From the NCBI RefSeq assembly GCF_009618275.1, contig NZ_WIAD01000002.1, positions 124,001-188,000 on the forward strand: 64,000 nt of DNA, read 5' to 3'. The notes under the pieces were generated by a model. It was not told where the DNA came from. It made no database searches and saw nothing but the letters and a program-made list of their open reading frames with translations. Source of the stretch: Roseimaritima sediminicola (GTDB taxonomy: Bacteria > Planctomycetota > Planctomycetia > Pirellulales > Pirellulaceae). Positions 1 to 64,000 of this stretch are shown one piece after another (the first letter of the stretch is position 1; each line of letters starts with the position of its first letter). Made by a program: the position numbers and the translations under genes.

Positions 1-2495
1 CGTTGGTGCAAACTGCCGGAGCGCAGAACGAGACCCCACACAGTCAGGCCACGCCGAACGAGGTGGTGCTGGCGTCGGCCGGGCAAGCAAAAATCCCGGT
101 GAGGGTTCGCGAACATGCGGATCCGCAAATTGTGGAAGCGGCGACGGAACTGGCGGAACAACTGAGCCGCATCAGCGGCGCATCGTTCCGCGTGGAAACG
201 ATCACGCCGCCGGCCACCGCAAACACACCGGGCATCGTGGTGGGATTAGTAGGCGACGTCCAAGACGTGCCTTTCGACGTGACCCTGCCCGCGCAATCCG
301 GAAGCCCGGATCAGTACCTGCTGCGAACCACCGCCGATGGACTGTACCTGCTGGGCACCACTGCGGAGGCTGTCCAGTGCGCGGTCTGGGATCTGTTGCA
401 CCGCCTGGGATACCGGCAGTACTTCCTGACCGACACCTGGGAAGTCGTTCCGCAAACGTCGCATCTGACGGTCGCCGTCAATGTCGTCGAGCAACCCGAT
501 TTTGTGACTCGGCAGGCGCCGCGCGGCGCACCCTGGTCCGATACCCAGCTGTGGAACCGGTGGCGGAAACGCAATCGGATGAACGCTTCTTTCTCGCTGA
601 GCACGGGACACGCCTACGGTGGCATCGTCCGCCGGAATCGAGAAACCTTCGAACAACATCCGGAATACTTTGCCCTGGTTGACGGCCAGCGGCGAAACGG
701 GGCCAACGCAAAGTTTTGTATCAGCAACGCAGGTTTGCGAGAGCTGGTGGTTGCCGATGCAGTGCGGCAGATCAAAGCGGATCCGCAGCGCGACAGTTTG
801 TCGGTGGATCCGTCGGACGGCGGTGGCTGGTGCGAATGCCAAGCCTGTGCGGCGATGGGCAGTGTCAGCGACCGCGCGGTCACGCTGGCCAATGAGACGG
901 CCACGGCGATCAACTCGCTGGGAGCGGGCGAAAAGTACGTGGGAATGTACGCCTACAACGATCACAGCCCGCCGCCGAGTATCGAGGTGCATCCGCACGT
1001 CGTGATCAGTGTGGCGACCGCCTTTATTCGCGGCGGGTACTCGGTCGAGGAACTGGTTTCGGGCTGGCAGCGGCAGGGCGCGACGTTGGGCATCCGTGAT
1101 TACCACGACGTGTTTGCCTGGAGCCACGACCTTCCCCGAAAAGCTCGCGGCGGCAATCTCGATTACTTGACCCGCACCGTCGCGTATTTCTACGACCACG
1201 GTGCGCGGTTCATGAACTCCGAAAACATGGACAGCTGGGGCGCCAATGGATTGGGGTACTGGTTGACGCCACAGATGCTGTGGGATGTCGACAACACGCA
1301 GCGCGTCGATACGCTGGTTGACGATTTTCTGGACCGCGCGTTCGGGGCGGCTCGCAAACCGATGGGTGAGTTTTATCGTTTGCTGAATCGCGACCACGAC
1401 GCGGTCCGTTCGCATCAGGACGTGGTCGCCAGGATGTATCGCCGCTTGGCCGAGGCCCGCGAATTAAACGAGGATGCGGCCGTCGACGCACGGCTGGATG
1501 ATTTGATCCTCTACACGCGTTACCTGGAACTGTACGGCCAGTACCGCAGCGCCGACGGACCGCCCCGCCAACAGGCGTTCGAGCAGGTTTGGCGGCATGC
1601 CTACCGGATGCGTGACCGCATGATGTTGTCGACCGTCGCCCTGTGCGATCGAGATCGGTTTCGCGATTCCCGCGTGCAGGTCCCCGAAGATCCCAGCGAC
1701 TGGCAGAGCAGCGAACCGTTCACAGCCGCGGAGATCGCCGAAATCCTCTCGGCGGGCATCGCCGCCAACGAGCCCACGGTGTTGGATTTCGCAGCCAAAC
1801 GCTACAGCGAAGATCTGGTGCCGGCCAGCGGGCTGGGGCTGTCGCCGGTTCCGCCTGGCCGTTACGACCCACGCGGACGCGGCCGACAACAGGTGTTCAC
1901 TTGGTTGGCGGAGGATCAGCGAGAGGTTCGGCTGGACGTCACCGGGGGACTGATCGCGCACTACCGGGATCGCGGCAACGTTCGGTTCTGGTTGTACTCG
2001 CCCAAGGAAGCCACGCTGGAGGCCGTCGATGAAGACCGCAGCGTGCCACCGGACGGCCAGCCGCGGCAAGTCGTCTTGTCCAGCCCCTACAGTGGCCTGC
2101 ATCGTTTGGAATGGAACGACGGCAGCGACATGACGCGAGTGGTTTTGCCGAAAGACCTGCCGGTGACGATTCGTTCGACACTGGAGGACCCGATGCGTCT
2201 GAGTGGACGTTGGGACCTGTATTTCTACGTGCCGCGGGGGACCAAGGTCGTCGGCGGCTATACGGACTCAACACGCGGCAGGTTGCTCGGTGGCGATAAT
2301 CAGGTCGTCTTCGACTTCGGTACGATGCCGGCGGCCGGGTACTTCAGCGTGCCCGTCCCGGAGGGGCAAGATCGATCGTTTTGGAAATTCTCTAACTCCC
2401 GTGGCCGGCGGATGCTGATGACCGTCCCACCGTACCTGGCGCCCAGTGTCGAGAGCCTGCTGTTGCCGCGCGAAGTCGTCCAAGCGGATCGTTGA
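1..2495 (+). CDS. DUF4838 domain-containing protein (5' end outside window)
   Basis: The reading frame is open from the window edge to a TGA, giving at least 830 residues. No signal peptide is visible, and the first residues (AGAQNETP) resemble the zone just after a signal-peptidase site, so the true start lies upstream. The middle part carries the DUF4838 pattern: PEYFALVDG, a CISN segment, and SVDPSDGGGWCECQAC. DUF4838 proteins are large secreted proteins, often beside carbohydrate-active enzymes, and are distantly related to alpha-glucuronidase folds. A glycan-related role is inference; the substrate is unknown. The uvrA-like gene starts 6 bp after the stop. Confidence 0.8.
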   Translation, partial: LVQTAGAQNETPHSQATPNEVVLASAGQAKIPVRVREHADPQIVEAATELAEQLSRISGASFRVETITPPATANTPGIVVGLVGDVQDVPFDVTLPAQSGSPDQYLLRTTADGLYLLGTTAEAVQCAVWDLLHRLGYRQYFLTDTWEVVPQTSHLTVAVNVVEQPDFVTRQAPRGAPWSDTQLWNRWRKRNRMNASFSLSTGHAYGGIVRRNRETFEQHPEYFALVDGQRRNGANAKFCISNAGLRELVVADAVRQIKADPQRDSLSVDPSDGGGWCECQACAAMGSVSDRAVTLANETATAINSLGAGEKYVGMYAYNDHSPPPSIEVHPHVVISVATAFIRGGYSVEELVSGWQRQGATLGIRDYHDVFAWSHDLPRKARGGNLDYLTRTVAYFYDHGARFMNSENMDSWGANGLGYWLTPQMLWDVDNTQRVDTLVDDFLDRAFGAARKPMGEFYRLLNRDHDAVRSHQDVVARMYRRLAEARELNEDAAVDARLDDLILYTRYLELYGQYRSADGPPRQQAFEQVWRHAYRMRDRMMLSTVALCDRDRFRDSRVQVPEDPSDWQSSEPFTAAEIAEILSAGIAANEPTVLDFAAKRYSEDLVPASGLGLSPVPPGRYDPRGRGRQQVFTWLAEDQREVRLDVTGGLIAHYRDRGNVRFWLYSPKEATLEAVDEDRSVPPDGQPRQVVLSSPYSGLHRLEWNDGSDMTRVVLPKDLPVTIRSTLEDPMRLSGRWDLYFYVPRGTKVVGGYTDSTRGRLLGGDNQVVFDFGTMPAAGYFSVPVPEGQDRSFWKFSNSRGRRMLMTVPPYLAPSVESLLLPREVVQADR

Positions 2496-2501
2496 CAGCC
2501 G

Positions 2502-5027
2502 ATGCCACGAAAGTCGAGAACCATGCGAGTTCCCTGTGACCCCGACCACTGCATTCAGGTGCGCGGGGCCCGCGTCCACAACCTGAAGAACATCGACGTC
2601 GACTTGCCTCGCAACGCCCTGGTGGTGTTTACGGGGATTTCCGGTTCGGGCAAATCTTCGCTGGCATTCGGGACGTTGTTCGCCGAATCCCAACGCCGTT
2701 ATCTGGATTCGGTGTCGCCCTATGCGCGGCGGTTGATCGATCAGGTGGACGAACCCGATATCGATGCCATCGACGGGTTGCCGCCGGCGGTGGCCCTGCA
2801 GCAGCATCGTGCGGTGCCCTCGGCGCGATCCTCGGTGGGCAGCGTGACCACGATTTCCAACGGGTTGCGGATGCTGTATTCCCGGGCGGGAACTTATCCA
2901 CGTGGCCAGCGGATGTTGTATGCGGACGCCTTCTCGCCCAACACGCCCGAGGGAGCCTGTCCGCGCTGTCACGGGATCGGGCGAGTGTTTGAGGTCACCG
3001 AAGATCTGCTGGTTCCCGACGATACCAAGACGATTCGCGAGCGGGCGATCGCCGCGTGGCCGCCCGCCTGGCAGGGGCAAAACCTGCGTGACATCCTGGT
3101 GTCACTCGGTCACGACATCGACAAACCATGGCGCAAACTGCCGCGTAAAACCCGGGACTGGATTCTGTTTACCGACGAAACGCCCGTGGTGCCGGTCTAT
3201 GCGGGTTACGACCTCAAACGAACGCAGGCGGCAATCGAAGCGGAGGAGTCGCCCAGTTACATGGGCACCTTTACCAGTGCCCGGCGTTATGTGCTGCACT
3301 CCTTCGCGACGACGCAGAGCCAACGCACCAAGAAACGCGTCTCACAGTTCATGCAGATCTCGGAATGTCCCGATTGCGAGGGCAAAAAGCTGAAGCGAGA
3401 ATCGCTTTCGGTGAAGTTCGCCGGTCTGGACATCGGCCAGTTGTCGCAGTTGTCGTTGACCGAACTGGCCGACAAACTGCGTGATCCGGCCCATGCGGCG
3501 GCTCAAGAACGCGAGCTGCACCGCGAGAAAGCGATCGTTGCTCAGCGGATCGCCGACGACATTCTGGCCCGCGTCGAAGCGCTGACAATGTTGGGACTGG
3601 GATACCTGTCGCTGGAGCGGAGCACACCGACCCTGTCGCCGGGCGAGCTGCAACGGTTGCGGCTGGCCACGCAGATTCGTTCACAGCTGTTCGGTGTGGT
3701 CTACGTCCTGGACGAACCCTCGGCGGGACTGCATCCGGCCGACACCCAGGCCCTGCTGAGCGCACTGGACGAACTCAAAGACGCCGGCAATTCGTTGTTC
3801 GTCGTGGAGCACGACGTCCGCGTCATCAAGCATGCGGATTGGATCGTGGACATCGGCCCAGATGCGGGGACCCATGGCGGGGAAGTTCTTTATAACGGTC
3901 CGGTCAAAGGCCTTCGCAAAGTCAAGCATTCGCATACCGCGCGGTACCTGTTCGCCAAATCGAGGGCCGCGGAGCGCACGGTTCGCAAGCCCACGGGGTG
4001 GCTGAAACTCAAGGGCGTCGAGCGAAATAATTTGCGCGGACTGGATGCGGAATTCCCGCTGGGTGTGCTGACGACCGTGACCGGCGTGTCGGGGTCGGGA
4101 AAGTCCAGTCTGGTCAGTCAGGCTCTGGTCGAACTGGTCGGCGAGCGATTGGGACACAAGAAAACGGTGGAGCTGCCCAGCGACGAAGGCGATCTGCTGG
4201 AACGCGAGCTGGAGAGCGCGACGGGAGGTCGGATCGTGGCGGGAATCGAACAGGTCCGCCGACTGGTGACCGTCGACCAGAAACCCATCGGTCGCACTCC
4301 GCGTTCGAACCTGGCCACCTACACCGGTCTGTTCGATCACGTCCGGCGTTTGTTCGCGGCCACGCGCAAAGCCCGCTCGCGGCGCTACGACGTCGGCCGG
4401 TTCTCCTTCAATGTTGCCAAGGGACGCTGTGCCAACTGTGAAGGCGCCGGTTTTGTCAGTGTGGAGTTGTTGTTTTTGCCCAGTGTCTACACGCCCTGTC
4501 CGGTGTGTCAGGGCCGACGCTACAACGAGAAAACGCTGGAGGTGACGTATCGCGACAAAAACATCGCGGAAGTGCTGGACCTAACCGTGGAATCCGCTCG
4601 CGAGTTTTTCGAGGAGGATCCGCCGGTCCTGCGTTCGCTCGATGCGCTGCTGCAAGTCGGTCTCGGCTACCTGCGGCTCGGCCAGCCCGCCACCGAGCTG
4701 TCGGGTGGCGAAGCCCAGCGGATCAAACTGGCGACGGAACTGCAGCGCACCCAGCGTGGCGACACGCTGTACGTACTGGATGAACCCACCACCGGCCTGC
4801 ATCCAGCGGACGTGGCGATGTTGATGAACCAGTTGAATGGGCTGGTCGACGCCGACAACACGGTCATCATGGTAGAACACGACATGCAGGTGGCCCGCAC
4901 CAGCGACTGGATCATCGACATCGGTCCCGGAGCCGGCGACCAGGGCGGCGAGGTCGTCGCCGCGGGGCCGCCACAGACCGTCGCCAAATCCGAACGCAGT
5001 CGCACCGCCCCGTTTCTAACGTCGTGA
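2502..5027 (+). CDS. UvrA-like excinuclease ATPase (UvrA2 class)
   Basis: An 841-residue tandem ABC ATPase of the UvrA family. Two Walker A motifs are visible (GISGSGKSS near the N-terminus, GVSGSGKSS in the middle). The signature sequences are [12 protein letters not shown] and [12 protein letters not shown], and the Walker B motifs are [15 protein letters not shown] and [15 protein letters not shown]. Paired CxxC zinc modules occur ([16 protein letters not shown]...CPVCQG). UvrA itself is about 940-970 residues. The shorter length and the Pro in the first signature fit UvrA2/DrrC-like paralogues that lack the UvrB-binding domain, linked to DNA-intercalating drug tolerance or accessory repair. 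A second in-frame ATG at 2523 is an alternative start. It is probably cotranscribed with the upstream gene. Confidence 0.9.
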
Positions 5028-5040
5028 GGATGTCGTTGGG

Positions 5041-6585
5041 TTACGGCTTCGCAGGTCGGAGGTCCGCGTCCGCAGCCTCTTGCTCACCCGTCTCGTCCGC
5101 CGGGGCGATGGCTTCGATTTGGCGGTGCACCGCGGCGACGATGTCGTTCTCGATGGCCGGCGCCCAGGTGGTCGGCAAACCGTAGTAGACCATCGCGCCG
5201 GCGCCTTCATAACCGCCTTCGGCCAGCACGCGTCGCGAGGGAATGTAGGCCATGACATCGTGACTGTAACCGGCCACCCACGTGCCGGGCTCGCCCAGTT
5301 CGAATTTCAGCCGCAGAGCATAGTCCACCACCACTTCGCCGCCGAGCCCGATCAGCCGCACGTCGTCGCCGATTCGCCAGACGCTGATCGGATAGGGATA
5401 GCTGGGCTCGAGCGGTTGGCCTCGGTCGATCTGTGCCAACAGCATCTGGGCACGCGCGGCGGCGTAGGGATTGTTCGCCTGAGCGTCCTGGCGGAGATGT
5501 TCGGTTGTCGGCAGGGGGCCCAGAGGCACGTCCGGCTCTTCATAGGACGTGGCCAGAGCGCCGCGAACCGGCGGCATCTCGGTGGTCAGCAGTACTTTGT
5601 CGACCGCCGTGGCCAGACGGCGTCCGTAGTGGCGAGCCAACCGGGTGGTGCGGCGAGGCAAGGGGTTCTGGTCCGCTCCGCACCCCGCGAAGAACAACGC
5701 CACGCACCCCGGGTGGCTCTCCTCGAGTTCCCGCTGGGCGAATCCCGGATAGTCGCCCGACCACTCGTAACTGCTCAGCACCGTGGCGTGACAGGCATAG
5801 CCGAACAGCACGGCCAACAACTGGCCGTCGGCATCACGGGCGGCCAGGACGGGCACGTCGTGGTCGACTGGCCCCTCTAGCGTGCCCGCCGTGCGGCGCT
5901 CCGGCACCGCGCCTTCGGGACGGTTCTCTCGGCGGTTCACCGCGAAATCCGCTCGACCGTGTCCCCACGACAACTCGCACGGTGCCAGCTTTTCGAGCGC
6001 GTCGCCGACCACGTCCAGGACGTCTTGTGTGAGCGTTTGCACCCAGTCGTCAATCGCTCGCTGCTGGGCTTCCGGCAGTCGCAGGTAGTGCAGCGGAGCC
6101 AGGTTGCGGCCGACCACCGGACCGGAATGCGTGTGCGAGCAACAGATTAGAACCTGATCCCGTGAAAACCCATAGCGCTCTGCCAGGGCCTCGCACAGGT
6201 CGACCGAAAGCGTGCGGTCGATGCCCACCAGGTCCAGCGTCAACACCAGCCCGCGTTGTCCCTGGGCGTCCTGCAGTACCAGTGCCTTGGCCCACAGCTC
6301 GGTCAGCTTGCCTTCGACCGGTCGATCTCGCGATCCGTAGCCGGCCATAAACAATTTTTCTTCAGGCGTGATCGCTACTTTTGCTGCGCCAGCCTGCCAG
6401 CCGTCACGAGCCGGTTCGGAAGGGTTGGCGAACGTCGGAGCGACAAAGCCCACCAGGACCAGAATCAATCCCAAGACGCAAACGCGGGACTTGCTTCGCA
6501 GCGGGGCGAGCTGTCGAGACGTTTGCGGTGCTCGCAGCGTCCGGGGGTGCGAAACGGGACAGGCCGACGGTTGATAACACGACAT
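5041..6585 (-). CDS. Neutral/alkaline non-lysosomal ceramidase-like secreted hydrolase
   Basis: About 514 residues from an ATG at 6585 that is preceded by AGGAG ten bases upstream; the frame is open further upstream but without a site. An N-terminal hydrophobic stretch (VLGLILVLVGFVAP) indicates export. The mature part begins WQAGAAKVAITP, as in the neutral ceramidase N-terminal family, and has SHTHSGP (zinc-ligand region), YACHATVL, SGDYPGFAQ and FFAGCGADQNP. These are the recurring motifs of planctomycete ceramidase-like proteins. The classical catalytic-Ser motif of true ceramidases is not evident, so lipid amidase activity is only inferred. It is convergent with the uvrA-like gene, 13 bp apart. 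Confidence 0.85.
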   Translation of the reverse strand: MSCYQPSACPVSHPRTLRAPQTSRQLAPLRSKSRVCVLGLILVLVGFVAPTFANPSEPARDGWQAGAAKVAITPEEKLFMAGYGSRDRPVEGKLTELWAKALVLQDAQGQRGLVLTLDLVGIDRTLSVDLCEALAERYGFSRDQVLICCSHTHSGPVVGRNLAPLHYLRLPEAQQRAIDDWVQTLTQDVLDVVGDALEKLAPCELSWGHGRADFAVNRRENRPEGAVPERRTAGTLEGPVDHDVPVLAARDADGQLLAVLFGYACHATVLSSYEWSGDYPGFAQRELEESHPGCVALFFAGCGADQNPLPRRTTRLARHYGRRLATAVDKVLLTTEMPPVRGALATSYEEPDVPLGPLPTTEHLRQDAQANNPYAAARAQMLLAQIDRGQPLEPSYPYPISVWRIGDDVRLIGLGGEVVVDYALRLKFELGEPGTWVAGYSHDVMAYIPSRRVLAEGGYEGAGAMVYYGLPTTWAPAIENDIVAAVHRQIEAIAPADETGEQEAADADLRPAKP

Positions 6586-6778
6586 CGATTGAGGACTCCT
6601 GGAGGAACGAACGAATCGATACCAGGATAGGCGACCCGCCTCCCCTCGTGGGCGGCGAGCGGAGGCGGCAAAAAAATTGCGGCGTCGATCGAGTTCCGGA
6701 TCGATCGCCAGCACGTTAGGCTAGGCTCCGCCCGAGAACCTAAGCCGAACGCGCGCCTCCGTAACTGGTGAACCATCG

Positions 6779-7819
6779 ATGACTACCTCTGCATTGCCGG
6801 ACCTGATCGAGAACGAATCCCAACTCGATGCGTTGCTTGCGCGGCCCAGCGATGCCTTGGTCGAACGGATGGGGTCGCTGGAAGGTGATCTGATCATCTG
6901 TGGCGTGGGCGGCAAGATGGGCGTCAGTCTTGCCCAATTGGCCCTCGCCGCGATTCGGCGTGCCGGGGTGCGCAAGACTGTCTACGGTGTATCTCGATTC
7001 TCCTCGCCGGAGGCCCGCCGGAAGCTCGATGCGATGGGCGTCAAGACGATTGCCTGCGACTTGCTGGACCGTACGGCTGTCGCCGCTTTGCCTCAGGTCG
7101 ATCAGGTCGTCTACATGGCCGGCCGCAAATTCGGAACCGGCGATGCGCCGGCCTTGACCTGGGCGATGAACACCCTGGTTCCGGCCAACGTCGCCGACCA
7201 TTTTCGTGCTTCGCGTATCGTCGCCTTCTCGACCGGTTGCGTTTATCCACTCGCTCGCGTCGGTGAGGCGCCCGACGAGACGGTCCCGCCTGCGCCGGTT
7301 GGCGAGTACGCTCAGTCCTGCCTGGGGCGGGAACGGATGTTTGAGTACGCCAGCGAAACATTCGGGACGCCCGTTTGCCTGTTCCGTTTAAATTATGCGA
7401 TCGACTTGCGGTACGGCGTGCTGTTCGATATCGCCGACAAGGTCTGGAATGAGCAACCGGTTAACAATGGCGTGGAGGCCTTTAACGTGATCTGGCAGGG
7501 TGATGCCAATCAGCAGGCGCTGCTGTGCCTGGGTCAGTGCAGCAGCCCCGCCAATGTGATCAATGTCACCGGCCCCGAAACCCTGTACACCGAAGCGGTG
7601 GCTCGGCGGTTCGGCGAGCTATTCAACAAACCGGTTCGTTTTGCGACGACGCCGAGCCCGCTGGGATACTTGAGCGACAGCGGCCGCGCGACGGCGTTGT
7701 TCGGCGAGCCGTCGGTCACGGCCGACCAATTGATCCGGTGGCAGGCCCACTGGATTCGTTGTGGCGGCCGGTCGCTGGGTAAACCGACACATTTCGAAGT
7801 CAGCGATGGAGGTTATTGA
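6779..7819 (+). CDS. NAD-dependent epimerase/dehydratase (extended SDR) with Cys for the catalytic Lys
   Basis: 346 residues with a Rossmann GxxGxxG (GVGGKMG, residues 42-48), a STGCVYP segment after the central strand, and a nucleotide-sugar-epimerase-like C-terminal half. The SDR YxxxK signature reads YAQSC (Tyr177, Cys181): DNA codons tac gct cag tcc tgc put Cys where Lys normally stands. The gene overlaps the region just before the following aldolase-family gene and is probably translationally coupled to it. The pair suggests oxidation or epimerisation of a sugar or sugar acid followed by retro-aldol cleavage. That pathway is inference, and the missing Lys may mean altered chemistry. Confidence 0.8.
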   Translation: MTTSALPDLIENESQLDALLARPSDALVERMGSLEGDLIICGVGGKMGVSLAQLALAAIRRAGVRKTVYGVSRFSSPEARRKLDAMGVKTIACDLLDRTAVAALPQVDQVVYMAGRKFGTGDAPALTWAMNTLVPANVADHFRASRIVAFSTGCVYPLARVGEAPDETVPPAPVGEYAQSCLGRERMFEYASETFGTPVCLFRLNYAIDLRYGVLFDIADKVWNEQPVNNGVEAFNVIWQGDANQQALLCLGQCSSPANVINVTGPETLYTEAVARRFGELFNKPVRFATTPSPLGYLSDSGRATALFGEPSVTADQLIRWQAHWIRCGGRSLGKPTHFEVSDGGY

Positions 7820-7823
7820 TTCC

Positions 7824-8897
7824 GTGCGTATTGAAGATCTGTCCGAGACCCTGTTGGCCGGCGTCCGTCGTGGAATGGTGATCCCGGCCCAGCCCCTGGC
7901 CTTGGATGCCCAGCGACGTTTAGATCCGCGCTATCAGACCGCCCTGACCCGCTACTATATCGACGCCGGCGCCGGTGGCATCGCCGTCGGCGTGCATACG
8001 ACGCAGTTCGCGATTCGCGATCCCAACGTGGGATTGTTCCAGCCGGTGTTGCAGTTGGTCGCTCGCGAGATCGACGCGTATGCAGGAACCAAAGGACGAG
8101 AGATTTTCAAAGTTGCCGGGCTTTGTGGCGACACTTCGCAGGCGGTTGCCGAAGCGACGTTTGCGGTTTCGCAAGGCTACCATGCGGGACTATTAAGTCT
8201 GGCGGCGCTGGCCGGAGAAAGCGACGCACGGTTGCTGGCCCACTGCCGTGAGGTGGCCGAGGTGATGCCCGTGATCGGTTTCTATCTGCAGCCGGCCGTG
8301 GGAGGCCGCGTGTTGTCCTACGGTTTCTGGCGCGAGTTTGCCGAAATCGAGAACGTGATTGCAATCAAGATGGCACCGTTTAATCGTTATCAAACTCTCG
8401 ATGTGGTCCGGGCGGTGTGCGACGCCGGACGCGAAGAAGCGATCACCCTGTATACCGGCAACGACGACAACATCATCGCGGATCTGATCACCGAGTATCG
8501 GATCGTGACCGCCGCTGGTCCTCGTTCGGTGCGCATTCGAGGCGGCCTGCTGGGGCACTGGAGCGTCTGGACACGAAGAGCGGTAGAGATGCTGGAACGG
8601 CTGCAGGCGCTGCCCGGCGCCGGCGGTGACATTCCGGCCGAGTGGCTCCGGCAGAACATCGAAGTCACCGACTGCAATGCCGCGTTCTTTGACGCGGCCA
8701 ACCGGTTTGCGGGCTGCATTCCCGGAATCCACGAGGTTTTACGCCGACAAGGCCTGTTGCCCGGAACCTGGTGTCTGGATCCGGACGAAGTGCTCTCGCC
8801 GGGACAGGCCGAGGAAATCGACCGCGTCCTGGCCAGTTATCCCCATCTGAACGACGACGACTTCGTACGGGCTCATCTCTCGCAGTGGTTGGCTTGA
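7824..8897 (+). CDS. Dihydrodipicolinate synthase/N-acetylneuraminate lyase family protein
   Basis: About 357 residues in a DapA-type TIM-barrel pattern. It shows RYYIDAGAGGIAVGVHTTQF near the N-terminus, VIGFYLQP where the family has its active-site Tyr region, and NVIAIKMAP supplying the likely Schiff-base Lys. The chosen start is the GTG at 7824, with GGAGG about 11 bp upstream. An in-frame ATG at 7806 would overlap the preceding gene by 14 bp. Family members cleave or form 2-keto-3-deoxy acids or sialic acid. The substrate here is unknown, but coupling to the SDR gene suggests a shared sugar-acid pathway. Confidence 0.8.
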   Translation: MRIEDLSETLLAGVRRGMVIPAQPLALDAQRRLDPRYQTALTRYYIDAGAGGIAVGVHTTQFAIRDPNVGLFQPVLQLVAREIDAYAGTKGREIFKVAGLCGDTSQAVAEATFAVSQGYHAGLLSLAALAGESDARLLAHCREVAEVMPVIGFYLQPAVGGRVLSYGFWREFAEIENVIAIKMAPFNRYQTLDVVRAVCDAGREEAITLYTGNDDNIIADLITEYRIVTAAGPRSVRIRGGLLGHWSVWTRRAVEMLERLQALPGAGGDIPAEWLRQNIEVTDCNAAFFDAANRFAGCIPGIHEVLRRQGLLPGTWCLDPDEVLSPGQAEEIDRVLASYPHLNDDDFVRAHLSQWLA

Positions 8898-8952
8898 ACC
8901 CTGTGTCGATTCCCCAACCCCGCGGGAATAAATCTTTCGCCGCCCCCCTGAC

Positions 8953-8979
8953 AACCCTCTCCCGTACGGCGTGAGGGTG
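8953..8979 (+). terminator. Stem-loop after the DapA-like gene
   Basis: ACCCTC (8954-8959) pairs with GAGGGT (8973-8978) around a CGTACG-containing loop, 56 bp after the stop codon. There is no T-run, so intrinsic termination is uncertain. The rest of 8898-9188 shows no gene. Confidence 0.3.
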
Positions 8980-9148
8980 ATGCCCACATACACATTGCGG
9001 TGGGCTTAAGGGCGGCGCCTCACCCGAAACGATGCGCAAAGGGGGCGAGGGCGGCCGCGCAGGGGGCGGCTGGCTGGTTATATCGGGTGCGTCAGAAGTG
9101 GCATTGTGACTTGACCATTCGGTACTATCCAACCAAGATGACCGCGTC

Positions 9149-9178
9149 TTAACAATCCGTTTCACAAATCTTTACTAT
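9149..9178 (+). promoter_or_regulatory. Possible sigma70-type promoter for the first DUF1559 gene
   Basis: TTAACA (9149-9154) and TACTAT (9173-9178) are separated by 18 bp in an AT-rich stretch just before the ATG at 9189. The predicted transcript would have almost no leader, and no ribosome binding site is visible. Suggestive only. Confidence 0.25.
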
Positions 9179-9188
9179 AGTTTTTTTA

Positions 9189-10199
9189 ATGAGTCACAAA
9201 TATCGCCCCACCCGAGGGGGTTTTACGCTTGTCGAACTACTGGTCGTTATCGCGATTATTGGAGTCTTGGTTGGGCTGCTGTTGCCGGCGGTCCAGGCCG
9301 CACGTGAAGCAGCGCGGCGAATGCAGTGCAGTAACAACCTAAAGCAAATGGGGTTGGCATTGCATAATTTTCACGACACGTTCAACGAATTTCCTGCTGG
9401 CTATGGTTTCAATAATGATGCCAATAAAGGCAGCTGGCGTAAGGCGTGGGGTTGGGGAGCCCGAATCCTGCCTTATATCGAGCAGGGCAATATGTATGAC
9501 ACCCTGGGCGTCGGCTCGCGGGAATTCAACGACGCGTTGCCGGGCAATGATTCCTCGACTTGGCCTGCTCTGGAGTTGGCCGCCATCCGAACCAACCTCC
9601 CGACATTCCGCTGCCCCAGCGACATCAGCCCAGATATCAATACCTCGGTCGATTTCTGCCATTCCGGTGGTCCCGATTCCACCAAGCCCGCCACAAGCAA
9701 CTACATCGGTGTTTACGCCTACCAGTACTCCAACTGGAATCCCGGCGGAGCTCCGCCCTCGACCAATGGGATTTTTCAGCCGCAGAACGGATCTCGCATG
9801 GCTTCGGTCACCGACGGATTATCCAATACGTTCATGGTCGGCGAGCGTGGCTGGGCGCACCAGGCGGGATATTGGGTCGGTGTCGGAAACGTCAATAGCG
9901 AAGCGTCTTGGTCATCGCCCAAAGTGGTCGGGCGGAGCTTTATGCTGAAGTTGAACATGCCGCTGACCAGCCGATACTACTCCACATTTTCCAGTTACCA
10001 TCCCGGTGGAGCTCAGTTTGTGTACGGCGACGGCAGTGTCCATTTCATCGCCGACACGATCGATTTCAACGACGGCCTGAAGACCGATGGTACCCCCCAT
10101 CACTGGTCGACGCCCTTCAGCAACATCGACAAAACGACCCTCGGTCTGTGGCAACGACTGGGTTGCAAGAACGATGGCCAACCCGTTGAATCCCCGTAA
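9189..10199 (+). CDS. DUF1559 prepilin-like protein
   Basis: 336 residues. The N-terminus is a type IV pilin-like signal: [20 protein letters not shown], with cleavage expected after the Gly before Phe. The segment [19 protein letters not shown] follows, which is diagnostic of the DUF1559 family greatly expanded in planctomycetes. The C-terminus carries the H-X9-DG motif (HPGGAQFVYGDGSVHF). Such proteins are thought to be pseudopilin-like secreted or surface proteins; their function is unknown. The stop overlaps a spare ATG of the following frame, and the next gene is a small lipoprotein, a recurrent pairing. Confidence 0.92.
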   Translation: MSHKYRPTRGGFTLVELLVVIAIIGVLVGLLLPAVQAAREAARRMQCSNNLKQMGLALHNFHDTFNEFPAGYGFNNDANKGSWRKAWGWGARILPYIEQGNMYDTLGVGSREFNDALPGNDSSTWPALELAAIRTNLPTFRCPSDISPDINTSVDFCHSGGPDSTKPATSNYIGVYAYQYSNWNPGGAPPSTNGIFQPQNGSRMASVTDGLSNTFMVGERGWAHQAGYWVGVGNVNSEASWSSPKVVGRSFMLKLNMPLTSRYYSTFSSYHPGGAQFVYGDGSVHFIADTIDFNDGLKTDGTPHHWSTPFSNIDKTTLGLWQRLGCKNDGQPVESP

Positions 10200-10219
10200 T
10201 GACTGTTAGCGAGCAACCC

Positions 10220-10660
10220 ATGAAAATGAATCGAATGACAACCAGCTTGGTTGCGTCCAGTGTGTTACTGCTGGCGGTTGGCTGCGGGGATGGATTGTCC
10301 ACCGCGGAAGGGACCGTGACCATCGACGGGAACCCGGCTGCCGAAGGTCTCTCCCTGCAGTTCACGCCGGTCGATGGCGGTGCCCCCTCGTACGGCAGGA
10401 CCGACAGCTCGGGGCATTACGTTGCCCAGTTTACGTTTAACCGCGTGGGCATCGAGACCGGCGAGCACAGTGTCAAGCTGGTGCCCGGTGGTGGCGGCGC
10501 CGACAGTGGTCAGATGCCGGTCGTTGGCGCCGACGGCAAGGTGCAAGCACCTGCAAATCCCGCCGCAAATCTTCCTGCGGAGTACTACGAGGAAATCCAG
10601 CGGGTAACGATCGAACCGGGCAGCAATCAGGTGGACTTGGCTTTGGAAACCCAAGGCTAG
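10220..10660 (+). CDS. Small carboxypeptidase-regulatory-like lipoprotein
   Basis: 146 residues from the ATG at 10220; an earlier ATG at 10199 overlaps the previous stop and is less likely. The N-terminus is a lipoprotein signal (SSVLLLAVGC). The mature part starts with GTVTIDGNPAAEGLSLQFTP, the start of a Greek-key/carboxypeptidase-regulatory-like domain common beside planctomycete DUF1559 genes. It lies 20 bp after the DUF1559 stop, so the two are probably cotranscribed. The function is unknown; a role as surface partner of the pseudopilin is inference. Confidence 0.75.
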   Translation: MKMNRMTTSLVASSVLLLAVGCGDGLSTAEGTVTIDGNPAAEGLSLQFTPVDGGAPSYGRTDSSGHYVAQFTFNRVGIETGEHSVKLVPGGGGADSGQMPVVGADGKVQAPANPAANLPAEYYEEIQRVTIEPGSNQVDLALETQG

Positions 10661-10680
10661 GCTGTTCCAAAACCTCCATG

Positions 10681-10718
10681 GGCAACGCTATGACACGGAC
10701 CGGTGGCATAGCGTTGCC
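10681..10718 (+). terminator. Perfect 12-bp stem-loop after the lipoprotein gene
   Basis: GGCAACGCTATG (10681-10692) pairs perfectly with CATAGCGTTGCC (10707-10718) across a 14-nt loop, 20 bp after the stop. There is no T-run. It shares the core GTGGCATAG with the repeat family at 36.6 kb. Confidence 0.5.
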
Positions 10719-10976
10719 GCGGTAACGCTCGACTTTTCAAGGGTCTTCTTACCTCTTCGCGCGTTCGCAGGTCTCGCCCATCCGCTGGACCGATACTTTT
10801 TTTCCCCCAGAACCGCCGATTTCGCTTGCAGGCGGTGAATACTGGCCCTATAACCGAACACTTGGGGTGGAAAAGCCCCGCAAGCGCTTTTCGGGTGCTG
10901 GCAGCCATCGGATGCCGGCATGCGGTCCCGCCGAGCAGTGACGCCCGGCTCTTTTCTTTAAATTTCTGGAATCGCT
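10719..10976. other. Intergenic region before the second lipoprotein gene
   Basis: No convincing gene. TTGCAG (10826-10831) and TATAAC (10849-10854), 17 bp apart, form a possible promoter about 120 bp before the ATG at 10977. The short ORFs here read mostly Arg/Ser/Pro and are judged spurious. Confidence 0.3.
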
Positions 10977-11450
10977 ATGAGCAATGTAGATCTTGGGTGG
11001 ATCGAACGATCGACCTGTAGGGTTTTGGGTGCGGTCTTATCGGTCGCGATGATCGCTTCGCTGGTCGGTTGCGGTGAGGACACCGGCGGACGCGTCCCTG
11101 TCGGCGGCACCGTAACGCTGGGTGGCGAAATGCTCGACCGCGGCACCATTGAATTCCATCCGGTTTCCAGCGGCACCATTACCGGGGGTACGATTCGCGA
11201 TGGACGATTCGATATCCCGGCTACCAGCGGCGCTTTGCCCGGCAAGTACGAGGTACGGATTTTCTCCACTGACGTGGATGCTGAGGCGGTCGCGCAAGAA
11301 GTCCCCGAAGATGCCCCTCCAGGACCCGAATCCGAACGCCGCCCGTTGCAGCCTGAAAAGATCAACAAACGGTACAACATCGAATCCGAGCTGACCGCCG
11401 ACATTCCAGAGGGCGGAACCAAGGAGTTGTCGTTCGACCTCGAAACCTGA
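10977..11450 (+). CDS. Small lipoprotein with carboxypeptidase-regulatory-like fold
   Basis: 157 residues. A hydrophobic signal ends in a lipobox (ASLVGC, Cys32), followed by GGRVPVGGTVTLGGEMLDRG, a beta-sandwich start resembling the lipoprotein at 10.2 kb. The C-terminus (GGTKELSFDLET) is typical of these proteins. It sits between the two DUF1559 genes, upstream of the second one. The function is unknown. Confidence 0.75.
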   Translation: MSNVDLGWIERSTCRVLGAVLSVAMIASLVGCGEDTGGRVPVGGTVTLGGEMLDRGTIEFHPVSSGTITGGTIRDGRFDIPATSGALPGKYEVRIFSTDVDAEAVAQEVPEDAPPGPESERRPLQPEKINKRYNIESELTADIPEGGTKELSFDLET

Positions 11451-11726
11451 GCCCTTCCAAGAAGCAACAAACGGCCCACGTTGCACCTCGCGCTGGGCCG
11501 CATTGGGTGTCCATGATGCCTTCGATTTGTTTTCCTTTCTAATCCTTCTCTTTTGGCTCCGCGACCCATCGAACTTGTCCATTTTCTTGCTTTGGAAGAG
11601 GAGTGCAAACTTAAACGCATTGAGACGATTCGAGAGACTTCCTGTCGGGTCAGCCCGCATGCTGTGAAGACGATTACCGCACTGCTGACCTGGGCATCCT
11701 TTTCTTTTTTTCGGAGTTATCCTGAA

Positions 11727-12614
11727 ATGTCTAAAAGACAAAAACGCGGTTTTACGCTTGTCGAGCTATTAGTCGTCATTGCAATTATTGGTGTTCTCGT
11801 TGGTTTGCTTTTACCTGCCGTTCAGGCCGCGCGTGAAGCTGCCAGACGCATGTCTTGCGGAAACAACCTGAAGCAGATTGGGTTGGCGATGCACAATTAC
11901 CACGACTCGCTGGGTAGTTTTCCCACTGGAACCTCTTCGTGCTGTTGGGGAACTTGGCTCCCGCTGATCCTGCCGTATATGGAGCAAGGAAACCTCTCCG
12001 ATTTGTATGTTAGTTGGGGCGACTCCTCCGGCCCCCGTTACTCGCAGTCGCCTAACACGAATGTGACGACCACTCGACTGGAAGCGTTCAGCTGCCCCAG
12101 CGACCTGGACAACAGCCCGTTCTCGAATATCACCAACCACAGTTATGCGGTGAACTACGGCAATACCGGTTACAGCCAGCAGGCGACGCTCAACGGCGTG
12201 ACTTTCGGCGGCGCGCCGTTCTCTCGCCATTCCGGCAAAGAATTTGGTTTCCGCGATGTGATCGATGGAACCAGTTCAACGCTGATGGTTGCGGAAGTCC
12301 GGCAAGGTCAGGGACGCGATCTTCGCGGGTTCCTGTGGTGGGGCGATGCCTCGGGGTTTGAAACCTATTTGCCCCCAAACAGCCCGCTTCCCGACCGTAT
12401 CTATTCCGCGTACTACTGCAACGAAGTCCCCAACATGCCCTGCGATGTTTCTTCCAGCACCAACCCCACGATGTTCGCCTCGCGGTCGCTGCATCCGGGC
12501 GTGGTGCAGGCGGTCAACTGTGACGGCTCGGTCCAGATCTTCAGCGATACGATCGACCTGAACCTCTGGCGGGCACGAAGCACCACGCAAGGTGGCGAAG
12601 TGATCAACGACTAA
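11727..12614 (+). CDS. DUF1559 prepilin-like protein
   Basis: 295 residues from the ATG at 11727, the first Met before the pilin-like signal [19 protein letters not shown]. The frame is open upstream from a TTG at 11553, but that stretch is not pilin-like. [19 protein letters not shown] follows the signal, and [17 protein letters not shown] near the C-terminus is the H-X9-DG motif. The core DNA of the N-terminus is more AT-rich than the copy at 9.2 kb although the peptide is nearly identical, so this is an older paralogue rather than a recent duplication. A strong terminator follows. Confidence 0.92.
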
Positions 12615-12646
12615 ACCGGTTGTCCGGCGATGTCCCCAAAACGCGA

Positions 12647-12677
12647 AGCTAGAAGAGCCTGCTCTTCTAGCTTTTTT
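12647..12677 (+). terminator. Rho-independent terminator
   Basis: AGCTAGAAGAGC (12647-12658) pairs with GCTCTTCTAGCT (12661-12672) and is followed directly by a run of six T. It lies 33 bp after the DUF1559 stop. It is the clearest intrinsic terminator in the window. Confidence 0.9.
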
Positions 12678-12766
12678 ACTGCGCCATACGAAGCGATTTC
12701 TTGTATCCTGGCACCGCCCTTGCCCGGTCGCTCCTGCCCCCTTCTGCCCCCCACCGAGCCGCAACC

Positions 12767-13729
12767 GTGACGATCCCTATTGCTTCGGTCCAGTTTCATC
12801 ACCACCCCGGCGACAAAGCCCGGAATCTGCAGCAGATCGAACGGCTGTGCGAGTCGGCCGCCCAGCGCGGTGCGGCCGTGGTTGCCTTTCCGGAAATGTG
12901 CATCACCGGCTACTGGCATGTTCGGCGCTTGAGCGACCAGCAGGTTCGCGAATTGGCCGAACCCGTCCCCGGCGGCCCCGCGACCGGGCGGTTGCAGCGT
13001 CTGGCCGAAAGACACCGCTGCATCGTCGCCGCGGGGCTGATTGAGGTCGCGGACGATGGCAGGTTGTTCAATACCTACGTCCTCGCGCATCCGGACGGCC
13101 GCGTCGATTCGCATCGCAAACTGCACTGCTTCATCCATCCGGCGATCAGCAGCGGCGACACCTACACCGTGGTCGACACGCACTTGGGTTGCAAACTGGG
13201 CGTGCTGATCTGCTACGACAACAACATCGTGGAAAATGCGCGGATCACGGCAATGATGGGAGCCGACATCTTGCTCGCGCCCCATCAGACGGGTGGCTGC
13301 GATTCGAAAAGCCCCTGTGCGATGGGCACGATCGACCCCGAGCTGTGGCGGAACCGTCATCAGGATCCCGAAGCGATCCGTGCGGAATGCTTTGGCCCCA
13401 AAGGCCGTGAGTGGCTGCTGCGCTGGCTGCCGGCCCGGGCCCACGACAACGGGATGTTCGTCGTATTCAGTAACGGCATCGGCGTCGATGACGATGAAGT
13501 CCGGACCGGCAACGCCATGATCATCGACTGCTATGGGCGAATTATGGCCGAAGCGGAATCGGTCGAGGACGAGATCGTGCATGCCGAAATCGATCTCGGC
13601 TTGCTGAAGAATTGCACGGGGCGACGCTGGATGCGGGGCCGCCGACCCGAACTGTACACGCCACTGGGCACGCCCACGGGCCGCGAACTGGACCCCCGCG
13701 CCGCCCGCTTCGAAGAAAACACGGCGTAA
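12767..13729 (+). CDS. Carbon-nitrogen hydrolase (nitrilase superfamily)
   Basis: 320 residues from the GTG at 12767; the open frame extends back to a TTG at 12701 without family similarity. The catalytic triad is complete: Glu43 in AFPEMCITGYW, Lys118 in HRKLHCF, Cys149 in GVLICYDNN. These enzymes hydrolyse amides or nitriles in the cytoplasm; the exact substrate (for example a carbamoyl or omega-amide compound) cannot be read from sequence. It is monocistronic by context, after a strong terminator and convergent with the next small gene. Confidence 0.88.
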   Translation: MTIPIASVQFHHHPGDKARNLQQIERLCESAAQRGAAVVAFPEMCITGYWHVRRLSDQQVRELAEPVPGGPATGRLQRLAERHRCIVAAGLIEVADDGRLFNTYVLAHPDGRVDSHRKLHCFIHPAISSGDTYTVVDTHLGCKLGVLICYDNNIVENARITAMMGADILLAPHQTGGCDSKSPCAMGTIDPELWRNRHQDPEAIRAECFGPKGREWLLRWLPARAHDNGMFVVFSNGIGVDDDEVRTGNAMIIDCYGRIMAEAESVEDEIVHAEIDLGLLKNCTGRRWMRGRRPELYTPLGTPTGRELDPRAARFEENTA

Positions 13730-13744
13730 CGACAGGCAATCTGC

Positions 13745-13954
13745 TTAGGAGTTGGCCGCTTGGAAGCCCGACCAGAATCGAACCGTATCAAAGTGAACGA
13801 CCTGTTCATCGATCGGTGCGGCTTGCGGCAGCGTAGCGGCGTCTCGCGGTGATCTCATCCATAGGACGGCCAGCAAAGATGCCAATAGGAAGCACCAAAA
13901 GATCGCCGCGGTTCGCATCGAACGCGCTGCCGACGCGAGGTTTGCCTTGCTCAT
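13745..13954 (-). CDS. Small single-span membrane protein, unknown
   Basis: 69 residues from the ATG at 13954, which has a good site (GGTGGAG, six bases upstream). One hydrophobic helix (AAIFWCFLLASLLAVLWM) follows a short basic N-terminus; the rest is a polar tail. No family recognised. The site and the clean membrane span support a real gene, but length makes it uncertain. Confidence 0.5.
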   Translation of the reverse strand: MSKANLASAARSMRTAAIFWCFLLASLLAVLWMRSPRDAATLPQAAPIDEQVVHFDTVRFWSGFQAANS

Positions 13955-14047
13955 TGTCTGCTCCACCAATTCCAGTCCGGGGTAGTGCTCGTCTGAGAAC
14001 ACAGATCCCGGCCCGGGGGAAGGGGAGCGCAGGAACAGAGAAAGATC

Positions 14048-14320
14048 TTATCCGTCGGGTGATGCTGGGCCGGTCGACTCTGGCGGAACGGAAGGCCGCT
14101 CGTCGGCCGGAGCGCCTTCGACACATTTCTTGCATTCCAGCTGGAAACCGATCATCGCAGCGCGACCCGCGGCGGTTTGCGTCCAATCTCGGCGGACCAG
14201 CGGCGGGTCATGTCGAACGTGTTGGTTGTGGCCGCAGGCCAACTGGGCGACCCAGTGATCTTCGTCGTCACGATGAAAACCCACGATAGCCTGTGGCCGG
14301 GAGGTTGCGGGGACGGTCAT
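14048..14320 (-). CDS. DUF3565 family protein
   Basis: About 90 residues from the ATG at 14320 (a second ATG at 14338 is possible). The pattern AIVGFHRDDEDHWVAQLACG then GHNQHVRHDPPL, and a terminal ECKKC pair, match the small DUF3565 family, which has Cys/His residues suggesting a metal-binding fold. The function is unknown. The C-terminus has an extra acidic, Pro-rich tail. No operon partner is evident. Confidence 0.75.
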   Translation of the reverse strand: MTVPATSRPQAIVGFHRDDEDHWVAQLACGHNQHVRHDPPLVRRDWTQTAAGRAAMIGFQLECKKCVEGAPADERPSVPPESTGPASPDG

Positions 14321-14719
14321 GGTGTCACGCTCTCGCACAGCGGAACGATTGGATTGGTCGAATCTCGCAGAGCGTATTCAGCGGTCTTGGAAATCATGAA
14401 ACCGGGCCGGTGGCGGCCGAATCATGCGGAGCCAGGCTCACCAGGAAACTACTCCTTTAGATGCACAATTAATTCTAGCCTTGGTTCGAGCGTTTAGCAA
14501 TCGCTGCTGCGTGGTTTCCGCATCAACACGGTCTCACCAGCCGCTTCTGTCGCCGCACCTAGCCCGCACAATCGCCAAGTTCCGTGTCGCAGTGCCGTCC
14601 TCTTCCGCAACGCTGGCGATCCACATCAAATCCTGCACCCAGACATGCAGATAAGGCAAGTACAGCGAAACGATTCGCGCGGCGCGTACGGCGTCGCTGA
14701 CCACATGGAGGACGTGACG
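14321..14719. other. Divergent intergenic region, no gene seen
   Basis: About 400 bp separate the DUF3565 gene (minus) from the BBP7 gene (plus). Short ORFs are present, but none has a convincing start or protein-like composition. No confident promoter was identified, although both genes should be transcribed outward from here. Confidence 0.3.
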
Positions 14720-15949
14720 ATGATGAAATGGATGACCTTGGCCGCGGTGTCGTTCCTGACGAGCTGCGGCGCGGCGGCTCAGTGGCAGCACGCTCCACCG
14801 GCGACTCCGCCCTACGCGTCCACCCGGCACACGGCTCCAGCTTATGCGGCTCCGCCCTACGCGGCTCCTCAGCATGCGATTCCCCAGCAGGCGGCTCCCC
14901 AGCACACGGCTCCGGCCTGCGCGGGTCCCCGGCACGCACTCGCCGGTGGTCCCTGCGGTCACGCGGCGGAGCCCCCTTGGTGTGCACCTTCTTCTCCGGT
15001 CGCCGGGTACCCGATGGCTTCCTGCCCGCCTCAACCGGCCTCGGAACGCTTGCGTTGCGACCTGGAGCGCAGACGTCGGCAGTGGGTCGATTGTGGATGG
15101 TTGGGCGGCTTCGAATTCCTTTGGCTCCGAGCCAGTTTCGATCAAGACGTGGCGCTGGTCATCGATCCTCCGGTCGGCAATGTGTTGGTGCCGTTCGATT
15201 ATTCGGCCAATTTCTCGCCGCGAGTCTGGTTGGGGTTGCAGTCGTGCAGCGGTTTGGGATTCCGGACAACCTATTTTGGTTTTGACGAGGATGGTCCGTC
15301 CCGATCGGCGGCGGCGGTGGCCGGAGCGACGCCGGTGTACGTCAGTGTGAATGGCGCCGACGGAAACCTCACACGCAACGCCACGGCCAACGTCGGCGAG
15401 ACGCTTTCGTCGGCGCATTGGTTACAGATTCAAGCGGTCGATCTGGAGGCCACGCACGCAATCGTCTGGGCGGAATTCCGAACCTTGCTGGGAATCGGAA
15501 TTCGCATCGGCGACATCGATCAAGCCTTTCGCGCGAACGTAACCGACGCGGGCGGGATGCTGCAGCAAGCCGTCGGCAACACCTTGGACTTCACCGGTGC
15601 TGGGCCCACCTTGTCGGCTGAACTGACCCGCGACCTGGGACGCAAAGGTTGTCAGCTTTACGCTTCGGGCCGAACATCCCTGTTGATTGGCGACATCGAG
15701 CAGCGGATCTATGAAATGAAGGGCGCTTTCACAACCGAGCTGGAAGACTACGCCGAGCAGCGCAAGACGATTGGCAATCTGGAATTAGCGTTGGGGCTGC
15801 AGTACGGACAGTCGATCGGTCGTGCGGCCGGTGCTTTCGCCCGTGTCGGTTACGAAGCCCAGTGGTGGACCGAGGCAGGTGGACCGGTCAATGCGACTGA
15901 CTCGATCGGACTTCATGGTGTCGCTTTTGCTCTGGGTCTGAACTTCTAG
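14720..15949 (+). CDS. BBP7 family outer membrane beta-barrel protein
   Basis: About 409 residues from ATG 14720, with GGAGG eight bases upstream. A short signal (MTLAAVSFLTSCGAAAQ) is followed by a low-complexity Ala/Pro/His/Tyr stretch (repeats of APxYA/APQHA types). The barrel domain begins CGWLGGFEFLWLRASFDQD and shows alternating beta strands. The chain ends LGLNF, with the C-terminal Phe typical of outer-membrane barrels. BBP7 proteins are abundant in planctomycetes; their cargo is unknown. The last five codons are the first unit of an 18-bp tandem repeat that runs past the stop. Confidence 0.8.
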   Translation: MMKWMTLAAVSFLTSCGAAAQWQHAPPATPPYASTRHTAPAYAAPPYAAPQHAIPQQAAPQHTAPACAGPRHALAGGPCGHAAEPPWCAPSSPVAGYPMASCPPQPASERLRCDLERRRRQWVDCGWLGGFEFLWLRASFDQDVALVIDPPVGNVLVPFDYSANFSPRVWLGLQSCSGLGFRTTYFGFDEDGPSRSAAAVAGATPVYVSVNGADGNLTRNATANVGETLSSAHWLQIQAVDLEATHAIVWAEFRTLLGIGIRIGDIDQAFRANVTDAGGMLQQAVGNTLDFTGAGPTLSAELTRDLGRKGCQLYASGRTSLLIGDIEQRIYEMKGAFTTELEDYAEQRKTIGNLELALGLQYGQSIGRAAGAFARVGYEAQWWTEAGGPVNATDSIGLHGVAFALGLNF

Positions 15950-16412
15950 CAGGGTCTGAACTTCTAGCAGGGTCTGAACTTCTAGCAGGGTCTGAACAAC
16001 TAGTGGGGTCCGCACTTCTAGCGGGTTCCAAGTCGACGGTCGGCAATCGCCAGACGACCGAGATTCCATAAACGGCGGCGATCGCGATGAGGAGTTTGAC
16101 GACGCTCGGCAGGGTGCCAAAGATCAGGGTAAAGCCGACCAAGAGCGTCACCATCGCGAATGCGAGTCTTTTGACGCCGCGAGTCACGCCGCGGTGATCC
16201 CGCCAGTGGCGAAGTGGGCCGCCAACAACCGGCCACGCCATCGCCTTGGCATGCATTTCCGGCGAGACGCGTAGCAGAAAGTAGGCCATCAACAGGAGAA
16301 ACGGTGTGGTCGGAATGCCGGGCAGAAGCACGCCGATCATGGCCAGTGCAAAGAAAAACGCGGCCAGTATCCAGTAAGCGATGCGGCGGAGTCCTCGAGC
16401 CGGCTCAACCAT
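15888..16412 (-). CDS. DUF454 (YbaN-like) inner membrane protein with repeat-derived tail
   Basis: 174 residues. Three to four hydrophobic segments and the motif GVLLPGIPTTPFLLLMAYF identify DUF454/YbaN. The family normally ends after about 120-130 residues, near VVWRLPTVD. Here a further ~45 residues follow, built from hexapeptides SDPARS encoded on the reverse strand of the 18-bp repeat, and then run into the antisense of the BBP7 gene end, overlapping it by 62 bp. The start overlaps the stop of the SdhB-like mini-gene (ATGGTTGA). The tail is unlikely to be functional. Confidence 0.8.
   Translation of the reverse strand: MVEPARGLRRIAYWILAAFFFALAMIGVLLPGIPTTPFLLLMAYFLLRVSPEMHAKAMAWPVVGGPLRHWRDHRGVTRGVKRLAFAMVTLLVGFTLIFGTLPSVVKLLIAIAAVYGISVVWRLPTVDLEPARSADPTSCSDPARSSDPARSSDPARSSDPEQKRHHEVRSSQSH
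15934..16023 (+). repeat. 18-bp tandem repeat spanning the BBP7 stop codon, five units
   Basis: The unit GGGTCTGAACTTCTAGCA starts at 15934, 15952 and 15970 (identical), with diverged copies at 15988 and 16006. The first unit contains the last codons and TAG of the BBP7 gene. On the other strand each unit adds six residues (SDPARS type) to the DUF454 protein. Confidence 0.95.
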
Positions 16413-16548
16413 CGAAAAACTTTTTGATCACATGCACGCTGGTGATATTCAAGCCGGGTTCGTAGTCCAGCATGAACGTTTGCCAGTAGGGTGACTGGGT
16501 CGGATGATCCTGCCGCTCGACGCGAACGGCGAACTGCTTTGGCGACAC
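16405..16548 (-). CDS. Short protein resembling the N-terminus of succinate dehydrogenase iron-sulfur subunit
   Basis: 47 residues from a GTG at 16548 with GAGGAA seven bases upstream. The sequence VRVERQDHP...PYWQTFMLDYEPGLNITSV closely follows the first strands of SdhB/FrdB proteins (VRVxRQD...YW...Y.PGxNV.S). It then diverges and stops before any Fe-S cysteine. It overlaps the DUF454 start by 8 bp, so it may be translated and coupled. Either a truncated sdhB relic or a domesticated small protein. No complete sdhB is in the window. Confidence 0.5.
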   Translation of the reverse strand: MSPKQFAVRVERQDHPTQSPYWQTFMLDYEPGLNITSVHVIKKFFDG

Positions 16549-16616
16549 GGCGAAATTCCTCGGCAACAAAGACTGGACGATGAGCGCTGGGGCGGTCGGT
16601 ACCGGGGGGTGTGCAA

Positions 16617-16952
16617 TCAGCGGCGGTTGGTAAACACGATCGTCACCAAGACGGTGGAGTCCTCGGTGGCCTCGACAGCGTGCGGTTCGGATTCGGCCAG
16701 GTACAGCATGTCGCCCGTTTTCATCGCCCGCGGCGTCCCGCCGGCCGTGAACTGGATATGCCCTTCCAGGCACTGCACGATCAGCTCGCCCGGCGCTTTG
16801 TGTTCGGGAAGGATTTTCCCGGCCGGCAGCACCAGTCGAATCGCTTCCATAGCGGCCGTCTTGAACAGGGTGTGCGTCTTGGTGTCCGCGATTTTTTCGC
16901 CCAAAGGCTGCAGCGAAATGACTTCGGCGGGATCGGCGTGATGAATGGCCAT
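16617..16952 (-). CDS. Cupin domain protein
   Basis: 111 residues from the ATG at 16952. The cupin barrel is recognisable from VLPAGKILPEHKAPGELIVQCLEG and the second motif TGDMLYLAESEPHAVEA. The His and Glu positions fit a metal-binding small cupin, a cytoplasmic sensor or isomerase-like protein. The substrate is unknown. It lies downstream of the nap operon on the same strand with a gap of about 125 bp. The frame is open upstream to 17024, but that stretch is hydrophobic and not cupin-like. Confidence 0.75.
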   Translation of the reverse strand: MAIHHADPAEVISLQPLGEKIADTKTHTLFKTAAMEAIRLVLPAGKILPEHKAPGELIVQCLEGHIQFTAGGTPRAMKTGDMLYLAESEPHAVEATEDSTVLVTIVFTNRR

Positions 16953-17077
16953 GGGTTGCGTCTCGGTTAAAAAAAGGATGGGGGTTGGCAACTTCGCAAA
17001 GTACACCCAAAGGTACAGAAACAAAGGCCTGTGTCAAGTTGTCCGCACTGCGATGCGGCTTGCCTTTGACGCGACGT

Positions 17078-17407
17078 TCAAGGGCTGGGCAAGCGATTGC
17101 GGATAATCTTTGTGGTCGGGTTGCCCGGCATGATCGTGTCGCACCACATCTCGCCTTCGAACACGTATCGCACCTGAATCGCTTGCGCGTCACCGGCGGC
17201 AAACGCAGCCTGGGCTTCGGCCAGTGCGACGGCCGCATCGGTCGCGGAGGATCGCAGCTGGACGTGCTGGACATCGGCTCCGGCGGCCAGGTCCGCGAAC
17301 AGCTGCAGGACTTGGTCCCGAGCCCATTCGGCCTGCAGGATTTCGGGCAGGGGTTGGTTGTCTTCGAGACGATGAAGGTCTTCGAGTCTCAGCTTTTCCG
17401 AACTCAT
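17078..17407 (-). CDS. Unknown conserved-looking protein coupled to napF
   Basis: 109 residues from the ATG at 17407, which overlaps the napF stop as ATGA. It starts MSSEKLRLEDLHRLEDNQPL. It has an Ala-rich helical middle (ATDAAVALAEAQAAFAAG) and a beta-like end (IQVRYVFEGEMWCDTIMPGN). No signal peptide or metal motif apart from a single Cys. I do not recognise a family. The four-base overlap argues for translation with the nitrate reductase genes, so it may be an assembly factor or cytoplasmic regulator of Nap. Confidence 0.65.
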   Translation of the reverse strand: MSSEKLRLEDLHRLEDNQPLPEILQAEWARDQVLQLFADLAAGADVQHVQLRSSATDAAVALAEAQAAFAAGDAQAIQVRYVFEGEMWCDTIMPGNPTTKIIRNRLPSP

Positions 17408-18252
17408 TGGTGGGGCAATCCGGGACGGGTCAGAGCGGGCATCAGAAGGATGGCGTTTTCCGGTGCGGGACAGACATAGCGGCACATGCCACAGCCGGTG
17501 CAGACGTCTTCGTTGACGGTGGGTTTGCCGTCGGCCAGTGTGATCGCACCGGCGACCGGACAGCGTTCGCTGCACACCGTGCAGAGCGTATTGTGGTGAG
17601 CGAGGCAGAGATGCGGGGTGACCTGGGCGGTGCCCATGATCGGGGCGACCGAGGGGCTCAGGACGCCGGGTTCGCAGGCGGTGATGCAAGGAAAATCCTC
17701 GCACATCGCACAGGCCGCCGTGTCGGCTTCGATGATCGGGGTGCCGGCGACGGCGCCGAGACGCTCCGCGGCGGTAACGATCGCGTCGTGGGGACACGCC
17801 GTGATGCAGTCGCCGCAGCGAGTGCACCCGGCCATGAACTGCGGCTCGGCGATCGCACCGGGTGGGCGAAACACCGGGACGGTGGGCGGGCTAGGTTGGC
17901 GTTTCAGGTCTGTCGCCGGGACCGGATCAATGTTGATGCCGCCGATGTTTCGCGGTTCGGCCCGCGGTGGGCGTTGGTCGGGAGGCAGCGGTTTGGGATA
18001 GCGCGTGACCAGCGGCGGGAACCGCGACGCGGGGACGAATCGCCAGAACCGTCCGTGCAGCAAATCGCGGCGACTGCGGTTCAGCTTTCTCGGAGCGAAC
18101 AGGGCTCGTCCGGCCGCGCGGACCCAGCGGCGCAGCAGGCGGCCGGTTTGCGCGGCGACCGAACGCGGGTTGGTCGGGGTTGGGCGGGACGGGTCGGAGC
18201 GACGTTGGTGGCTGGGGGGCAATGCTTCTCCCGAATTAGTTGGTCGCGACAT
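17404..18252 (-). CDS. napF: NapF-like ferredoxin with four [4Fe-4S] motifs
   Basis: 282 residues from the ATG at 18252, which lies inside the end of napB (17-bp overlap). The long N-terminus is basic and lacks a TAT signal, so the protein is probably cytoplasmic. RSRRDLLHGRFWRF resembles the start of enterobacterial NapF. Four cluster motifs follow: CTRCGDCITACP, CAMCEDFPCITACE, CLAHHNTLCTVCSERCP and CTGCGMCRYVCP. NapF is a cytoplasmic partner that helps mature NapA. The N-terminal extension of roughly 100 residues is unusual for NapF. It is coupled to the unknown 109-residue gene. Confidence 0.8.
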   Translation of the reverse strand: MSRPTNSGEALPPSHQRRSDPSRPTPTNPRSVAAQTGRLLRRWVRAAGRALFAPRKLNRSRRDLLHGRFWRFVPASRFPPLVTRYPKPLPPDQRPPRAEPRNIGGINIDPVPATDLKRQPSPPTVPVFRPPGAIAEPQFMAGCTRCGDCITACPHDAIVTAAERLGAVAGTPIIEADTAACAMCEDFPCITACEPGVLSPSVAPIMGTAQVTPHLCLAHHNTLCTVCSERCPVAGAITLADGKPTVNEDVCTGCGMCRYVCPAPENAILLMPALTRPGLPHQ

Positions 18253-19045
18253 CCAGCGGTGGCAACATGGGAACATTCTCCGGGCTGAACAATTCCGCTT
18301 CGGGCATTTGGTCCAGCGTCGCACTCGGCGCGTGGCACTGGGTGCAGTTAGTTCGCCAAGGATGAGTCGATTCCATGCCAGCCCAGCCGTGCGGACCGCC
18401 GTGACAGGCGTTGCAGTTCTCGCGCATCCAGCGCGAGTGCGGGATGGTCGGCGGGGCTCCGGGATAGGCCCGCTGGCCCTGCTTGGGAGCCGGCAATCCG
18501 GCGAAGCTGGTTTCGACCGAGGCGTCGACATCTTGAAACGGTTTGGGAGCCATCGGTGCATGGCACTGAACGCAGTTTCCCAGGAACTGGTGCGACATCA
18601 CACTGGCTTGTACGCCGTCGATCTTCACGCCGCCGCCGTGGCACGCGTAGCAGGCGGCATCCGACGTGTTTTCGATTTGATGCGGGATGATCGGCGGGGC
18701 GCCGTTATAGGCCCGTCGCGACGCCCTCAATTTGCTAGACGCTTCCTTCTCGGCTTCGCTGGGTTCGAACTTCGTGTACAAATCGTACTCGGACTGCGGC
18801 AAGGGCTGAGCCAGTTCGCGCCAGGTTGCCGTCGGGCCCATGGGGGTTTGTGGGACCTCGGCGTAGGAGACTGCCGGAACCAATTTGGGGTTTTGGGCGA
18901 TCAAGTCCGTGTCGAACCGGGCGACCAACGCCGTTTGGTGCAAGCCGTCCGGCTGGGGAACGCCGTCCATAATACCGACGAAGTAACCGACGACGGCAAC
19001 GGCGATCACGCCGGCGAGAAAAATCGGTACCAGGCGGCGCATCAT
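18236..19045 (-). CDS. napB: NapB-like c-type cytochrome with duplicated di-heme module (four CxxCH)
   Basis: 269 residues from the ATG at 19045, overlapping the napA stop as ATGA. An N-terminal membrane anchor (LVPIFLAGVIAVAVVGYF) is followed by an unassigned ~90-residue region. Two related modules come next: residues 112-165 with GAPPIIPH, CYACH (132-136), SHQF and NCVQCHAP; and residues 193-241 with GAPPTIPH, CNACH (211-215), THPW and NCTQCHAP. Ordinary NapB has one such pair and two hemes. This protein should bind four and stay membrane-anchored if the signal is uncleaved. It passes electrons to NapA in the periplasm. Confidence 0.85.
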   Translation of the reverse strand: MMRRLVPIFLAGVIAVAVVGYFVGIMDGVPQPDGLHQTALVARFDTDLIAQNPKLVPAVSYAEVPQTPMGPTATWRELAQPLPQSEYDLYTKFEPSEAEKEASSKLRASRRAYNGAPPIIPHQIENTSDAACYACHGGGVKIDGVQASVMSHQFLGNCVQCHAPMAPKPFQDVDASVETSFAGLPAPKQGQRAYPGAPPTIPHSRWMRENCNACHGGPHGWAGMESTHPWRTNCTQCHAPSATLDQMPEAELFSPENVPMLPPLDVATN

Positions 19046-21492
19046 GACGACACCTCGGTGCTTTTCACAGAGTTCTTCTTCACCACGCGGGCAGCGCACT
19101 TTTTATAGTCGGGCTGTTTGGAGAACGGGTCATGTTCCTCCAGCGTACAGTCGTTGATCAGTTTGGATTCGTCGAAGAAGGGGACGAAGATCGTCCCGGC
19201 CGGTGGGCGTCCGCGGCCGTCGATCCAGACGGGCAATTCGGTGCTGCCGCGACGGGTTTCGATCACCACGGTCTCGCCTTGGCGGATGTTGGCCGCCTTG
19301 GCATCGGCGGCGTTCATTTCCACATAGGCCGTCGGCATGGCTCGGTTCAGCGGCGCCAGTCGGCGGGTCATCGTGCCGCTGTGCCAGTGCTCGAGCACGC
19401 GGCCGGTACACAGCCACAGCGGGTACTCCTCGTCGGGCTGCTCCGGCGGTGGCAGGTAATCGTGAAACCAGATTTGGGCTCGGCCATCATCAGTGGTGGA
19501 GTGATAGAAATCGAACTCCTGGCCTTCGGCGACGAATGGATCGTCGAAGGCGGCAAACCGAAATCGAGTCTCCCGCCACGAGCCATCGTCCTGCTGGACG
19601 ACCGGCCAACGCAAGCCGCGGGCTTTGACGTATTCGTCGTAGGGGGCCAGATTCTTGTGCTTCAGCGTCGTGAACTGGCGGTACTCTTCGAACAAATGCT
19701 TGTCGACATTGGTGTCGTAGTAGTGAGCGAAGTCCCAGATCGGGATCTCTTCGCCCTGATCGTCCTCGATGGCGAAGAGGAACTTGTCGTCCTTGTCCCG
19801 CATGCCTTCGTGGCCCATCTCGAACAATTTGCGAGCGATTGCGATGGTCATCCAGCAGTCATCGCGAGCCTGGCCCGGCGGGTCGACCATTTTGAACCAC
19901 TGCTGGGTGCGTCGTTCGCTGTTGCCGAACAAGCCATTCTTTTCGACCCACATCGCCGCCGGCAAAATCAGGTCGGCCAGGGCGGTCGTCGCCGTCGGAT
20001 AGACGTCGCTGACGATCAAGAATTTGTCTTCCAGACCCTGTTTGCTGTTGAACAGTTTGTTCAGGTTGGGCAGCGTCTGGCCGGGGTTGGTGACCTGGAC
20101 GAACATCGTGGTGATGTCGCCGCCTTCGTCGGTCGGTTTGGTGAACGCCTCGAACATCTGGACCGTGTGGTAGCCCGGGTCGGGGCTGATGCTGCCGGGA
20201 CGCACGTTCCAGAACGCTTCGCTCTGGGCGCGGTGTTCTGCGTTGGCAACCACCCGGCCACCGGGCAGGGCGTGGGCCAGCGTGCCGACTTCGCGGACTG
20301 TGCCGCAGGCCGACGGTTGTCCGGTCAAACTGGTCGGTGCGTCGCCGGGACGGCCAAAGTGACCGGACATCAAGTGCACGCCGTGTACCAGCGAATTGAT
20401 CGCGGTGCCCATCGTGTGCTGGTTCATGCCCATGCACCACAGACTGGTGATGCGTAGGTCAGAATCGGCAAACAGATCGGCCAGCATGCGAATCTTGTCG
20501 GCCGGGATGCCGGACAGTTCTTCAACCAACTCCGGCGTGTATTTGGCAATTCGCTTGCGATACTCTGCTTCGCTGATCGGTTCGCCTTGCAGGGTCGGCA
20601 GCGAGGCTTCGAGTGCTCGGAAGTTGCAGTGCTGTTCGACGAACGCTTTGTCGTAGTTGTCGTTTTCGATCAACAAGTGCATGATGCCCAGGGCGATCGC
20701 CACATCGCCATGCGGTTTCATTTCCAGGTAATCATTGGCCGCATCGGTGGTGCGCGTGCGCCGGGTACCGATGTCGATGATACGAACCGTCTCGCCGCGC
20801 GAGCGGCGGTCGGTGACGCGGGAGAACAGTACGGGGTGCATCTCGGCCGGGTTGTTGCCCCAGGTGATCAAGACGTCGCATTCGTCCAGATCCTGGTAGC
20901 AGCCGGCCGGTTCGTCGACGCCGTAGGTGGCAATGAAGCCGGTGACTGCCGAAGCCATGCACAGCCGAGCGTTGGGGTCGATGTGATTGTTCCCCAGTCC
21001 GCCCTTCATGAATTTTTGGGCGGCGTAGCCTTCGGGAATCGTCCACTGGCCCGAACCATAGAAGGCGAACGTCTCGGGCGAATCAAAGATCCGTTTGGCG
21101 ATGATCTCGATCGCTTCGTCCCAGGCGATCGGTTTCAAGGAGCCGTCCTCCTGACGCAGCAGCGGCTCGGTCAAGCGGTCTTTGCCGTACAGGATGCCGC
21201 CGACATGATAGCCTTTGACGCACAGCAGCCCCTTATTTACATCGGCCGCCTTGTCGCCAGCTACCGCGACCACACGACCATCCTCGACACCGACCTGCAC
21301 GTGGCAACCCGTACCGCAGAAGCGACACGGGGCTTTGTTCCATGACAGACCGTCGCCGTCGGGCAAGTCATCGACCGCCTGGTCGGCTTGCACCACCGGC
21401 AGCGAGGCTTTGCCGGCGACCAGGGTTCCGGCGGCGGCCATCGCGGCGGCCTTCATCACTTGACGACGATCGTTATTCAACCGGTTCATCAT
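19042..21492 (-). CDS. napA: Periplasmic nitrate reductase catalytic subunit
   Basis: 816 residues from the ATG at 21492. A TAT signal is present (NDRRQVMKAAAMAAAG). The [4Fe-4S] motif is CRFCGTGCHV...LLCVKGY. The Mo-ligand region NARLCMASAVTGF contains the Cys that coordinates molybdenum bis-MGD in NapA. Length and the C-terminal molydopterin-dinucleotide-binding region (EYPLWLCTGRVLEHWHSGTMTRR) are normal. It reduces nitrate to nitrite in the periplasm with electrons from NapB. It overlaps napD by 20 bp upstream and napB by 4 bp downstream, so the operon is tightly coupled. Confidence 0.97.
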   Translation of the reverse strand: MMNRLNNDRRQVMKAAAMAAAGTLVAGKASLPVVQADQAVDDLPDGDGLSWNKAPCRFCGTGCHVQVGVEDGRVVAVAGDKAADVNKGLLCVKGYHVGGILYGKDRLTEPLLRQEDGSLKPIAWDEAIEIIAKRIFDSPETFAFYGSGQWTIPEGYAAQKFMKGGLGNNHIDPNARLCMASAVTGFIATYGVDEPAGCYQDLDECDVLITWGNNPAEMHPVLFSRVTDRRSRGETVRIIDIGTRRTRTTDAANDYLEMKPHGDVAIALGIMHLLIENDNYDKAFVEQHCNFRALEASLPTLQGEPISEAEYRKRIAKYTPELVEELSGIPADKIRMLADLFADSDLRITSLWCMGMNQHTMGTAINSLVHGVHLMSGHFGRPGDAPTSLTGQPSACGTVREVGTLAHALPGGRVVANAEHRAQSEAFWNVRPGSISPDPGYHTVQMFEAFTKPTDEGGDITTMFVQVTNPGQTLPNLNKLFNSKQGLEDKFLIVSDVYPTATTALADLILPAAMWVEKNGLFGNSERRTQQWFKMVDPPGQARDDCWMTIAIARKLFEMGHEGMRDKDDKFLFAIEDDQGEEIPIWDFAHYYDTNVDKHLFEEYRQFTTLKHKNLAPYDEYVKARGLRWPVVQQDDGSWRETRFRFAAFDDPFVAEGQEFDFYHSTTDDGRAQIWFHDYLPPPEQPDEEYPLWLCTGRVLEHWHSGTMTRRLAPLNRAMPTAYVEMNAADAKAANIRQGETVVIETRRGSTELPVWIDGRGRPPAGTIFVPFFDESKLINDCTLEEHDPFSKQPDYKKCAARVVKKNSVKSTEVSS

Positions 21493-21766
21493 TGCGCTCG
21501 CTCGTTCTAGCCCGCGGGTCGTTTTCGTCCGTGTGTTTGTCAAAAGCCACCAGCGCGATCGCGACATCCGCGACGCCTGGCAATTGTTGCACCGCTTCCC
21601 AAACAAGCCTATCGTGTTCTTGTGTCTCCGTGTCGACCACGACTGCCAATTTGTTCTCTTCGGCGTGCCCCAAGTCAACTTCCGGCATCGCCCGCAGGGC
21701 GGAGATCGCAGCGGAGCACTGCGCGACCGGACGATCGAACGTGATGACGAGTCCACTGATTGGCAT
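21473..21766 (-). CDS. napD: NapD chaperone for NapA
   Basis: 97 residues from the ATG at 21766 (MPISGLVITFDRP), matching the NapD start with its beta-alpha-beta fold (ISALRAMPEVDLG, LAVVVDTETQEHD, VADVAIALVAF). NapD binds the TAT signal of NapA in the cytoplasm and prevents early export. It is the first gene of the nap operon. The frame extends upstream to 21871 but without NapD similarity. The acidic C-terminus overlaps the napA start. Confidence 0.88.
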   Translation of the reverse strand: MPISGLVITFDRPVAQCSAAISALRAMPEVDLGHAEENKLAVVVDTETQEHDRLVWEAVQQLPGVADVAIALVAFDKHTDENDPRARTSERNDEPVE

Positions 21767-21805
21767 CGCGGAAATCCACAGATTGAGATGCGAAGAGTGC
21801 TTTGC

Positions 21806-21820
21806 GTTGCGGATCGCAAC
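21806..21820. promoter_or_regulatory. Palindrome in the nap/nrf divergent promoter region
   Basis: GTTGCG (21806-21811) and CGCAAC (21815-21820) form a perfect 6-3-6 inverted repeat, 40 bp upstream of napD and about 100 bp upstream of the divergent cytochrome gene. This is a possible operator. GC-rich spaced half-sites are compatible with RegA/PrrA-type binding, but no match is claimed. Confidence 0.35.
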
Positions 21821-21922
21821 CGCCCAAGACCGTCGGAATGCGGCACGAAGTGGGGTTTCGGCAACGTGCACATGAGCGTATACCTTTAACAGAGACAGCG
21901 AAACCTCGGTTAGGGTGAAAAA

Positions 21923-22663
21923 TTGAGAAGGACACTGACAAATTTGGCGCTAGCCGGCGCCGTTTGTTGCACAGTCGCGATGGTCGGGATCGTTGTCTGG
22001 CAGCAAGGCCATCGCGCGGGCGAACGGATCGAGCATCCTGAGGATCCATTGGCGGCGAGGTATGCCGGAGCCGCGTCGCCCGACGCCGAATCATCTTCGG
22101 CCGCGCAGGTGTCCGGCGAACACGAGGCGGACTCGGCGGAATTGTTTTCCGTGTTGATTCGCAAGCCGGACGGACCGCCGCGAGTCAAGCTGGCCGGCCG
22201 CGACCCTCAGGGCCGCAGTCCCGAAGCCGCCTGTTCGACGTGTCACAGCATCCGCGATCCGAATTTCGGCAACACGACACCGGCGACACTGGACGAGTTT
22301 CACCAGGGATTGAGCGTCGCGCACGGCAACCTGGCCTGTTACGCTTGCCATAACCCCCAAGACGCCGACACGCTGCGTTTGGCCGATGGCACCGCGGTCG
22401 CGTACCAAGACGTGATGACGATGTGTTCGCAGTGTCACAGCCAGCAAGCCGAATCGTTTGCCCACGGAGCCCACGGCGGCATGACTGGGCACTGGGATTT
22501 GCGCCGCGGCCCGCAGATGAAAATTAACTGCATCGATTGCCACGACCCGCATTCGCCGGTCTATCCCAAGATGGTCGTCGGCTTTAAACCCAAAGATCGC
22601 TTCAACGTACCTGCGGACGACCATCACGATCACGAAGGAGCGGACTCGCATGGCGAACACTGA
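21923..22663 (+). CDS. Tetraheme c-type cytochrome (NrfB-like role)
   Basis: 246 residues from a TTG at 21923 with AGGGTGA about five bases upstream. One N-terminal hydrophobic helix (LALAGAVCCTVAMVGIVVW) anchors or exports it. Four heme sites are visible: CSTCH, CYACH, CSQCH and CIDCH, with extra His residues (SVAHGN, FAHGAHGG) for axial ligation. The C-terminus is His/Asp-rich. It overlaps the NrfC-like gene by 14 bp. Together with NrfC/NrfD it can carry electrons from quinol to periplasmic acceptors; the nap operon is divergent, so NapB is the likely partner (inference). Confidence 0.85.
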   Translation: MRRTLTNLALAGAVCCTVAMVGIVVWQQGHRAGERIEHPEDPLAARYAGAASPDAESSSAAQVSGEHEADSAELFSVLIRKPDGPPRVKLAGRDPQGRSPEAACSTCHSIRDPNFGNTTPATLDEFHQGLSVAHGNLACYACHNPQDADTLRLADGTAVAYQDVMTMCSQCHSQQAESFAHGAHGGMTGHWDLRRGPQMKINCIDCHDPHSPVYPKMVVGFKPKDRFNVPADDHHDHEGADSHGEH

Positions 22664-23603
22664 ATCGACCCCTCAACCGACTTCCAAGCCGTCGCTTCCG
22701 GTCGTCCAAAACTTTACGCGGCGAGCCGCCGTGAAGGGAGCCTTTGCGACGCTGGGCGCCGGTGCCTTTGTGGCCGCTGTCTCGCCGCTGCGACAGGCTG
22801 CGAAGAATACGACGGCGGCCGAGTTCATGCAGCAGCACTACACCGAGCTATCGCCCGAGCAAAAGGCCGATGTGATCGCTCGATTGGAAGCCGAGGCCAA
22901 AGAGCAATACGGGGCGGACGTTCAAATCGCCGATGACCGTCCGATCCCCGGCACCAAGTTCGTCTACGCGATCAATCTCAGTGTGTGTAACGGCAACGGC
23001 AAATGCGTCGAAGCCTGCCACAAGGAAAACAACCACGACCGTGACACGAACCAGTCCTACATCCGCGTCGTGGAAATGCCCAAGGGCACCATGGACATGG
23101 AGAAAGGCTCGACGACCTATACCGGCACGGTGCCCAAGGACGACAAGTTTTATCTGCCGGTACAGTGTCAGCAGTGCGACGAGCCGCCGTGCGTGGACGT
23201 GTGCCCGGTAAAAGCCACGTGGAAAGAGGAAGATGGCATCGTGGTCGTCGATTACAACTGGTGCATCGGTTGTCGCTACTGCGAAGCGGCCTGCCCCTAC
23301 CACGCGCGGCGTTTCAATTGGAAGAAACCCGTCGTGCCGGCCGAGGAAATCAATCCCGACCAAAGCTACTTGAGCAACCGCGTGCGTCCCGTCGGCGTGG
23401 TCGAAAAGTGCACCTATTGCCTGCACCGAACCCGCCGCGGTCGCTTGCCGGCTTGTCTCGAAGCCTGTCCGACCGGGGCCCGCGTGTTCGGCAACATTCT
23501 CGACAAAGATTCCAATATTCGCTGGATCCTTGAAAACAAACGCGTCTACATCCTCAAAGAGGAACTCGGCACCAAGCCGGCGTTCTTCTATTACTTCGAT
23601 TAA
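22650..23603 (+). CDS. NrfC/PsrB-like 4Fe-4S ferredoxin subunit, TAT-exported
   Basis: 317 residues. A twin-arginine signal is present (NFTRRAAVKGAFATLGAG). Four [4Fe-4S] cysteine sets are seen: CNGNGKCVEACHKEN, CQQCDEPPCVDVCP, CIGCRYCEAACPYHARRFNW and CTYCLHRTRRGRLPACLEACPTGA. This is the dicluster/tetracluster subunit of molybdopterin oxidoreductase and Nrf-type complexes. Here no catalytic subunit is adjacent on this strand. It sits between the cytochrome and NrfD genes and should relay electrons between NrfD-bound quinol and hemes. Confidence 0.92.
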   Translation: MANTESTPQPTSKPSLPVVQNFTRRAAVKGAFATLGAGAFVAAVSPLRQAAKNTTAAEFMQQHYTELSPEQKADVIARLEAEAKEQYGADVQIADDRPIPGTKFVYAINLSVCNGNGKCVEACHKENNHDRDTNQSYIRVVEMPKGTMDMEKGSTTYTGTVPKDDKFYLPVQCQQCDEPPCVDVCPVKATWKEEDGIVVVDYNWCIGCRYCEAACPYHARRFNWKKPVVPAEEINPDQSYLSNRVRPVGVVEKCTYCLHRTRRGRLPACLEACPTGARVFGNILDKDSNIRWILENKRVYILKEELGTKPAFFYYFD

Positions 23604-23623
23604 ATACTTCGATCAAATCGACC

Positions 23624-24874
23624 ATGAGCAGTATCACGGCGCCACCGGGCGAGAATGAATCGCACGTCACCAGCTACCCTCGGTTCCTGGGGCGTTCGCT
23701 GTGGCTGGCGACCGAAGGCTCGCTGGCGTTTTATGCCTGGATGACGGTTCTGACCGCACTGTTCCTGGTCGGCGCGAACGCCTGGGCCAATCAGGTCGCC
23801 GGCGGCATGATCGGGACCAATATGACCGACCATGTCAGTTGGGGACTGTACATCGCCAACTTTACGTTCATGGTCGGCCTGGCCGCGGGCGGGGTGATGA
23901 TGGTCATCCCGGCGTACCTGTACCGCGACCGCAAGATGCACGACGTCGTGATCATCGGCGAACTGCTGGCCATCGCGGCCATCGTGATGTGTCTGATGTT
24001 CGTGATCGCCGATCTCGGCCGTCCCGATCGGTTCTGGCACATGATGCCGGTGATCGGCAAGTTCAACTTTCCGATCTCGATGCTGACCTGGGACGTGATT
24101 GTCCTGAACGGTTACCTGCTGTTGAACCTGCACATCTGCGGCTATCTGTTGTACATGCGCTACCTGGGCCGCAAGCCCAACCCGGTGTGGTACGTGCCGT
24201 TTGTGATGTTGTCGATCGTATGGGCGATTTCGATCCACACGGTCACCGCGTTTCTATACTGCGGTCTGGGCGGGCGACCGTTTTGGAATACCGCGCTGCT
24301 GGCTCCGCGGTTTCTGGCCTCGGCCTTCGTATCGGGCCCGGCCTTCATCATCGTGTCCATGGTGTTGATCAAACGCGTCACCGGGGTTGGTGGCCTGGAC
24401 CAGCCCATCGCCACGCTGACCAAAATCGTTCGGGTAACCATCCTGATCAATCTGCTGATGGTGACCTCGGAGCTGTTTACTGAGTTCTATACCGGCGGCA
24501 GTCACACCAGCGCGGCGAAGTATCTGTTTTTTGGCCTGCACGGCAAGACCGCGCTGGTTCCTTGGATCTGGACGGCGATCGGATTGAACATCACGGCGGC
24601 GCTGCTTTTGCTGTGGCCGGGGCTGCTGGAGCTTCGCCGCAGACCACTGCTGGTCGCGGCGTGTTGCATGGCATTTGTAGGGGCCTGGATCGAGAAAGGC
24701 ATGGGCCTGATCGTCCCCGGTTTTATTCCCAGCACCTTGCACGAAATCGTCGAATACGTGCCCAGTCAACTGGAGTGGAAAGTCACCGTCGGCATCTGGG
24801 CGTTCGGTTTGATGGTCTTTACGATCGCGATCAAAACGGCCCTGCCGACGCTGAGGCATCCGGCGGAACATTAG
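23624..24874 (+). CDS. nrfD: NrfD/PsrC-like integral membrane quinol oxidoreductase subunit
   Basis: 416 residues with about ten hydrophobic helices, e.g. LYIANFTFMVGLAAGGVMMV, IGELLAIAAIVMCLMFVIAD and VSMVLIKRVTG. GRPDRFWHMMP and the length fit the PsrC/NrfD/ActC family, which binds menaquinol at the membrane. It is 20 bp after the NrfC-like gene. The absence of NapC or NapGH in the window makes this module the obvious quinol oxidase for Nap (inference). It ends convergent with the response regulator across a repeat-containing gap. Confidence 0.92.
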   Translation: MSSITAPPGENESHVTSYPRFLGRSLWLATEGSLAFYAWMTVLTALFLVGANAWANQVAGGMIGTNMTDHVSWGLYIANFTFMVGLAAGGVMMVIPAYLYRDRKMHDVVIIGELLAIAAIVMCLMFVIADLGRPDRFWHMMPVIGKFNFPISMLTWDVIVLNGYLLLNLHICGYLLYMRYLGRKPNPVWYVPFVMLSIVWAISIHTVTAFLYCGLGGRPFWNTALLAPRFLASAFVSGPAFIIVSMVLIKRVTGVGGLDQPIATLTKIVRVTILINLLMVTSELFTEFYTGGSHTSAAKYLFFGLHGKTALVPWIWTAIGLNITAALLLLWPGLLELRRRPLLVAACCMAFVGAWIEKGMGLIVPGFIPSTLHEIVEYVPSQLEWKVTVGIWAFGLMVFTIAIKTALPTLRHPAEH

Positions 24875-24898
24875 GCCCCCCGCCCTTGGCTTTCGGTC

Positions 24899-25011
24899 TG
24901 TGAAAGTGGCATAGGCTAGTGGTGCGTCGAAGCCCAATCTTAGGGTAGCTGATCTCGCCAGAGATTGGATTGAAGCTGCGAAAAGGTCCAAAGTCTGGCG
25001 ACTTCAGCTAC
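24899..25011. repeat. Partial copies of two interspersed repeat families
   Basis: TGTGAAAGTGGCATAGGCT (24899-24917) matches the core of the array at 36.6 kb. GTCCAAAGTCTGGCGACTTC (24987-25006) is identical, in reverse orientation, to 41018-41037. Both lie in the convergent gap between nrfD and the response regulator. Confidence 0.8.
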
Positions 25012-25044
25012 GGCCAGACCCTCAAATCTAACGCTGACGCAGCA

Positions 25045-25662
25045 CTAGGTGGGCTGGCCGGGGTCTTCGGGGGCGCGCTTGCGGAGCTTTCGCTGCAGCG
25101 AGCGGCGATGGATGCCCAGTCGCCGCGCCGCTTCGCTGATGTTGTTGCCGCAGTCGGCCAGCACGCGATGGATGTGCTCCCATTCGCTGCGGGCCAGCGA
25201 CGGGGCGGGGAATTCCGCATCCGGTTTCGGCAGCGGGCCGGGTTGATCACCCTGCAGGAATTTGGCCAGGATGTCGTCGGCGTCGGCCGGTTTGCTCAGA
25301 AAGTTCGTGGCCCCCAGCCGCACCGCGTCGATGCCGGTGGCGATGCTGCCGAAGCCGGACAGAATCAGCACGCGGGTCTCGGGCCGGAGCTGTTTGATCT
25401 TCTGCAGCAGGTCCAGGCCGCTGCGGCCGGGCATCCGCAGATCCAGCACGGCCAGGTCGGTGGGCCGCAGGGAAAACACGCTGACCGCCTGGTCGTAGTC
25501 CTCGGCTGTCTCGACGCGAAAGCCACGCTGTTGGAAGGCGATGGCCAAGCGGTCCCGAAGGATAAAAGCGTCGTCGACCACCAGAATGCTCTCGGCTCCG
25601 GCGTCCGCAGCCGTATAAACCGGAGGGCGTTCGGTTTCGTTGCCTTCGACTGGAACCATCAC
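25045..25662 (-). CDS. RegA/PrrA/ActR-type redox response regulator
   Basis: 205 residues. The receiver domain has acidic residues DD (30-31), phospho-acceptor Asp74 (AVLDLRMPG), Ser102 and Lys124 (FLSKP). A Pro-rich linker leads to a Fis-type helix-turn-helix, NNISEAARRLGIHRRSLQRK, which closely resembles the RegA/PrrA C-terminus. These regulators pair with RegB/PrrB kinases and control respiration in response to quinone redox state. No kinase gene is adjacent in this window. Position beside the nap/nrf genes suggests, but does not prove, that it controls them. Confidence 0.88.
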   Translation of the reverse strand: MMVPVEGNETERPPVYTAADAGAESILVVDDAFILRDRLAIAFQQRGFRVETAEDYDQAVSVFSLRPTDLAVLDLRMPGRSGLDLLQKIKQLRPETRVLILSGFGSIATGIDAVRLGATNFLSKPADADDILAKFLQGDQPGPLPKPDAEFPAPSLARSEWEHIHRVLADCGNNISEAARRLGIHRRSLQRKLRKRAPEDPGQPT

Positions 25663-25755
25663 TATCTGCCTCGTCGTGCGTCGGTCGCGAAAAATTGAAT
25701 TCTACGTTGGCTGCGGACAGCCCCGGTACTGTAACTATAGCTTGCGTGTCCAGGT

Positions 25756-26514
25756 TCAGCTGCGGAGGTTCCAGTCCTGCATGTCCGCGGCCAGCTGTCG
25801 GCGGGTCAGATCGAACTGCAGGGGCGTCACCGTCACGCGGCCTTCCCGCAGTTCCGTGACATCGGTGCCGTCCTGCGGCGGTTTTTCCGGTGCATTCCAG
25901 ACCGCCCAGTAGTAGTCGCGTCCGCCGGGATCCTGGCGTTTCTCATAGCGGTCGCCGTAGTGAGCCAGGCCCATCGGTACGACTCGCACTTCGGCCGACC
26001 GCAGCGTGGCGGCGGTGGGGATATTAATATTGAACAACCCGCCGGACGCGGCGGGGCGGTCGACGATGCCGCCGATCACGTTGCGAGCGACGACCGCGGC
26101 GGCTTGAAAATCCGCATCGGGATCGTACTCCAGCGACACCGCACAGCTGGTCACGCCGAAGAAGGCGCCTTCGATCGCGGCGGCTACGGTCCCGCTGTAC
26201 AGGACGTTGATGCCGGCATTCAAACCGTTGTTGATGCCGCTGACCACCAGATCGGGACGCCACGGACACAGTTCGGCGATCGCCAGTTTCACGCTGTCCG
26301 CCGGCGAACCTTCGACGGCCCAGGCCGCGCTGCGATCCTGACGCATCACGCGTTTACAAACCAAGGGCGTGAGAAACGTGATCGAATGCCCCACGCCGCT
26401 TTGTTCGGTCGCCGGCGCGGCCACAAAGACTTCGCCCAGGTGCCGCAGTTGGGCTTCCATCGCGGCCAGCCCCGGTGCGTACACGCCGTCGTCATTGGTC
26501 AACAGAATCTTCAT
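25756..26514 (-). CDS. surE: 5'/3'-nucleotidase SurE
   Basis: 252 residues beginning MKILLTNDDGVYAPG, the SurE metal site (Asp8, Asp9). SGVGHS gives the Ser ligand and VVSGINNGLNAG the Asn ligand. SurE removes phosphate from nucleoside monophosphates under stress. Downstream are no obvious partners. The glycosyltransferase gene is 39 bp upstream on the same strand and may be cotranscribed. Confidence 0.95.
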   Translation of the reverse strand: MKILLTNDDGVYAPGLAAMEAQLRHLGEVFVAAPATEQSGVGHSITFLTPLVCKRVMRQDRSAAWAVEGSPADSVKLAIAELCPWRPDLVVSGINNGLNAGINVLYSGTVAAAIEGAFFGVTSCAVSLEYDPDADFQAAAVVARNVIGGIVDRPAASGGLFNINIPTAATLRSAEVRVVPMGLAHYGDRYEKRQDPGGRDYYWAVWNAPEKPPQDGTDVTELREGRVTVTPLQFDLTRRQLAADMQDWNLRS

Positions 26515-26553
26515 CGTGTTTACGAGGTCCCCAAGCGGACGAGAGAAAGGTGT

Positions 26554-27735
26554 TCAGCTGCGGCGGGACAGCGTTTGATACAGGTCGACGTGACGCTGGG
26601 TCATGTCGTCGATCGAAAAGTGTTCGATGATTCGGGCTCGGCCGGCTCGACCATAGTCCGCCGCGCGGTCGGCGTCCTCCAGCAGACCGTTGGTCACCTT
26701 GGCGAATTCGGCCGCATCGCCCAAGCCCACCAGAATGCCGGTCTGGCCGTCGACGACCAGATCGCGATTGCCGGGAATATCCGACGCGACCACCGGCACA
26801 GCGGCCCGCATGGCTTCCATGACCGCGTTGCTTTGGCCTTCGTAGGCGCTGCCAATCCAGAACGCCTCGGCGTGGGGCAGCAGTTCCGGTACGTCCTGTT
26901 GCGGCCCCGCAAACCAAACTCGCTGGGGATTGGTGACCGCGTCGCGGTAACGCATCAATTCTCCGCGTTGCGGTCCATCGCCCAGGATGACCAGCGTGGT
27001 ATCACCGCGCAGCAGCCCTAGCATCTCGCCGCCCCAGATCAGGTCGCGGTAGCGTTTCTGTGGCCACAGGCGTCCTACGGCGAAGATCAGACGACGCCCG
27101 GGATCGACCCCCAACCGCCGACAAGCGGCGTCGCGGTCCAACCGGCCGGCGGCGGCGGAGGAGGCGGCCACCGGCGACGCGCCCGCTGCTTCCGGGGTGT
27201 TTGGCCAACGCCGCACGGCGTCGTCGGGCGAGGTTTCGATTCCGTTGGGCACCACATGAAAGCGTGCCGCGTCGATTCCGTGACGAGCATAGAAATCGAT
27301 GACGCCCTGGCTGTTGGTTGTCAGGCCGGTAGTTCGCCGCGCCAGATAGCGATCGATGGCAAAATGCCGGCTGGTCTTCCACAGATCGACGCAGCGTTCG
27401 GAACCGAGGATCGTGGGTACAGCGAGTGATCGGGCGGCCGTCCGGCCGTAGCTGTTGGCGGCGAACAGCCAGGTGTGAACGATGTCGGGTCGCAGGCGTT
27501 TGAGGCATCGTCGCAGCCGGAAGTAAGCGGTCGGATCCGCTTTCAAGCGTTTGCCGATCACCGTCACCGGCACATTCGCCTCATCCAGTAGCCGCCGCCG
27601 CGGCCCATCGCGCGTCAGCAGCACGACGTGGACATCGAAGCGGTCGCGGGGCAGTCCGGCGGCCAGCAGACACAACTGCTTTTCGGCTCCGCCGCAATCA
27701 AGGGTCGGGATTACCAGGCACAGGCGGATCGTCAC
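26554..27735 (-). CDS. Glycosyltransferase family 4/GT-B protein
   Basis: 394 residues from the GTG at 27735, which overlaps the stop of the upstream glycosyltransferase as GTGA. The start IRLCLVIPTLDCGGAEKQL is the usual nucleotide-free domain opening of GT4 enzymes. The C-terminal half has FAVGRLWPQKRYRDLI, LVILGDGPQRGEL and the EX7E-type motif YEGQSNAVMEAM. It should transfer a sugar from a nucleotide-sugar donor in cell-surface polysaccharide synthesis; the acceptor is unknown. A stretch of Ala/Ser/Pro (about residues 185-205) is a variable insertion. Confidence 0.9.
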   Translation of the reverse strand: MTIRLCLVIPTLDCGGAEKQLCLLAAGLPRDRFDVHVVLLTRDGPRRRLLDEANVPVTVIGKRLKADPTAYFRLRRCLKRLRPDIVHTWLFAANSYGRTAARSLAVPTILGSERCVDLWKTSRHFAIDRYLARRTTGLTTNSQGVIDFYARHGIDAARFHVVPNGIETSPDDAVRRWPNTPEAAGASPVAASSAAAGRLDRDAACRRLGVDPGRRLIFAVGRLWPQKRYRDLIWGGEMLGLLRGDTTLVILGDGPQRGELMRYRDAVTNPQRVWFAGPQQDVPELLPHAEAFWIGSAYEGQSNAVMEAMRAAVPVVASDIPGNRDLVVDGQTGILVGLGDAAEFAKVTNGLLEDADRAADYGRAGRARIIEHFSIDDMTQRHVDLYQTLSRRS

Positions 27736-28943
27736 GGTAGCGGCTCGGCAGTCTTCGGAGTGCCCGCCAGGGTTTTGCCGGTTAATTGGCAAAACAGGCG
27801 GAGGTGTTTTTCGACGGAGTGCTGGAAGCTGTGCTGCAGGACGCGTTGGCGGACCAGACGAGCCTGAGCGAGGGTTTGCTGGGGCGTGGCGAGCAGGCGT
27901 TCGAGGGCCCCGAGCATCGCCGGGTGATCCTCGGCGGCAAAGCTGGGCAGCGATGCGAAGTCCTCGCCCAGCAGCCGGCGGGTCTCTACCGTATCGACCA
28001 CCGCGGCCGGCACGCCAGCCCCCAGAACTCGCGGGAAATAATACTCCAGCCCATCCTCGTCGCCGGGCAACACATAGGCGTCCGCCGCCGCCAAGACCTC
28101 GTCCAGCGAGGCAAAGCAACCGGGCATCGCCACCTGGCTGCGGACGCCCATGCCCCGCAGGTAGTCGTACAGTTCTTCGCGCAGCTGCCCGTCGCCCACC
28201 AGCCAGACCCGCAGCTTGGGATGCCGCTCCAGCAGGGGCGGCAAGGCGCGGGCCAGGGCGTCCAGTCCGGTACCGGGCAGCATCTGGTTGGTCGACAGCA
28301 GCACCTGTCCGTCGACCGGGACGAACAGGTCGCTGTTGACCTGCGAAAGGACCCGCCGGGCGGCCTGGCGGTGCGCGTTATCGGGCGGTGCGGTGGGCAG
28401 GAAGCCGTTGTCGATACGAACGATCCGATCCTGGCCGACGCCGGCGGCCAGCAAGCGTTGTTCGGCCGACGCGCGGGTGGCGATGATGCGATCGGCTTTT
28501 AAACAGATCGAAAACCAACGCCTGGCATTGCGCGAGCCCAACGACCAGGCGTGATCCGAGCGGCGTCCCACGCCGCCGTAGCGGACCACCGAGGCGACGC
28601 CGACGCGGCGCGCCGTTTCCACGGCCACCGCACCCTCTTCACGCATCGCGTCGGCGTAGATCAGGTCGTAGCCGGCGGCTTGATCGCGAAGCCAGTTCGA
28701 GAGGGCCCGGGTGTAGCGCGACATCGACCAATCGCTGCGCGGGGCCGGAGCCGGCCGAGACAGCTGGGTCTCGCGGACGACCAGGGCCTTGGGCCAAGAC
28801 GCGGCGTAGCGAGCGGCTACGATGTGAGGGTGCGCACCGCTGCGCCGAAATCCCTCGGCCAGGGCGGCCAATCGACACGCTGCGTCGTCGCCGACATGCG
28901 GCCAAAAGCGACGGGTTACCAGCAATGTGCGAAGGACACCCAT
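27732..28943 (-). CDS. Glycosyltransferase family 4/GT-B protein
   Basis: 403 residues. VTRRFWPHVGDDAACRLAAL is the N-terminal Gly-rich donor/acceptor region. LLSTNQMLPGTGLDALARAL, LRVWLVGDGQLREELYDYL and LPGDEDGLEYYFPRVLGAG form the GT-B C-terminal domain, with the last resembling the catalytic Glu region. It is coupled to the second glycosyltransferase by a 4-bp overlap and lies 6 bp after hpt, so three genes are probably one transcript. A lipopolysaccharide or exopolysaccharide role is inferred. Confidence 0.87.
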   Translation of the reverse strand: MGVLRTLLVTRRFWPHVGDDAACRLAALAEGFRRSGAHPHIVAARYAASWPKALVVRETQLSRPAPAPRSDWSMSRYTRALSNWLRDQAAGYDLIYADAMREEGAVAVETARRVGVASVVRYGGVGRRSDHAWSLGSRNARRWFSICLKADRIIATRASAEQRLLAAGVGQDRIVRIDNGFLPTAPPDNAHRQAARRVLSQVNSDLFVPVDGQVLLSTNQMLPGTGLDALARALPPLLERHPKLRVWLVGDGQLREELYDYLRGMGVRSQVAMPGCFASLDEVLAAADAYVLPGDEDGLEYYFPRVLGAGVPAAVVDTVETRRLLGEDFASLPSFAAEDHPAMLGALERLLATPQQTLAQARLVRQRVLQHSFQHSVEKHLRLFCQLTGKTLAGTPKTAEPLP

Positions 28944-28949
28944 GACAGC

Positions 28950-29585
28950 TCACACCGACTCGCGATCGGTTGTCGAATCCGGCGCACGACTTGTCTCGGC
29001 CGTACCGCTGGCGTTGCTCGTGTCGCCGGAATCCGCGACACCGCTCTCCAGCGACGGCTCGGCACCGCGCGCGATTTCCTCTTCGTCCAGGATCGCCAGA
29101 TAGGGCAGATTGCGATACATGTCGCGGTAGTCCAAGCCGTAGCCGACAACGAATTCGTCGGGAATCTCGAAGGCCACAAAGTCCGGCTGGATCGCTACGT
29201 CGTGTTGGCGGCGTTTGCGAAGCAGCATGGCGCTCTTGACCGAGCTCGCACCGCGTTGCTGGATGATCTGAACCAACCGCTCCAGCGTCCGACCGGTATC
29301 GAAGATATCGTCCACCAACAGCACGTCGCGGCCTTTGATGTCCAACAACATCTGGGTGTCAACCGTCAACTCGCCGGACTTGACGCCCCCGCGGTAGCTG
29401 CTGGCCTGGATCACGCCGACCCGCAGCGGCATGGACAGCATGCGGATCAAGTCGGCGAACAACACGACCGAACCGGTCATCACCGCGACGACCGTCAAGG
29501 GACGTCCTTGGTAATGGGCATCGATTTCTGCTGCCAGCCGCCGGACCCCGTCGAGCAACTGTGATTCATCGAACAGAACGCGCAT
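28950..29585 (-). CDS. hpt: Hypoxanthine phosphoribosyltransferase
   Basis: 211 residues. The PRPP-binding motif VLLVDDIFDTGRTL is near the middle, VVAVMTGSVVLFADL the first loop, and VGYGLDYRDMYRNLPYLAIL the C-terminal hood. It salvages hypoxanthine and guanine to nucleotides in the cytoplasm. The C-terminus has about 30 extra residues, acidic and Ser/Thr-rich, beyond the usual ~180. The two glycosyltransferases follow closely. Confidence 0.95.
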   Translation of the reverse strand: MRVLFDESQLLDGVRRLAAEIDAHYQGRPLTVVAVMTGSVVLFADLIRMLSMPLRVGVIQASSYRGGVKSGELTVDTQMLLDIKGRDVLLVDDIFDTGRTLERLVQIIQQRGASSVKSAMLLRKRRQHDVAIQPDFVAFEIPDEFVVGYGLDYRDMYRNLPYLAILDEEEIARGAEPSLESGVADSGDTSNASGTAETSRAPDSTTDRESV

Positions 29586-29705
29586 CTACCTCTCGACTGT
29601 AAACAACCAGACAGCAGGACAGGAACCAACTCTGCAAACGCACCTCAGCGGGTACGGGATGAAGTGTAACCGAAAACGACGCGGTTTCGCAGGTCACTGA
29701 GAGGG

Positions 29706-29763
29706 CTCCGCCGGGGACAGCCGAGCCGGCTAATTTGGTCTCGGCTGGGGACAGCCGAGCTAC
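29706..29763. repeat. Interspersed palindromic repeat, CTCGGCT/AGCCGAG family
   Basis: CTCGGCTGGGGACAGCCGAG at 29740-29759 is a 7-bp stem with a 6-nt loop, followed by CTAC. A half copy (GCCGGGGACAGCCGAGCC) precedes it at 29710-29727. An identical unit lies at 41052-41071. Location: between the MBL gene end and the hpt start. Confidence 0.9.
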
Positions 29764-29771
29764 TCTGGAGC

Positions 29772-30515
29772 CTAAAACTCCAGGACCATCTTGTCGGCGG
29801 CGATTTGGGTTTGCGGAAAGAGTTGCCGAGCGGAATCGATGCCCACCGGGTCGTCGCCGTTCTCCAAGGGATTCAAGTGCGTCAGGACCAATTGTCGCAC
29901 TTGGGCCATCTGTGCGACGCTGGCCACACGGCTGGTCCACGAGTGCCCGGTCTTCTCGGCCCACTGCGTCTGGTCATCGCGAAAGTTGCATTCGTGCAAC
30001 AACAGATTCACACCGCGGATCGTCGACACGTAATCGGCGATCGGATCGGCAACCGTGTCGGAGACGTAGGCCAAGGAGTGGCCGGGCCAATCGATCCGGT
30101 AACCGACCGAGCCGCCGGGATGTTCCAGTGAGAACCAGCGGACCTGGGGCTTGCCCAACAGCTCCGGCGGCCCATCTTCCAGCGCACACCACTGCACCTC
30201 CAAGGGCACCGGAAACAGGTCCTCGGCGAACAGGTGGGTCCGGATCGCGTCCAGTTTTTGGCGTTTGCCCCAGATCCGCACCACCTCCACCGGCCGCTGG
30301 TACAGCGTGGCCAGCAGGAAGGTCAACCCGACCACATGATCGAGGTGCGCATGGCTGAGCAGGATGTCGACCTGGTCGGTTTCGATCAACGGCGCCAAGC
30401 GAAACATGCCGGTACCGGCGTCCAGCACCACCCCGGCTTCGGGAACCGCGTAACAGGAGGTGTGCCGGTGTTCGTTGGGGTGATACCCCGCCGTACCAAG
30501 GCAGTGCAGTTGCAT
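29772..30515 (-). CDS. MBL-fold metallo-hydrolase (RNase Z-like)
   Basis: 247 residues starting MQLHCLGTAGYHPNEHRHTS. The metal motif HxHxDH is SHAHLDHVVG (about residues 54-63). Later metal ligands are in YVSDT and LTHLNP. The layout is like RNase Z/ElaC and phosphonate-type MBL proteins, but without the long exosite arm, so the substrate is open. It is separated from hpt by a repeat element and from the UvrC-like gene by 72 bp on the same strand. Confidence 0.87.
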   Translation of the reverse strand: MQLHCLGTAGYHPNEHRHTSCYAVPEAGVVLDAGTGMFRLAPLIETDQVDILLSHAHLDHVVGLTFLLATLYQRPVEVVRIWGKRQKLDAIRTHLFAEDLFPVPLEVQWCALEDGPPELLGKPQVRWFSLEHPGGSVGYRIDWPGHSLAYVSDTVADPIADYVSTIRGVNLLLHECNFRDDQTQWAEKTGHSWTSRVASVAQMAQVRQLVLTHLNPLENGDDPVGIDSARQLFPQTQIAADKMVLEF

Positions 30516-30587
30516 GATGCCGATTCGTCGATTGCCACGGGTGCGGAAGGAAGAGATGGGGGTCGATTATAGCAGCATCGACGCTGG

Positions 30588-31811
30588 CTAGCCGACGATG
30601 GTGTAGCGCCGTGGATTGACCGTGGGACTGCGGTATTTGCGTCCGGCCTGGCTGGGCAAGAACGTCTGTTGGTGAGCCTGTTTGTGTTTGCGAAACCATC
30701 TGGCAACCAGCGACAGCGTGTGGGGGTACAAGCTGGCCGGTCCGGCCGTCGGCGGGCCACCGGTTCCCTCCAGTTCGGCGGCCCAGCGGCGCAGATCGGG
30801 ACGGGCCTGGGCGAACGTTTCTTTGCACTTGGGGGCTACCAAGCGGTCGGCGATCTCGCCGTTGCGAATCAGATACCAGATCCCACTGCCGTCGTATCCG
30901 GCAACGGAATAGACGAACGAATAAGTGCGGCGAACATCCGCCAAAAACAGCAGTTTCTTGTGCAGCCGTTCCAGCACCCGCAGGCTGTCTCGAGCCCGCG
31001 CGGCCAATTCAAATTGACGACGCAGCGCGGCCGATTCCATCGCGGACTGCAAATCGTCCAGAATTTCCGCATTCATGCCCTCCAAGAAACTCTTGGCCGC
31101 GGCCACTTGAGCGTCGTACTGGCTGCGGCTGCATGCCGCCGCGCAAGGCCCCAGACAACTGCCGATCTCCAGCCGCAAACACCCCGGCCGGTGGTCCAGT
31201 TGGAACAGCGACAGTTGATCCGCAAAGTGCATCGCTTGTTGGCTGCTGCAATCGCGAAGTTTAAAGTGCTTGTTCAACACGTCGACAGCGTGGCCCATCC
31301 GCCCGGCACCGTGGAACGGGCCTTCACAGGCGACGTAGTCCTTGGGCGGAAGACGAGTCAAAAAGAAGTACGGCGCCGGCGCTCGTCCCAGGCAGAGATA
31401 AACCGGCCGCTGGCGTTTGGGGATCTCCTGCACGTTCCAGCGCGGCGCAAGCGTGCGGATCAAATGCTGTTCGCGGAGCAGCGCCGCAAACTCGCTGGGC
31501 TGCGTCTCCCACTGGATGGCCCGCGTCGCGGCGATGATCCGGCCGCCCTTCTCTTCGGCGTTGCACTCACTGAAATAGCTGAGCAAACGCGAACGCAACT
31601 GTTTGGATTTGCCGACGTAGATCAGTTGTCCCTGCCGGTCCAGCATCCCGTACACCCCGGGCAACTTAGGACAGGTCGCTTGAATCTCCTGGCGAAGCTG
31701 CTTTTTGCAGTGGCCACCGATCCGCGTCAGGGGCCGGGCAAACGGATAGGGATTAAACGGATCGGGGCCGAAGCCGCCGCGAGGTTCGTCGGGTTTCCAC
31801 ATCGCGTCCAT
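30588..31811 (-). CDS. UvrC-like GIY-YIG nuclease lacking the C-terminal nuclease half
   Basis: 407 residues. The GIY-YIG domain is visible as LPGVYGMLDRQGQLIYVGKSKQLRSRL, followed by a Cys-rich middle (GCLRLEIGSCLGPCAAACS, as in UvrC) and a UVR-like helix (LQSAMESAALRRQFELAARARD). The UvrC RNase H-like nuclease and HhH domains are missing. The protein resembles the Cho/short UvrC class that cuts on one side of a lesion. A role in repair is likely. The window also holds a UvrA2-like gene, far away at 2.5 kb. Confidence 0.85.
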   Translation of the reverse strand: MDAMWKPDEPRGGFGPDPFNPYPFARPLTRIGGHCKKQLRQEIQATCPKLPGVYGMLDRQGQLIYVGKSKQLRSRLLSYFSECNAEEKGGRIIAATRAIQWETQPSEFAALLREQHLIRTLAPRWNVQEIPKRQRPVYLCLGRAPAPYFFLTRLPPKDYVACEGPFHGAGRMGHAVDVLNKHFKLRDCSSQQAMHFADQLSLFQLDHRPGCLRLEIGSCLGPCAAACSRSQYDAQVAAAKSFLEGMNAEILDDLQSAMESAALRRQFELAARARDSLRVLERLHKKLLFLADVRRTYSFVYSVAGYDGSGIWYLIRNGEIADRLVAPKCKETFAQARPDLRRWAAELEGTGGPPTAGPASLYPHTLSLVARWFRKHKQAHQQTFLPSQAGRKYRSPTVNPRRYTIVG

Positions 31812-31987
31812 GCTGGACCATCCCTGGGTGTGAAGTGAGCTCGATCAACCTACCACCGAGTTTGCATACCGTCGACGGTTTGTCCGGCGGAAAAATGAAT
31901 TAATTCCAATCCGCCCCGGGGGGTAGCTCGTCTGATTGGTGTGTCTGGTTTCCCTCCCCCCTCTCCTTCGACTTGCGGAGACGATCG

Positions 31988-33670
31988 ATGACCCTCCTCG
32001 GACCGTTCCAGCCGTACCGGCTACCTTCCCGATGCCTGGGATTTGCGCTGTGTGGGTGTGTGCTAGCAATCGCGGGATGCGGGACGGAACAGATCGGCCA
32101 ACCCGCGGCCGACTCCGCCGCATTGAGCTCGCGGGCGACCTCCGAACCGGCCGGGATGCCGCCGCCGGTCGCGGTCGATGCGGAAGGGCCGCCGGAAACC
32201 GACGAGGGCACCGGTCCGGGCTCCGGCGGTGATCGCTATGACGAGATCGTCGAAAACCCGTTTCTGCGCGTCGTGGCGCAACCACTCAGCACGTTCTCGA
32301 TCGACGTCGACACGGCTTCGTACAGCAAAGTCCGCCAGTTTCTGCTCCAGCACAACCGCTTGCCGCGCCCCGATGCGGTGCGTATCGAAGAACTGGTGAA
32401 CTACTTCGATTACGACTACGCCGGACCCTCGCCCGAAAAAAGCGAACCGTTTACCACCCATGTTGCGGTCAGCAGTTGTCCGTGGAATGAGGAACATCGC
32501 TTGGCCCGCATCGCCATCAAGGGCCGCCCGATGCAGCTGGACCAGCGTCCGCCCAGCAACCTGGTCTTTCTGATCGATTCCTCCGGTTCGATGGATTCGC
32601 CCAACCGCTTGCCGCTGCTCAAACGCGGCTTGCGGTTGATGCTCGAGCAACTCGACGGCCAGGATCGGGTGGCCGTGGTGGCCTATGCCGGGTCGGCCGG
32701 ATTGGTTCTGGACAGTACCCCGGGTGACCAGCAAGCCACGATCCTCGCCGCGATCGATCGCCTGGACGCCGGCGGCAGCACCAACGGCGGGGCGGGCTTG
32801 GAATTGGCCTACAACGTCGCGCGGGAAAACCTCGTAGAGGGCGGAACCAATCGCGTGCTGTTGTGCACCGACGGCGATTTCAACGTCGGCCGCACCGGGA
32901 CCGACCAGATGCTGGACACGGTCGAAATGCAGTCCAAGGCGGGGGTCGAACTGACCGTCTTGGGTTTCGGTATGGGCAACTTCAACGATGCGATGCTGGA
33001 ACAGATCAGCGGTCGCGGCAACGGCAATTACGCCTTCATCGACACCTATAACGAAGCCCGCAAGGTGTTGGTCCAACAGTTGTCCGGGACCCTGGTCACA
33101 ATCGCCAAAGACGTGAAGATCCAGGTGGAGTTCAACCCGCACGCGGTCGCGGCGTATCGGTTGATCGGTTATGAAAACCGCGTGCTGGAAAGTCAGGATT
33201 TCAACGACGACACCAAGGACGCTGGCGAGATCGGTGCCGGTCACAGTGTGACGGCGCTGTATGAAATCGTTCCGGCCGGCGCGGCGACCGTGGCAGAGCT
33301 GCCGGAAACGGATCCGCTGAAGTACCAGACGCCGGCCGAGCCGTCCTTGGCCGCCGCGTCCGGCGAACTGATGACCGTTAAACTGCGTTACAAACAACCC
33401 GGCCAGGAGCAGAGTATCCTGCAGCAGTGGGCCGTGGACGACAGCGGGCGGGCTTTCTCCGAAACCGATACGGATTTCCAATTTGCCGCCGCAGTGGCCG
33501 GTTTTGGGATGCTGCTTCGCGATAGCCGCTACGCGGGCGACTGGACGCTGGACGCCATTGAAGAGGTCGCGCAGTCCGCGCTCGGTGACGACCCCTGGGG
33601 GTTTCGGCAAGAGTTCGTAGAGATGGTCGCGGCCGCCGCGTCACTGCGCCGCGGTACACGCACCGACTGA
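31988..33670 (+). CDS. VWA domain lipoprotein (YfbK-like, DUF3520)
   Basis: 560 residues from the ATG at 31988, with GCGGAG seven bases upstream. A lipobox is present (CVLAIAGC, Cys31). After a Pro-rich linker the conserved YfbK start appears (NPFLRVVAQPLSTFSIDVDTASYSK), then a complete MIDAS motif DSSGS (Asp197, Ser199, Ser201) in the VWA domain. The C-terminal DUF3520 domain ends RYAGDWTLDAIEEVA. The protein is surface- or periplasm-anchored and probably binds a partner through the divalent metal. The role is unknown; monocistronic by position. Confidence 0.92.
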   Translation: MTLLGPFQPYRLPSRCLGFALCGCVLAIAGCGTEQIGQPAADSAALSSRATSEPAGMPPPVAVDAEGPPETDEGTGPGSGGDRYDEIVENPFLRVVAQPLSTFSIDVDTASYSKVRQFLLQHNRLPRPDAVRIEELVNYFDYDYAGPSPEKSEPFTTHVAVSSCPWNEEHRLARIAIKGRPMQLDQRPPSNLVFLIDSSGSMDSPNRLPLLKRGLRLMLEQLDGQDRVAVVAYAGSAGLVLDSTPGDQQATILAAIDRLDAGGSTNGGAGLELAYNVARENLVEGGTNRVLLCTDGDFNVGRTGTDQMLDTVEMQSKAGVELTVLGFGMGNFNDAMLEQISGRGNGNYAFIDTYNEARKVLVQQLSGTLVTIAKDVKIQVEFNPHAVAAYRLIGYENRVLESQDFNDDTKDAGEIGAGHSVTALYEIVPAGAATVAELPETDPLKYQTPAEPSLAAASGELMTVKLRYKQPGQEQSILQQWAVDDSGRAFSETDTDFQFAAAVAGFGMLLRDSRYAGDWTLDAIEEVAQSALGDDPWGFRQEFVEMVAAAASLRRGTRTD

Positions 33671-33781
33671 GCCCTTCGGGCGCGGGCTCCGGTTTTCGCT
33701 GCTACGCGGTTCTGCCCGGCTGTGTTAGGATTGCCCTGGGCCCGGGGAACGTACACAGAATCGACTAGCAGGAGTGAAACC

Positions 33782-36634
33782 ATGCGATCCAAACGGATGC
33801 ATTTTGGTAGGGCGTCAGGGATGGAAGCGAGCGGTTTGTCGATCCCGATTTTGTTGACGGTTGGGCTGGGCGTGCTTGCCGCCGGCCCGTGGATGGCTCG
33901 CGCCCAGGGTCCGATCGATCCTGCTCCGGCGGCCCCACCGGCGGTCAAGGTCACGGCGGTGGCCGGAGAACCGTTCGGCGTGGCTCGGGTGCAGCTGCCA
34001 CTATCGCTCAGCGAGTTCCTGGTTTCCGGTCGAGAGATCTCGGTGACCGATGTCCAAGGCCGCGTCCAATATCCAGTCTCGCGAAACATCGTTCCCGAAG
34101 CCGGACCGGCTCGTCCCGACGAATCGATCATCGATCGGGGCGCGCGCCGCCGCCGCGCGCTGAGGCGGCTGGAAATGGCCCTGCAGAATTTGACGACGCC
34201 ACCCGAACAACGCGCCACCGGACGCGAGGTGTATTTTCTGTTTCGCGGGCGACAGCCCTTTGCGGTTCAGTTCAGCGGGGCGACCGAGCTGGCGCTGGAG
34301 GTGCGTCCGACGGCCGCCGCCGATCAGCACCGGATGCTGCTCGATGGCTGGTGGCAAGCCTACGGCGAAACCGCCGTCCACGCGATCGAAAACGCTTCCT
34401 ACCCACCGTTCGTCGAAACCTATCTGCTGTCGATGCTCAGCCGGCGGCTGGACCTGCCGTATCCGCAAGCGGCTGAGAACGCGTTGGCCGAGCGCGAGCA
34501 ACAGTGGAGTTCGGTGCTGGAGATGATCGGCGGCACCGAGCGGTTGCGGGCGACGTTGCTCGAGCAGGCCGCGGCCCGTGTGTCGGCCACCCAGGCGCTG
34601 GCCAGTCTACCTCTGCCGGAACCGCCGGCTTGGCAAGACGGTCCGCCGATCGATCTGCCCGAGGAGGTGATCGTCGAGGAGACCGCTCGCCACGTCCCGC
34701 CGGAATGTTTCTACCTGCGGTTTGGTTCCATTGAGAACTACCTCTGGTTCACCGATCTGTCGCGTCTGTACGGGGGCGACATCACCGCGATGGTCAGCTT
34801 GCGCGGCGTCAATCAGGGTGGAACGCGGCGCGTCGAAGACCAGTTGGCGATGAAGTTGACCGAGGTGTCGCGGTTGCTGGGCGCCACGGTCGTCGAAGAC
34901 CAAGCCATCGTGGGAACCGACCTGTTTCTCTCCGAAGGCGCGTCCCTGGGCGTGTTGATCAAATCCAAGAACAACTTCCTCTTGGATGCTTCGCTCCGCA
35001 ATGAACGCAGCGGGCGAGCGCGCGCGGAATCCGACGCGACGCTGGAGGATGTGGAGATCGCCGGACGCTCTGTCAGTCTGTTGTCCACGCCGGACAATCG
35101 CTTGCGTTCGTTCTTGGCGGTCCACGGAAGTTATTTCTTGGTGTCCAACAGTCGGCATCTGGTCGAACGATTTTTTGCCGTCGCCGATGGAGCCCCCTCG
35201 CTGGGCGAAACTCGCGAGTTCCAGTTGGCTCGCCGGCTGATGCCCGTAGACCGCCAGGACACGTTGTTCGCGTACTTTTCACCGGGCATGCTGCGAAACC
35301 TGGTCGGCCCCAAGTATCAGATCGAACTGCGTCGCCGTTTGGTTTCCCATGCGGACATTTCACTGCTGCGACTGGCGGCCCTGACGGCGGCCGGCGAGGG
35401 GCGGCCGCTGGAATCGATCGAAGACCTGATGGCCGCCGGTTACCTGCCCCGCGGATTCGGACTGCGTCCCGATGGCAGTGGGCCGCTGCGCCAGCAAGAC
35501 CGCGTCGTCGATTCCCTGCGTGGCAGCCGCGGATCATTCCTGCCAATCGCCGACGTTGCGATCGACAGCGTCACCGAAGAAGAAGCCGCTTGGTATCGAC
35601 GGCGCGCCGATTATTTCAGCGAACATTGGAAACAGTTCGATCCGATCATGGTTGGCATCGGACGCAACGACATCGAGGGCGGGATGGAACGCTTGACGAT
35701 TCACGCCGAAGTCGCACCGCTGGTTCCCGAGAAATACGGAACGCTGGCTCGCCAGTTGGGACCGCCGACCCGGGCCTCGATCCGCTTTGCGCCCGACGAC
35801 ATCGTCTCGGTGCAGGCTCACGTGGAGAGTCCGGAACTGGGCGGGACCATCCCGCCGCATCACCTGTTCGCCGCGATCAAAGATGCTCATCCGCCCGAAC
35901 CAGAACAGTTCAGCGGCGTGCTGCGAACCTATATGGCGCTGCGAGCCCTGCCGGGATACCTGGGCGCCTGGCCCCAGCCGGGACTGCTGGACCGGTTGCC
36001 CCTGGGACTGGGCCAAGGGGTGCTCGTGGAACCGGGGCTGACCCGGTTGTTGGGCGGCCTGTACCGATTTCAGGGCGGCGATTTCAGCGTGCTGTCCTTC
36101 CAGCCCGAAGTGTTGGCCAACTCGCTGCCGGAAATCGCCGTGGTCCAAAGCGATGACGAAGCCCAGGTTCGGTTGCATGTGGGCAACCTGGTGGGCAGCC
36201 AGCTGGAAGGCTGGGTCAATGACCAGCTGTATCAACAAGCGGCCGAGCTTTCGCAGGCCGGCGCGGCGTTCCTGGACCGGTTGAGCGAGCAACTGAAACT
36301 GGACGAGGCGTCGGCGCTGGCGGCCAGCGAGCAATTGCTGGACGCCCGGTTGGTCTGTCCGCTGGGCGGTGAGTACGAGCGCCGCGAGACACCGCGTGGC
36401 CGGCGCTGGGTCAGCACTGCCTGGGATTCCACGGCCGCCGCCCCCCACCGTCACGCGCCGCCGGACTATACCGCCCCGGTGCTGAAATGGTTCCGCGGCG
36501 CCGATGCGAACCTCACGCAGTACGAGGATCGCTTGGTGATCGATGCCGCCATCGATACCCAGCACGAACGTCCGGGTCCCGCCAAGCCGCGCACCCGCTC
36601 CGATAGCACCACGATCCGCAAGGCCGATTTCTAG
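33782..36634 (+). CDS. Large secreted protein of unknown function
   Basis: 950 residues from the ATG at 33782, with AGGAG upstream. A signal peptide ends GPWMARAQG. No catalytic motif is obvious. The middle (roughly residues 330-560) has segments such as FFAVADGAPSLGETREFQLARRLMP and LAVHGSYFLVSNSRHLVERFF that resemble DUF3352-type periplasmic proteins. The rest has mixed alpha/beta composition and no repeats. The C-terminus is basic and Ser/Thr-rich. Planctomycete proteomes contain many such proteins. It ends beside the 27-bp repeat array. Confidence 0.75.
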   Translation: MRSKRMHFGRASGMEASGLSIPILLTVGLGVLAAGPWMARAQGPIDPAPAAPPAVKVTAVAGEPFGVARVQLPLSLSEFLVSGREISVTDVQGRVQYPVSRNIVPEAGPARPDESIIDRGARRRRALRRLEMALQNLTTPPEQRATGREVYFLFRGRQPFAVQFSGATELALEVRPTAAADQHRMLLDGWWQAYGETAVHAIENASYPPFVETYLLSMLSRRLDLPYPQAAENALAEREQQWSSVLEMIGGTERLRATLLEQAAARVSATQALASLPLPEPPAWQDGPPIDLPEEVIVEETARHVPPECFYLRFGSIENYLWFTDLSRLYGGDITAMVSLRGVNQGGTRRVEDQLAMKLTEVSRLLGATVVEDQAIVGTDLFLSEGASLGVLIKSKNNFLLDASLRNERSGRARAESDATLEDVEIAGRSVSLLSTPDNRLRSFLAVHGSYFLVSNSRHLVERFFAVADGAPSLGETREFQLARRLMPVDRQDTLFAYFSPGMLRNLVGPKYQIELRRRLVSHADISLLRLAALTAAGEGRPLESIEDLMAAGYLPRGFGLRPDGSGPLRQQDRVVDSLRGSRGSFLPIADVAIDSVTEEEAAWYRRRADYFSEHWKQFDPIMVGIGRNDIEGGMERLTIHAEVAPLVPEKYGTLARQLGPPTRASIRFAPDDIVSVQAHVESPELGGTIPPHHLFAAIKDAHPPEPEQFSGVLRTYMALRALPGYLGAWPQPGLLDRLPLGLGQGVLVEPGLTRLLGGLYRFQGGDFSVLSFQPEVLANSLPEIAVVQSDDEAQVRLHVGNLVGSQLEGWVNDQLYQQAAELSQAGAAFLDRLSEQLKLDEASALAASEQLLDARLVCPLGGEYERRETPRGRRWVSTAWDSTAAAPHRHAPPDYTAPVLKWFRGADANLTQYEDRLVIDAAIDTQHERPGPAKPRTRSDSTTIRKADF

Positions 36635-36643
36635 GCGGCCAAT

Positions 36644-36780
36644 GTGGCATAGGCTTCCAGCCTGTGAACAGTGGCATAGGCTTCCAGCCTGTGAACAGTG
36701 GCATAGGCTTCCAGCCTGTGAGCAGTGGCATAGGCTTCTATGCCTGTGAAAGTATCTTCACAGGCTAGAAGCCTATGCCA
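36644..36780. repeat. 27-bp tandem repeat array ending in a long hairpin
   Basis: GTGGCATAGGCTTCCAGCCT begins units at 36644, 36671 and 36698 (27 bp each, the third with one change). A fourth, diverged unit starts at 36725 and forms the left arm of a hairpin: 36726-36750 pairs with 36757-36780 (24 bp, one bulged base) around AGTATC. It lies between the convergent stops of the secreted protein and the MtfA gene and may act as a bidirectional terminator. Confidence 0.95.
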
Positions 36781-36788
36781 CAAGGCTT

Positions 36789-37799
36789 CTATGCCGCTTT
36801 GGCCACGGGCATCCCACGCATCGCTTTGCGGCGGCAACAGCGTTTGTACTTTTCGCCGCTGCCGCAGGGGCAGGGCGAGTTGCGTCCGACCCGCCGCCGC
36901 CGTCGACGACGTTTCCCAAAAATCCGCTTCGGGTTCTGGTGATAGATCCGCTGTAGCATCGCGTACAGTTCGGGGTTCTTTTGCTCAAGCAGCGCCGGGG
37001 CTTCGAAGAAGTACTCGCTCAGCACCGCAAAGTATTCGGCTTCGTTGGTGTAGGCGTAGTCATCGATATGCTCGCCTTGGCGGACCTCTCGCTTCAGTTC
37101 CTCGCCGACCCAGCGAACCCAGGGCTGGTAGGCCGCCTGGTCCAAACCCGGCGGGATCCCGTCCACGTCGCCATCGGCTTTGTCCACCAGATGTGCAAAT
37201 TCATGGATGCCGACATTGCGTTTATCGGTCTGGTTGCGGAACCCGGCCAACAACGACGGCTTGGACAGAATCATCACGCCGCTCAAATGGCCGACCCCCA
37301 CCATCCCCAGCGTATTGGCGTTTTCGACGTTGTCGGTCTGGTAGTCTTCGCTGAAGGAACTGGGATAGATCAGCACCTCGCCCAGCCCCGCGTACTCCCA
37401 GTCCTCAAAGCCCATGATCGGGATGACCGCACTGGCCGCGACCAAGACCCGCGTGCTCTCCTCGACCTCGGTGCCGATTCCCGTGATCGTGACCTCGTCC
37501 AGGAAGACTTTTACCAGATTGCGAAACCGCTCCCGTCGTGGCTCGTCCAGCACGCGAAAGTAATCCACCTGCGATACCAGTGCCGCTTCCCAGACCTCGG
37601 GAAAGCGGCTCGCCAGCACCTGTTTGCGGCGCAGTGTACGGCGACGCAACAGGTAGTAGACCAACGGTGCGGTCGCCGCCAACAGCAACCACCAGGGTGC
37701 CCAGACGAACGCAAGTGCGCCGCCAACAAGCAGAACGATTGCCGCAACGGTCGCAGCCAGAATCTGGTTGCTGCGATTGCTTTCCGGCGTGACCAACAT
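36789..37799 (-). CDS. Membrane-anchored MtfA-like zinc peptidase with C-terminal SEC-C domain
   Basis: 336 residues. Two close hydrophobic helices at residues 12-50 anchor the N-terminus. The MtfA domain has GIHEFAHLVDKADG (His199, Glu200, His203), the HExxH-like metal site, and NEAEYFAVLSEYFFEAP. A stretch of eight Arg/Lys residues leads to a SEC-C zinc motif, GRNSPCPCGSGEKYKRCC, at the end. MtfA normally is soluble and lacks both additions. A membrane-bound aminopeptidase whose SEC-C tail recruits it to a partner is inferred. Confidence 0.85.
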   Translation of the reverse strand: MLVTPESNRSNQILAATVAAIVLLVGGALAFVWAPWWLLLAATAPLVYYLLRRRTLRRKQVLASRFPEVWEAALVSQVDYFRVLDEPRRERFRNLVKVFLDEVTITGIGTEVEESTRVLVAASAVIPIMGFEDWEYAGLGEVLIYPSSFSEDYQTDNVENANTLGMVGVGHLSGVMILSKPSLLAGFRNQTDKRNVGIHEFAHLVDKADGDVDGIPPGLDQAAYQPWVRWVGEELKREVRQGEHIDDYAYTNEAEYFAVLSEYFFEAPALLEQKNPELYAMLQRIYHQNPKRIFGKRRRRRRRVGRNSPCPCGSGEKYKRCCRRKAMRGMPVAKAA

Positions 37800-37903
37800 G
37801 GCTGTCTCGTAAAGAAATGAAAACGGTCGATACGAGACAGCGTACTCGGGCGGTCAAACCGTCGACGAAACAGACATCGCGCCGGGACGGAAATCGCGCC
37901 GCA

Positions 37904-39196
37904 TCAGAAGTCGGGATGCGTGTCCCGGAGGATTTCCAGAATTTCCTTCCGCACGTGCGCGTCGAGATGCGCGAACTGTTCCGAGTCGTCCTGTCCCTGC
38001 AGGATCTCTGTGGCCCGGCGGAGTACGCGCCGGCGGACCTCCTCGGGCAGGCTGACAAAGGCTTCGGAATAGACCAGGAAACTGCAGGGATAACGGAACA
38101 GTCGCGTCTGCAAGTCCAGGTCTCGCAGCGATCGGCCTTGCGAATCGCGGACTCCCGCCGCCGCAAACTCCTCGGCAAATCGGCTGGTCCCCGTTACGGG
38201 TGATTCCAGCGGATACTCCTCGCACATAAACATCCGCTCCACCAGCTTTTCGGTCACACGATCGATCCGGCGATTGGCACTGTCGCTGATGAAGTCCGGT
38301 TCGCGCTCCAACAGACGGTTCATCGTAAAGGATTGATGCAGCGCCTCACGCGTCTCGAAATTGGCCGCCGTGATGGCGTTGTGCATCTGGGTCTGATGCT
38401 GCAAGACCATCAGGGCCACGATGTCGCTGTGGGGCGTCAGGTAGGGTTTGGTGGAAACCAAATCGTCCAAGCTGGTAAGGTTCGCACCCTGATCCAAATC
38501 CATCTGCTCCGTACCGCTGGTCATCTGGTTGCCCATGTGTCGCATCTCGCCGTGTTGGCCCGTCACGTACCATCCGCCCCAGCGTTCTTCAAACGGACTG
38601 GTCTCGTCCGTGACATAGGTTCCTCGGCCCAACAGCGGACGACCGCCGCGGTCGCTGTAAACGCTGCGCATCAGATAGCCCGGAACGTTCTGGGTGCGGC
38701 TGGTCGCGTGACACGTCAAGCACTGTCCCTGGTCGCGGACGAACTGAGGACGCGGCTGCGGTGTCTGTTCAAGCGTGTAAAAGATCGCTCCCTGCTGCGG
38801 ATCGGTGACCGCGATCTCCAGAAAGTCGCCCCGCTGGCACCAGCCTACGTACACCGTTTCGTTGAAGTATAGGGCTCGCGGTCGCAGGGGACTGATGCGG
38901 TGGATCTGTTGGCTGGTCTTGGAAAACACCAACGTCTGCGAGCTGACCGGCACGTCCAACTGGTCCAACAAAGCCGGCAGGTACCCGTGCTGGTCATCAA
39001 AGTCCAGTTCGACTTCGCCCCGCTCGATCCGCTCGGCCAATTTGGCGACCGCGTCGTGGACCTCGGCATCCAGATAATCGATCGGCGACAATTCATAAGA
39101 GGCCGATTGGGCGCTCAGCTGCAGAGGGCAGCACGCCGCGAGAAGCACGATGGCCAGCAAGCGGAAAAACCATCGGAACGCAGGTGCACACGGCAT
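37904..39196 (-). CDS. Secreted mono-heme cytochrome c-like protein
   Basis: 430 residues from the ATG at 39196, with GGAGG six bases upstream. A signal peptide ends QLSAQS. One heme motif is present: CLTCH (Cys159-Cys162-His163), within GQCLTCHATSRTQNVPGYL. Other conserved-looking segments are RHMGNQMTSG and PHSDIVALMVLQHQTQMHN, with His/Met residues that could ligate iron. The function is unknown; an electron-transfer or peroxidase role is possible. It is divergent from the HtrA gene across 468 bp. Confidence 0.8.
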   Translation of the reverse strand: MPCAPAFRWFFRLLAIVLLAACCPLQLSAQSASYELSPIDYLDAEVHDAVAKLAERIERGEVELDFDDQHGYLPALLDQLDVPVSSQTLVFSKTSQQIHRISPLRPRALYFNETVYVGWCQRGDFLEIAVTDPQQGAIFYTLEQTPQPRPQFVRDQGQCLTCHATSRTQNVPGYLMRSVYSDRGGRPLLGRGTYVTDETSPFEERWGGWYVTGQHGEMRHMGNQMTSGTEQMDLDQGANLTSLDDLVSTKPYLTPHSDIVALMVLQHQTQMHNAITAANFETREALHQSFTMNRLLEREPDFISDSANRRIDRVTEKLVERMFMCEEYPLESPVTGTSRFAEEFAAAGVRDSQGRSLRDLDLQTRLFRYPCSFLVYSEAFVSLPEEVRRRVLRRATEILQGQDDSEQFAHLDAHVRKEILEILRDTHPDF

Positions 39197-39664
39197 GGCA
39201 GGACCTCCGAGAGGGGAGTCGTAGCGAGGCGGGAGAATGGACCGTCGCGAAGCCGGCTGTTCCATAGCAGCTCAGCTGTCCCAATCGAGAATTGTTCCAG
39301 TCGAGAATTGTCTCAGCCGCGCTGGGCAAACCCAAAACCCAAAACCCAAACCTCAAAACCCAAAAGCGACACGGGCCCGTTCTAGTCAAAAAAATTGTAC
39401 ACGAAGCTATGCAGATTGCAAGGGCGGAGGGTGGGGCGAAGCGGCCGCCAGCCGGGTGCGGGGGCGCCGGTGCTGGCCGTTGCGGTGGGCCGGTTCGGTA
39501 ATCTGTACGCTTCGTCGCGAGCTTGAGGCGTGCCGAGCGGTTTTGCGGCGAGCAGCAACGCGTTTTATCGACCTTGTGCGTTGGGGCGCGCCACAATAGA
39601 GAAGGTGAGTGGACCACAGGTGCGGTCTGCCGTCGTGCACGCATTCAAAGCAATGGAGATGTTC
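39197..39664. other. Divergent intergenic region with short tandem repeats
   Basis: No gene. A tract of AACCCAA-type heptamers (39327-39366, e.g. ACCCAAAACCCAAAACCC) and two copies of TCGAGAATTGT (39284-39311) are present. The last 100 bp before the HtrA ATG are GC-rich with an AT tract (AAAAAAATTGTACAC) at about 39388-39402 that could hold a promoter. Confidence 0.4.
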
Positions 39665-40942
39665 ATGCGTTGCCCTCTGCCGCTGGCTCGCGTGGCGATC
39701 CTGGTCGCCCTCTCGCTGGGGGCCGCCCCATCCGCCGTTGTCCCGACTGGGCCGACCGCTGCTTTCGGACAGGTGCCCGGCTTCGGACAAGTTCCCGTCT
39801 TCGGACAGGTGCCCGGACGCGCGGCGCCGGCAGCGACCGCGCCGGCCGTTTCCCAGCCCCCGTCCCTGGGACAACCGCCTGCGGCCAACCAGCTGGAACC
39901 TTTGCCGTCGACCGAAGCGGTGCGACGTCAGGAAGCCGAGCGCGAACGGCTGTACGAGGAGCTGGCCAGCGAGGTCGCCGCGCTGGAGCGGATGGGAAAT
40001 CTGGTCAAGCGAGTCGCTCGTCTGGTGCGTCCCAACGTCGTCCACATCGAAGCCCACAAGACCGAAGAGTCGCGGGGCCGGCGAGAATCGTTCGAGGAAG
40101 CCGGCTCGGGCGTCCTGGTCGCGATCGATCAACGCTTGTGGGTGCTGACTAACCGGCACGTGATCAAGGGAGCGGGGCCGGACCAGATCGCACTGCGGCT
40201 GAGCGACGGTCGCGAGATCCGGCCGCAGCAGATCATCTCCGACGTGAACACCGACATCGCCGTGATCGAAGTCACCGACGACGGGCTCTCGCCGGCCCGG
40301 CTGGGGGACAGCAACCGCGTCGAGATCGGCGACTTTGTGCTGGCCATCGGCAGTCCCTTCGGGCTCAGCCACTCGGTGACCTTCGGGATCTTGAGCGCCA
40401 AGGGTCGCCGCGACTTGACGCTGGGCGACGAGAAGATCGAATTGCAGGACTTCTTTCAGACCGACGCGGCGATCAATCCCGGCAACAGTGGCGGACCGCT
40501 GCTGAATCTCCGCGGTGAAGTGATCGCCCTGAACACGGCCATCGCCAGCAGCAGCGGCGGCAGCGAAGGCATCGGGTTTGCCATCCCGATCAACATGGCC
40601 ATGAACGTCGCCAACCAACTGGTGCGTCACGGCCGTCTGCAGCGGGCTTACCTGGGCGTCACGCTGGATCCGGACTACACGGCGGCCGACGCGGCCCGCG
40701 CCGGGATCGGCTCGCCGGGCGGGGCCTTGGTCAAAGCCGTCCGCCCGGGATCGCCGGCGGAACAGGCCAAGATTCGCCGCGGCGACGTGATCATTCGCTT
40801 CGGCGGACGGACGGTCGAAAACGACGATCACCTGGTCGCACAGGTCGGGCTGACGCCGGTCGGGACCGAGGTGCCCATCGTCATCCATCGCGAGGGTCGC
40901 CAGTACCAGACCAAGGTGAACCTCGGCCAACTGCCCCAGTGA
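39665..40942 (+). CDS. HtrA/DegP-type serine protease with one PDZ domain
   Basis: 425 residues from the ATG at 39665 with GGAGA five bases upstream; in-frame ATGs at 39653 and 39659 are alternatives. A signal peptide is followed by the hexapeptide repeats FGQVPG-FGQVPV-FGQVPG and a Pro/Ala linker. The trypsin-like triad is complete: His165 (TNRHVIKG), Asp197 (NTDIAVIEV), Ser275 (NPGNSGGPLL). One PDZ domain follows (GALVKAVRPGSPAEQAKIRRGD). It is a periplasmic quality-control protease. The three repeats are encoded by near-identical 18-bp units. Confidence 0.93.
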   Translation: MRCPLPLARVAILVALSLGAAPSAVVPTGPTAAFGQVPGFGQVPVFGQVPGRAAPAATAPAVSQPPSLGQPPAANQLEPLPSTEAVRRQEAERERLYEELASEVAALERMGNLVKRVARLVRPNVVHIEAHKTEESRGRRESFEEAGSGVLVAIDQRLWVLTNRHVIKGAGPDQIALRLSDGREIRPQQIISDVNTDIAVIEVTDDGLSPARLGDSNRVEIGDFVLAIGSPFGLSHSVTFGILSAKGRRDLTLGDEKIELQDFFQTDAAINPGNSGGPLLNLRGEVIALNTAIASSSGGSEGIGFAIPINMAMNVANQLVRHGRLQRAYLGVTLDPDYTAADAARAGIGSPGGALVKAVRPGSPAEQAKIRRGDVIIRFGGRTVENDDHLVAQVGLTPVGTEVPIVIHREGRQYQTKVNLGQLPQ

Positions 40943-40976
40943 TCCGCGTCGCTGAACGGGCCAGACTGTGGACAGT

Positions 40977-41075
40977 GTCGCCTTTCGCTCCGCCGAAAGT
41001 AGCCGCCGAAAGTAGCCGAAGTCGCCAGACTTTGGACAGACCACAACTCTCCTCGGCTGGGGACAGCCGAGCTAC
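40977..41075. repeat. Composite of three interspersed repeat families
   Basis: In order: GTCGCCTTTCGCTCCGCCGA (from 40977, reverse of the unit at 52.1 kb) with a duplicated CCGCCGAAAGTAG; GAAGTCGCCAGACTTTGGAC (41018-41037, also at 24987-25006); and CTCGGCTGGGGACAGCCGAG (41052-41071, also at 29740-29759). All are packed into the convergent gap between htrA and bipA. Confidence 0.9.
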
Positions 41076-41084
41076 TTTGATTCC

Positions 41085-42902
41085 TTAGACGCTGGCCATC
41101 CGCCGGCCGCCACGACGTCGTTCGCTTTCCTTCAAGCGGATTTTGCGCAGCCGAATTTTGCTGGGCGTGATCTCGACCAGTTCGTCGTCCTCGATGTACT
41201 CCAAGGCCGCCTCCAGGGACAGTTCGCGGGGCGGTTTGAGGATGACGTTTTCATCGCTGCCGCTGGCCCGCATATTGGTCAGTTTCTTCTCGCGGCAAGG
41301 GTTCACCGTCATGTCGTTGTCGCGCGCGTTTTCGCCGACGATCATGCCTTCGTAGATTTCCTCGCCGGGGCCAACGAAAAACTCCGAGCGCTCCTGCAGG
41401 GCGAACAACGCAAAGGGCATGGTCTTGCCCGAAACCATCGACACCAGCACGCCGTTGCTCCGCCGCGGCACCTCGCCTTCGATCGGTTGGTAGCTGTGGT
41501 AACGGTGATGGATGATCGCGGTGCCGCGCGTCATATTCAGCAGCCGGGTGCGCAGTCCGATCAGTCCGCGAGCGGGAATCAGAAACCGCAGCAGGCTGTA
41601 GTCACCGCGCTGCTGCATCTCTTCCAGCTGGCCGCGCCGCAGCCCCACCAGCTCCATCACCGGCCCCATGTTCTCGGTCGGTACTTCGACGTTCAGCACC
41701 TCGAACGGTTCGTGCGGTTTGCCATCGATCTGCTTGAAGATCACCCGAGGCTTACCCACGCTCAGTTCGTAGCCTTCGCGGCGCATCGTTTCGATCAGGA
41801 TTGCCAGGTGCAGAACGCCGCGGCCTCGCACCGCATAGGCTTCGGCGCCTTCGACCATTTCCACGCGCAGCGCGACGTTGCGTTCCAGCTCCTTCATCAA
41901 GCGAGCTTTCAACTGTCGCGTGGTTACATACTTGCCTTCGCGGCCGACCAGCGGCGAGGAGTTGACGCTGAACACCATCTCCAGCGTGGGTTCGTCGACG
42001 CGCAGGCGTGGCAGGGCCTGTTCGTGTTCTACCGCCGAGATGGTGTCGCCGATCTCGACGTCGGCCAGCCCTTCGATCGCGACGATGTTGCCGGCCCGGG
42101 CCTGTTCGGTCGCGGTTCGTCCCAGATTGTCGAACGTAAACAGTCCGGCGATCTTGGTGACCTGCGAGCCTTCGGCTCGGTGCAGCCGAACCGTCTGATT
42201 GGCCTCTATCGTGCCCGAGAGTATCCGGCCCACGGCGATGCGGCCGACGTACTCCGACCAGTCCAGGGTCGTTACCATCATCTGCAGCGGAGCGTCCGGA
42301 TCGACCTCCGGACCCGGCAAATGATCGACGACCAGGTCCAGCAACGGCCGCATGTCGGTGCCGGGCCGGGTGGGATCGGTGGTCGCAAAACCTTGTTTGG
42401 CCGACGTGAACACGTACTGGACATCGTCCAGTTGTTCTTCGCCGCCCAGTTCGGCCAGCAGTTCCAGAGCTTCATCGAGCGCTTCGTTGGGGCGACCGTC
42501 GGGCCGGTCCACCTTGTTGACCACCACGATCGGTTTGACACCCGCCTCGAGCGCCTTTTCCAAAACAAAGCGGGTCTGCGGCATCGGCCCCTCGGCGGCA
42601 TCGACCAACACGAGCGCTCCGTCGGCCATCTGCACGACCCGCTCGACCTCGCCACCAAAGTCGGCGTGGCCCGGCGTGTCGATGACGTTGATCTTCACGC
42701 CGCGATAGGGCAACGCAATGTTCTTCGAAAGGATCGTGATGCCCCGTTCGCGTTCCAGATCGTTGGAGTCCAAGATCCGCTCGCCTTGCAGCTGGGCGTC
42801 TCGGAACTGGCCGCTTTGACGCAGCAGGCAATCGACCAACGTGGTTTTGCCGTGGTCGACGTGGGCAATGATGACAATGTTTCGGATGTCGTCGCGACGC
42901 AT
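41085..42902 (-). CDS. typA: GTP-binding protein TypA/BipA
   Basis: 605 residues. The translational GTPase start is NIVIIAHVDHGKTTLVD (G1), with RGITI (G2), DTPGHADFGGEVERV (G3) and NKVDRP (G4). Domains II, III and V and the BipA-specific C-terminus (NMRASGSDENVILKPPRELSLE) are present and of normal length. BipA binds the 70S ribosome and affects stress and cold growth. Monocistronic; upstream 43-kb region holds the divergent or co-directional His-rich lipoprotein on the same strand. Confidence 0.97.
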   Translation of the reverse strand: MRRDDIRNIVIIAHVDHGKTTLVDCLLRQSGQFRDAQLQGERILDSNDLERERGITILSKNIALPYRGVKINVIDTPGHADFGGEVERVVQMADGALVLVDAAEGPMPQTRFVLEKALEAGVKPIVVVNKVDRPDGRPNEALDEALELLAELGGEEQLDDVQYVFTSAKQGFATTDPTRPGTDMRPLLDLVVDHLPGPEVDPDAPLQMMVTTLDWSEYVGRIAVGRILSGTIEANQTVRLHRAEGSQVTKIAGLFTFDNLGRTATEQARAGNIVAIEGLADVEIGDTISAVEHEQALPRLRVDEPTLEMVFSVNSSPLVGREGKYVTTRQLKARLMKELERNVALRVEMVEGAEAYAVRGRGVLHLAILIETMRREGYELSVGKPRVIFKQIDGKPHEPFEVLNVEVPTENMGPVMELVGLRRGQLEEMQQRGDYSLLRFLIPARGLIGLRTRLLNMTRGTAIIHHRYHSYQPIEGEVPRRSNGVLVSMVSGKTMPFALFALQERSEFFVGPGEEIYEGMIVGENARDNDMTVNPCREKKLTNMRASGSDENVILKPPRELSLEAALEYIEDDELVEITPSKIRLRKIRLKESERRRGGRRMASV

Positions 42903-43249
42903 GCGCTGTTGCTACCTATGGTGAGCCTAATAACAAATGGATGGGTAGCCCCGCGGGGCCGACCAGAGATGGGTGCCGTCGTAAGCAGGATGACGGCCAA
43001 AGAGCTGGTCGGCTGGCCCGGCGCTTGCTCCGCCGGTCGCCGCCCAAGATCCGTGTGTGGGAAGGTTCTCTTTTTTAACGACCGGCCAGCTGCCGGCTAG
43101 ACCTTTTCTCGAAACGGAGACGATTTCTTTGGGCCTCGGTCGGCCTCGGATCTCCGGCCGCCGTGGCGACCGGAAACCCTTCGGGCCGCTTGCGGCGACC
43201 CGAAGAAACAAAACTTCACAGCAACGAAACTTCCGCCCGGGCGGTGGAA

Positions 43250-43810
43250 TCAGTGCTCGTGGTGGCTGATTTCGGCTTTGGCCGCTTCCTCACCGGTCAG
43301 CGCCACGATCTCGACTTTGACGCCCGCTTCGTGGTCTGCCGTCATCTTAACGTGGCTGAACAGTGCCGGATCGCTCAGCCGCCAAGCTCCCTCGCCCAAA
43401 TCCTCGGCCTTTTCAAACGCGTAGGGGTCCAACTGGTCGTCGCCCACCTGGACGTGCATCTCAACGGCTTCGACCTGCTCGGCGTCCTCGGGAAGGATGA
43501 CCTGCAGTTCCTTGCCCTCGTTCAAAATCACCCACTCGGCTTTCAAGTCGCCCGGCTGGAGCGTCGCAAAGTGGCCGCCGTGAGGGCCGAGATGATGATC
43601 GTCGTGGTCATGCCCGTCGTGGTCGTGGCCGTCGTGATCGTGATCGTGATCATGATCGTGTCCGTCATGATCGTGATCGTCGGCTTCGCTGCTGACCGCT
43701 GGCGAAACGTCGTCGGCGCCGCCGTTACAGCCACTCAATACCAACGTCGCGGGAAGGACCAGGACGCAACAAGCCGCCCACCATCGTACTGCTGACAAAC
43801 GTTGAACCAT
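43250..43810 (-). CDS. Lipoprotein with His/Asp-rich metal-binding linker
   Basis: 186 residues. A lipobox is present (LVLSGC). Residues about 44-75 are a run of HD, HDG and HDH units, nearly two dozen histidines in total. The C-terminal domain (LKAEWVILNEGKELQVILPE ...) is beta-rich and ends SHHEH. Such proteins are usually periplasmic Zn/Ni/Co-binding proteins. No transporter gene is adjacent. A possible Fur/Zur-like half palindrome occurs about 85 bp upstream. Confidence 0.75.
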   Translation of the reverse strand: MVQRLSAVRWWAACCVLVLPATLVLSGCNGGADDVSPAVSSEADDHDHDGHDHDHDHDHDGHDHDGHDHDDHHLGPHGGHFATLQPGDLKAEWVILNEGKELQVILPEDAEQVEAVEMHVQVGDDQLDPYAFEKAEDLGEGAWRLSDPALFSHVKMTADHEAGVKVEIVALTGEEAAKAEISHHEH

Positions 43811-44361
43811 TCTTCACCGAACTCCATACATGAATTGAATGCCTGCACTGGTTTTCCGAAAGCAAACCGTTCCGGGGCAGACGCCAGCTAAAGGGATTCT
43901 CATTCTAGGCAGCGGATGCCAAATGGCGTAGGGCCCCGGAGTCGCCACCGAGCAGCGTGTGGTCCATCGTCGCGGAGCGGCGCCGTAGGGCCACGAGAGG
44001 GAGGCCTGGACGATGCGCGGCCACCGGTTGGTCGCCCAACGAACGGTTCGAACAACATTTTTGATTCCTTTTTTGCCCCGTTGCTCGGCGCCGCGGGGCG
44101 CCGGCGGTTCGGCAACGGCTCCACGCCGGCTTCGCTAGCGGACAACCATTTGCCGTAGCGGCACAATAACGGCCGTCCTGCCGCCGTCGCGGCCAGGGAC
44201 ACCAGAGTGGCGGGAGCCGGGGCGGCCCGGCGACGAGCCGCAGTCGTGCCGCGTAAGCAGCCTCCATGCCAAAATCGACACCTTTGTCAGCTCGATACAA
44301 TCTGTTAGAAAATGGGCTCCCGCGGTGATGACGTGCGTCGCGGTTTCTTTTTTAAACTAGC
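43811..44361. other. Intergenic region upstream of nqrA
   Basis: Contains GATTCTCATTCTA (43895-43907), a partial Fur-box-like element upstream of the His-rich lipoprotein gene (minus strand). The 43.9-44.3 kb stretch has high-GC ORFs on the minus strand rich in Arg/Pro/Ala that look spurious. No RNA gene recognised. Confidence 0.3.
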
Positions 44362-44379
44362 TTGTGAAATTTTTCACAA
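44362..44379. promoter_or_regulatory. Rex operator upstream of nqrA
   Basis: TTGTGAAATTTTTCACAA is a perfect 18-bp palindrome that matches the Rex consensus TTGTGAANNNNTTCACAA in all fixed positions. It lies 33 bp before the nqrA ATG, within a promoter-proximal AT-rich stretch. Rex releases DNA when the NADH/NAD+ ratio rises. Control of the Na+-pumping NADH dehydrogenase by Rex is biochemically sensible. The rex gene is not in this window. Confidence 0.8.
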
Positions 44380-44412
44380 ACCTTTTTTGTGTTGGTTCCG
44401 GGACGAGCATTC

Positions 44413-45750
44413 ATGACCGTAATCAAGAAGGGTCTCAATTTACCGATCACCGGTTCGCCCGAGCAGCGGATCGAGTTGGCCCCGCACGCGGCTCAGGTTG
44501 CGTTGTTGGGCGACGACTACATCGGGATGCGACCGACGATGTTGGTCCAGCCGGGCGATCGTGTCCAACTGGGCCAGCCCATCTTCGAGGACAAGAAGAC
44601 CGAAGGGGTGGTCTACACCGCGCCGGCGGCCGGGACCGTTGCGGCGGTCAATCGGGGTGCCAAGCGGCGTTTCCTGTCTTTGGTGATCGACGTCGAGGGC
44701 GAGGACGCGGTGGACTTTGGCAGCGCGGACGTCGAAGCGATGAGTCGCGAGGCGGTGGTCGAGAAGTTGACCGCCAGCGGGCTCTGGTCGGCGTTTCGGA
44801 CTCGGCCCTACGGTCGCGTTCCGGCTCCGGCGACCCAGCCGCATTCGATCTTTGTCCAGGCCATGGACACCAATCCCTTGGCGGCCGATCCGGTGGTGGT
44901 CCTGTCGCAGCGGAATGAAGAATTCACGCTGGGGTTGTTGGCGATTCAGAAATTGACCGACGGGGCGACCTACGTTTGCAAGACGCCCAAGGCCGAGATC
45001 CCCGGTGACGGGGTTCCGGGCGTGCGGGTGGAGACCTTCGACGGCCCGCATCCGGCGGGGTTGCCGGGCACGCACATCCACATGTTGGATCCGGTCGGAC
45101 CGACCAAGACGGTGTGGTACATCAATTACCAGGACGTGGCCGCGATCGGCTCGCTGTTGCAGTCGGGCTATCTGGATAACCGCCGCGTGGTATCGCTGGC
45201 CGGGCCGTTGGTCAACCAGCCGCGGTTGTTGGAGACTCGCATCGGCGCCGATTTGTATCCGTTGGTGGAAGGCCAGTTGGACGAGTCCCGCAAGCCGCGG
45301 ATCATTTCCGGATCGGTATTCAACGGCCGCCGCGTCGACACCGACGTGCACTTCCTGGGCCGCTACAGCAATCAGATTTCCGTCATCGAAGAAGGTGACC
45401 ACCGCGAGTTCCTGGGCTGGCAGGGCCCGGGTCTGAACAAGTTTTCGACCACTCGCGTGTACGCTTCGGCGGCACTGAAAGACAAGAAGTTTGACTTCAC
45501 CAGCTCCACCCACGGCAGCGAGCGGGCGATGGTTCCGCTGGGCACCTACGAAAGGGTGATGCCCTTGGACATTTTGGCAACGCAATTGTTGCGAGCCTTG
45601 ATCGTCCGCGACACCGAACAGGCTCAGCTGTTAGGCGCGCTTGAGTTGGAGGAGGAGGATTTGGCGCTTTGTACGTTTGTCTGTCCCGGCAAGTACGAAT
45701 ACGGCTCCATCCTTCGCGACAACCTGAACACAATCGAACTCGAAGGTTAA
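44413..45750 (+). CDS. nqrA: Na+-translocating NADH:quinone reductase subunit A
   Basis: 445 residues from the ATG at 44413; the ORF could start at 44389, but [14 protein letters not shown] is the typical NqrA opening. The protein is mainly cytoplasmic, with [17 protein letters not shown] (biotinyl-like fold) and C-terminal [23 protein letters not shown]. NqrA interacts with quinone and links NqrB and NqrF. First gene of the operon, right after the Rex operator. nqrB follows after 4 bp. Confidence 0.97.
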
Positions 45751-45754
45751 GCCG

Positions 45755-47041
45755 ATGCAAGCACTGCGAGATTTCCTGGACAAAATCCATCCGCACTTTG
45801 ACAAGGGAGGCCTATTGGAAAAGGCCTACCCGATGTACGAGGCGATGGACACCTTTTTGTATACCCCGGGCGAGACCGCCAAGGGGGCCACGCACGTCCG
45901 CGACGCGATCGACCTAAAGCGTATGATGATCACGGTCGTCATGGCGTTGGTGCCGGTCACGTTGTTCGGGATGTGGAACGCCGGCTACCAAGCCAATCTA
46001 TCGATCGCCGCGATGGAGCAACTGGAGGTGTCGGTCGAACAGGACTGGCATCATGCGGTGCACCAGTTCTTGGGCTTCGAGAACGATCCCGACAACCACT
46101 GGGACAACTTCGTGCTCGGGGCGATCTTTTTCATCCCGATCTATGCGGTGTGCATGTTTGTCGGGGGGCACGTGGAGGCGATCTTCAGTGTGATCCGCGG
46201 CCATGAGATCAACGAAGGATTTCTGGTCACCGGTCTGCTGTTTCCGCTGACGCTGCCGCCCTCGATACCGCTGTGGCAGGTCGCGGTGGGGATCGCCTTT
46301 GGGGTGATCGTCGCCAAGGAAGTTTTCGGCGGTACCGGTCGCAACTTCTTGAACATCGCCCTGACGGCGCGGGCTTATCTGTACTTTGCTCACGCCGGCG
46401 ACATCAGCGGTGACAAGGTCTGGACGGCCGTGGACGGCTTCAGCGGTGCCACGCCGCTCGGTGCATTGGCGATCGCGCCGGTATCGGAGACGGTGGAGGA
46501 GACGCTGGGTTCGATCCAGTACACGTACACCTCCAACACGGCCAGCGAAACATTGGCGGCGCCGATCGACTGGACGTCGGCCTTTTTGGGCACGATCCAG
46601 GGTTCGATCGGCGAAACCAGCACGCTGCTGTGTCTGGTCGGAGCCTTGATGTTGATCGCCGCGGGCGTGGGTTCTTGGCGGATCATGGTCAGCGTTCTGG
46701 TCGGTGCTTTTGCCACCACGCTGTTGATGAACCAGGTCACCAGTGACACGAACCCCATGTTCGACATTCCCTTCCACTATCACTTGGCGATCGGCAGTCT
46801 GGCCTTTGGCTTGGTCTACATGGCCACCGACCCGGTCAGTGCCGCGATGACCAACGGCGGCAAGTGGGTTTACGGAGGTTTGATCGGGTTGATGACGATC
46901 CTGATTCGGGTGGTCAATCCGGCCTTCCCCGAGGGCGTCATGCTGGCCATTTTGTTCGGCAACGTATTCGCGCCGCTGATCGACTATTTCGTAATGCAAA
47001 TCAATATTCGGCGGAGGGTTGCTCGCTATGAAACAGCGTGA
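45755..47041 (+). CDS. nqrB: Na+-translocating NADH:quinone reductase subunit B
   Basis: 428 residues with about ten membrane helices. The FMN-attachment motif is GFSGATPLG, whose Thr carries covalent [25 protein letters not shown] and [20 protein letters not shown] are typical of NqrB. It forms the main Na+ pathway with the cytosolic face at NqrA. It overlaps nqrC by 14 bp. ApbE, encoded downstream, attaches the FMN. Confidence 0.97.
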
Positions 47042-47993
47042 TTCATTGGCTTACACCATGGGCGTGGCATTCGCCCTGTGCGTCGTCTGTTCGCTCAGCG
47101 TCAGCGCCGCGTACGTGTTTCTCAAACCGCGGCAGGAAGAGAACAAGGTGCTCGACCGCCAGCGCAACATCATCGATGCGGCGGGTCTGGCGGCCGACGA
47201 ACTGGGGATTCCCGCTTCGGACCTCAGTCGCGACCAGGTCGATGAACTGTACCGCGTGGTCGAAGAACGCTTTGTCGACCTCCGCAGCGGTACCTACACG
47301 ACCGAGGTCGGCAAGGATTACGATCCTCGCGAGGTCATCAACAACGCCGAACCGGACTACATCGAACAGATGCCCGCGGACATCGTGAATCCCCTGGGCA
47401 GTGAGATCCGCGAACGCGTGGTTCGCGTCTACTTGATCAAAGATTTCAAGGACCAGAACGTCGTGCGTCAGGTCGTCTTGCCGGTCTATGGCAAGGGACT
47501 GTGGTCCACGCTGTACGGCTACCTGGCACTGAAGAAAGACATCGAAACGGTCCAGGGTCTGACCTTCTACGAGCACGGCGAGACGCCGGGCTTGGGGGGC
47601 GAAGTCGATAACGCCAACTGGAAAGCCCAGTGGGTGGGCCGCCGCGTCTTTGACGATGAAGGCAATCCCGCCCTGGGCGTCAACAAGGGGCCCGCCCCCG
47701 ACGAGAACCCCTACGTGGTCGATGGCCTGTCCGGGGCGACGATCACCAGCAACGGCGTGACCAACCTGCTGCAGTACTGGGTCAGCGACCACGCTTACGG
47801 CCCGTACCTGGAAAGATTAAGAGCCGAATTGTCCGGCGGCGAACCGGTTCCCACCACCGGCGGCGGTGCTCCACCGGCCAGCGACGCTGCCGGCGAGAAC
47901 GCCGAGGGTGAGGACGCCACCGAGGATCCGATTCCGGTTGTCCAACGCAAAGATCCCGCGCCGGCCGCCGTGTCGGAAGGAGAGGACCAATAA
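47028..47993 (+). CDS. nqrC: Na+-translocating NADH:quinone reductase subunit C
   Basis: About 321 residues from the ATG at 47028, with GGAGG ten bases upstream and inside nqrB. One N-terminal helix ([21 protein letters not shown]). The FMN motif is [13 protein letters not shown], with Thr as the covalent FMN site, and [12 protein letters not shown] precedes it. A C-terminal tail of about 50 residues, Pro/Ala/Glu-rich, is longer than usual. NqrC receives electrons from the Fe centre of NqrD/E and passes them to NqrB. Confidence 0.96.
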
Positions 47994-47996
47994 GCC

Positions 47997-48623
47997 ATGG
48001 CTAAGTTAAAAGCAACGGAAGTCCTGTTTGGACCCATCTTCCAAAACAATCCCATCGCCCTGCAGATCCTGGGGATCTGCTCGGCCTTGGCCGTGACGAC
48101 CAAAATGAGCACGGCGCTGGTGATGTCGATCGCCGTGATCGCTGTGGTGTCCTGCAGCAACGTGGCCGTCAGCGCCATCCGGCACTACATCCCCAGCAGC
48201 ATCCGAATCATCGTCCAGATGACCGTGATCGCCTCGCTGGTGATCATTGTCGACCAGGTCTTGAAGGCTTACCTGTTCGAGACCAGCAAGCAGTTATCGG
48301 TCTTCGTCGGCCTGATCATCACCAACTGTATCGTGATGGGCCGGGCGGAAGGCTTTGCGATGAAGAATGGCATCCCGCTCAGTTTCCTGGACGGGTTTGG
48401 TAACGGGCTCGGGTACGGTTTCGTGCTGATGTTCGTGGCCTTCTTCCGCGAACTGTTCGGCAGTGGATCGGTGTTCGGCTATACCGTCTTTCCGATGATT
48501 CGCAACGGCGGTTGGTACGATCCCGACAACATGATGCTGCTGCCACCGAGTGCGTTTTTCCTGATCGGGTTTTTGATCTGGGTGATCCGCGTGTTCTACC
48601 CCGAACAGATCGAGGAGGCTTAA
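47997..48623 (+). CDS. nqrD: Na+-translocating NADH:quinone reductase subunit D
   Basis: 208 residues, six hydrophobic helices, NqrD/RnfE family. It opens [23 protein letters not shown] and contains [16 protein letters not shown]. In Na+-NQR, NqrD and NqrE share a membrane-embedded Fe(Cys)4 centre; cysteines are visible in helices ([15 protein letters not shown]). It begins 3 bp after the nqrC stop. Confidence 0.96.
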
Positions 48624-48630
48624 GGAAGCC

Positions 48631-49275
48631 ATGAACGAATACATCAATATTTTTGTCAAAGCGGTTTTCGTCGAGAACCTGGCCCTGGCGTTCTTCTTGG
48701 GGATGTGCACATTCCTGGCGATCTCCAAGAATGTGAAGACGGCCCTGGGATTGGGCGTTGCGGTGGTCGTGATCCTGACGATCACGGTGCCGGCCAATAA
48801 CCTGATCTTCACCTATCTATTGAAACCCGGCGCCCTGGTCTGGGTCTCGGACCTTTCCGGCGGAGCCTTGTTGTCGCGAGAAAACGCTCAGGCCCTGGAC
48901 CTGACGTTCCTCAGCTTCATCAGTTACATCGGCGTGATCGCGGCGATGGTGCAGATCCTGGAAATGTTCCTCGACCGGTTTTTCCCACCGCTGTACAACG
49001 CCCTGGGAATTTTCTTGCCGTTGATCACGGTCAACTGCGCGATCCTCGGTGCTTCGCTGTTCATGGACCAACGCCGATACGACTTCTCACAGTCGATCGT
49101 CTACGGCTTTGGCTGTGGCGTGGGTTGGGCCCTGGCGATTGCCGCCCTGGCGGGGATTCGCGAAAAGATGAAATACTCCGACGTGCCGCCCGGTCTGCGA
49201 GGCTTGGGGATCACGTTCATCACGGTCGGCCTGATGGCTTTGGCCTTCATGTCGTTTGGTGGAATCCAGCTGTAA
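48631..49275 (+). CDS. nqrE: Na+-translocating NADH:quinone reductase subunit E
   Basis: 214 residues, six helices, NqrE/RnfA family: [38 protein letters not shown] and [16 protein letters not shown]. Cys residues in the first and central helices are the partners of those in NqrD for the iron centre. It is 7 bp after nqrD. It is followed by an 85-bp gap before nqrF, the largest in the operon. Confidence 0.96.
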
Positions 49276-49360
49276 AAACTGTGGTAACGACCCCGAAACC
49301 GCGGTTATTTAAGAATCATTTATTGTCGCTTGCTGACCAGCTAATGCGGATTGAGTTTCG

Positions 49361-50590
49361 ATGAACGCACTGATTATTACCTTTGGCGTGCTGATGTTCA
49401 CCTTGGTGATCCTGGCACTGGTGTTGCTGATCCTGGCCGCCAAGAAACAGCTGGTCGCCTCGGGACCGGTGAAAATCACTATCAACAACCAGAAAGAGAT
49501 CGAGGTCCCGGCCGGCGGCAAGCTGTTGGGCGCCTTGGCCGACGCCGGCGTGTTCGTGTCCAGTGCTTGCGGTGGCGGGGGAACCTGCGCCCAGTGCGAA
49601 GTCCACGTGCACAAGGGCGGCGGTGATATTCTGGCAACCGAAAAGAACCATATCACGCCCAAGGAAGCTCGCGAAGGCAAACGCCTCAGCTGCCAGGTGG
49701 CGGTCAAGCAGGACATGGACGTCGAGGTGCCGCCCGAAGCCTTCGACACCAAGAAGTGGGTGTGCAAGGTTCGCAGCAACGACAACGTCGCGACGTTCAT
49801 CAAAGAACTGGTGTTGGAACTGCCGGCCGGCGAAGAGGTGGCGTTCCAGGCCGGTGGTTACATTCAGATCGAATGCCCGCCGCACGAAGTTCGCTACAAA
49901 GACTTCGACATCGACCCTCGCTTCCACGAGGACTGGGACAAGTACAACATCTGGCAGTACGTCAGCAAAGTTGAAGAGCCGGTGGTGCGGGCCTATTCGA
50001 TGGCCAACTATCCCGGCGAACAGGGCATCATCATGCTGAACGTGCGTGTGGCCAGCCCTCCGCCCCGAGCACCCGAAGGCACGCCTCCGGGCAAGATGTC
50101 CAGTTACATCTTTAACCTCAAAGAGGGCGACGAAGTTACGATCAGCGGCCCCTACGGCGAGTTCTTCATCAAGGACACCGAGGCCGAGATGGTTTACATC
50201 GGTGGTGGGGCCGGAATGGCTCCGCTGCGAAGCCATATCTTCGAACTGTTCAAACGCGGTAAGACCGATCGCAAAGTCTCCTACTGGTACGGCGGTCGGA
50301 GCTCCCGCGAATTGTTCTACGTCGATCACTTCCGCAAGATCGAAGAGGATTTCCCGAACTTCAAGTTCAACATCGCGCTCAGCGAACCGTTGCCCGAAGA
50401 CAACTGGGACGGCTACGTCGGTTTCATCCACCAGGTGCTGCTGGAAAACTACCTCAAGGATCATCCGGCCCCCGAGGACATCGAGTACTACATCTGCGGC
50501 CCGCCGATGATGAACGCGGCGGTCTTCAAGATGCTGGACGACCTGGGCGTGGAGCCCGAGAACATCGCTTACGACGACTTCGGTGGTTAG
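49361..50590 (+). CDS. nqrF: Na+-translocating NADH:quinone reductase subunit F
   Basis: 409 residues. One N-terminal helix, then a plant-type [2Fe-2S] ferredoxin domain ([14 protein letters not shown] ... RLSCQV, four Cys). An FAD domain ([13 protein letters not shown]) and an NADH-binding domain ([23 protein letters not shown]) follow. It is the entry point: NADH reduces FAD, then the Fe-S cluster, then NqrD/E. Normal length. apbE starts 9 bp later. Confidence 0.97.
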
Positions 50591-50599
50591 GATCAACTG

Positions 50600-51862
50600 A
50601 TGCGGCGCTCACGCAGGGTGGAGACGAGCTGTTGGAGCTCGGCATTCGCACGAATCGCCGGGTCGCTCAACATGCGTCCCCCCAGCGCCGAAGCGTCCAG
50701 CCCGCGTGCGTCCAGCCCGCGTGCGTCCAGCCCGCGAGCGGCCAGCGCGCGAGCGGTCCTAGCGGCCGCCGGTTTGGGGCTGTTGATCTCCCTGACGGGC
50801 TGTGGTCCGCCGGCTTCCGAAGCGCCGGCACCCGCCGGGGCGCCGGCTGCTGAAACACCGCGGGACAGCGCCGGTGGCGAGGCCGCGGCCGAACCGCGCG
50901 GGAGCGGTGCTGCGGATGCCGCCCAGCCGATCACCGTGATCGAGGCCCGCGGTCGCACCATGGGCACCACCTATTCGGTCAAGATCGCCAGCCCACCGCC
51001 GACGCTGCCCGAAGCCTGGCAGTTACAGGTCGACGCGGAGCTGCGGCGGGTGAACGACCAAATGTCGACCTACCTGAAATCGTCGGAACTGAGTCGTTTC
51101 AATCGCTCGCAGTCCACCGATTGGTTTGAGGTCTCGCCGGAGACAGCCGAAGTCGTGCAGTATGCGCTGGAGGTGTCGCGGTTGACCGAAGGCGCGTTCG
51201 ACGTGACGGTCGCTCCGCTGATCAATGCTTGGAGCTTTGGCCCCGAACAGCGGACCAACCAGCCGCCGTCGGAGGCCACGCTGCAGCGGTTGCTCGACCA
51301 GGTCGGCTATCAATCGCTCGAAGCGCGTCTGGAGCCGCCGGCGCTGCGCAAGGGAAAGCCCGAGTTGACCGTGGATTTGTCAGCGATCGCCAAGGGTCAC
51401 GGCGTGGATCGTGTCGTGGATCTATTGGCCGGTTTCGGGTGCGAACACCTGTTCGTGGAAATTGGCGGCGAGGTGCGAGTGGCCGGCGGCCGCGGCGACC
51501 GAGACTGGGGAATCGGCGTCCAGCAGCCCGACGGCCAATCCAATCAGATCATGACCGCCCTGCCGCTGGCCGATGGAGCCGTGGCCACGTCGGGCGATTA
51601 CCGCAATTTTTTCGAAGCCGACGGACAGCGATTTTCGCACACCATCGATCCCCGCAGCGGGCGCCCGGTGCAGGATCCCCTGGCCTCGGTGTCGGTGATG
51701 GCGAACAATTGCATGAAAGCCGATGCCTGGGCGACGGCGATCAACGTGCTGGGACATCGCGAGGGGCTGCGGGTCGCTCGCGAACAACAGCTCGATGTGA
51801 TGTTGATTGTGCGCGAGGGTGACGGTTACGTGTCCGTAAAAACAGGAGTCTTCGATGGATAG
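50600..51862 (+). CDS. apbE: FAD:protein FMN transferase ApbE, lipoprotein
   Basis: 420 residues (another ATG at 50672 is possible). A lipobox LISLTGC follows an N-terminal stretch built of SSPRA units, encoded by 15-bp tandem repeats at about 50695-50750. The catalytic domain shows ARGRTMGTTYSVKI, DLSAIAKGHGVDRV and GVATSGDYRNFFEADG-type segments and SHTIDPRSGRP. ApbE attaches FMN to Thr residues of NqrB and NqrC in the periplasm, which explains its place in the operon. It overlaps nqrM by 8 bp. Confidence 0.95.
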   Translation: MRRSRRVETSCWSSAFARIAGSLNMRPPSAEASSPRASSPRASSPRAASARAVLAAAGLGLLISLTGCGPPASEAPAPAGAPAAETPRDSAGGEAAAEPRGSGAADAAQPITVIEARGRTMGTTYSVKIASPPPTLPEAWQLQVDAELRRVNDQMSTYLKSSELSRFNRSQSTDWFEVSPETAEVVQYALEVSRLTEGAFDVTVAPLINAWSFGPEQRTNQPPSEATLQRLLDQVGYQSLEARLEPPALRKGKPELTVDLSAIAKGHGVDRVVDLLAGFGCEHLFVEIGGEVRVAGGRGDRDWGIGVQQPDGQSNQIMTALPLADGAVATSGDYRNFFEADGQRFSHTIDPRSGRPVQDPLASVSVMANNCMKADAWATAINVLGHREGLRVAREQQLDVMLIVREGDGYVSVKTGVFDG

Positions 51863-52094
51863 CGGTGTGGTGATGACGCTCGTCGGCATCACGTTCGTAG
51901 CGTTTCTGGTGGTCCTGGGAGCGATGGCCGTAGGCGTGATGTTCGGCCGGCGGGCGATCAGCGGCTCCTGCGGCGGTTTGGCCAACCGCACCGACGCCGA
52001 AGGCAACACCAAGTGCAGCCTGTGCGAGAACCCCAGCGAGGCCTGCAAAGAGCTGAAGAACCGCATGGACACGCCCCAGGAAGACCCCGTCTAG
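51855..52094 (+). CDS. nqrM: Na+-NQR maturation protein NqrM (DUF539)
   Basis: 79 residues. One N-terminal helix (MTLVGITFVAFLVVLGAMAVG), then GSCGGL and CSLCENPSEAC, the four-Cys pattern of NqrM. NqrM is needed for insertion of iron into the NqrD/NqrE centre. It overlaps the apbE end and completes the operon. A palindromic repeat array begins just after the stop. Confidence 0.93.
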   Translation: MDSGVVMTLVGITFVAFLVVLGAMAVGVMFGRRAISGSCGGLANRTDAEGNTKCSLCENPSEACKELKNRMDTPQEDPV

Positions 52095-52104
52095 AGTTGC
52101 CAGA

Positions 52105-52275
52105 GTCGCCTTTCGCTCCGCCGAAAGTAGCTGCAGACAAACTTTCGCGGAGCGAAAGGCGACTCTCTCCAAACTTTCGCGGAGCGAAAGGCGACTCTCT
52201 CCAAACTTTCGCGGAGCGAAAGGCGACACTTCTCAACTTTCGCGGAGCGAAAGGCGACACTCTCCGCCGAAAGAC
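52105..52275. repeat. Array of palindromic repeats, CTTTCGC/GCGAAAG family
   Basis: One inverted copy (from 52105) then four direct copies of AACTTTCGCGGAGCGAAAGG near 52139, 52171, 52203 and 52235, at a period of about 32 bp, and a decayed end. Each has a 7-bp stem CTTTCGC/GCGAAAG with a GGA loop. The rest of 52276-52450 holds no gene. A reverse copy exists at 40977. Confidence 0.95.
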
Positions 52276-52450
52276 AGTCTCGGCCCCTCTTGCCGGCACA
52301 ACCCCACCAAGCCTTCCTCTCCCGCCGGCGTCGCTGGCCGATCCGTCGCTTTTCTCGGGTTGTCGCCGCAGCGACGGTTTCACAGCGACGTAGATTGCAG
52401 TGCATCCCAAACCGTAAACGTATCTTCCGGTGCGCTAGAGAGCCCCACAG

Positions 52451-53095
52451 ATGACCGAATCCACGCAAGCCTGCGTCCGCACCGACCAACGCTTTGTCGT
52501 CTCCGGCGACGTTCGCGTGCCCGTCGCGGTCGCTGCGGGCAAGCACTGGGACCAGCCGTGTTGCCGGGGGCAATTAAACGACGTCAGTGCCAGCGGATGC
52601 CAATTGCAAGTCGACCGGCAATTGCCACCGGAGACTTCGGCGGTGATCGTTCGGATCGAGAAACCGGACCGGGCGTTCGCGATGGAAGTCGCCGCCCGGG
52701 TTTGCTGGCAGCGGCAAAGCAGCGTCGGCCAATTTGCGTACGGCCTGCGTTTTCGCCGCGTGCTGCCGGAGGAGATTTTGCAGACGATGATCCTGCGGGG
52801 CATCGTCTCGCGGCGGGACAATCTTCGCCAGCCCGTGCGGTTGCCGGTCGAGGTCCATTTTCAACTGGTCTCCCAGCGGCCGGTGCAAGCGGTCGTGGTG
52901 GACGTGTCCGAGGGTGGTGTCCAGTTGCATTCGCCGCGCCCGCTGGACGTCGGACAGCGTACGCTTGCGCGACTCGGCGGCGGCCAGGCCGCGATGTTGC
53001 GCGTGGTTTGGTCGGTCGCCGCGGGCGACGCACACCGGGCCGGATGCGCCTTTCTGAATGTCGCTTCCAAAGACACCCTTCACGCGGCGGTTTGA
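52451..53095 (+). CDS. Double PilZ domain protein
   Basis: 214 residues with two PilZ-like halves. First half: CVRTDQRFVVSGDVRVPV then NDVSASGCQLQV. Second half: SRRDNLRQPVRLPVEV then VVDVSEGGVQLHS. Each has the RxxxR-like basic start and D/NxSxxG core of c-di-GMP-binding PilZ domains, though the spacing of arginines differs. No membrane segment or enzymatic domain. A c-di-GMP effector role is inferred. It lies between the NQR operon and folD. Confidence 0.8.
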   Translation: MTESTQACVRTDQRFVVSGDVRVPVAVAAGKHWDQPCCRGQLNDVSASGCQLQVDRQLPPETSAVIVRIEKPDRAFAMEVAARVCWQRQSSVGQFAYGLRFRRVLPEEILQTMILRGIVSRRDNLRQPVRLPVEVHFQLVSQRPVQAVVVDVSEGGVQLHSPRPLDVGQRTLARLGGGQAAMLRVVWSVAAGDAHRAGCAFLNVASKDTLHAAV

Positions 53096-53188
53096 AACGT
53101 TTTGACGCGTTTGACCGCTTTGCAATGCTATTGCCGGGCGATACGGTAAGCGTTTCTCGACAGCTTCTGATTCTCGGAGTGTTTTGAA

Positions 53189-54082
53189 ATGGCCGCCCGA
53201 ATTCTCGATGGCAAACAGACCGCGTTGAAGATCCGCGAAGAGATCGCCGCGGAGGTCCGTCAGTTTGTCGATGCTGGTGGACCCACACCCTGTTTGGCGG
53301 CGGTCTTGGTTGGCGACGACCCGGCCAGCCAGGTGTACGTTCGAAACAAGCAGCGAGCCTGCGAGAAGGCCGGCATCGAAGGACGCCTGGATCGCTTGCC
53401 GGCCGACGTCAGCCAGTCCGAATTGCTGGACGTCGTGCGGCGTTTGAACGAGGACGACGGTGTGCACGGCATCCTGGTCCAGTTGCCGCTGCCACGCGGA
53501 CTGGACGAGCGTCTCGTGCTGGACATGGTCGACGCTCGCAAGGACGTCGACGCATTCAATCCCTGCAACGTTGGCTTGCTGATGCAGGGTCGGCCGCGGT
53601 TTCTGCCCTGCACCCCCGCCGGCATCGTCCAATTGCTGCATCGCTACGAGATTCCGACCGCCGGTAAACACGTGGTCGTCGTCGGCCGCAGCGACATCGT
53701 CGGCAAACCCATGGCGATGCTGTTGGCCGCTCGCGACGGATCCTGCGGCCCTTCGGCGGCCAACGCCACGGTGACGCTGGCTCACAGCCGGACCGCCGAT
53801 TTGGCCGAGGTCGTCCGCAGCGGCGACATCGTGATCGCCGCCGTGGGCCGGCCCGAGATGATCCGCGGCGAGTGGCTCAAGCCCGGCGCCGTGGTCGTGG
53901 ACGTCGGGATTAATCGCGTGGAAGACCGCTTGGTGGGCGACGTCCACTTCGACGAAGCCATGGAAGTGGCCTCGGCGGTTACCCCCGTTCCCGGCGGCGT
54001 CGGACCGTTGACGATCGCGATGCTGCTGGGCAACACCCTGGCGGCGGCGCGGGCGATCCATCAGTCCCGGAATTCTGGCTGA
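53189..54082 (+). CDS. folD: Bifunctional methylenetetrahydrofolate dehydrogenase/cyclohydrolase
   Basis: 297 residues. VYVRNKQRACEKAGI gives the catalytic Tyr-Lys pair (YxxxK), GILVQLPLPRGL is the substrate loop, and VVVGRSDIVGKPMAMLL and TPVPGGVGPLTIAMLL close the NADP and active sites. It interconverts 5,10-methylene-, methenyl- and 10-formyl-THF in the cytoplasm. Normal length. It ends convergent with the MMPL exporter across a hairpin repeat. Confidence 0.97.
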   Translation: MAARILDGKQTALKIREEIAAEVRQFVDAGGPTPCLAAVLVGDDPASQVYVRNKQRACEKAGIEGRLDRLPADVSQSELLDVVRRLNEDDGVHGILVQLPLPRGLDERLVLDMVDARKDVDAFNPCNVGLLMQGRPRFLPCTPAGIVQLLHRYEIPTAGKHVVVVGRSDIVGKPMAMLLAARDGSCGPSAANATVTLAHSRTADLAEVVRSGDIVIAAVGRPEMIRGEWLKPGAVVVDVGINRVEDRLVGDVHFDEAMEVASAVTPVPGGVGPLTIAMLLGNTLAAARAIHQSRNSG

Positions 54083-54137
54083 GGTCAACACGCTGCGTCG
54101 GCGGCCCGTCGATGTAGTCGAAAACGCATGGTTTATC

Positions 54138-54203
54138 TGAGCCGTTTGGTCGATAGCCCCGGTTTGGTGCTGTCGAAACCGAGGCTATCGCCTAAACGGC
54201 TCA
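54138..54203. repeat. Inverted repeat between folD and the MMPL gene
   Basis: TGAGCCGTTTGGTCGATAGCC (54138-54158) pairs with 54183-54203 at 19 of 21 positions, with an inner GGTTT/AAACC stem. The element probably ends transcripts from both sides. Its right arm contains the TGA stop of the MMPL gene. Related half-copies lie at 62342-62395. Confidence 0.85.
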
Positions 54204-56642
54204 CTGATCCGACAACGCGTTCGCATCGCTGGCCTCGTGCTCGGGGGCGAACCATTCGATCAAAGCCGGCAACAGGAACAGGTCGGCAACCAGGGCGACC
54301 GACAGAATTGCCACCAGATAGGTTCCCAGCATACTGATCGACCAATAGGCCGAGATGGCCAGCGGCAAGAAGCCAAACATCAGGATCAGCGTCGTTCGTA
54401 CGATCGCCGCACCGGCGTGCTGCATGGTCGCGACAATGGCCGCTTCGCGATTTCCCGAGACTCGCATCTCACGGCGGTAGCGAGAAAGGAAATGTATCGT
54501 GTCGTCCACGGCCAGCCCCAACCCCAAGGTCGCCACGCCCAGGATGTCACTGTCGGCGACGTCGGTGTGCCAGGCCAACATGCCGCCCAGGCTGGCCAGC
54601 GGTATCAGGTTGGGCGGGATCGCCAGCAGGCCCAGACGGATCGACCCTAGTCCCAGCGACAGGACCAGCACGATCATCCCAAAGCTGACCGCAAAGCCGT
54701 ACAAGTGCCCCTGAATGATCTGAGCTACCGCGCTTCCGATCAGCGGTGCAGAGCCCTTTTGCTGGACATCGATCGTCGCGGGCAGTTCACGGTGGGCGCG
54801 AGAGAGGATCTCCGTACTCATCCGCTGCAGCTCCAGGTAGGACGTGACCGGCACCTGCACGACGATCCGCAGGGCCGAACGATCGGGGGTCACGAGACGC
54901 GCTACCGCCGATTCGTCGATGGCCGCGGCAAGCCGAACCAGGGCCCGAGCATGTTCGGGCGACTCCGGGATTCCGTCATCGGAGGCCGGGTCGATCTGAG
55001 CGAGCATCTGGCCGACGACATCGGCGATCGAATCGACTCGCGAAACGGTCAAATCCTGTTGATACGAAGCCCCCAGTTCGCGCATCGCGCGAAAGCTTTC
55101 CGGCGACAGCAGTTCCGACGGTGGACCCGTCAGGACCAACTCCACCGCGTACACGCCGCCGAATTCATCGATCAGGAACTGGGTGCTCTGCGCGATCGGG
55201 TGTGACGAGCGGAACCGGGCGTGGATGTCGGGATCCAACCGCAGACGGCTGCCAGCGAACAGGCCCGTCGCCAGCAATACCAGAAATAGCCCGCACACCA
55301 GCCGTGGCCAACGCATTCCTATCCGGGCGGCGGCCACGGCGATGCGCAGCGTCCGCTGCGAAGACTGCGGGACCACTTGCAGCGTCCTGCCGATGCGGTG
55401 CAGTCCACAGAGCATGATCGGCACCAGGACCACGCTCAGGATCAACGCACTTGCAACCCCCACGGCGGCAGAGATTCCGAACTGGCGAATGGTTTGCGAG
55501 GGAACCAGGCTCAGCGACGCAAAGCCAATAAACGTCGTCAGACTGGTCAGCGCACAGGCACTGGACATCTCGCGAAACGTTTTGCGCAAAGCAACGTCGT
55601 GCGAACCTTCCTCTCGAAGATCCACCGAGTAGGCCGAAAGCAGATGAATGATGTCTCCGGTACTGATCACCGCGACCATCAGCGGCACGGCTACCGTCAG
55701 CACCGAAAAGCTGCCGTACAACCATTCGCCGAAACCGATGCCCCACAGCACGGCGACCGTCGCGACCACCGCGATGATCGCAATAGGCTCCAAGCGGCGA
55801 AACAATACGAACACCATCACCATGATCATCAGTGCGCCCAGCGGCAGGAGCCGCCTCAGCGTCAGATAAATCTGATCCATCGACGCCGTTTGCAACGCCA
55901 TCAGCCCCGACCAGTGCAGGGCTTCGGTGCCGACGCTGTGTCGCCGCAAGATCGAACGGACGTCCGCGAGCAGTCGATGCTGCGTGGCAAGCGGCAGCCG
56001 ATCCGGGCGGTCCACTTCGATCAGCATCAGGTGACTGCGTCGGTCGCGCGACAGCAGCGGTTCGGCGGCCTCCTGACGATCGGCCAGCCACCGCGTCAGC
56101 TGAGCGAGTTTGGCGGCGGGCCATTGACGCTGCTCGGAGATGCGCCGTGGCAGCACCGCTTCGACGCGCGGCAGCGTCTCGGGCAGCTTGCCGTCCTTCA
56201 GCATCACGCTGAGCGCACTGCGCCGCGCAATCTCTCGCACGCCGCCGCTTCGGGGCAGGTCCAGTACCGGAAGATCGTTGATCGTCGTCACCGATCGGAT
56301 CAGCGGCAAGCGTTCGATTTCATCGCTAGCTTCTCGCAGCGACAGCAGCTTCGGTGCCGTCCATAGCGCGTCGCCTTCGACGGCAGCGACATAGATCAAG
56401 CTGTCCGGATTGCCCGCGAACCAGGACTCCAAGTCCATCGCCGACTCGTACTCTTCAGCCGTATCGACGAACGACTCGGCGAGGCTGGGCGTGAACTCGG
56501 TCCGCCACACCTGCCGTGCGGCCAGCAGCGTCAAGCCCGCCACAACCAGCACGATCAACCACTGTAAGCGAAGGATCCCGCGGAGCAGTCGATCGGCCAG
56601 GAGTGGCGGCGAGGAAGGAGGGGGAAGCGGTCGGTCCGGCAT
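54201..56642 (-). CDS. RND/MMPL-family transporter
   Basis: 813 residues from the ATG at 56642. Twelve membrane helices in two repeats are expected; visible ones include LLRGILRLQWLIVLVVAGLTLL, LMIMVMVFVLFRRLEPIAIIAV and MIVLVLSLGLGSIRLGLLAI. GDIIHLLSAYSVD and DDTIHFLSRYRREM are the conserved Asp-containing segments of the two transmembrane cores. Family members export lipids or hydrophobic compounds using the proton gradient. The substrate is unknown. The stop lies within the repeat near 54.2 kb. Confidence 0.9.
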   Translation of the reverse strand: MPDRPLPPPSSPPLLADRLLRGILRLQWLIVLVVAGLTLLAARQVWRTEFTPSLAESFVDTAEEYESAMDLESWFAGNPDSLIYVAAVEGDALWTAPKLLSLREASDEIERLPLIRSVTTINDLPVLDLPRSGGVREIARRSALSVMLKDGKLPETLPRVEAVLPRRISEQRQWPAAKLAQLTRWLADRQEAAEPLLSRDRRSHLMLIEVDRPDRLPLATQHRLLADVRSILRRHSVGTEALHWSGLMALQTASMDQIYLTLRRLLPLGALMIMVMVFVLFRRLEPIAIIAVVATVAVLWGIGFGEWLYGSFSVLTVAVPLMVAVISTGDIIHLLSAYSVDLREEGSHDVALRKTFREMSSACALTSLTTFIGFASLSLVPSQTIRQFGISAAVGVASALILSVVLVPIMLCGLHRIGRTLQVVPQSSQRTLRIAVAAARIGMRWPRLVCGLFLVLLATGLFAGSRLRLDPDIHARFRSSHPIAQSTQFLIDEFGGVYAVELVLTGPPSELLSPESFRAMRELGASYQQDLTVSRVDSIADVVGQMLAQIDPASDDGIPESPEHARALVRLAAAIDESAVARLVTPDRSALRIVVQVPVTSYLELQRMSTEILSRAHRELPATIDVQQKGSAPLIGSAVAQIIQGHLYGFAVSFGMIVLVLSLGLGSIRLGLLAIPPNLIPLASLGGMLAWHTDVADSDILGVATLGLGLAVDDTIHFLSRYRREMRVSGNREAAIVATMQHAGAAIVRTTLILMFGFLPLAISAYWSISMLGTYLVAILSVALVADLFLLPALIEWFAPEHEASDANALSDQ

Positions 56643-56959
56643 CGCAATTGTCGTTAGGGGATAAACGCCAAGTGGCGTCAAGCAACTGTGCCGAGCATCG
56701 GACCGTGTTCCTTCTGCTACTGCTTGGCCATTGCTGAGCTCGAAGTGCGGAACAGGCCGTCGACATTGTCCGGGCGACCGACGAAGGCTGTCAATTCGGG
56801 CGAGGACTTTGCGCTATCGCCGCCGGGCGGTAAGCTCGGTGGCTATCCCAGGTCGGCAACCTGCAGACCACCGTGTATTAAACTACGGACAGGAGGATGA
56901 CCCTCCACAACCTGCTGCAAGCCATCTTTGGGTATTGCGAATAGACGGATGAGGCAAAA
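56643..56959. other. Divergent intergenic region before the accessory module
   Basis: No gene recognised. The small ORFs overlap in several frames and have no good sites. Promoters for the MMPL gene (minus) and the 203-residue gene (plus) should lie here. Confidence 0.3.
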
Positions 56960-57571
56960 ATGGCCTTAGAAATCAAGGAATCTACATGTGTCGCTCGCGG
57001 CACATTCAACATCTACATCTTCCAGCCAGGATGGATTGCTGAGACGTTGATGCAAATGCCGGAAGGAACGGAAGGCAAGTTTAGCACCGACCTGAGCCAG
57101 CCGGGATTGCAGGCCAGTTTTGATGCCCTGGGGCTGGTCTGCACAATTCGCCCAGATTCGGCGATCGTTACCTGCAGCTCTCCGAACTATGATTGTGGAA
57201 TACCCGTAGCTCGGATAATGACGGAGCTGCCGCACACGCCTGTCAAAGCGGTGGGGAACAATTTCACGTTCGAATGCGAGCGTGACGACACCAAGCTTAA
57301 GAAAGGGCTCGATGACGCCTTTTTGTTTGAGCGGACGAACCTTTCAGGGGTTACTAGGTCCGATGTTGGCGGAGCAATCGAGCGAGATGGAACAACCATC
57401 AATCTCGCGCTATCCCGCACTCCCAAAAAACTTACTCTTGGTGTGAATGTTCACCGCTCTACTGCAAAAGCTGCTGATGCTGCCAGGGCTGCTGAGGCGT
57501 TTCGTACCGACCGCCGGACGGTGGTCGAGTTAGCTATGGAGGTTTTCGAACTGGAGGTGAAGGATGATTAA
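56960..57571 (+). CDS. Unknown protein of accessory module
   Basis: 203 residues, with GAGG six bases before the ATG. It begins MALEIKESTCVARGTFNIYI and includes VTCSSPNYDCGIPVARIM and FAFLFERTNLSG-like beta-rich segments. No signal peptide, membrane helix or known motif. Base composition is visibly less GC-rich than neighbours and codon use is more mixed, which suggests recent acquisition. It overlaps the next gene by 8 bp, so the two are cotranslated. I do not recognise the family. Confidence 0.6.
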   Translation: MALEIKESTCVARGTFNIYIFQPGWIAETLMQMPEGTEGKFSTDLSQPGLQASFDALGLVCTIRPDSAIVTCSSPNYDCGIPVARIMTELPHTPVKAVGNNFTFECERDDTKLKKGLDDAFLFERTNLSGVTRSDVGGAIERDGTTINLALSRTPKKLTLGVNVHRSTAKAADAARAAEAFRTDRRTVVELAMEVFELEVKDD

Positions 57572-57842
57572 ATACTACCCCGACCACGAAACCGATATTT
57601 CGCAGACCAACGAGCTACAGCAGGGCAATTGGCAGCAGCGAATGTTCGTCCATGTGGTCCGCCAAGACAAAGGGGTACAAGTGCTGAACGTGGCTTGCAC
57701 CCCCTACCTGCAGATTCCCCCGGGTGAACTATTAGTTCCGGAACTTCACAACGGAACTAATGATTATCTTACCGCTGAGGAGCTTGACGAACTTGCCAAA
57801 GGGCCGCAGGTTTCGTGCGATGAACCCGGCTGGGATTACTGA
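57564..57842 (+). CDS. Unknown small protein, possible partner of the MazF-like gene
   Basis: 92 residues, start inside the previous gene's end. It begins MIKYYPDHETDISQTNELQQ and ends ELDELAKGPQVSCDEPGWDY. No family recognised. It is 24 bp upstream of the broken MazF/PemK-like gene, the position where an antitoxin is often found, but it lacks the AbrB/MazE DNA-binding pattern, so that role is speculative. Confidence 0.55.
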   Translation: MIKYYPDHETDISQTNELQQGNWQQRMFVHVVRQDKGVQVLNVACTPYLQIPPGELLVPELHNGTNDYLTAEELDELAKGPQVSCDEPGWDY

Positions 57843-57866
57843 ACTCAAAGGCAGTGAGCGGGTGCT

Positions 57867-58248
57867 ATGGCTGGTCCAAGGCTGCAGCGTGGATCGGTTA
57901 TCCTCGCGGAGGTTAGAGACCCAAGGGGGAAGAACCCTAAAGCCAGGCCGCTGGTTGTGCTTAGTCTTCCAGAAGATGCTTAGTCTTCCAGAAGATATTG
58001 ATTCAGGGAGGGACTTGGTTTGCGCAGCCGTAACTACCTCTGTCCCTGATCCACTAGAGCCTGATTGCGTACCGCTACCGTGGTCACGGGGTCACAGTCT
58101 AACAGGCCTAGACAAGAAAAACGTCGTGCGATGCAGGTGGATCCGTTCCATCCCGCAGGATTCGATCATCAAAATCCTCGGTTGTGTTCGCGAGAGTCAT
58201 TTTCTGGAGATTACGGAAACGATACGACGCGTTAAGTTATCAAGCTAA
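57867..58248 (+). pseudogene. MazF/PemK-like toxin gene disrupted by a 19-bp tandem duplication
   Basis: From the ATG at 57867 the first 37 codons read RGSVILAEVRDPRGKNPKARPLVVLSLPED, the N-terminus of a PemK/MazF endoribonuclease. They then run into Ala-TAG at 57978-57983. The remainder (IDSGRDLVCAAVTTS ... TGLDKKNVVRCRWIRSIPQ) is in the next frame and ends at 58248; it matches the MazF second half. Removing one 19-bp copy at 57959-57996 rejoins both parts into one 120-residue protein, the normal MazF length. As it stands the gene is inactive; the duplication could revert. Confidence 0.85.
57958..57996 (+). repeat. Perfect 19-bp tandem duplication in the MazF-like gene
   Basis: GCTTAGTCTTCCAGAAGAT at 57959-57977 is followed at once by an identical copy at 57978-57996. 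The unit is not a multiple of three, so it shifts the frame by +1. Confidence 0.97.
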
Positions 58249-58458
58249 CCTGCCATCCCGTTCCCACCCCGGCGCGTCCGCTTCCCGCTCCCATTCGGCA
58301 ACCAGTGCCAAACCATCGCAGACCGATTGCACCGCCCAATTCAGCATGTCAGCCACGGTTGCCGCGTTGCTGGCCAGAGAGACCGCAGACCGCAGACCGG
58401 TCACTCGCACCGTGTCCGGCGTGCTTGGATCCAGCACCGCCTCAACATGCGGCGGCAA
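58240..58458 (-). pseudogene. Decayed coding remnant, family unknown
   Basis: The minus-strand ORF ends NWAVQSVCDGLALVAEWE... with protein-like composition. The same frame continues upstream past a TAG at 58474-58476 with an apparently coding run (AAVLIVASPPIASPAVTTL). It looks like a broken gene of about 100 residues with one in-frame stop. No family recognised. Confidence 0.3.
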
Positions 58459-58476
58459 GCGATTCAGCAGTCCCTA

Positions 58477-59186
58477 CAGTCGCGACAGGGTGGTCACGGC
58501 CGGGGAAGCAATCGGCGGCGATGCAACGATCAGCACCGCCGCGGGGCATCGGCTTGTGGTCGGATCGCCGCCACGGTGCCCCCTGGGACTGGCGGAAGCT
58601 CAGCAAGACAAAGCGGGACGAGTTGCGATGATGCCACGGGCCCAAAAGAAAACCCTCCGCCGATCGGGCCGGCAGCGGGTCGCGTTCTAAGTGAAGTTTT
58701 TGGGCGAGGTCAGTCCTCCCCGTAATCTTGCCAGCGTGGGTATTCCTCGAAGCCTTGCAGCGACACCTACGGTTCACTGTTCAGCGTCTTACCGAATAAC
58801 CACGTTCGGTATTTCTTCTTCCAGGTGCATTCGGTCCAGCCCCACTGCTTGCGGATGAGGTAACCGAGGACGATTCCAGCTTTGCAACTGACAGACTCGA
58901 AAGTTCGTTCGGCGTGATGAAGATTCGGTTAGCGTAAAACGCTTTGCAGTGGGCTGCTTCTGCGGCGGGAGGGTACCGACCGTAGAGGAAGCAGCCCGCT
59001 GCGACACGGGCTTCGCACGATGCATCCTATCGAAGCTGCTAAGTGGCCGTCGATGATGGTATTGTGTCTGCCTGCGACCGGTCAGCTTCGTCGATAAACA
59101 AGTCAGCGTCAGCTGATCTGGCAAGCAGCTGCAAGCTTGTTAAAATGATCGCCCGGACGCCCGGCGAAAGCCGACAAGCGTCCACC
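58477..59186. other. Non-coding or degenerate stretch before tRNA-Ser
   Basis: Apart from the remnant described above, ORFs here are short and overlap in several frames. GGGCTGCTTC (about 58955) and GAAGCAGCCC (about 58989) form a 10-bp inverted repeat around 25 nt, possibly a terminator. No attachment-site duplicate of the tRNA 3' end was noticed. Confidence 0.3.
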
Positions 59187-59273
59187 GGATGGGTGGCCGA
59201 GTGGTCGAAGGCAGCAGTCTTGAAAACTGCCGTAGGTTTGCGCCTACCGTGGGTTCGAATCCCACCCCATCCG
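59187..59273 (+). tRNA. tRNA-Ser (anticodon UGA)
   Basis: 87 nt. Acceptor GGATGGG (59187-59193) pairs with CCCATCC (59266-59272), discriminator G59273. Anticodon loop CTTGAAA gives TGA. A long variable arm (TAGGTTTGCGCCTA) and T-arm GTGGG-TTCGAAT-CCCAC complete a type II tRNA. No CCA is encoded. Confidence 0.95.
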
Positions 59274-59424
59274 CTGCATCGGGGCGAAGAATGCAGGGCC
59301 TGACTCTGCTCAGGTGTCCCGCCGGTTCCGATTGATCGACCGCGCGATCTTTTGCAGGCCGGCTGTCGATGCCACGGCATGTTAGACCCAAAGCGCCCGC
59401 AAGGCGGCAACGACGGAGATGGCG

Positions 59425-59904
59425 ATGAGTCGGCAAGCAACCATACGGCGGCCCGGCGAGGGGCAGAGGATCGGCGTCGTGGGCGACGTGTACCGGGTGC
59501 TCGCTACCGGCGCGGAGACGGACGGCAAGTACGCGACGATCGATGCCGTCGTGCCGCCCGGCGGCGGTCCGCCTCCGCACACCCACAGCCGTGAAGAAGA
59601 ATCGTTTCTCGTCCTCGAAGGCGAGATCGTCTTTCAAATCGACCAGCAGCGAATCGTCGCTGGCGAAGGCACGTTTGTGAACATGCCGATCGGTAGCCTG
59701 CATTGCTTCAAGAACGAAAGCAACCGGACTGCTCGACTGTTGATCTCGGTCGCTCCGGCGGGACTGGAGCAGATGTTTCTCGAGGTCGGGCATCCCTTGG
59801 CCGATGATGCCGAGAACGCGTCGATGCCAAGCGAGGCGGACATCGCGAAATTGGTCGAAGCCGCAGGCCGGTACGGCGTCACAATCCAGACGCCTCCGCA
59901 GTAG
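59425..59904 (+). CDS. Cupin domain protein
   Basis: About 159 residues from the ATG at 59425 (59419 also possible), with GGAG upstream. First cupin motif: GGGPPPHTHSREEESFLVLEG (His, His, Glu ligands). Second motif: GEGTFVNMPIGSLHCFKNE (His ligand). C-terminal helix with many acidic residues. This is a common small cupin class in planctomycetes and actinobacteria; reaction unknown. It starts 150 bp after tRNA-Ser and has no clear operon partner. Confidence 0.85.
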   Translation: MSRQATIRRPGEGQRIGVVGDVYRVLATGAETDGKYATIDAVVPPGGGPPPHTHSREEESFLVLEGEIVFQIDQQRIVAGEGTFVNMPIGSLHCFKNESNRTARLLISVAPAGLEQMFLEVGHPLADDAENASMPSEADIAKLVEAAGRYGVTIQTPPQ

Positions 59905-59943
59905 CCGGCGGCAGCGACGCCTCCCCGCTCGACGCTTGGCGTT

Positions 59944-60297
59944 TCACGTCTCCACGCGCTGCGATGCTTTCACGTCCTGCATGGGGCTGGAGAGGCTCCG
60001 CGCCGGTCGCGGCGAGTAGAAGGGGATGCCGCTGCAACGGTAGACCTCGTACCGCTGGCCGTAGGCCTGGCGAAGACGAACTTCTTCGTGCCACGAACCG
60101 ATCACCAGATACGCCGTGGCGGCGGTATTGAAGGCCAACAGCTTCGTCGTCATCCGATACAGGCCGTTGCGGTTGCGCTGGCCCAAAACATCTTCGGCAG
60201 TTTGCTTCGCCGCCCGACTTGCCAGGGCGCTGTGGAGCAGTCCAAACGCGCCCACGGCGGCGGCGACCTTGACCATGCTGCGTAACATTTCGTTCAC
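59944..60297 (-). CDS. Shortened isoprenylcysteine/phospholipid methyltransferase-like membrane protein
   Basis: 117 residues. The N-terminus (AAAVGAFGLLHSALASRAAKQ) resembles the start of NnrU/ICMT-like membrane proteins. The end (AYLVIGSWHEEVRLRQAYGQRYEVYRCSGIPFY) resembles the conserved EE-rich, YRxxVP SAM-binding tail of ICMT-like methyltransferases. The intervening ~80 residues of the usual ~200-residue protein are missing, so only two helices remain. Probably an internally deleted gene without activity, or a small derived protein. Confidence 0.6.
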   Translation of the reverse strand: MNEMLRSMVKVAAAVGAFGLLHSALASRAAKQTAEDVLGQRNRNGLYRMTTKLLAFNTAATAYLVIGSWHEEVRLRQAYGQRYEVYRCSGIPFYSPRPARSLSSPMQDVKASQRVET

Positions 60298-60440
60298 CTC
60301 TCAAGCGGGTAGGCAGGATTGATTGGGGGAAGCGAGTAACCGTGGCGAACGCCAATACGGCTGATAAGCCGAAAGACTCCTGCCCATCTCCAGCCCGCAA
60401 AGGCAACCCCACCGGCTGGAAGCCCATGTCACATCGATGC

Positions 60441-61307
60441 TTAACGGTTCAGGACCCCGGCGGACAAGAATTCGCTGACGCGTTTGGCGACTTCATCGGG
60501 GCGGTCGACCATCACAAAGTGCCGGGCATCGGACAGGGGCACGAATTCTGCGTTGGGGATGTCCGTGGCCAAACGGCGGCCGAAGCGGATGTCCTGGAAC
60601 TTGTCGTCCTCGCCCCATAAGACCAGCGTCGGAACGTCGATCGACGGCAGCAGGTGGGAGATCTCGGTGGTCTGGTTCGTGTTCAGGGCCGCGGCGTTGC
60701 GGACCAGCGACCGCTTGCCGACCTCGGTCCGGTAGGGTGCGAGCAACGCTTCCAAGAAGTCGCTGTCGGGCGATTTGGCAAACCCGCTTTTGAGTGCCAG
60801 GGCCAGCCCGCCGATCGTCTTGGATGCCGACACCAGGCGATTGGCCGACGGATGGCCGAACTGCAGCATCAATTCGATGGGCCAGGAATCGTAACAGACC
60901 GTGTTCATCACACACAGCTGCGAGACGCGCTCCGGATACAGCGTGGCCAGGCGGAGCGCGACGCCACCGCCGATGTTGTGGGCGACGATCGCGGCCGATT
61001 CGATGCCCAGCTGGTCCAGCCAGCGATCGATCGCGGCGGCTTGCCGGTCGATCGAACGGTCGAAGCAATCGCGTTGGTCAGAGAATCCGAATCCCAGCAG
61101 GTCCGGCACCAGCGTTCGCCGCTGCGCTGCGACTTCGGGTATCAGGTCTTTCCACAGGTAGCCCCAGGTGGGAATGCCGTGCAGCAACACCACCGGGTCC
61201 GCTTGGCTGGCCGCGCCGGCGCTTTCGTCGGTTCGATCGATGTAGCTGAGAAACCGATCCCCCAGCCGCGTCACCCGCTGCTGTGCTTGATAAGTGCGCC
61301 AGTTCAT
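60441..61307 (-). CDS. Alpha/beta hydrolase (haloalkane dehalogenase-like) with Asn nucleophile position
   Basis: 288 residues. VVLLHGIPTWGYLWKDL is the oxyanion-hole region, and VPDLLGFGFSDQ follows. The nucleophile elbow, normally GHDxGG in haloalkane/fluoroacetate dehalogenases and epoxide hydrolases, reads AHNIGGG: Asn111 (codon aac) replaces Asp. The acid (WGEDD, Asp234/235) and His263 (ARHFVMVDRP) are present. As it stands, the standard ester-intermediate mechanism cannot run, unless Asn is deamidated. It lies 42 bp downstream of the DehI gene and is probably cotranscribed with it. Confidence 0.87.
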   Translation of the reverse strand: MNWRTYQAQQRVTRLGDRFLSYIDRTDESAGAASQADPVVLLHGIPTWGYLWKDLIPEVAAQRRTLVPDLLGFGFSDQRDCFDRSIDRQAAAIDRWLDQLGIESAAIVAHNIGGGVALRLATLYPERVSQLCVMNTVCYDSWPIELMLQFGHPSANRLVSASKTIGGLALALKSGFAKSPDSDFLEALLAPYRTEVGKRSLVRNAAALNTNQTTEISHLLPSIDVPTLVLWGEDDKFQDIRFGRRLATDIPNAEFVPLSDARHFVMVDRPDEVAKRVSEFLSAGVLNR

Positions 61308-61349
61308 ACGTGCTTGCCTTGGTTGGACTGGAATTCAGAGAATAAAAAC

Positions 61350-62249
61350 CTACTCGGGCAGGGTCCGGTACGAGGCCGGCCATGGAGACTCGCTCAGACG
61401 ATCGTCGTCCACGAAGTCTCGCAAACACAGAGCGATGTTGAGGATCAAGCCGGGGAGCAGGCATTCAAAGGCCGCGGTCGTCTCGATCGCTTTGTCGACA
61501 TCCGCGCCACCCGCTTCGAGCGTGCGGGTGGGCAGGGATATCGGCAGCGGCAACTGCCCAGCCAGCTGCCGGGATCGATCACGCAACCGGTCGGCCGCGT
61601 CGGTATAGTCCTGTTGTTGCGTAACTGGTTTGAGCGACCGCCACATGGCCTTCAGATAAGCCGGCCAGAGAGCCATGGTGCGGTAGTCGCTGTTCACCGA
61701 TTTCAGGTCCAGCGTCTGCTTGATGTCGTCGAAGACCTCCTGCACCGTCGTGTCGTCCGGCTGCTCGTCAACCATGGCCATGGGATACATGTCCGGTGGC
61801 GCACCCGGGGTCACGCGGCGAGGCGTTTTGGATACGTCGGCGAAGCTGTCCGGCGCGTGGAGCTCGCCATCCAGAGCCAGCTTGACCGTCGATGTGAACA
61901 ACAGCAGTTTGGGGTTCACAAAATGGTACAGCTTGAGGGCTTCGTGCAACTGAAAGGCTTGGCTCTCTCCCAAGCCCGCCGCCGGGTGTGCCTCGAGCCT
62001 CGACAAACGGATCGCCGATGCGGCCGCGGTGGCTCGCAGCTCGTCGGCCGACTGTTCGAACGTATCGGTTCCGCAGTTGGCTTTCAGCGGATCCCACAGC
62101 AGCGGCAACAGATGATCCTGAGCCGCCCACGTGCGGAAGTTCAGATTCACGCCGCTGACTCGCAGGGTCGGTTGGATCTCGGCGTAGACGCGTTCGATCT
62201 CGCCGCTCGCTTCGTACTCGTCGATCGTGCGTTTGCTCAGACCTAGCAT
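61350..62249 (-). CDS. DehI-family 2-haloacid dehalogenase-like protein
   Basis: 299 residues from the ATG at 62249. Two internal repeats are clear: ERVYAEIQPTL...VNLNFRTWAAQ and QEVFDDIKQTL...VNSDYRTMALW, the pseudo-dimer of DehI (PF10778). By spacing, Asn112 and Asp188 sit where I recall DehI having Asn114 and Asp189 (water activation and catalysis). DehI removes halide from D- and L-2-haloacids by direct water attack. Many planctomycete homologues are of uncertain activity. The operon with the hydrolase suggests halogenated organic acid turnover. Confidence 0.8.
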   Translation of the reverse strand: MLGLSKRTIDEYEASGEIERVYAEIQPTLRVSGVNLNFRTWAAQDHLLPLLWDPLKANCGTDTFEQSADELRATAAASAIRLSRLEAHPAAGLGESQAFQLHEALKLYHFVNPKLLLFTSTVKLALDGELHAPDSFADVSKTPRRVTPGAPPDMYPMAMVDEQPDDTTVQEVFDDIKQTLDLKSVNSDYRTMALWPAYLKAMWRSLKPVTQQQDYTDAADRLRDRSRQLAGQLPLPISLPTRTLEAGGADVDKAIETTAAFECLLPGLILNIALCLRDFVDDDRLSESPWPASYRTLPE

Positions 62250-62308
62250 CGGTTTCCTTCGACAGTGTGGACGGGCCGCGGTGGGATCACTCGATTGAGA
62301 TGGTTTTC

Positions 62309-62395
62309 CCGGCATACCGCCGCAAACCTTATGCCGGCTTGGGGGCTATCGGCCAAACGGCTGCCGCAACCGGGGCTATCGCCCAAACGGCTCAT
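62309..62395. repeat. Hairpin and half-copies of the GCTATCG...AAACGGCT repeat family
   Basis: CCGGCATA (62309-62316) pairs with TATGCCGG (62330-62337). Two related units follow: GGGGCTATCGGCCAAACGGC (62342-62361) and GGGGCTATCGCCCAAACGGC (62372-62391). The second matches 54183-54203. The block lies between the divergent dehI and EEP genes. Confidence 0.8.
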
Positions 62396-62459
62396 TCGTA
62401 ACGGCTTATAATCGCCGGAACGCAACTTGGAATTTCTGGACACACTCGAGGAGATAATG

Positions 62460-63317
62460 ATGAAGCTTTCACGCCGACAGTTTACGGCTGCCCTGGGAGT
62501 GAGTGCGGTCGCCACCGCAGCAGCGCCGCTTGGCGCCGACGACAGCAAACCTGCGCCGCTGCGAGTGATCGCCTACAACATCTACAAGGCGACGGGTTGG
62601 CCGAAACAACGCTCCCTGGCAAAACGAGCCGTGGAAGAAAAGCAGATGGCCGAGCGGTTGGCGATGGAGCTGGCCCTGCACGAACCGGACATCATTAATT
62701 TTTCCGAGTCGCCCAGCGAAGCGATGACCAAAGCGGTCGCCGAGCGGCTGGGCATGCACCACGTGCGCTTCCCCAGCGGCGGGCACTGGCCAGGCACGCT
62801 GCTGAGCAGGTACGAAATGACCGATAGCGAGAACACACCTTTGGGCGGCGAGCGGCCCAAGGACTTGTTTACCCGGCACTGGGGCCGCGCCACGGTCCAC
62901 GTCGCCGGACGCGATCCCTTAATCGTTCACTCCGCGCACCTGTACCCGACGCCGGATCCCACGGTTCGGCTGAAGGAGGTGCGAGCGATGATCAAGGCGA
63001 TGAAGCCGGATCTGGACGCCGGCCGATCGATGCTGTTGATCGGCGACCTGAACCATGGTCCCGATAGCGAGGAATACCAGCTGTGGATGGACGCCGGCTG
63101 GGTCGACACCTTCGCCCAGGTCGGCGAGGGCGAGGGGCCCACGATTCCTGCCGACACGCCCAAACACCGCATCGATTACGTCCTGGCCACCGGGCCGATC
63201 GCCCAGCGGACCAGCGAATCCAGGCCGTTGTTCGAGGGCGCGTTTCGATTAAACATCCAGGACGAGAAATCGTTCGCCCTCAGCGATCACCTGCCCCAGC
63301 TGGCGGTTTTTCAGTAG
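62460..63317 (+). CDS. Endonuclease/exonuclease/phosphatase family protein, TAT-exported
   Basis: 285 residues from the ATG at 62460, with AGGAG six bases upstream. The start KLSRRQFTAALGVSAVATAA is a TAT signal. The EEP metal and catalytic motifs are visible: VIAYNIYKAT (Asn), PDIINFSE (Glu), LIGDLNHGPDS (GDxN), LSDHLPQLAVF (SDH at the end). Family members cut phosphodiester or phosphoester bonds in DNA, RNA or lipids. TAT export implies a folded, probably metal-loaded periplasmic enzyme. The substrate is unknown. Confidence 0.88.
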   Translation: MKLSRRQFTAALGVSAVATAAAPLGADDSKPAPLRVIAYNIYKATGWPKQRSLAKRAVEEKQMAERLAMELALHEPDIINFSESPSEAMTKAVAERLGMHHVRFPSGGHWPGTLLSRYEMTDSENTPLGGERPKDLFTRHWGRATVHVAGRDPLIVHSAHLYPTPDPTVRLKEVRAMIKAMKPDLDAGRSMLLIGDLNHGPDSEEYQLWMDAGWVDTFAQVGEGEGPTIPADTPKHRIDYVLATGPIAQRTSESRPLFEGAFRLNIQDEKSFALSDHLPQLAVFQ

Positions 63318-63331
63318 CGGCAGAAATCTTT

Positions 63332-63375
63332 TGACAAAGCCCGACGACAACACCCTCGCGCGTGGCGGGAGGGTT
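63332..63375 (+). terminator. Stem-loop after the EEP gene
   Basis: An ACCCTC...GAGGGT pair (about 63351-63375) with a GC-rich loop follows the stop, similar to the one at 8.95 kb. No T-run. The rest of 63318-63503 shows no gene. Confidence 0.3.
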
Positions 63376-63503
63376 GGGTTCGTGGGCGCGGGAGCGAGCC
63401 ACCAACGTCACTTTCAAGATGCCGCATAGTTGGATGTCGGCCTTCGCGATGCACTCGCTGGAGAAACTCCCTCTGGATTGCTGTTCTCGGTCCAGGGCCC
63501 CGG

Positions 63504-63839
63504 TCAATGCCCCGCTTTGCGCTCGGCAGTCTTGACGAGTGATGCAAGGTTTGCGTCGTCCAGCTTCGTGAGCGCGTAGAATAGCTCAGGGCACTTCCTG
63601 ATCTGTCGTCGTATGGATGCCGGCACTTTGTCGGCGAGTAGCAGCAACTCGTCTTCGTCTGCCTGCAGTTCGTGGGCCAGCTTGTGGATGAATTTCTCGG
63701 ATGGATAGTCGCCTGACTGCAGCCGTCCTCGTTCAACTTTGCTGACGTACGACATGCTGACACCAAGACGCTGTGCCAACTCGAGCTGCGTCATCGACGC
63801 CGCGATTCGAAGTTCCCGTACGCGTAGGCCGAACTTCAT
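63504..63839 (-). CDS. XRE-family transcriptional regulator
   Basis: 111 residues from the ATG at 63839. The helix-turn-helix is RVRELRIAASMTQLELAQRLGVSMSYVSKVERG. The C-terminus (LLADKVPASIRRQIRKCPELF) resembles the tail of phage- or TA-associated XRE regulators. It may act on its own promoter. No partner gene is visible before the window ends, although one could lie upstream (beyond 64 kb). Confidence 0.85.
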   Translation of the reverse strand: MKFGLRVRELRIAASMTQLELAQRLGVSMSYVSKVERGRLQSGDYPSEKFIHKLAHELQADEDELLLLADKVPASIRRQIRKCPELFYALTKLDDANLASLVKTAERKAGH

Positions 63840-64000
63840 TGTGACGTTCCAGCTGGGCTGGACATCGCATCCCTTCACCTCTCAGGCGGAGGATTGCGAC
63901 ACCCGTGATTGTGGGGCCCCTAAAAAGAAAGTAAGCTGTTGGCACTTTTCGGTCAAGCCGCGACGTGGATGGGGGCAGACGTGTCCAACTTTTTCAAGCA

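Follow-up and report, generated by a model that had tools for sequence, protein, structure and literature searches.

The periplasmic nitrate reductase NapAB is described with a two-heme NapB, and its electron input as either NapC or NapGH (PMC13223375, PMC12780646). Four types of nap operon, napEDABC, napDAGHB, napCMADGH and napAGHBFLD, are listed in a 2026 review, and none of the types as listed there contains NrfCD (PMC13223375). A module of the latter kind, NrfBCD, has been described as electron input to cytochrome c nitrite reductase (PMC12285233). The closest precedent that we found for NrfD clusters near Nap is a study of Oslofjord MAGs, in which an NrfD cluster lies downstream of Nap in two Planctomycetota; the clusters described there most frequently have five heme motifs and an actD gene, and the text never mentions NapB (PMC10732223). 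Upregulation of napA and napB with nitrate has also been reported in a planctomycete, in passages that give no heme count (PMC10945688). A tetraheme NapB, which the initial annotation had proposed as a departure from the usual protein, was not described in the open-access literature searched, though it may be in print elsewhere.

In this study, we analysed a window of 64,000 nucleotides from Roseimaritima sediminicola (contig NZ_WIAD01000002.1, positions 124,001 to 188,000), whose genome is a 6.2 Mb draft of 185 contigs with 98.86% completeness. The minus strand carries, in this order, napD, napA, napB and a gene for a NapG/NapF-type ferredoxin, and the plus strand, divergent from napD, carries genes for a four-CxxCH cytochrome, a DsrO/NrfC-like 4Fe-4S protein and a DsrP/NrfD-like membrane protein. 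The chaperone NapD (21473..21766, minus strand, 97 aa) matches Pfam NapD at 28.5 bits (cut-off 28). The catalytic Mo/4Fe-4S subunit NapA (19042..21492, minus strand, 816 aa) has a twin-arginine type signal as judged by eye, and its best NCBIfam models are those of NapA, with 853 and 815 bits that both fall under the cut-offs of 904 and 931; aligned with E. coli K-12 NapA, it shares 42% identity over 808 columns. The ferredoxin (17404..18231, minus strand, start uncertain), with no evident signal sequence by eye, scores 100.5 bits with the NapG model, 94.7 with MauM/NapG and 63.7 with NapF, all under the cut-offs. The divergent cytochrome c (21923..22663, plus strand) has four CxxCH and an N-terminal hydrophobic helix; it misses the cut-off of the NrfB model TIGR03146 (21.4 of 166.6 bits) and lacks the pentaheme trait of NrfB. 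The NrfC/DsrO-like protein (22650..23603, plus strand), also with a twin-arginine type signal by eye, reaches neither the DsrO cut-off (185.7 bits, cut-off 200) nor that of the NrfC equivalog (116.3 of 377.6 bits), while its 4Fe-4S domains are over cut-off (Fer4_11 80.5 bits). The NrfD/DsrP-like membrane subunit (23624..24874, plus strand) passes both DsrP (433.9 bits, cut-off 350) and Pfam NrfD (139 bits, cut-off 25.8), and by NCBIfam score the pair is nearer to DsrO/DsrP. Conservation of the divergent genes is strong: the NrfC protein is 85-94% identical in those 19 of the 22 close-relative loci in which most of its gene is present, the gene being cut in one of the others and lying past the contig end in two.

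Like the listed nap operons, the locus has napD, napA, napB and a NapG/F-type ferredoxin; unlike them, it has no napC or napH and carries the cytochrome-NrfC-NrfD module. Like NrfBCD, that module combines a multiheme cytochrome, an NrfC-type 4Fe-4S protein and an NrfD quinol oxidase; unlike NrfBCD, it would by gene context feed NapA and not NrfA, and its cytochrome has four CxxCH and stays under the NrfB cut-off. Two further genes lie at the edges. A gene for an ActR/PrrA/RegA-like response regulator (window 25045-25662, minus strand, 170 of 250 bits) is found beside nrfD, with no match in the available sequence of the 22 close-relative loci. Downstream of the napG-like gene is a gene for a Cupin_2 protein (window 16617-17024, minus strand); a cupin PF07883 gene is listed near NrfD clusters in a figure legend of the Oslofjord study (PMC10732223).

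The napB gene, here termed napB4 (18236..19045, minus strand), is a single open frame that encodes 269 aa and whose start codon shares bases with the TGA stop of napA (ATGA), and it therefore adjoins napA, as does the gene of the two-heme NapB of NapAB (PF03892; E. coli K-12). The two proteins also share the module PPxIPH...CxxCH...H...CxxCH, but napB4 encodes two such units in tandem with four heme motifs, has an uncleaved-looking helix, and stands without NapC or NapH beside it. In module 1 (about residues 108-168; 18542..18724, minus strand), PPIIPH precedes the motifs CYACH (from residue 132) and CVQCH (from 158), and the candidate residues are H122, C132-H136, H152 and C158-H162. In module 2 (about residues 189-244; 18314..18481, minus strand), PPTIPH precedes CNACH (from 211) and CTQCH (from 234), with H203, C211-H215, H228 and C234-H238. 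When the window protein was aligned with 22 close relatives, the four CxxCH and the eight histidines H122, H136, H152, H162, H203, H215, H228 and H238 were invariant in 23/23 sequences and likewise in a more diverse alignment of 14 rows, while H36 and H219 vary. The proposal of two NapB-like di-heme modules in one polypeptide is borne out by this pattern, four histidines being conserved beyond those of the motifs. With eight invariant histidines there would be just enough ligands for four bis-His hemes. Since an ordinary member of PF03892 would have exactly two c-type heme motifs and the napB4 product and its 22 aligned relatives have four, we call the product a tetraheme variant and not an ordinary NapB. 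The candidate ligands for a parallel bis-His heme pair that might dock on NapA are among the invariant histidines, in a model with a pLDDT of just 40: the AF2 model built from the 23 close sequences has that value as its mean, and useful confidence in the N-terminal helix only. A PDB sequence search with the napB4 product gave no significant match, the best (E 0.28) being a NapB chain.

A sequencing error or frameshift in one module, which would have undone the proposal, was considered and rejected, as the four-motif layout is retained at all 22 loci taken from other genome records; four motifs in all 38 of 38 further planctomycete loci and a relative on a Flammeovirga plasmid lead to the same conclusion.

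The two modules resemble each other beyond the C and H of the heme motifs. A profile of module 1 scored 75 module-2 sequences at a median of 48.2 bits (minimum 31.8), whereas the highest score among shuffled sequences (n=750) with every C and H fixed in position was 22.8 bits. In the weaker direction, the module-2 profile scored module-1 sequences at a median of 47.8 bits (minimum 15.7) against a shuffle maximum of 27.9, and some module-1 sequences therefore score no higher than shuffles. This search used 75 of 78 sequences, the window included; the three without two modules by pattern, L135 with its four motifs and L136 and L137, which are di-heme, were left out. With the module-1 profile, the module of E. 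coli NapB scored higher (33.0 bits) than any of the shuffles; with the module-2 profile it reached 22.1 bits, within the shuffle range.

These scores bear on whether napB4 descends from NapB proper. Its product might instead be a tetraheme cytochrome of c7- or NapM-like kind, independent of NapB in origin, that has replaced NapB beside NapA. In agreement with this, the Pfam NapB model is matched by a single stretch of the protein, at profile positions 23-74 of 127, cytochrome c7 models of Pfam match as well, and the lipoprotein-type relative L053 misses Pfam NapB and matches only cytochrome c7 and similar models, so that descent from NapB proper is no more than probable. A tetraheme cytochrome serving Nap would also have a parallel in Desulfovibrio, whose Nap system is of the napCMADGH type and is reportedly served by the tetraheme NapM without a NapB. 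Nevertheless, both the window protein (38 bits, cut-off 25.1) and the Flammeovirga protein (39.7 bits) pass the Pfam NapB cut-off, and the E. coli module exceeds all shuffles with one of the two profiles, and we consider an independent origin unlikely.

A module tree was built from 34 of the 75 two-module proteins, split into modules, and three canonical NapB, over 61 columns and unrooted. Each module, that of the Flammeovirga protein included, forms one side of a branch, with supports of 92/91 and 93/38 from a bootstrap that had not settled, and a single ancient event would explain this split most simply. The direction of that event could be the reverse of a NapB duplication, with the tetraheme form older and two-heme NapB arising by loss of module 1, for the branch that separates module 1 from the rest (92/91) has the three canonical NapB on its other side, together with module 2. 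This placement depends on three canonical rows and 61 columns of an unrooted tree with unsettled bootstrap, the module-2 branch has an SH-aLRT of only 38, and rooting on the canonical NapB branch would yield plain duplication; loss of module 1 therefore seems improbable to us.

Tetraheme NapB is not peculiar to this genome. In a public genome collection, close relatives of the napB4 product were found in Rhodopirellula, Rubripirellula, Stieleria/Roseiconus and other planctomycete records. Among the 60 nearest genomes, 14 (own counted) have a match at E <=0.001, but none of the three other genomes of the same genus does, and the locus is patchy. We sampled 392 planctomycete genomes, our own again among them; the two-module profile has a match at E <=0.001 in 60 and at E <=1.2e-31 in 49, and the 38 loci taken from 37 of the strongly matching genomes are those in which four CxxCH were counted without exception. 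The Pfam NapB model, run over 384 planctomycete genomes, matched in 47, in 34 of them over cut-off; two matches of about 80 bits are in proteins with two CxxCH, and several weaker ones under cut-off lie in frames of about 950 aa. The four-heme form is thus the common kind of NapB in the planctomycete sample (49/392, against two strong two-CxxCH matches in 384). Outside the phylum, one record in the plasmid collection was found, on a plasmid of Flammeovirga kamogawensis (Bacteroidota), where a single collinear row comprises napD and napA, the gene of a NapB with four hemes, that of a four-heme cytochrome, and NrfC-like and NrfD-like genes. A fifth CxxCH ahead of module 1 was seen in the NapB relatives of L045 (8755-9546) and L046 (5653-6489), which are possibly pentaheme. 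The two-module matches of G235, G207, G377, G312 and G099 contain one in-frame stop each (four TGA, one TAA), for which an error, a frame joined too far or decay are candidate causes.

Gene neighbourhoods were surveyed in 75 loci whose NapB has at least four CxxCH (73 with four, two with five; L135 in, the window out). These loci are related, many being close relatives of the window, and L040 and L043, whose contigs have the same length of 30,422, probably represent a single contig. NrfC/NrfD alone occurs in 52 loci, an octaheme-type cytochrome gene alone in 11, both in one (L132) and neither in two, with too little sequence in nine; hence NrfC or NrfD is found beside napB in 53/75. Among the octaheme loci, L133 has an nrfD cut at the contig end (121 bits, under the threshold of 200) and probably carries both modules. 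The nrfD gene is divergent from napA in 46 of 49 loci and on the same strand in three, and the partner cytochrome has four CxxCH in all 55 loci with a match of at least 60 bits. No napA was detected in two of the 75, L105 (19 kb, NrfCD present) and L127 (a 4.4 kb contig). The former (G394:C12:337000-356000) encodes a tetraheme NapB, cytochrome, NrfC and NrfD, and its genome also contains another locus, L106, which is complete.

The membrane anchor of NapB follows the neighbouring module. In the window protein, a hydrophobic N-terminal helix of residues 2-26 (18968..19042, minus strand) is predicted by AF2 with block pLDDT of 75, 86 and 61, and no AxA-type cleavage site was seen after it by eye. 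At its end, G20 and G24 form a GxxxG that is invariant in the 23-row alignment and also when 12 anchored forms are aligned. Signal peptides are as a rule less conserved than that. The uncleaved-looking anchor of the initial annotation is retained. In the survey, NapB has a membrane-type anchor in 51 and a lipobox in none of the loci with NrfCD, against two and nine, respectively, with the octaheme gene (Fisher p 2.7e-9, a value that overstates the independence of these phylogenetically related rows); the one exception among the 52 NrfCD loci, L120, derives from a match interrupted by an in-frame TGA. In the 51 membrane-anchored proteins of NrfCD-only loci, 63-109 residues separate the helix from module 1, and GxxxG is present in 49, L056 and L134 being without it, whereas it occurs in 0/3 membrane-anchored NapB of octaheme-gene loci, one of which also has NrfCD. 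These GxxxG counts cover membrane-type anchors only; a looser pattern was also found around three lipoprotein-type sequences (L054, L121 and L130), and L121, counted as membrane-anchored, has a segment ending in Cys that may be a missed lipobox. A Cys inside the membrane helix, without a lipobox, is present in the membrane-anchored L024, L098, L101 and L114.

The initial annotation suggested that a longer heme wire removes the need for NapC. The NapC half of this suggestion agrees with the genome, in which no NapC passes the model cut-off. The best match to the NapC model TIGR02161 (26.8 of 310.6 bits) is a four-CxxCH protein that is probably NrfH, because its gene adjoins nrfA; nrfA and this probable nrfH lie together on another contig of the same genome, C163, near 2542-4500 (L002, L139), away from the nap locus. 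For the wider NapC/NirT family (PF03264), the genome has three matches over cut-off, namely the probable NrfH, a frame of 854 aa with five CxxCH and one of 724 aa with seven. No NapH in the genome is over cut-off, the best scores (47.2 and 39.1 of 213 bits) belonging to one 813-aa frame on another contig. Across 77 loci, of which two are di-heme, no match of at least 50 bits to E. coli NapC was found (best 47, the NrfH of L052). A NapH match occurs in one of the 77, L133, where NapG-like and NapH-like genes near 1224 and 2959 lie about 6 kb from the tetraheme NapB gene. Among NapC, NapH, NrfH and NrfCD, for which we searched, NrfCD is the only recurrent quinol module beside napDAB4.

The other half of the suggestion, that the heme wire alone does the work of NapC, fared less well. 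Tetraheme NapB would then itself be the quinol dehydrogenase, with the divergent NrfCD serving another pathway. Sporomusa NapC, in the passages describing it, has four heme motifs and one membrane helix, the same count as the napB4 product, and the latter has a weak match to the NrfH model TIGR03153 (20.6 of 134.2 bits); the missing NapC would fit as well. But the protein passes the cut-off of NapB and not of the NapC family, PF03264 being absent among its Pfam matches up to E 1 and TIGR02161 among its NCBIfam matches up to E 0.01, and nine of the 11 octaheme-only loci have a lipobox-type anchor, which argues against a need for the membrane helix. As NrfC or NrfD adjoins such genes at 53/75 loci, NrfCD is a likelier quinol dehydrogenase, and a likelier replacement of NapC, than tetraheme NapB alone, for which this role appears very unlikely. 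It is similarly unlikely that another membrane quinol oxidase feeds Nap and NrfCD is a mere neighbour. The probable NrfH encoded beside nrfA could in principle do so, and our search covered four kinds of module only, but beside napDAB4 itself the survey returned NrfCD at most loci, NapC (at 50 bits or more) at none and NapH at a single one.

We therefore favour NrfCD as the entry point and consider it likely that the locus encodes a periplasmic nitrate reductase with a membrane-tethered tetraheme NapB of two tandem NapB-like modules, fed from NrfD via NrfC and the cytochrome. Quinol would be oxidised at the NrfD/DsrP-like membrane protein. The NrfC/DsrO-like protein would relay the electrons by its iron-sulphur clusters to the four-heme cytochrome, from which they would reach NapB and travel along its four putative hemes into NapA, first to the 4Fe-4S cluster and then to the molybdenum site, which would reduce nitrate to nitrite. 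This order is proposed from gene context and by analogy with the NrfBCD scheme as outlined for nitrite reductase (PMC12285233). Through its GxxxG helix, which might pack against NrfD, NapB would keep NapA at the membrane. A route from nitrate to ammonium is plausible in this bacterium, since the NrfHA encoded elsewhere in the genome could carry nitrite on to ammonium.

A stronger version of this proposal, in which NrfD, NrfC, the cytochrome and NapBA form a stable assembly with the GxxxG helix packed on NrfD, and in which the NrfD-like subunit may translocate protons, is offered tentatively and is in our estimate rather doubtful. NrfD-like subunits are described as translocating ions (PMC8076601). 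If the assembly exists and its NrfD-like subunit does translocate protons, periplasmic nitrate reduction would conserve energy directly, unlike with the non-electrogenic NapC or NapGH, and the link to NrfD opens this matter of energy coupling to experiment. Nitrate respiration in these bacteria would be misread by any annotation in which NapB is expected to be di-heme or NapC is required. A four-heme NapB across the phylum and its close pairing with NrfCD would be notable to specialists rather than revolutionary.

The loci with an octaheme-type gene and a mostly lipobox-anchored tetraheme NapB appear, from gene content and motifs, to represent a second Nap layout in planctomycetes. The octaheme-type gene lies upstream of napA in L053 (4191-5900) and L054 (3841-5721), and also in L121-L126, L129 and L131; eight CxxCH were counted in the proteins of L053 and L054 only. 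The protein of L053, which may be akin to hydroxylamine oxidoreductase, matches the Pfam models of multi-haem cytochrome and cytochrome c554.
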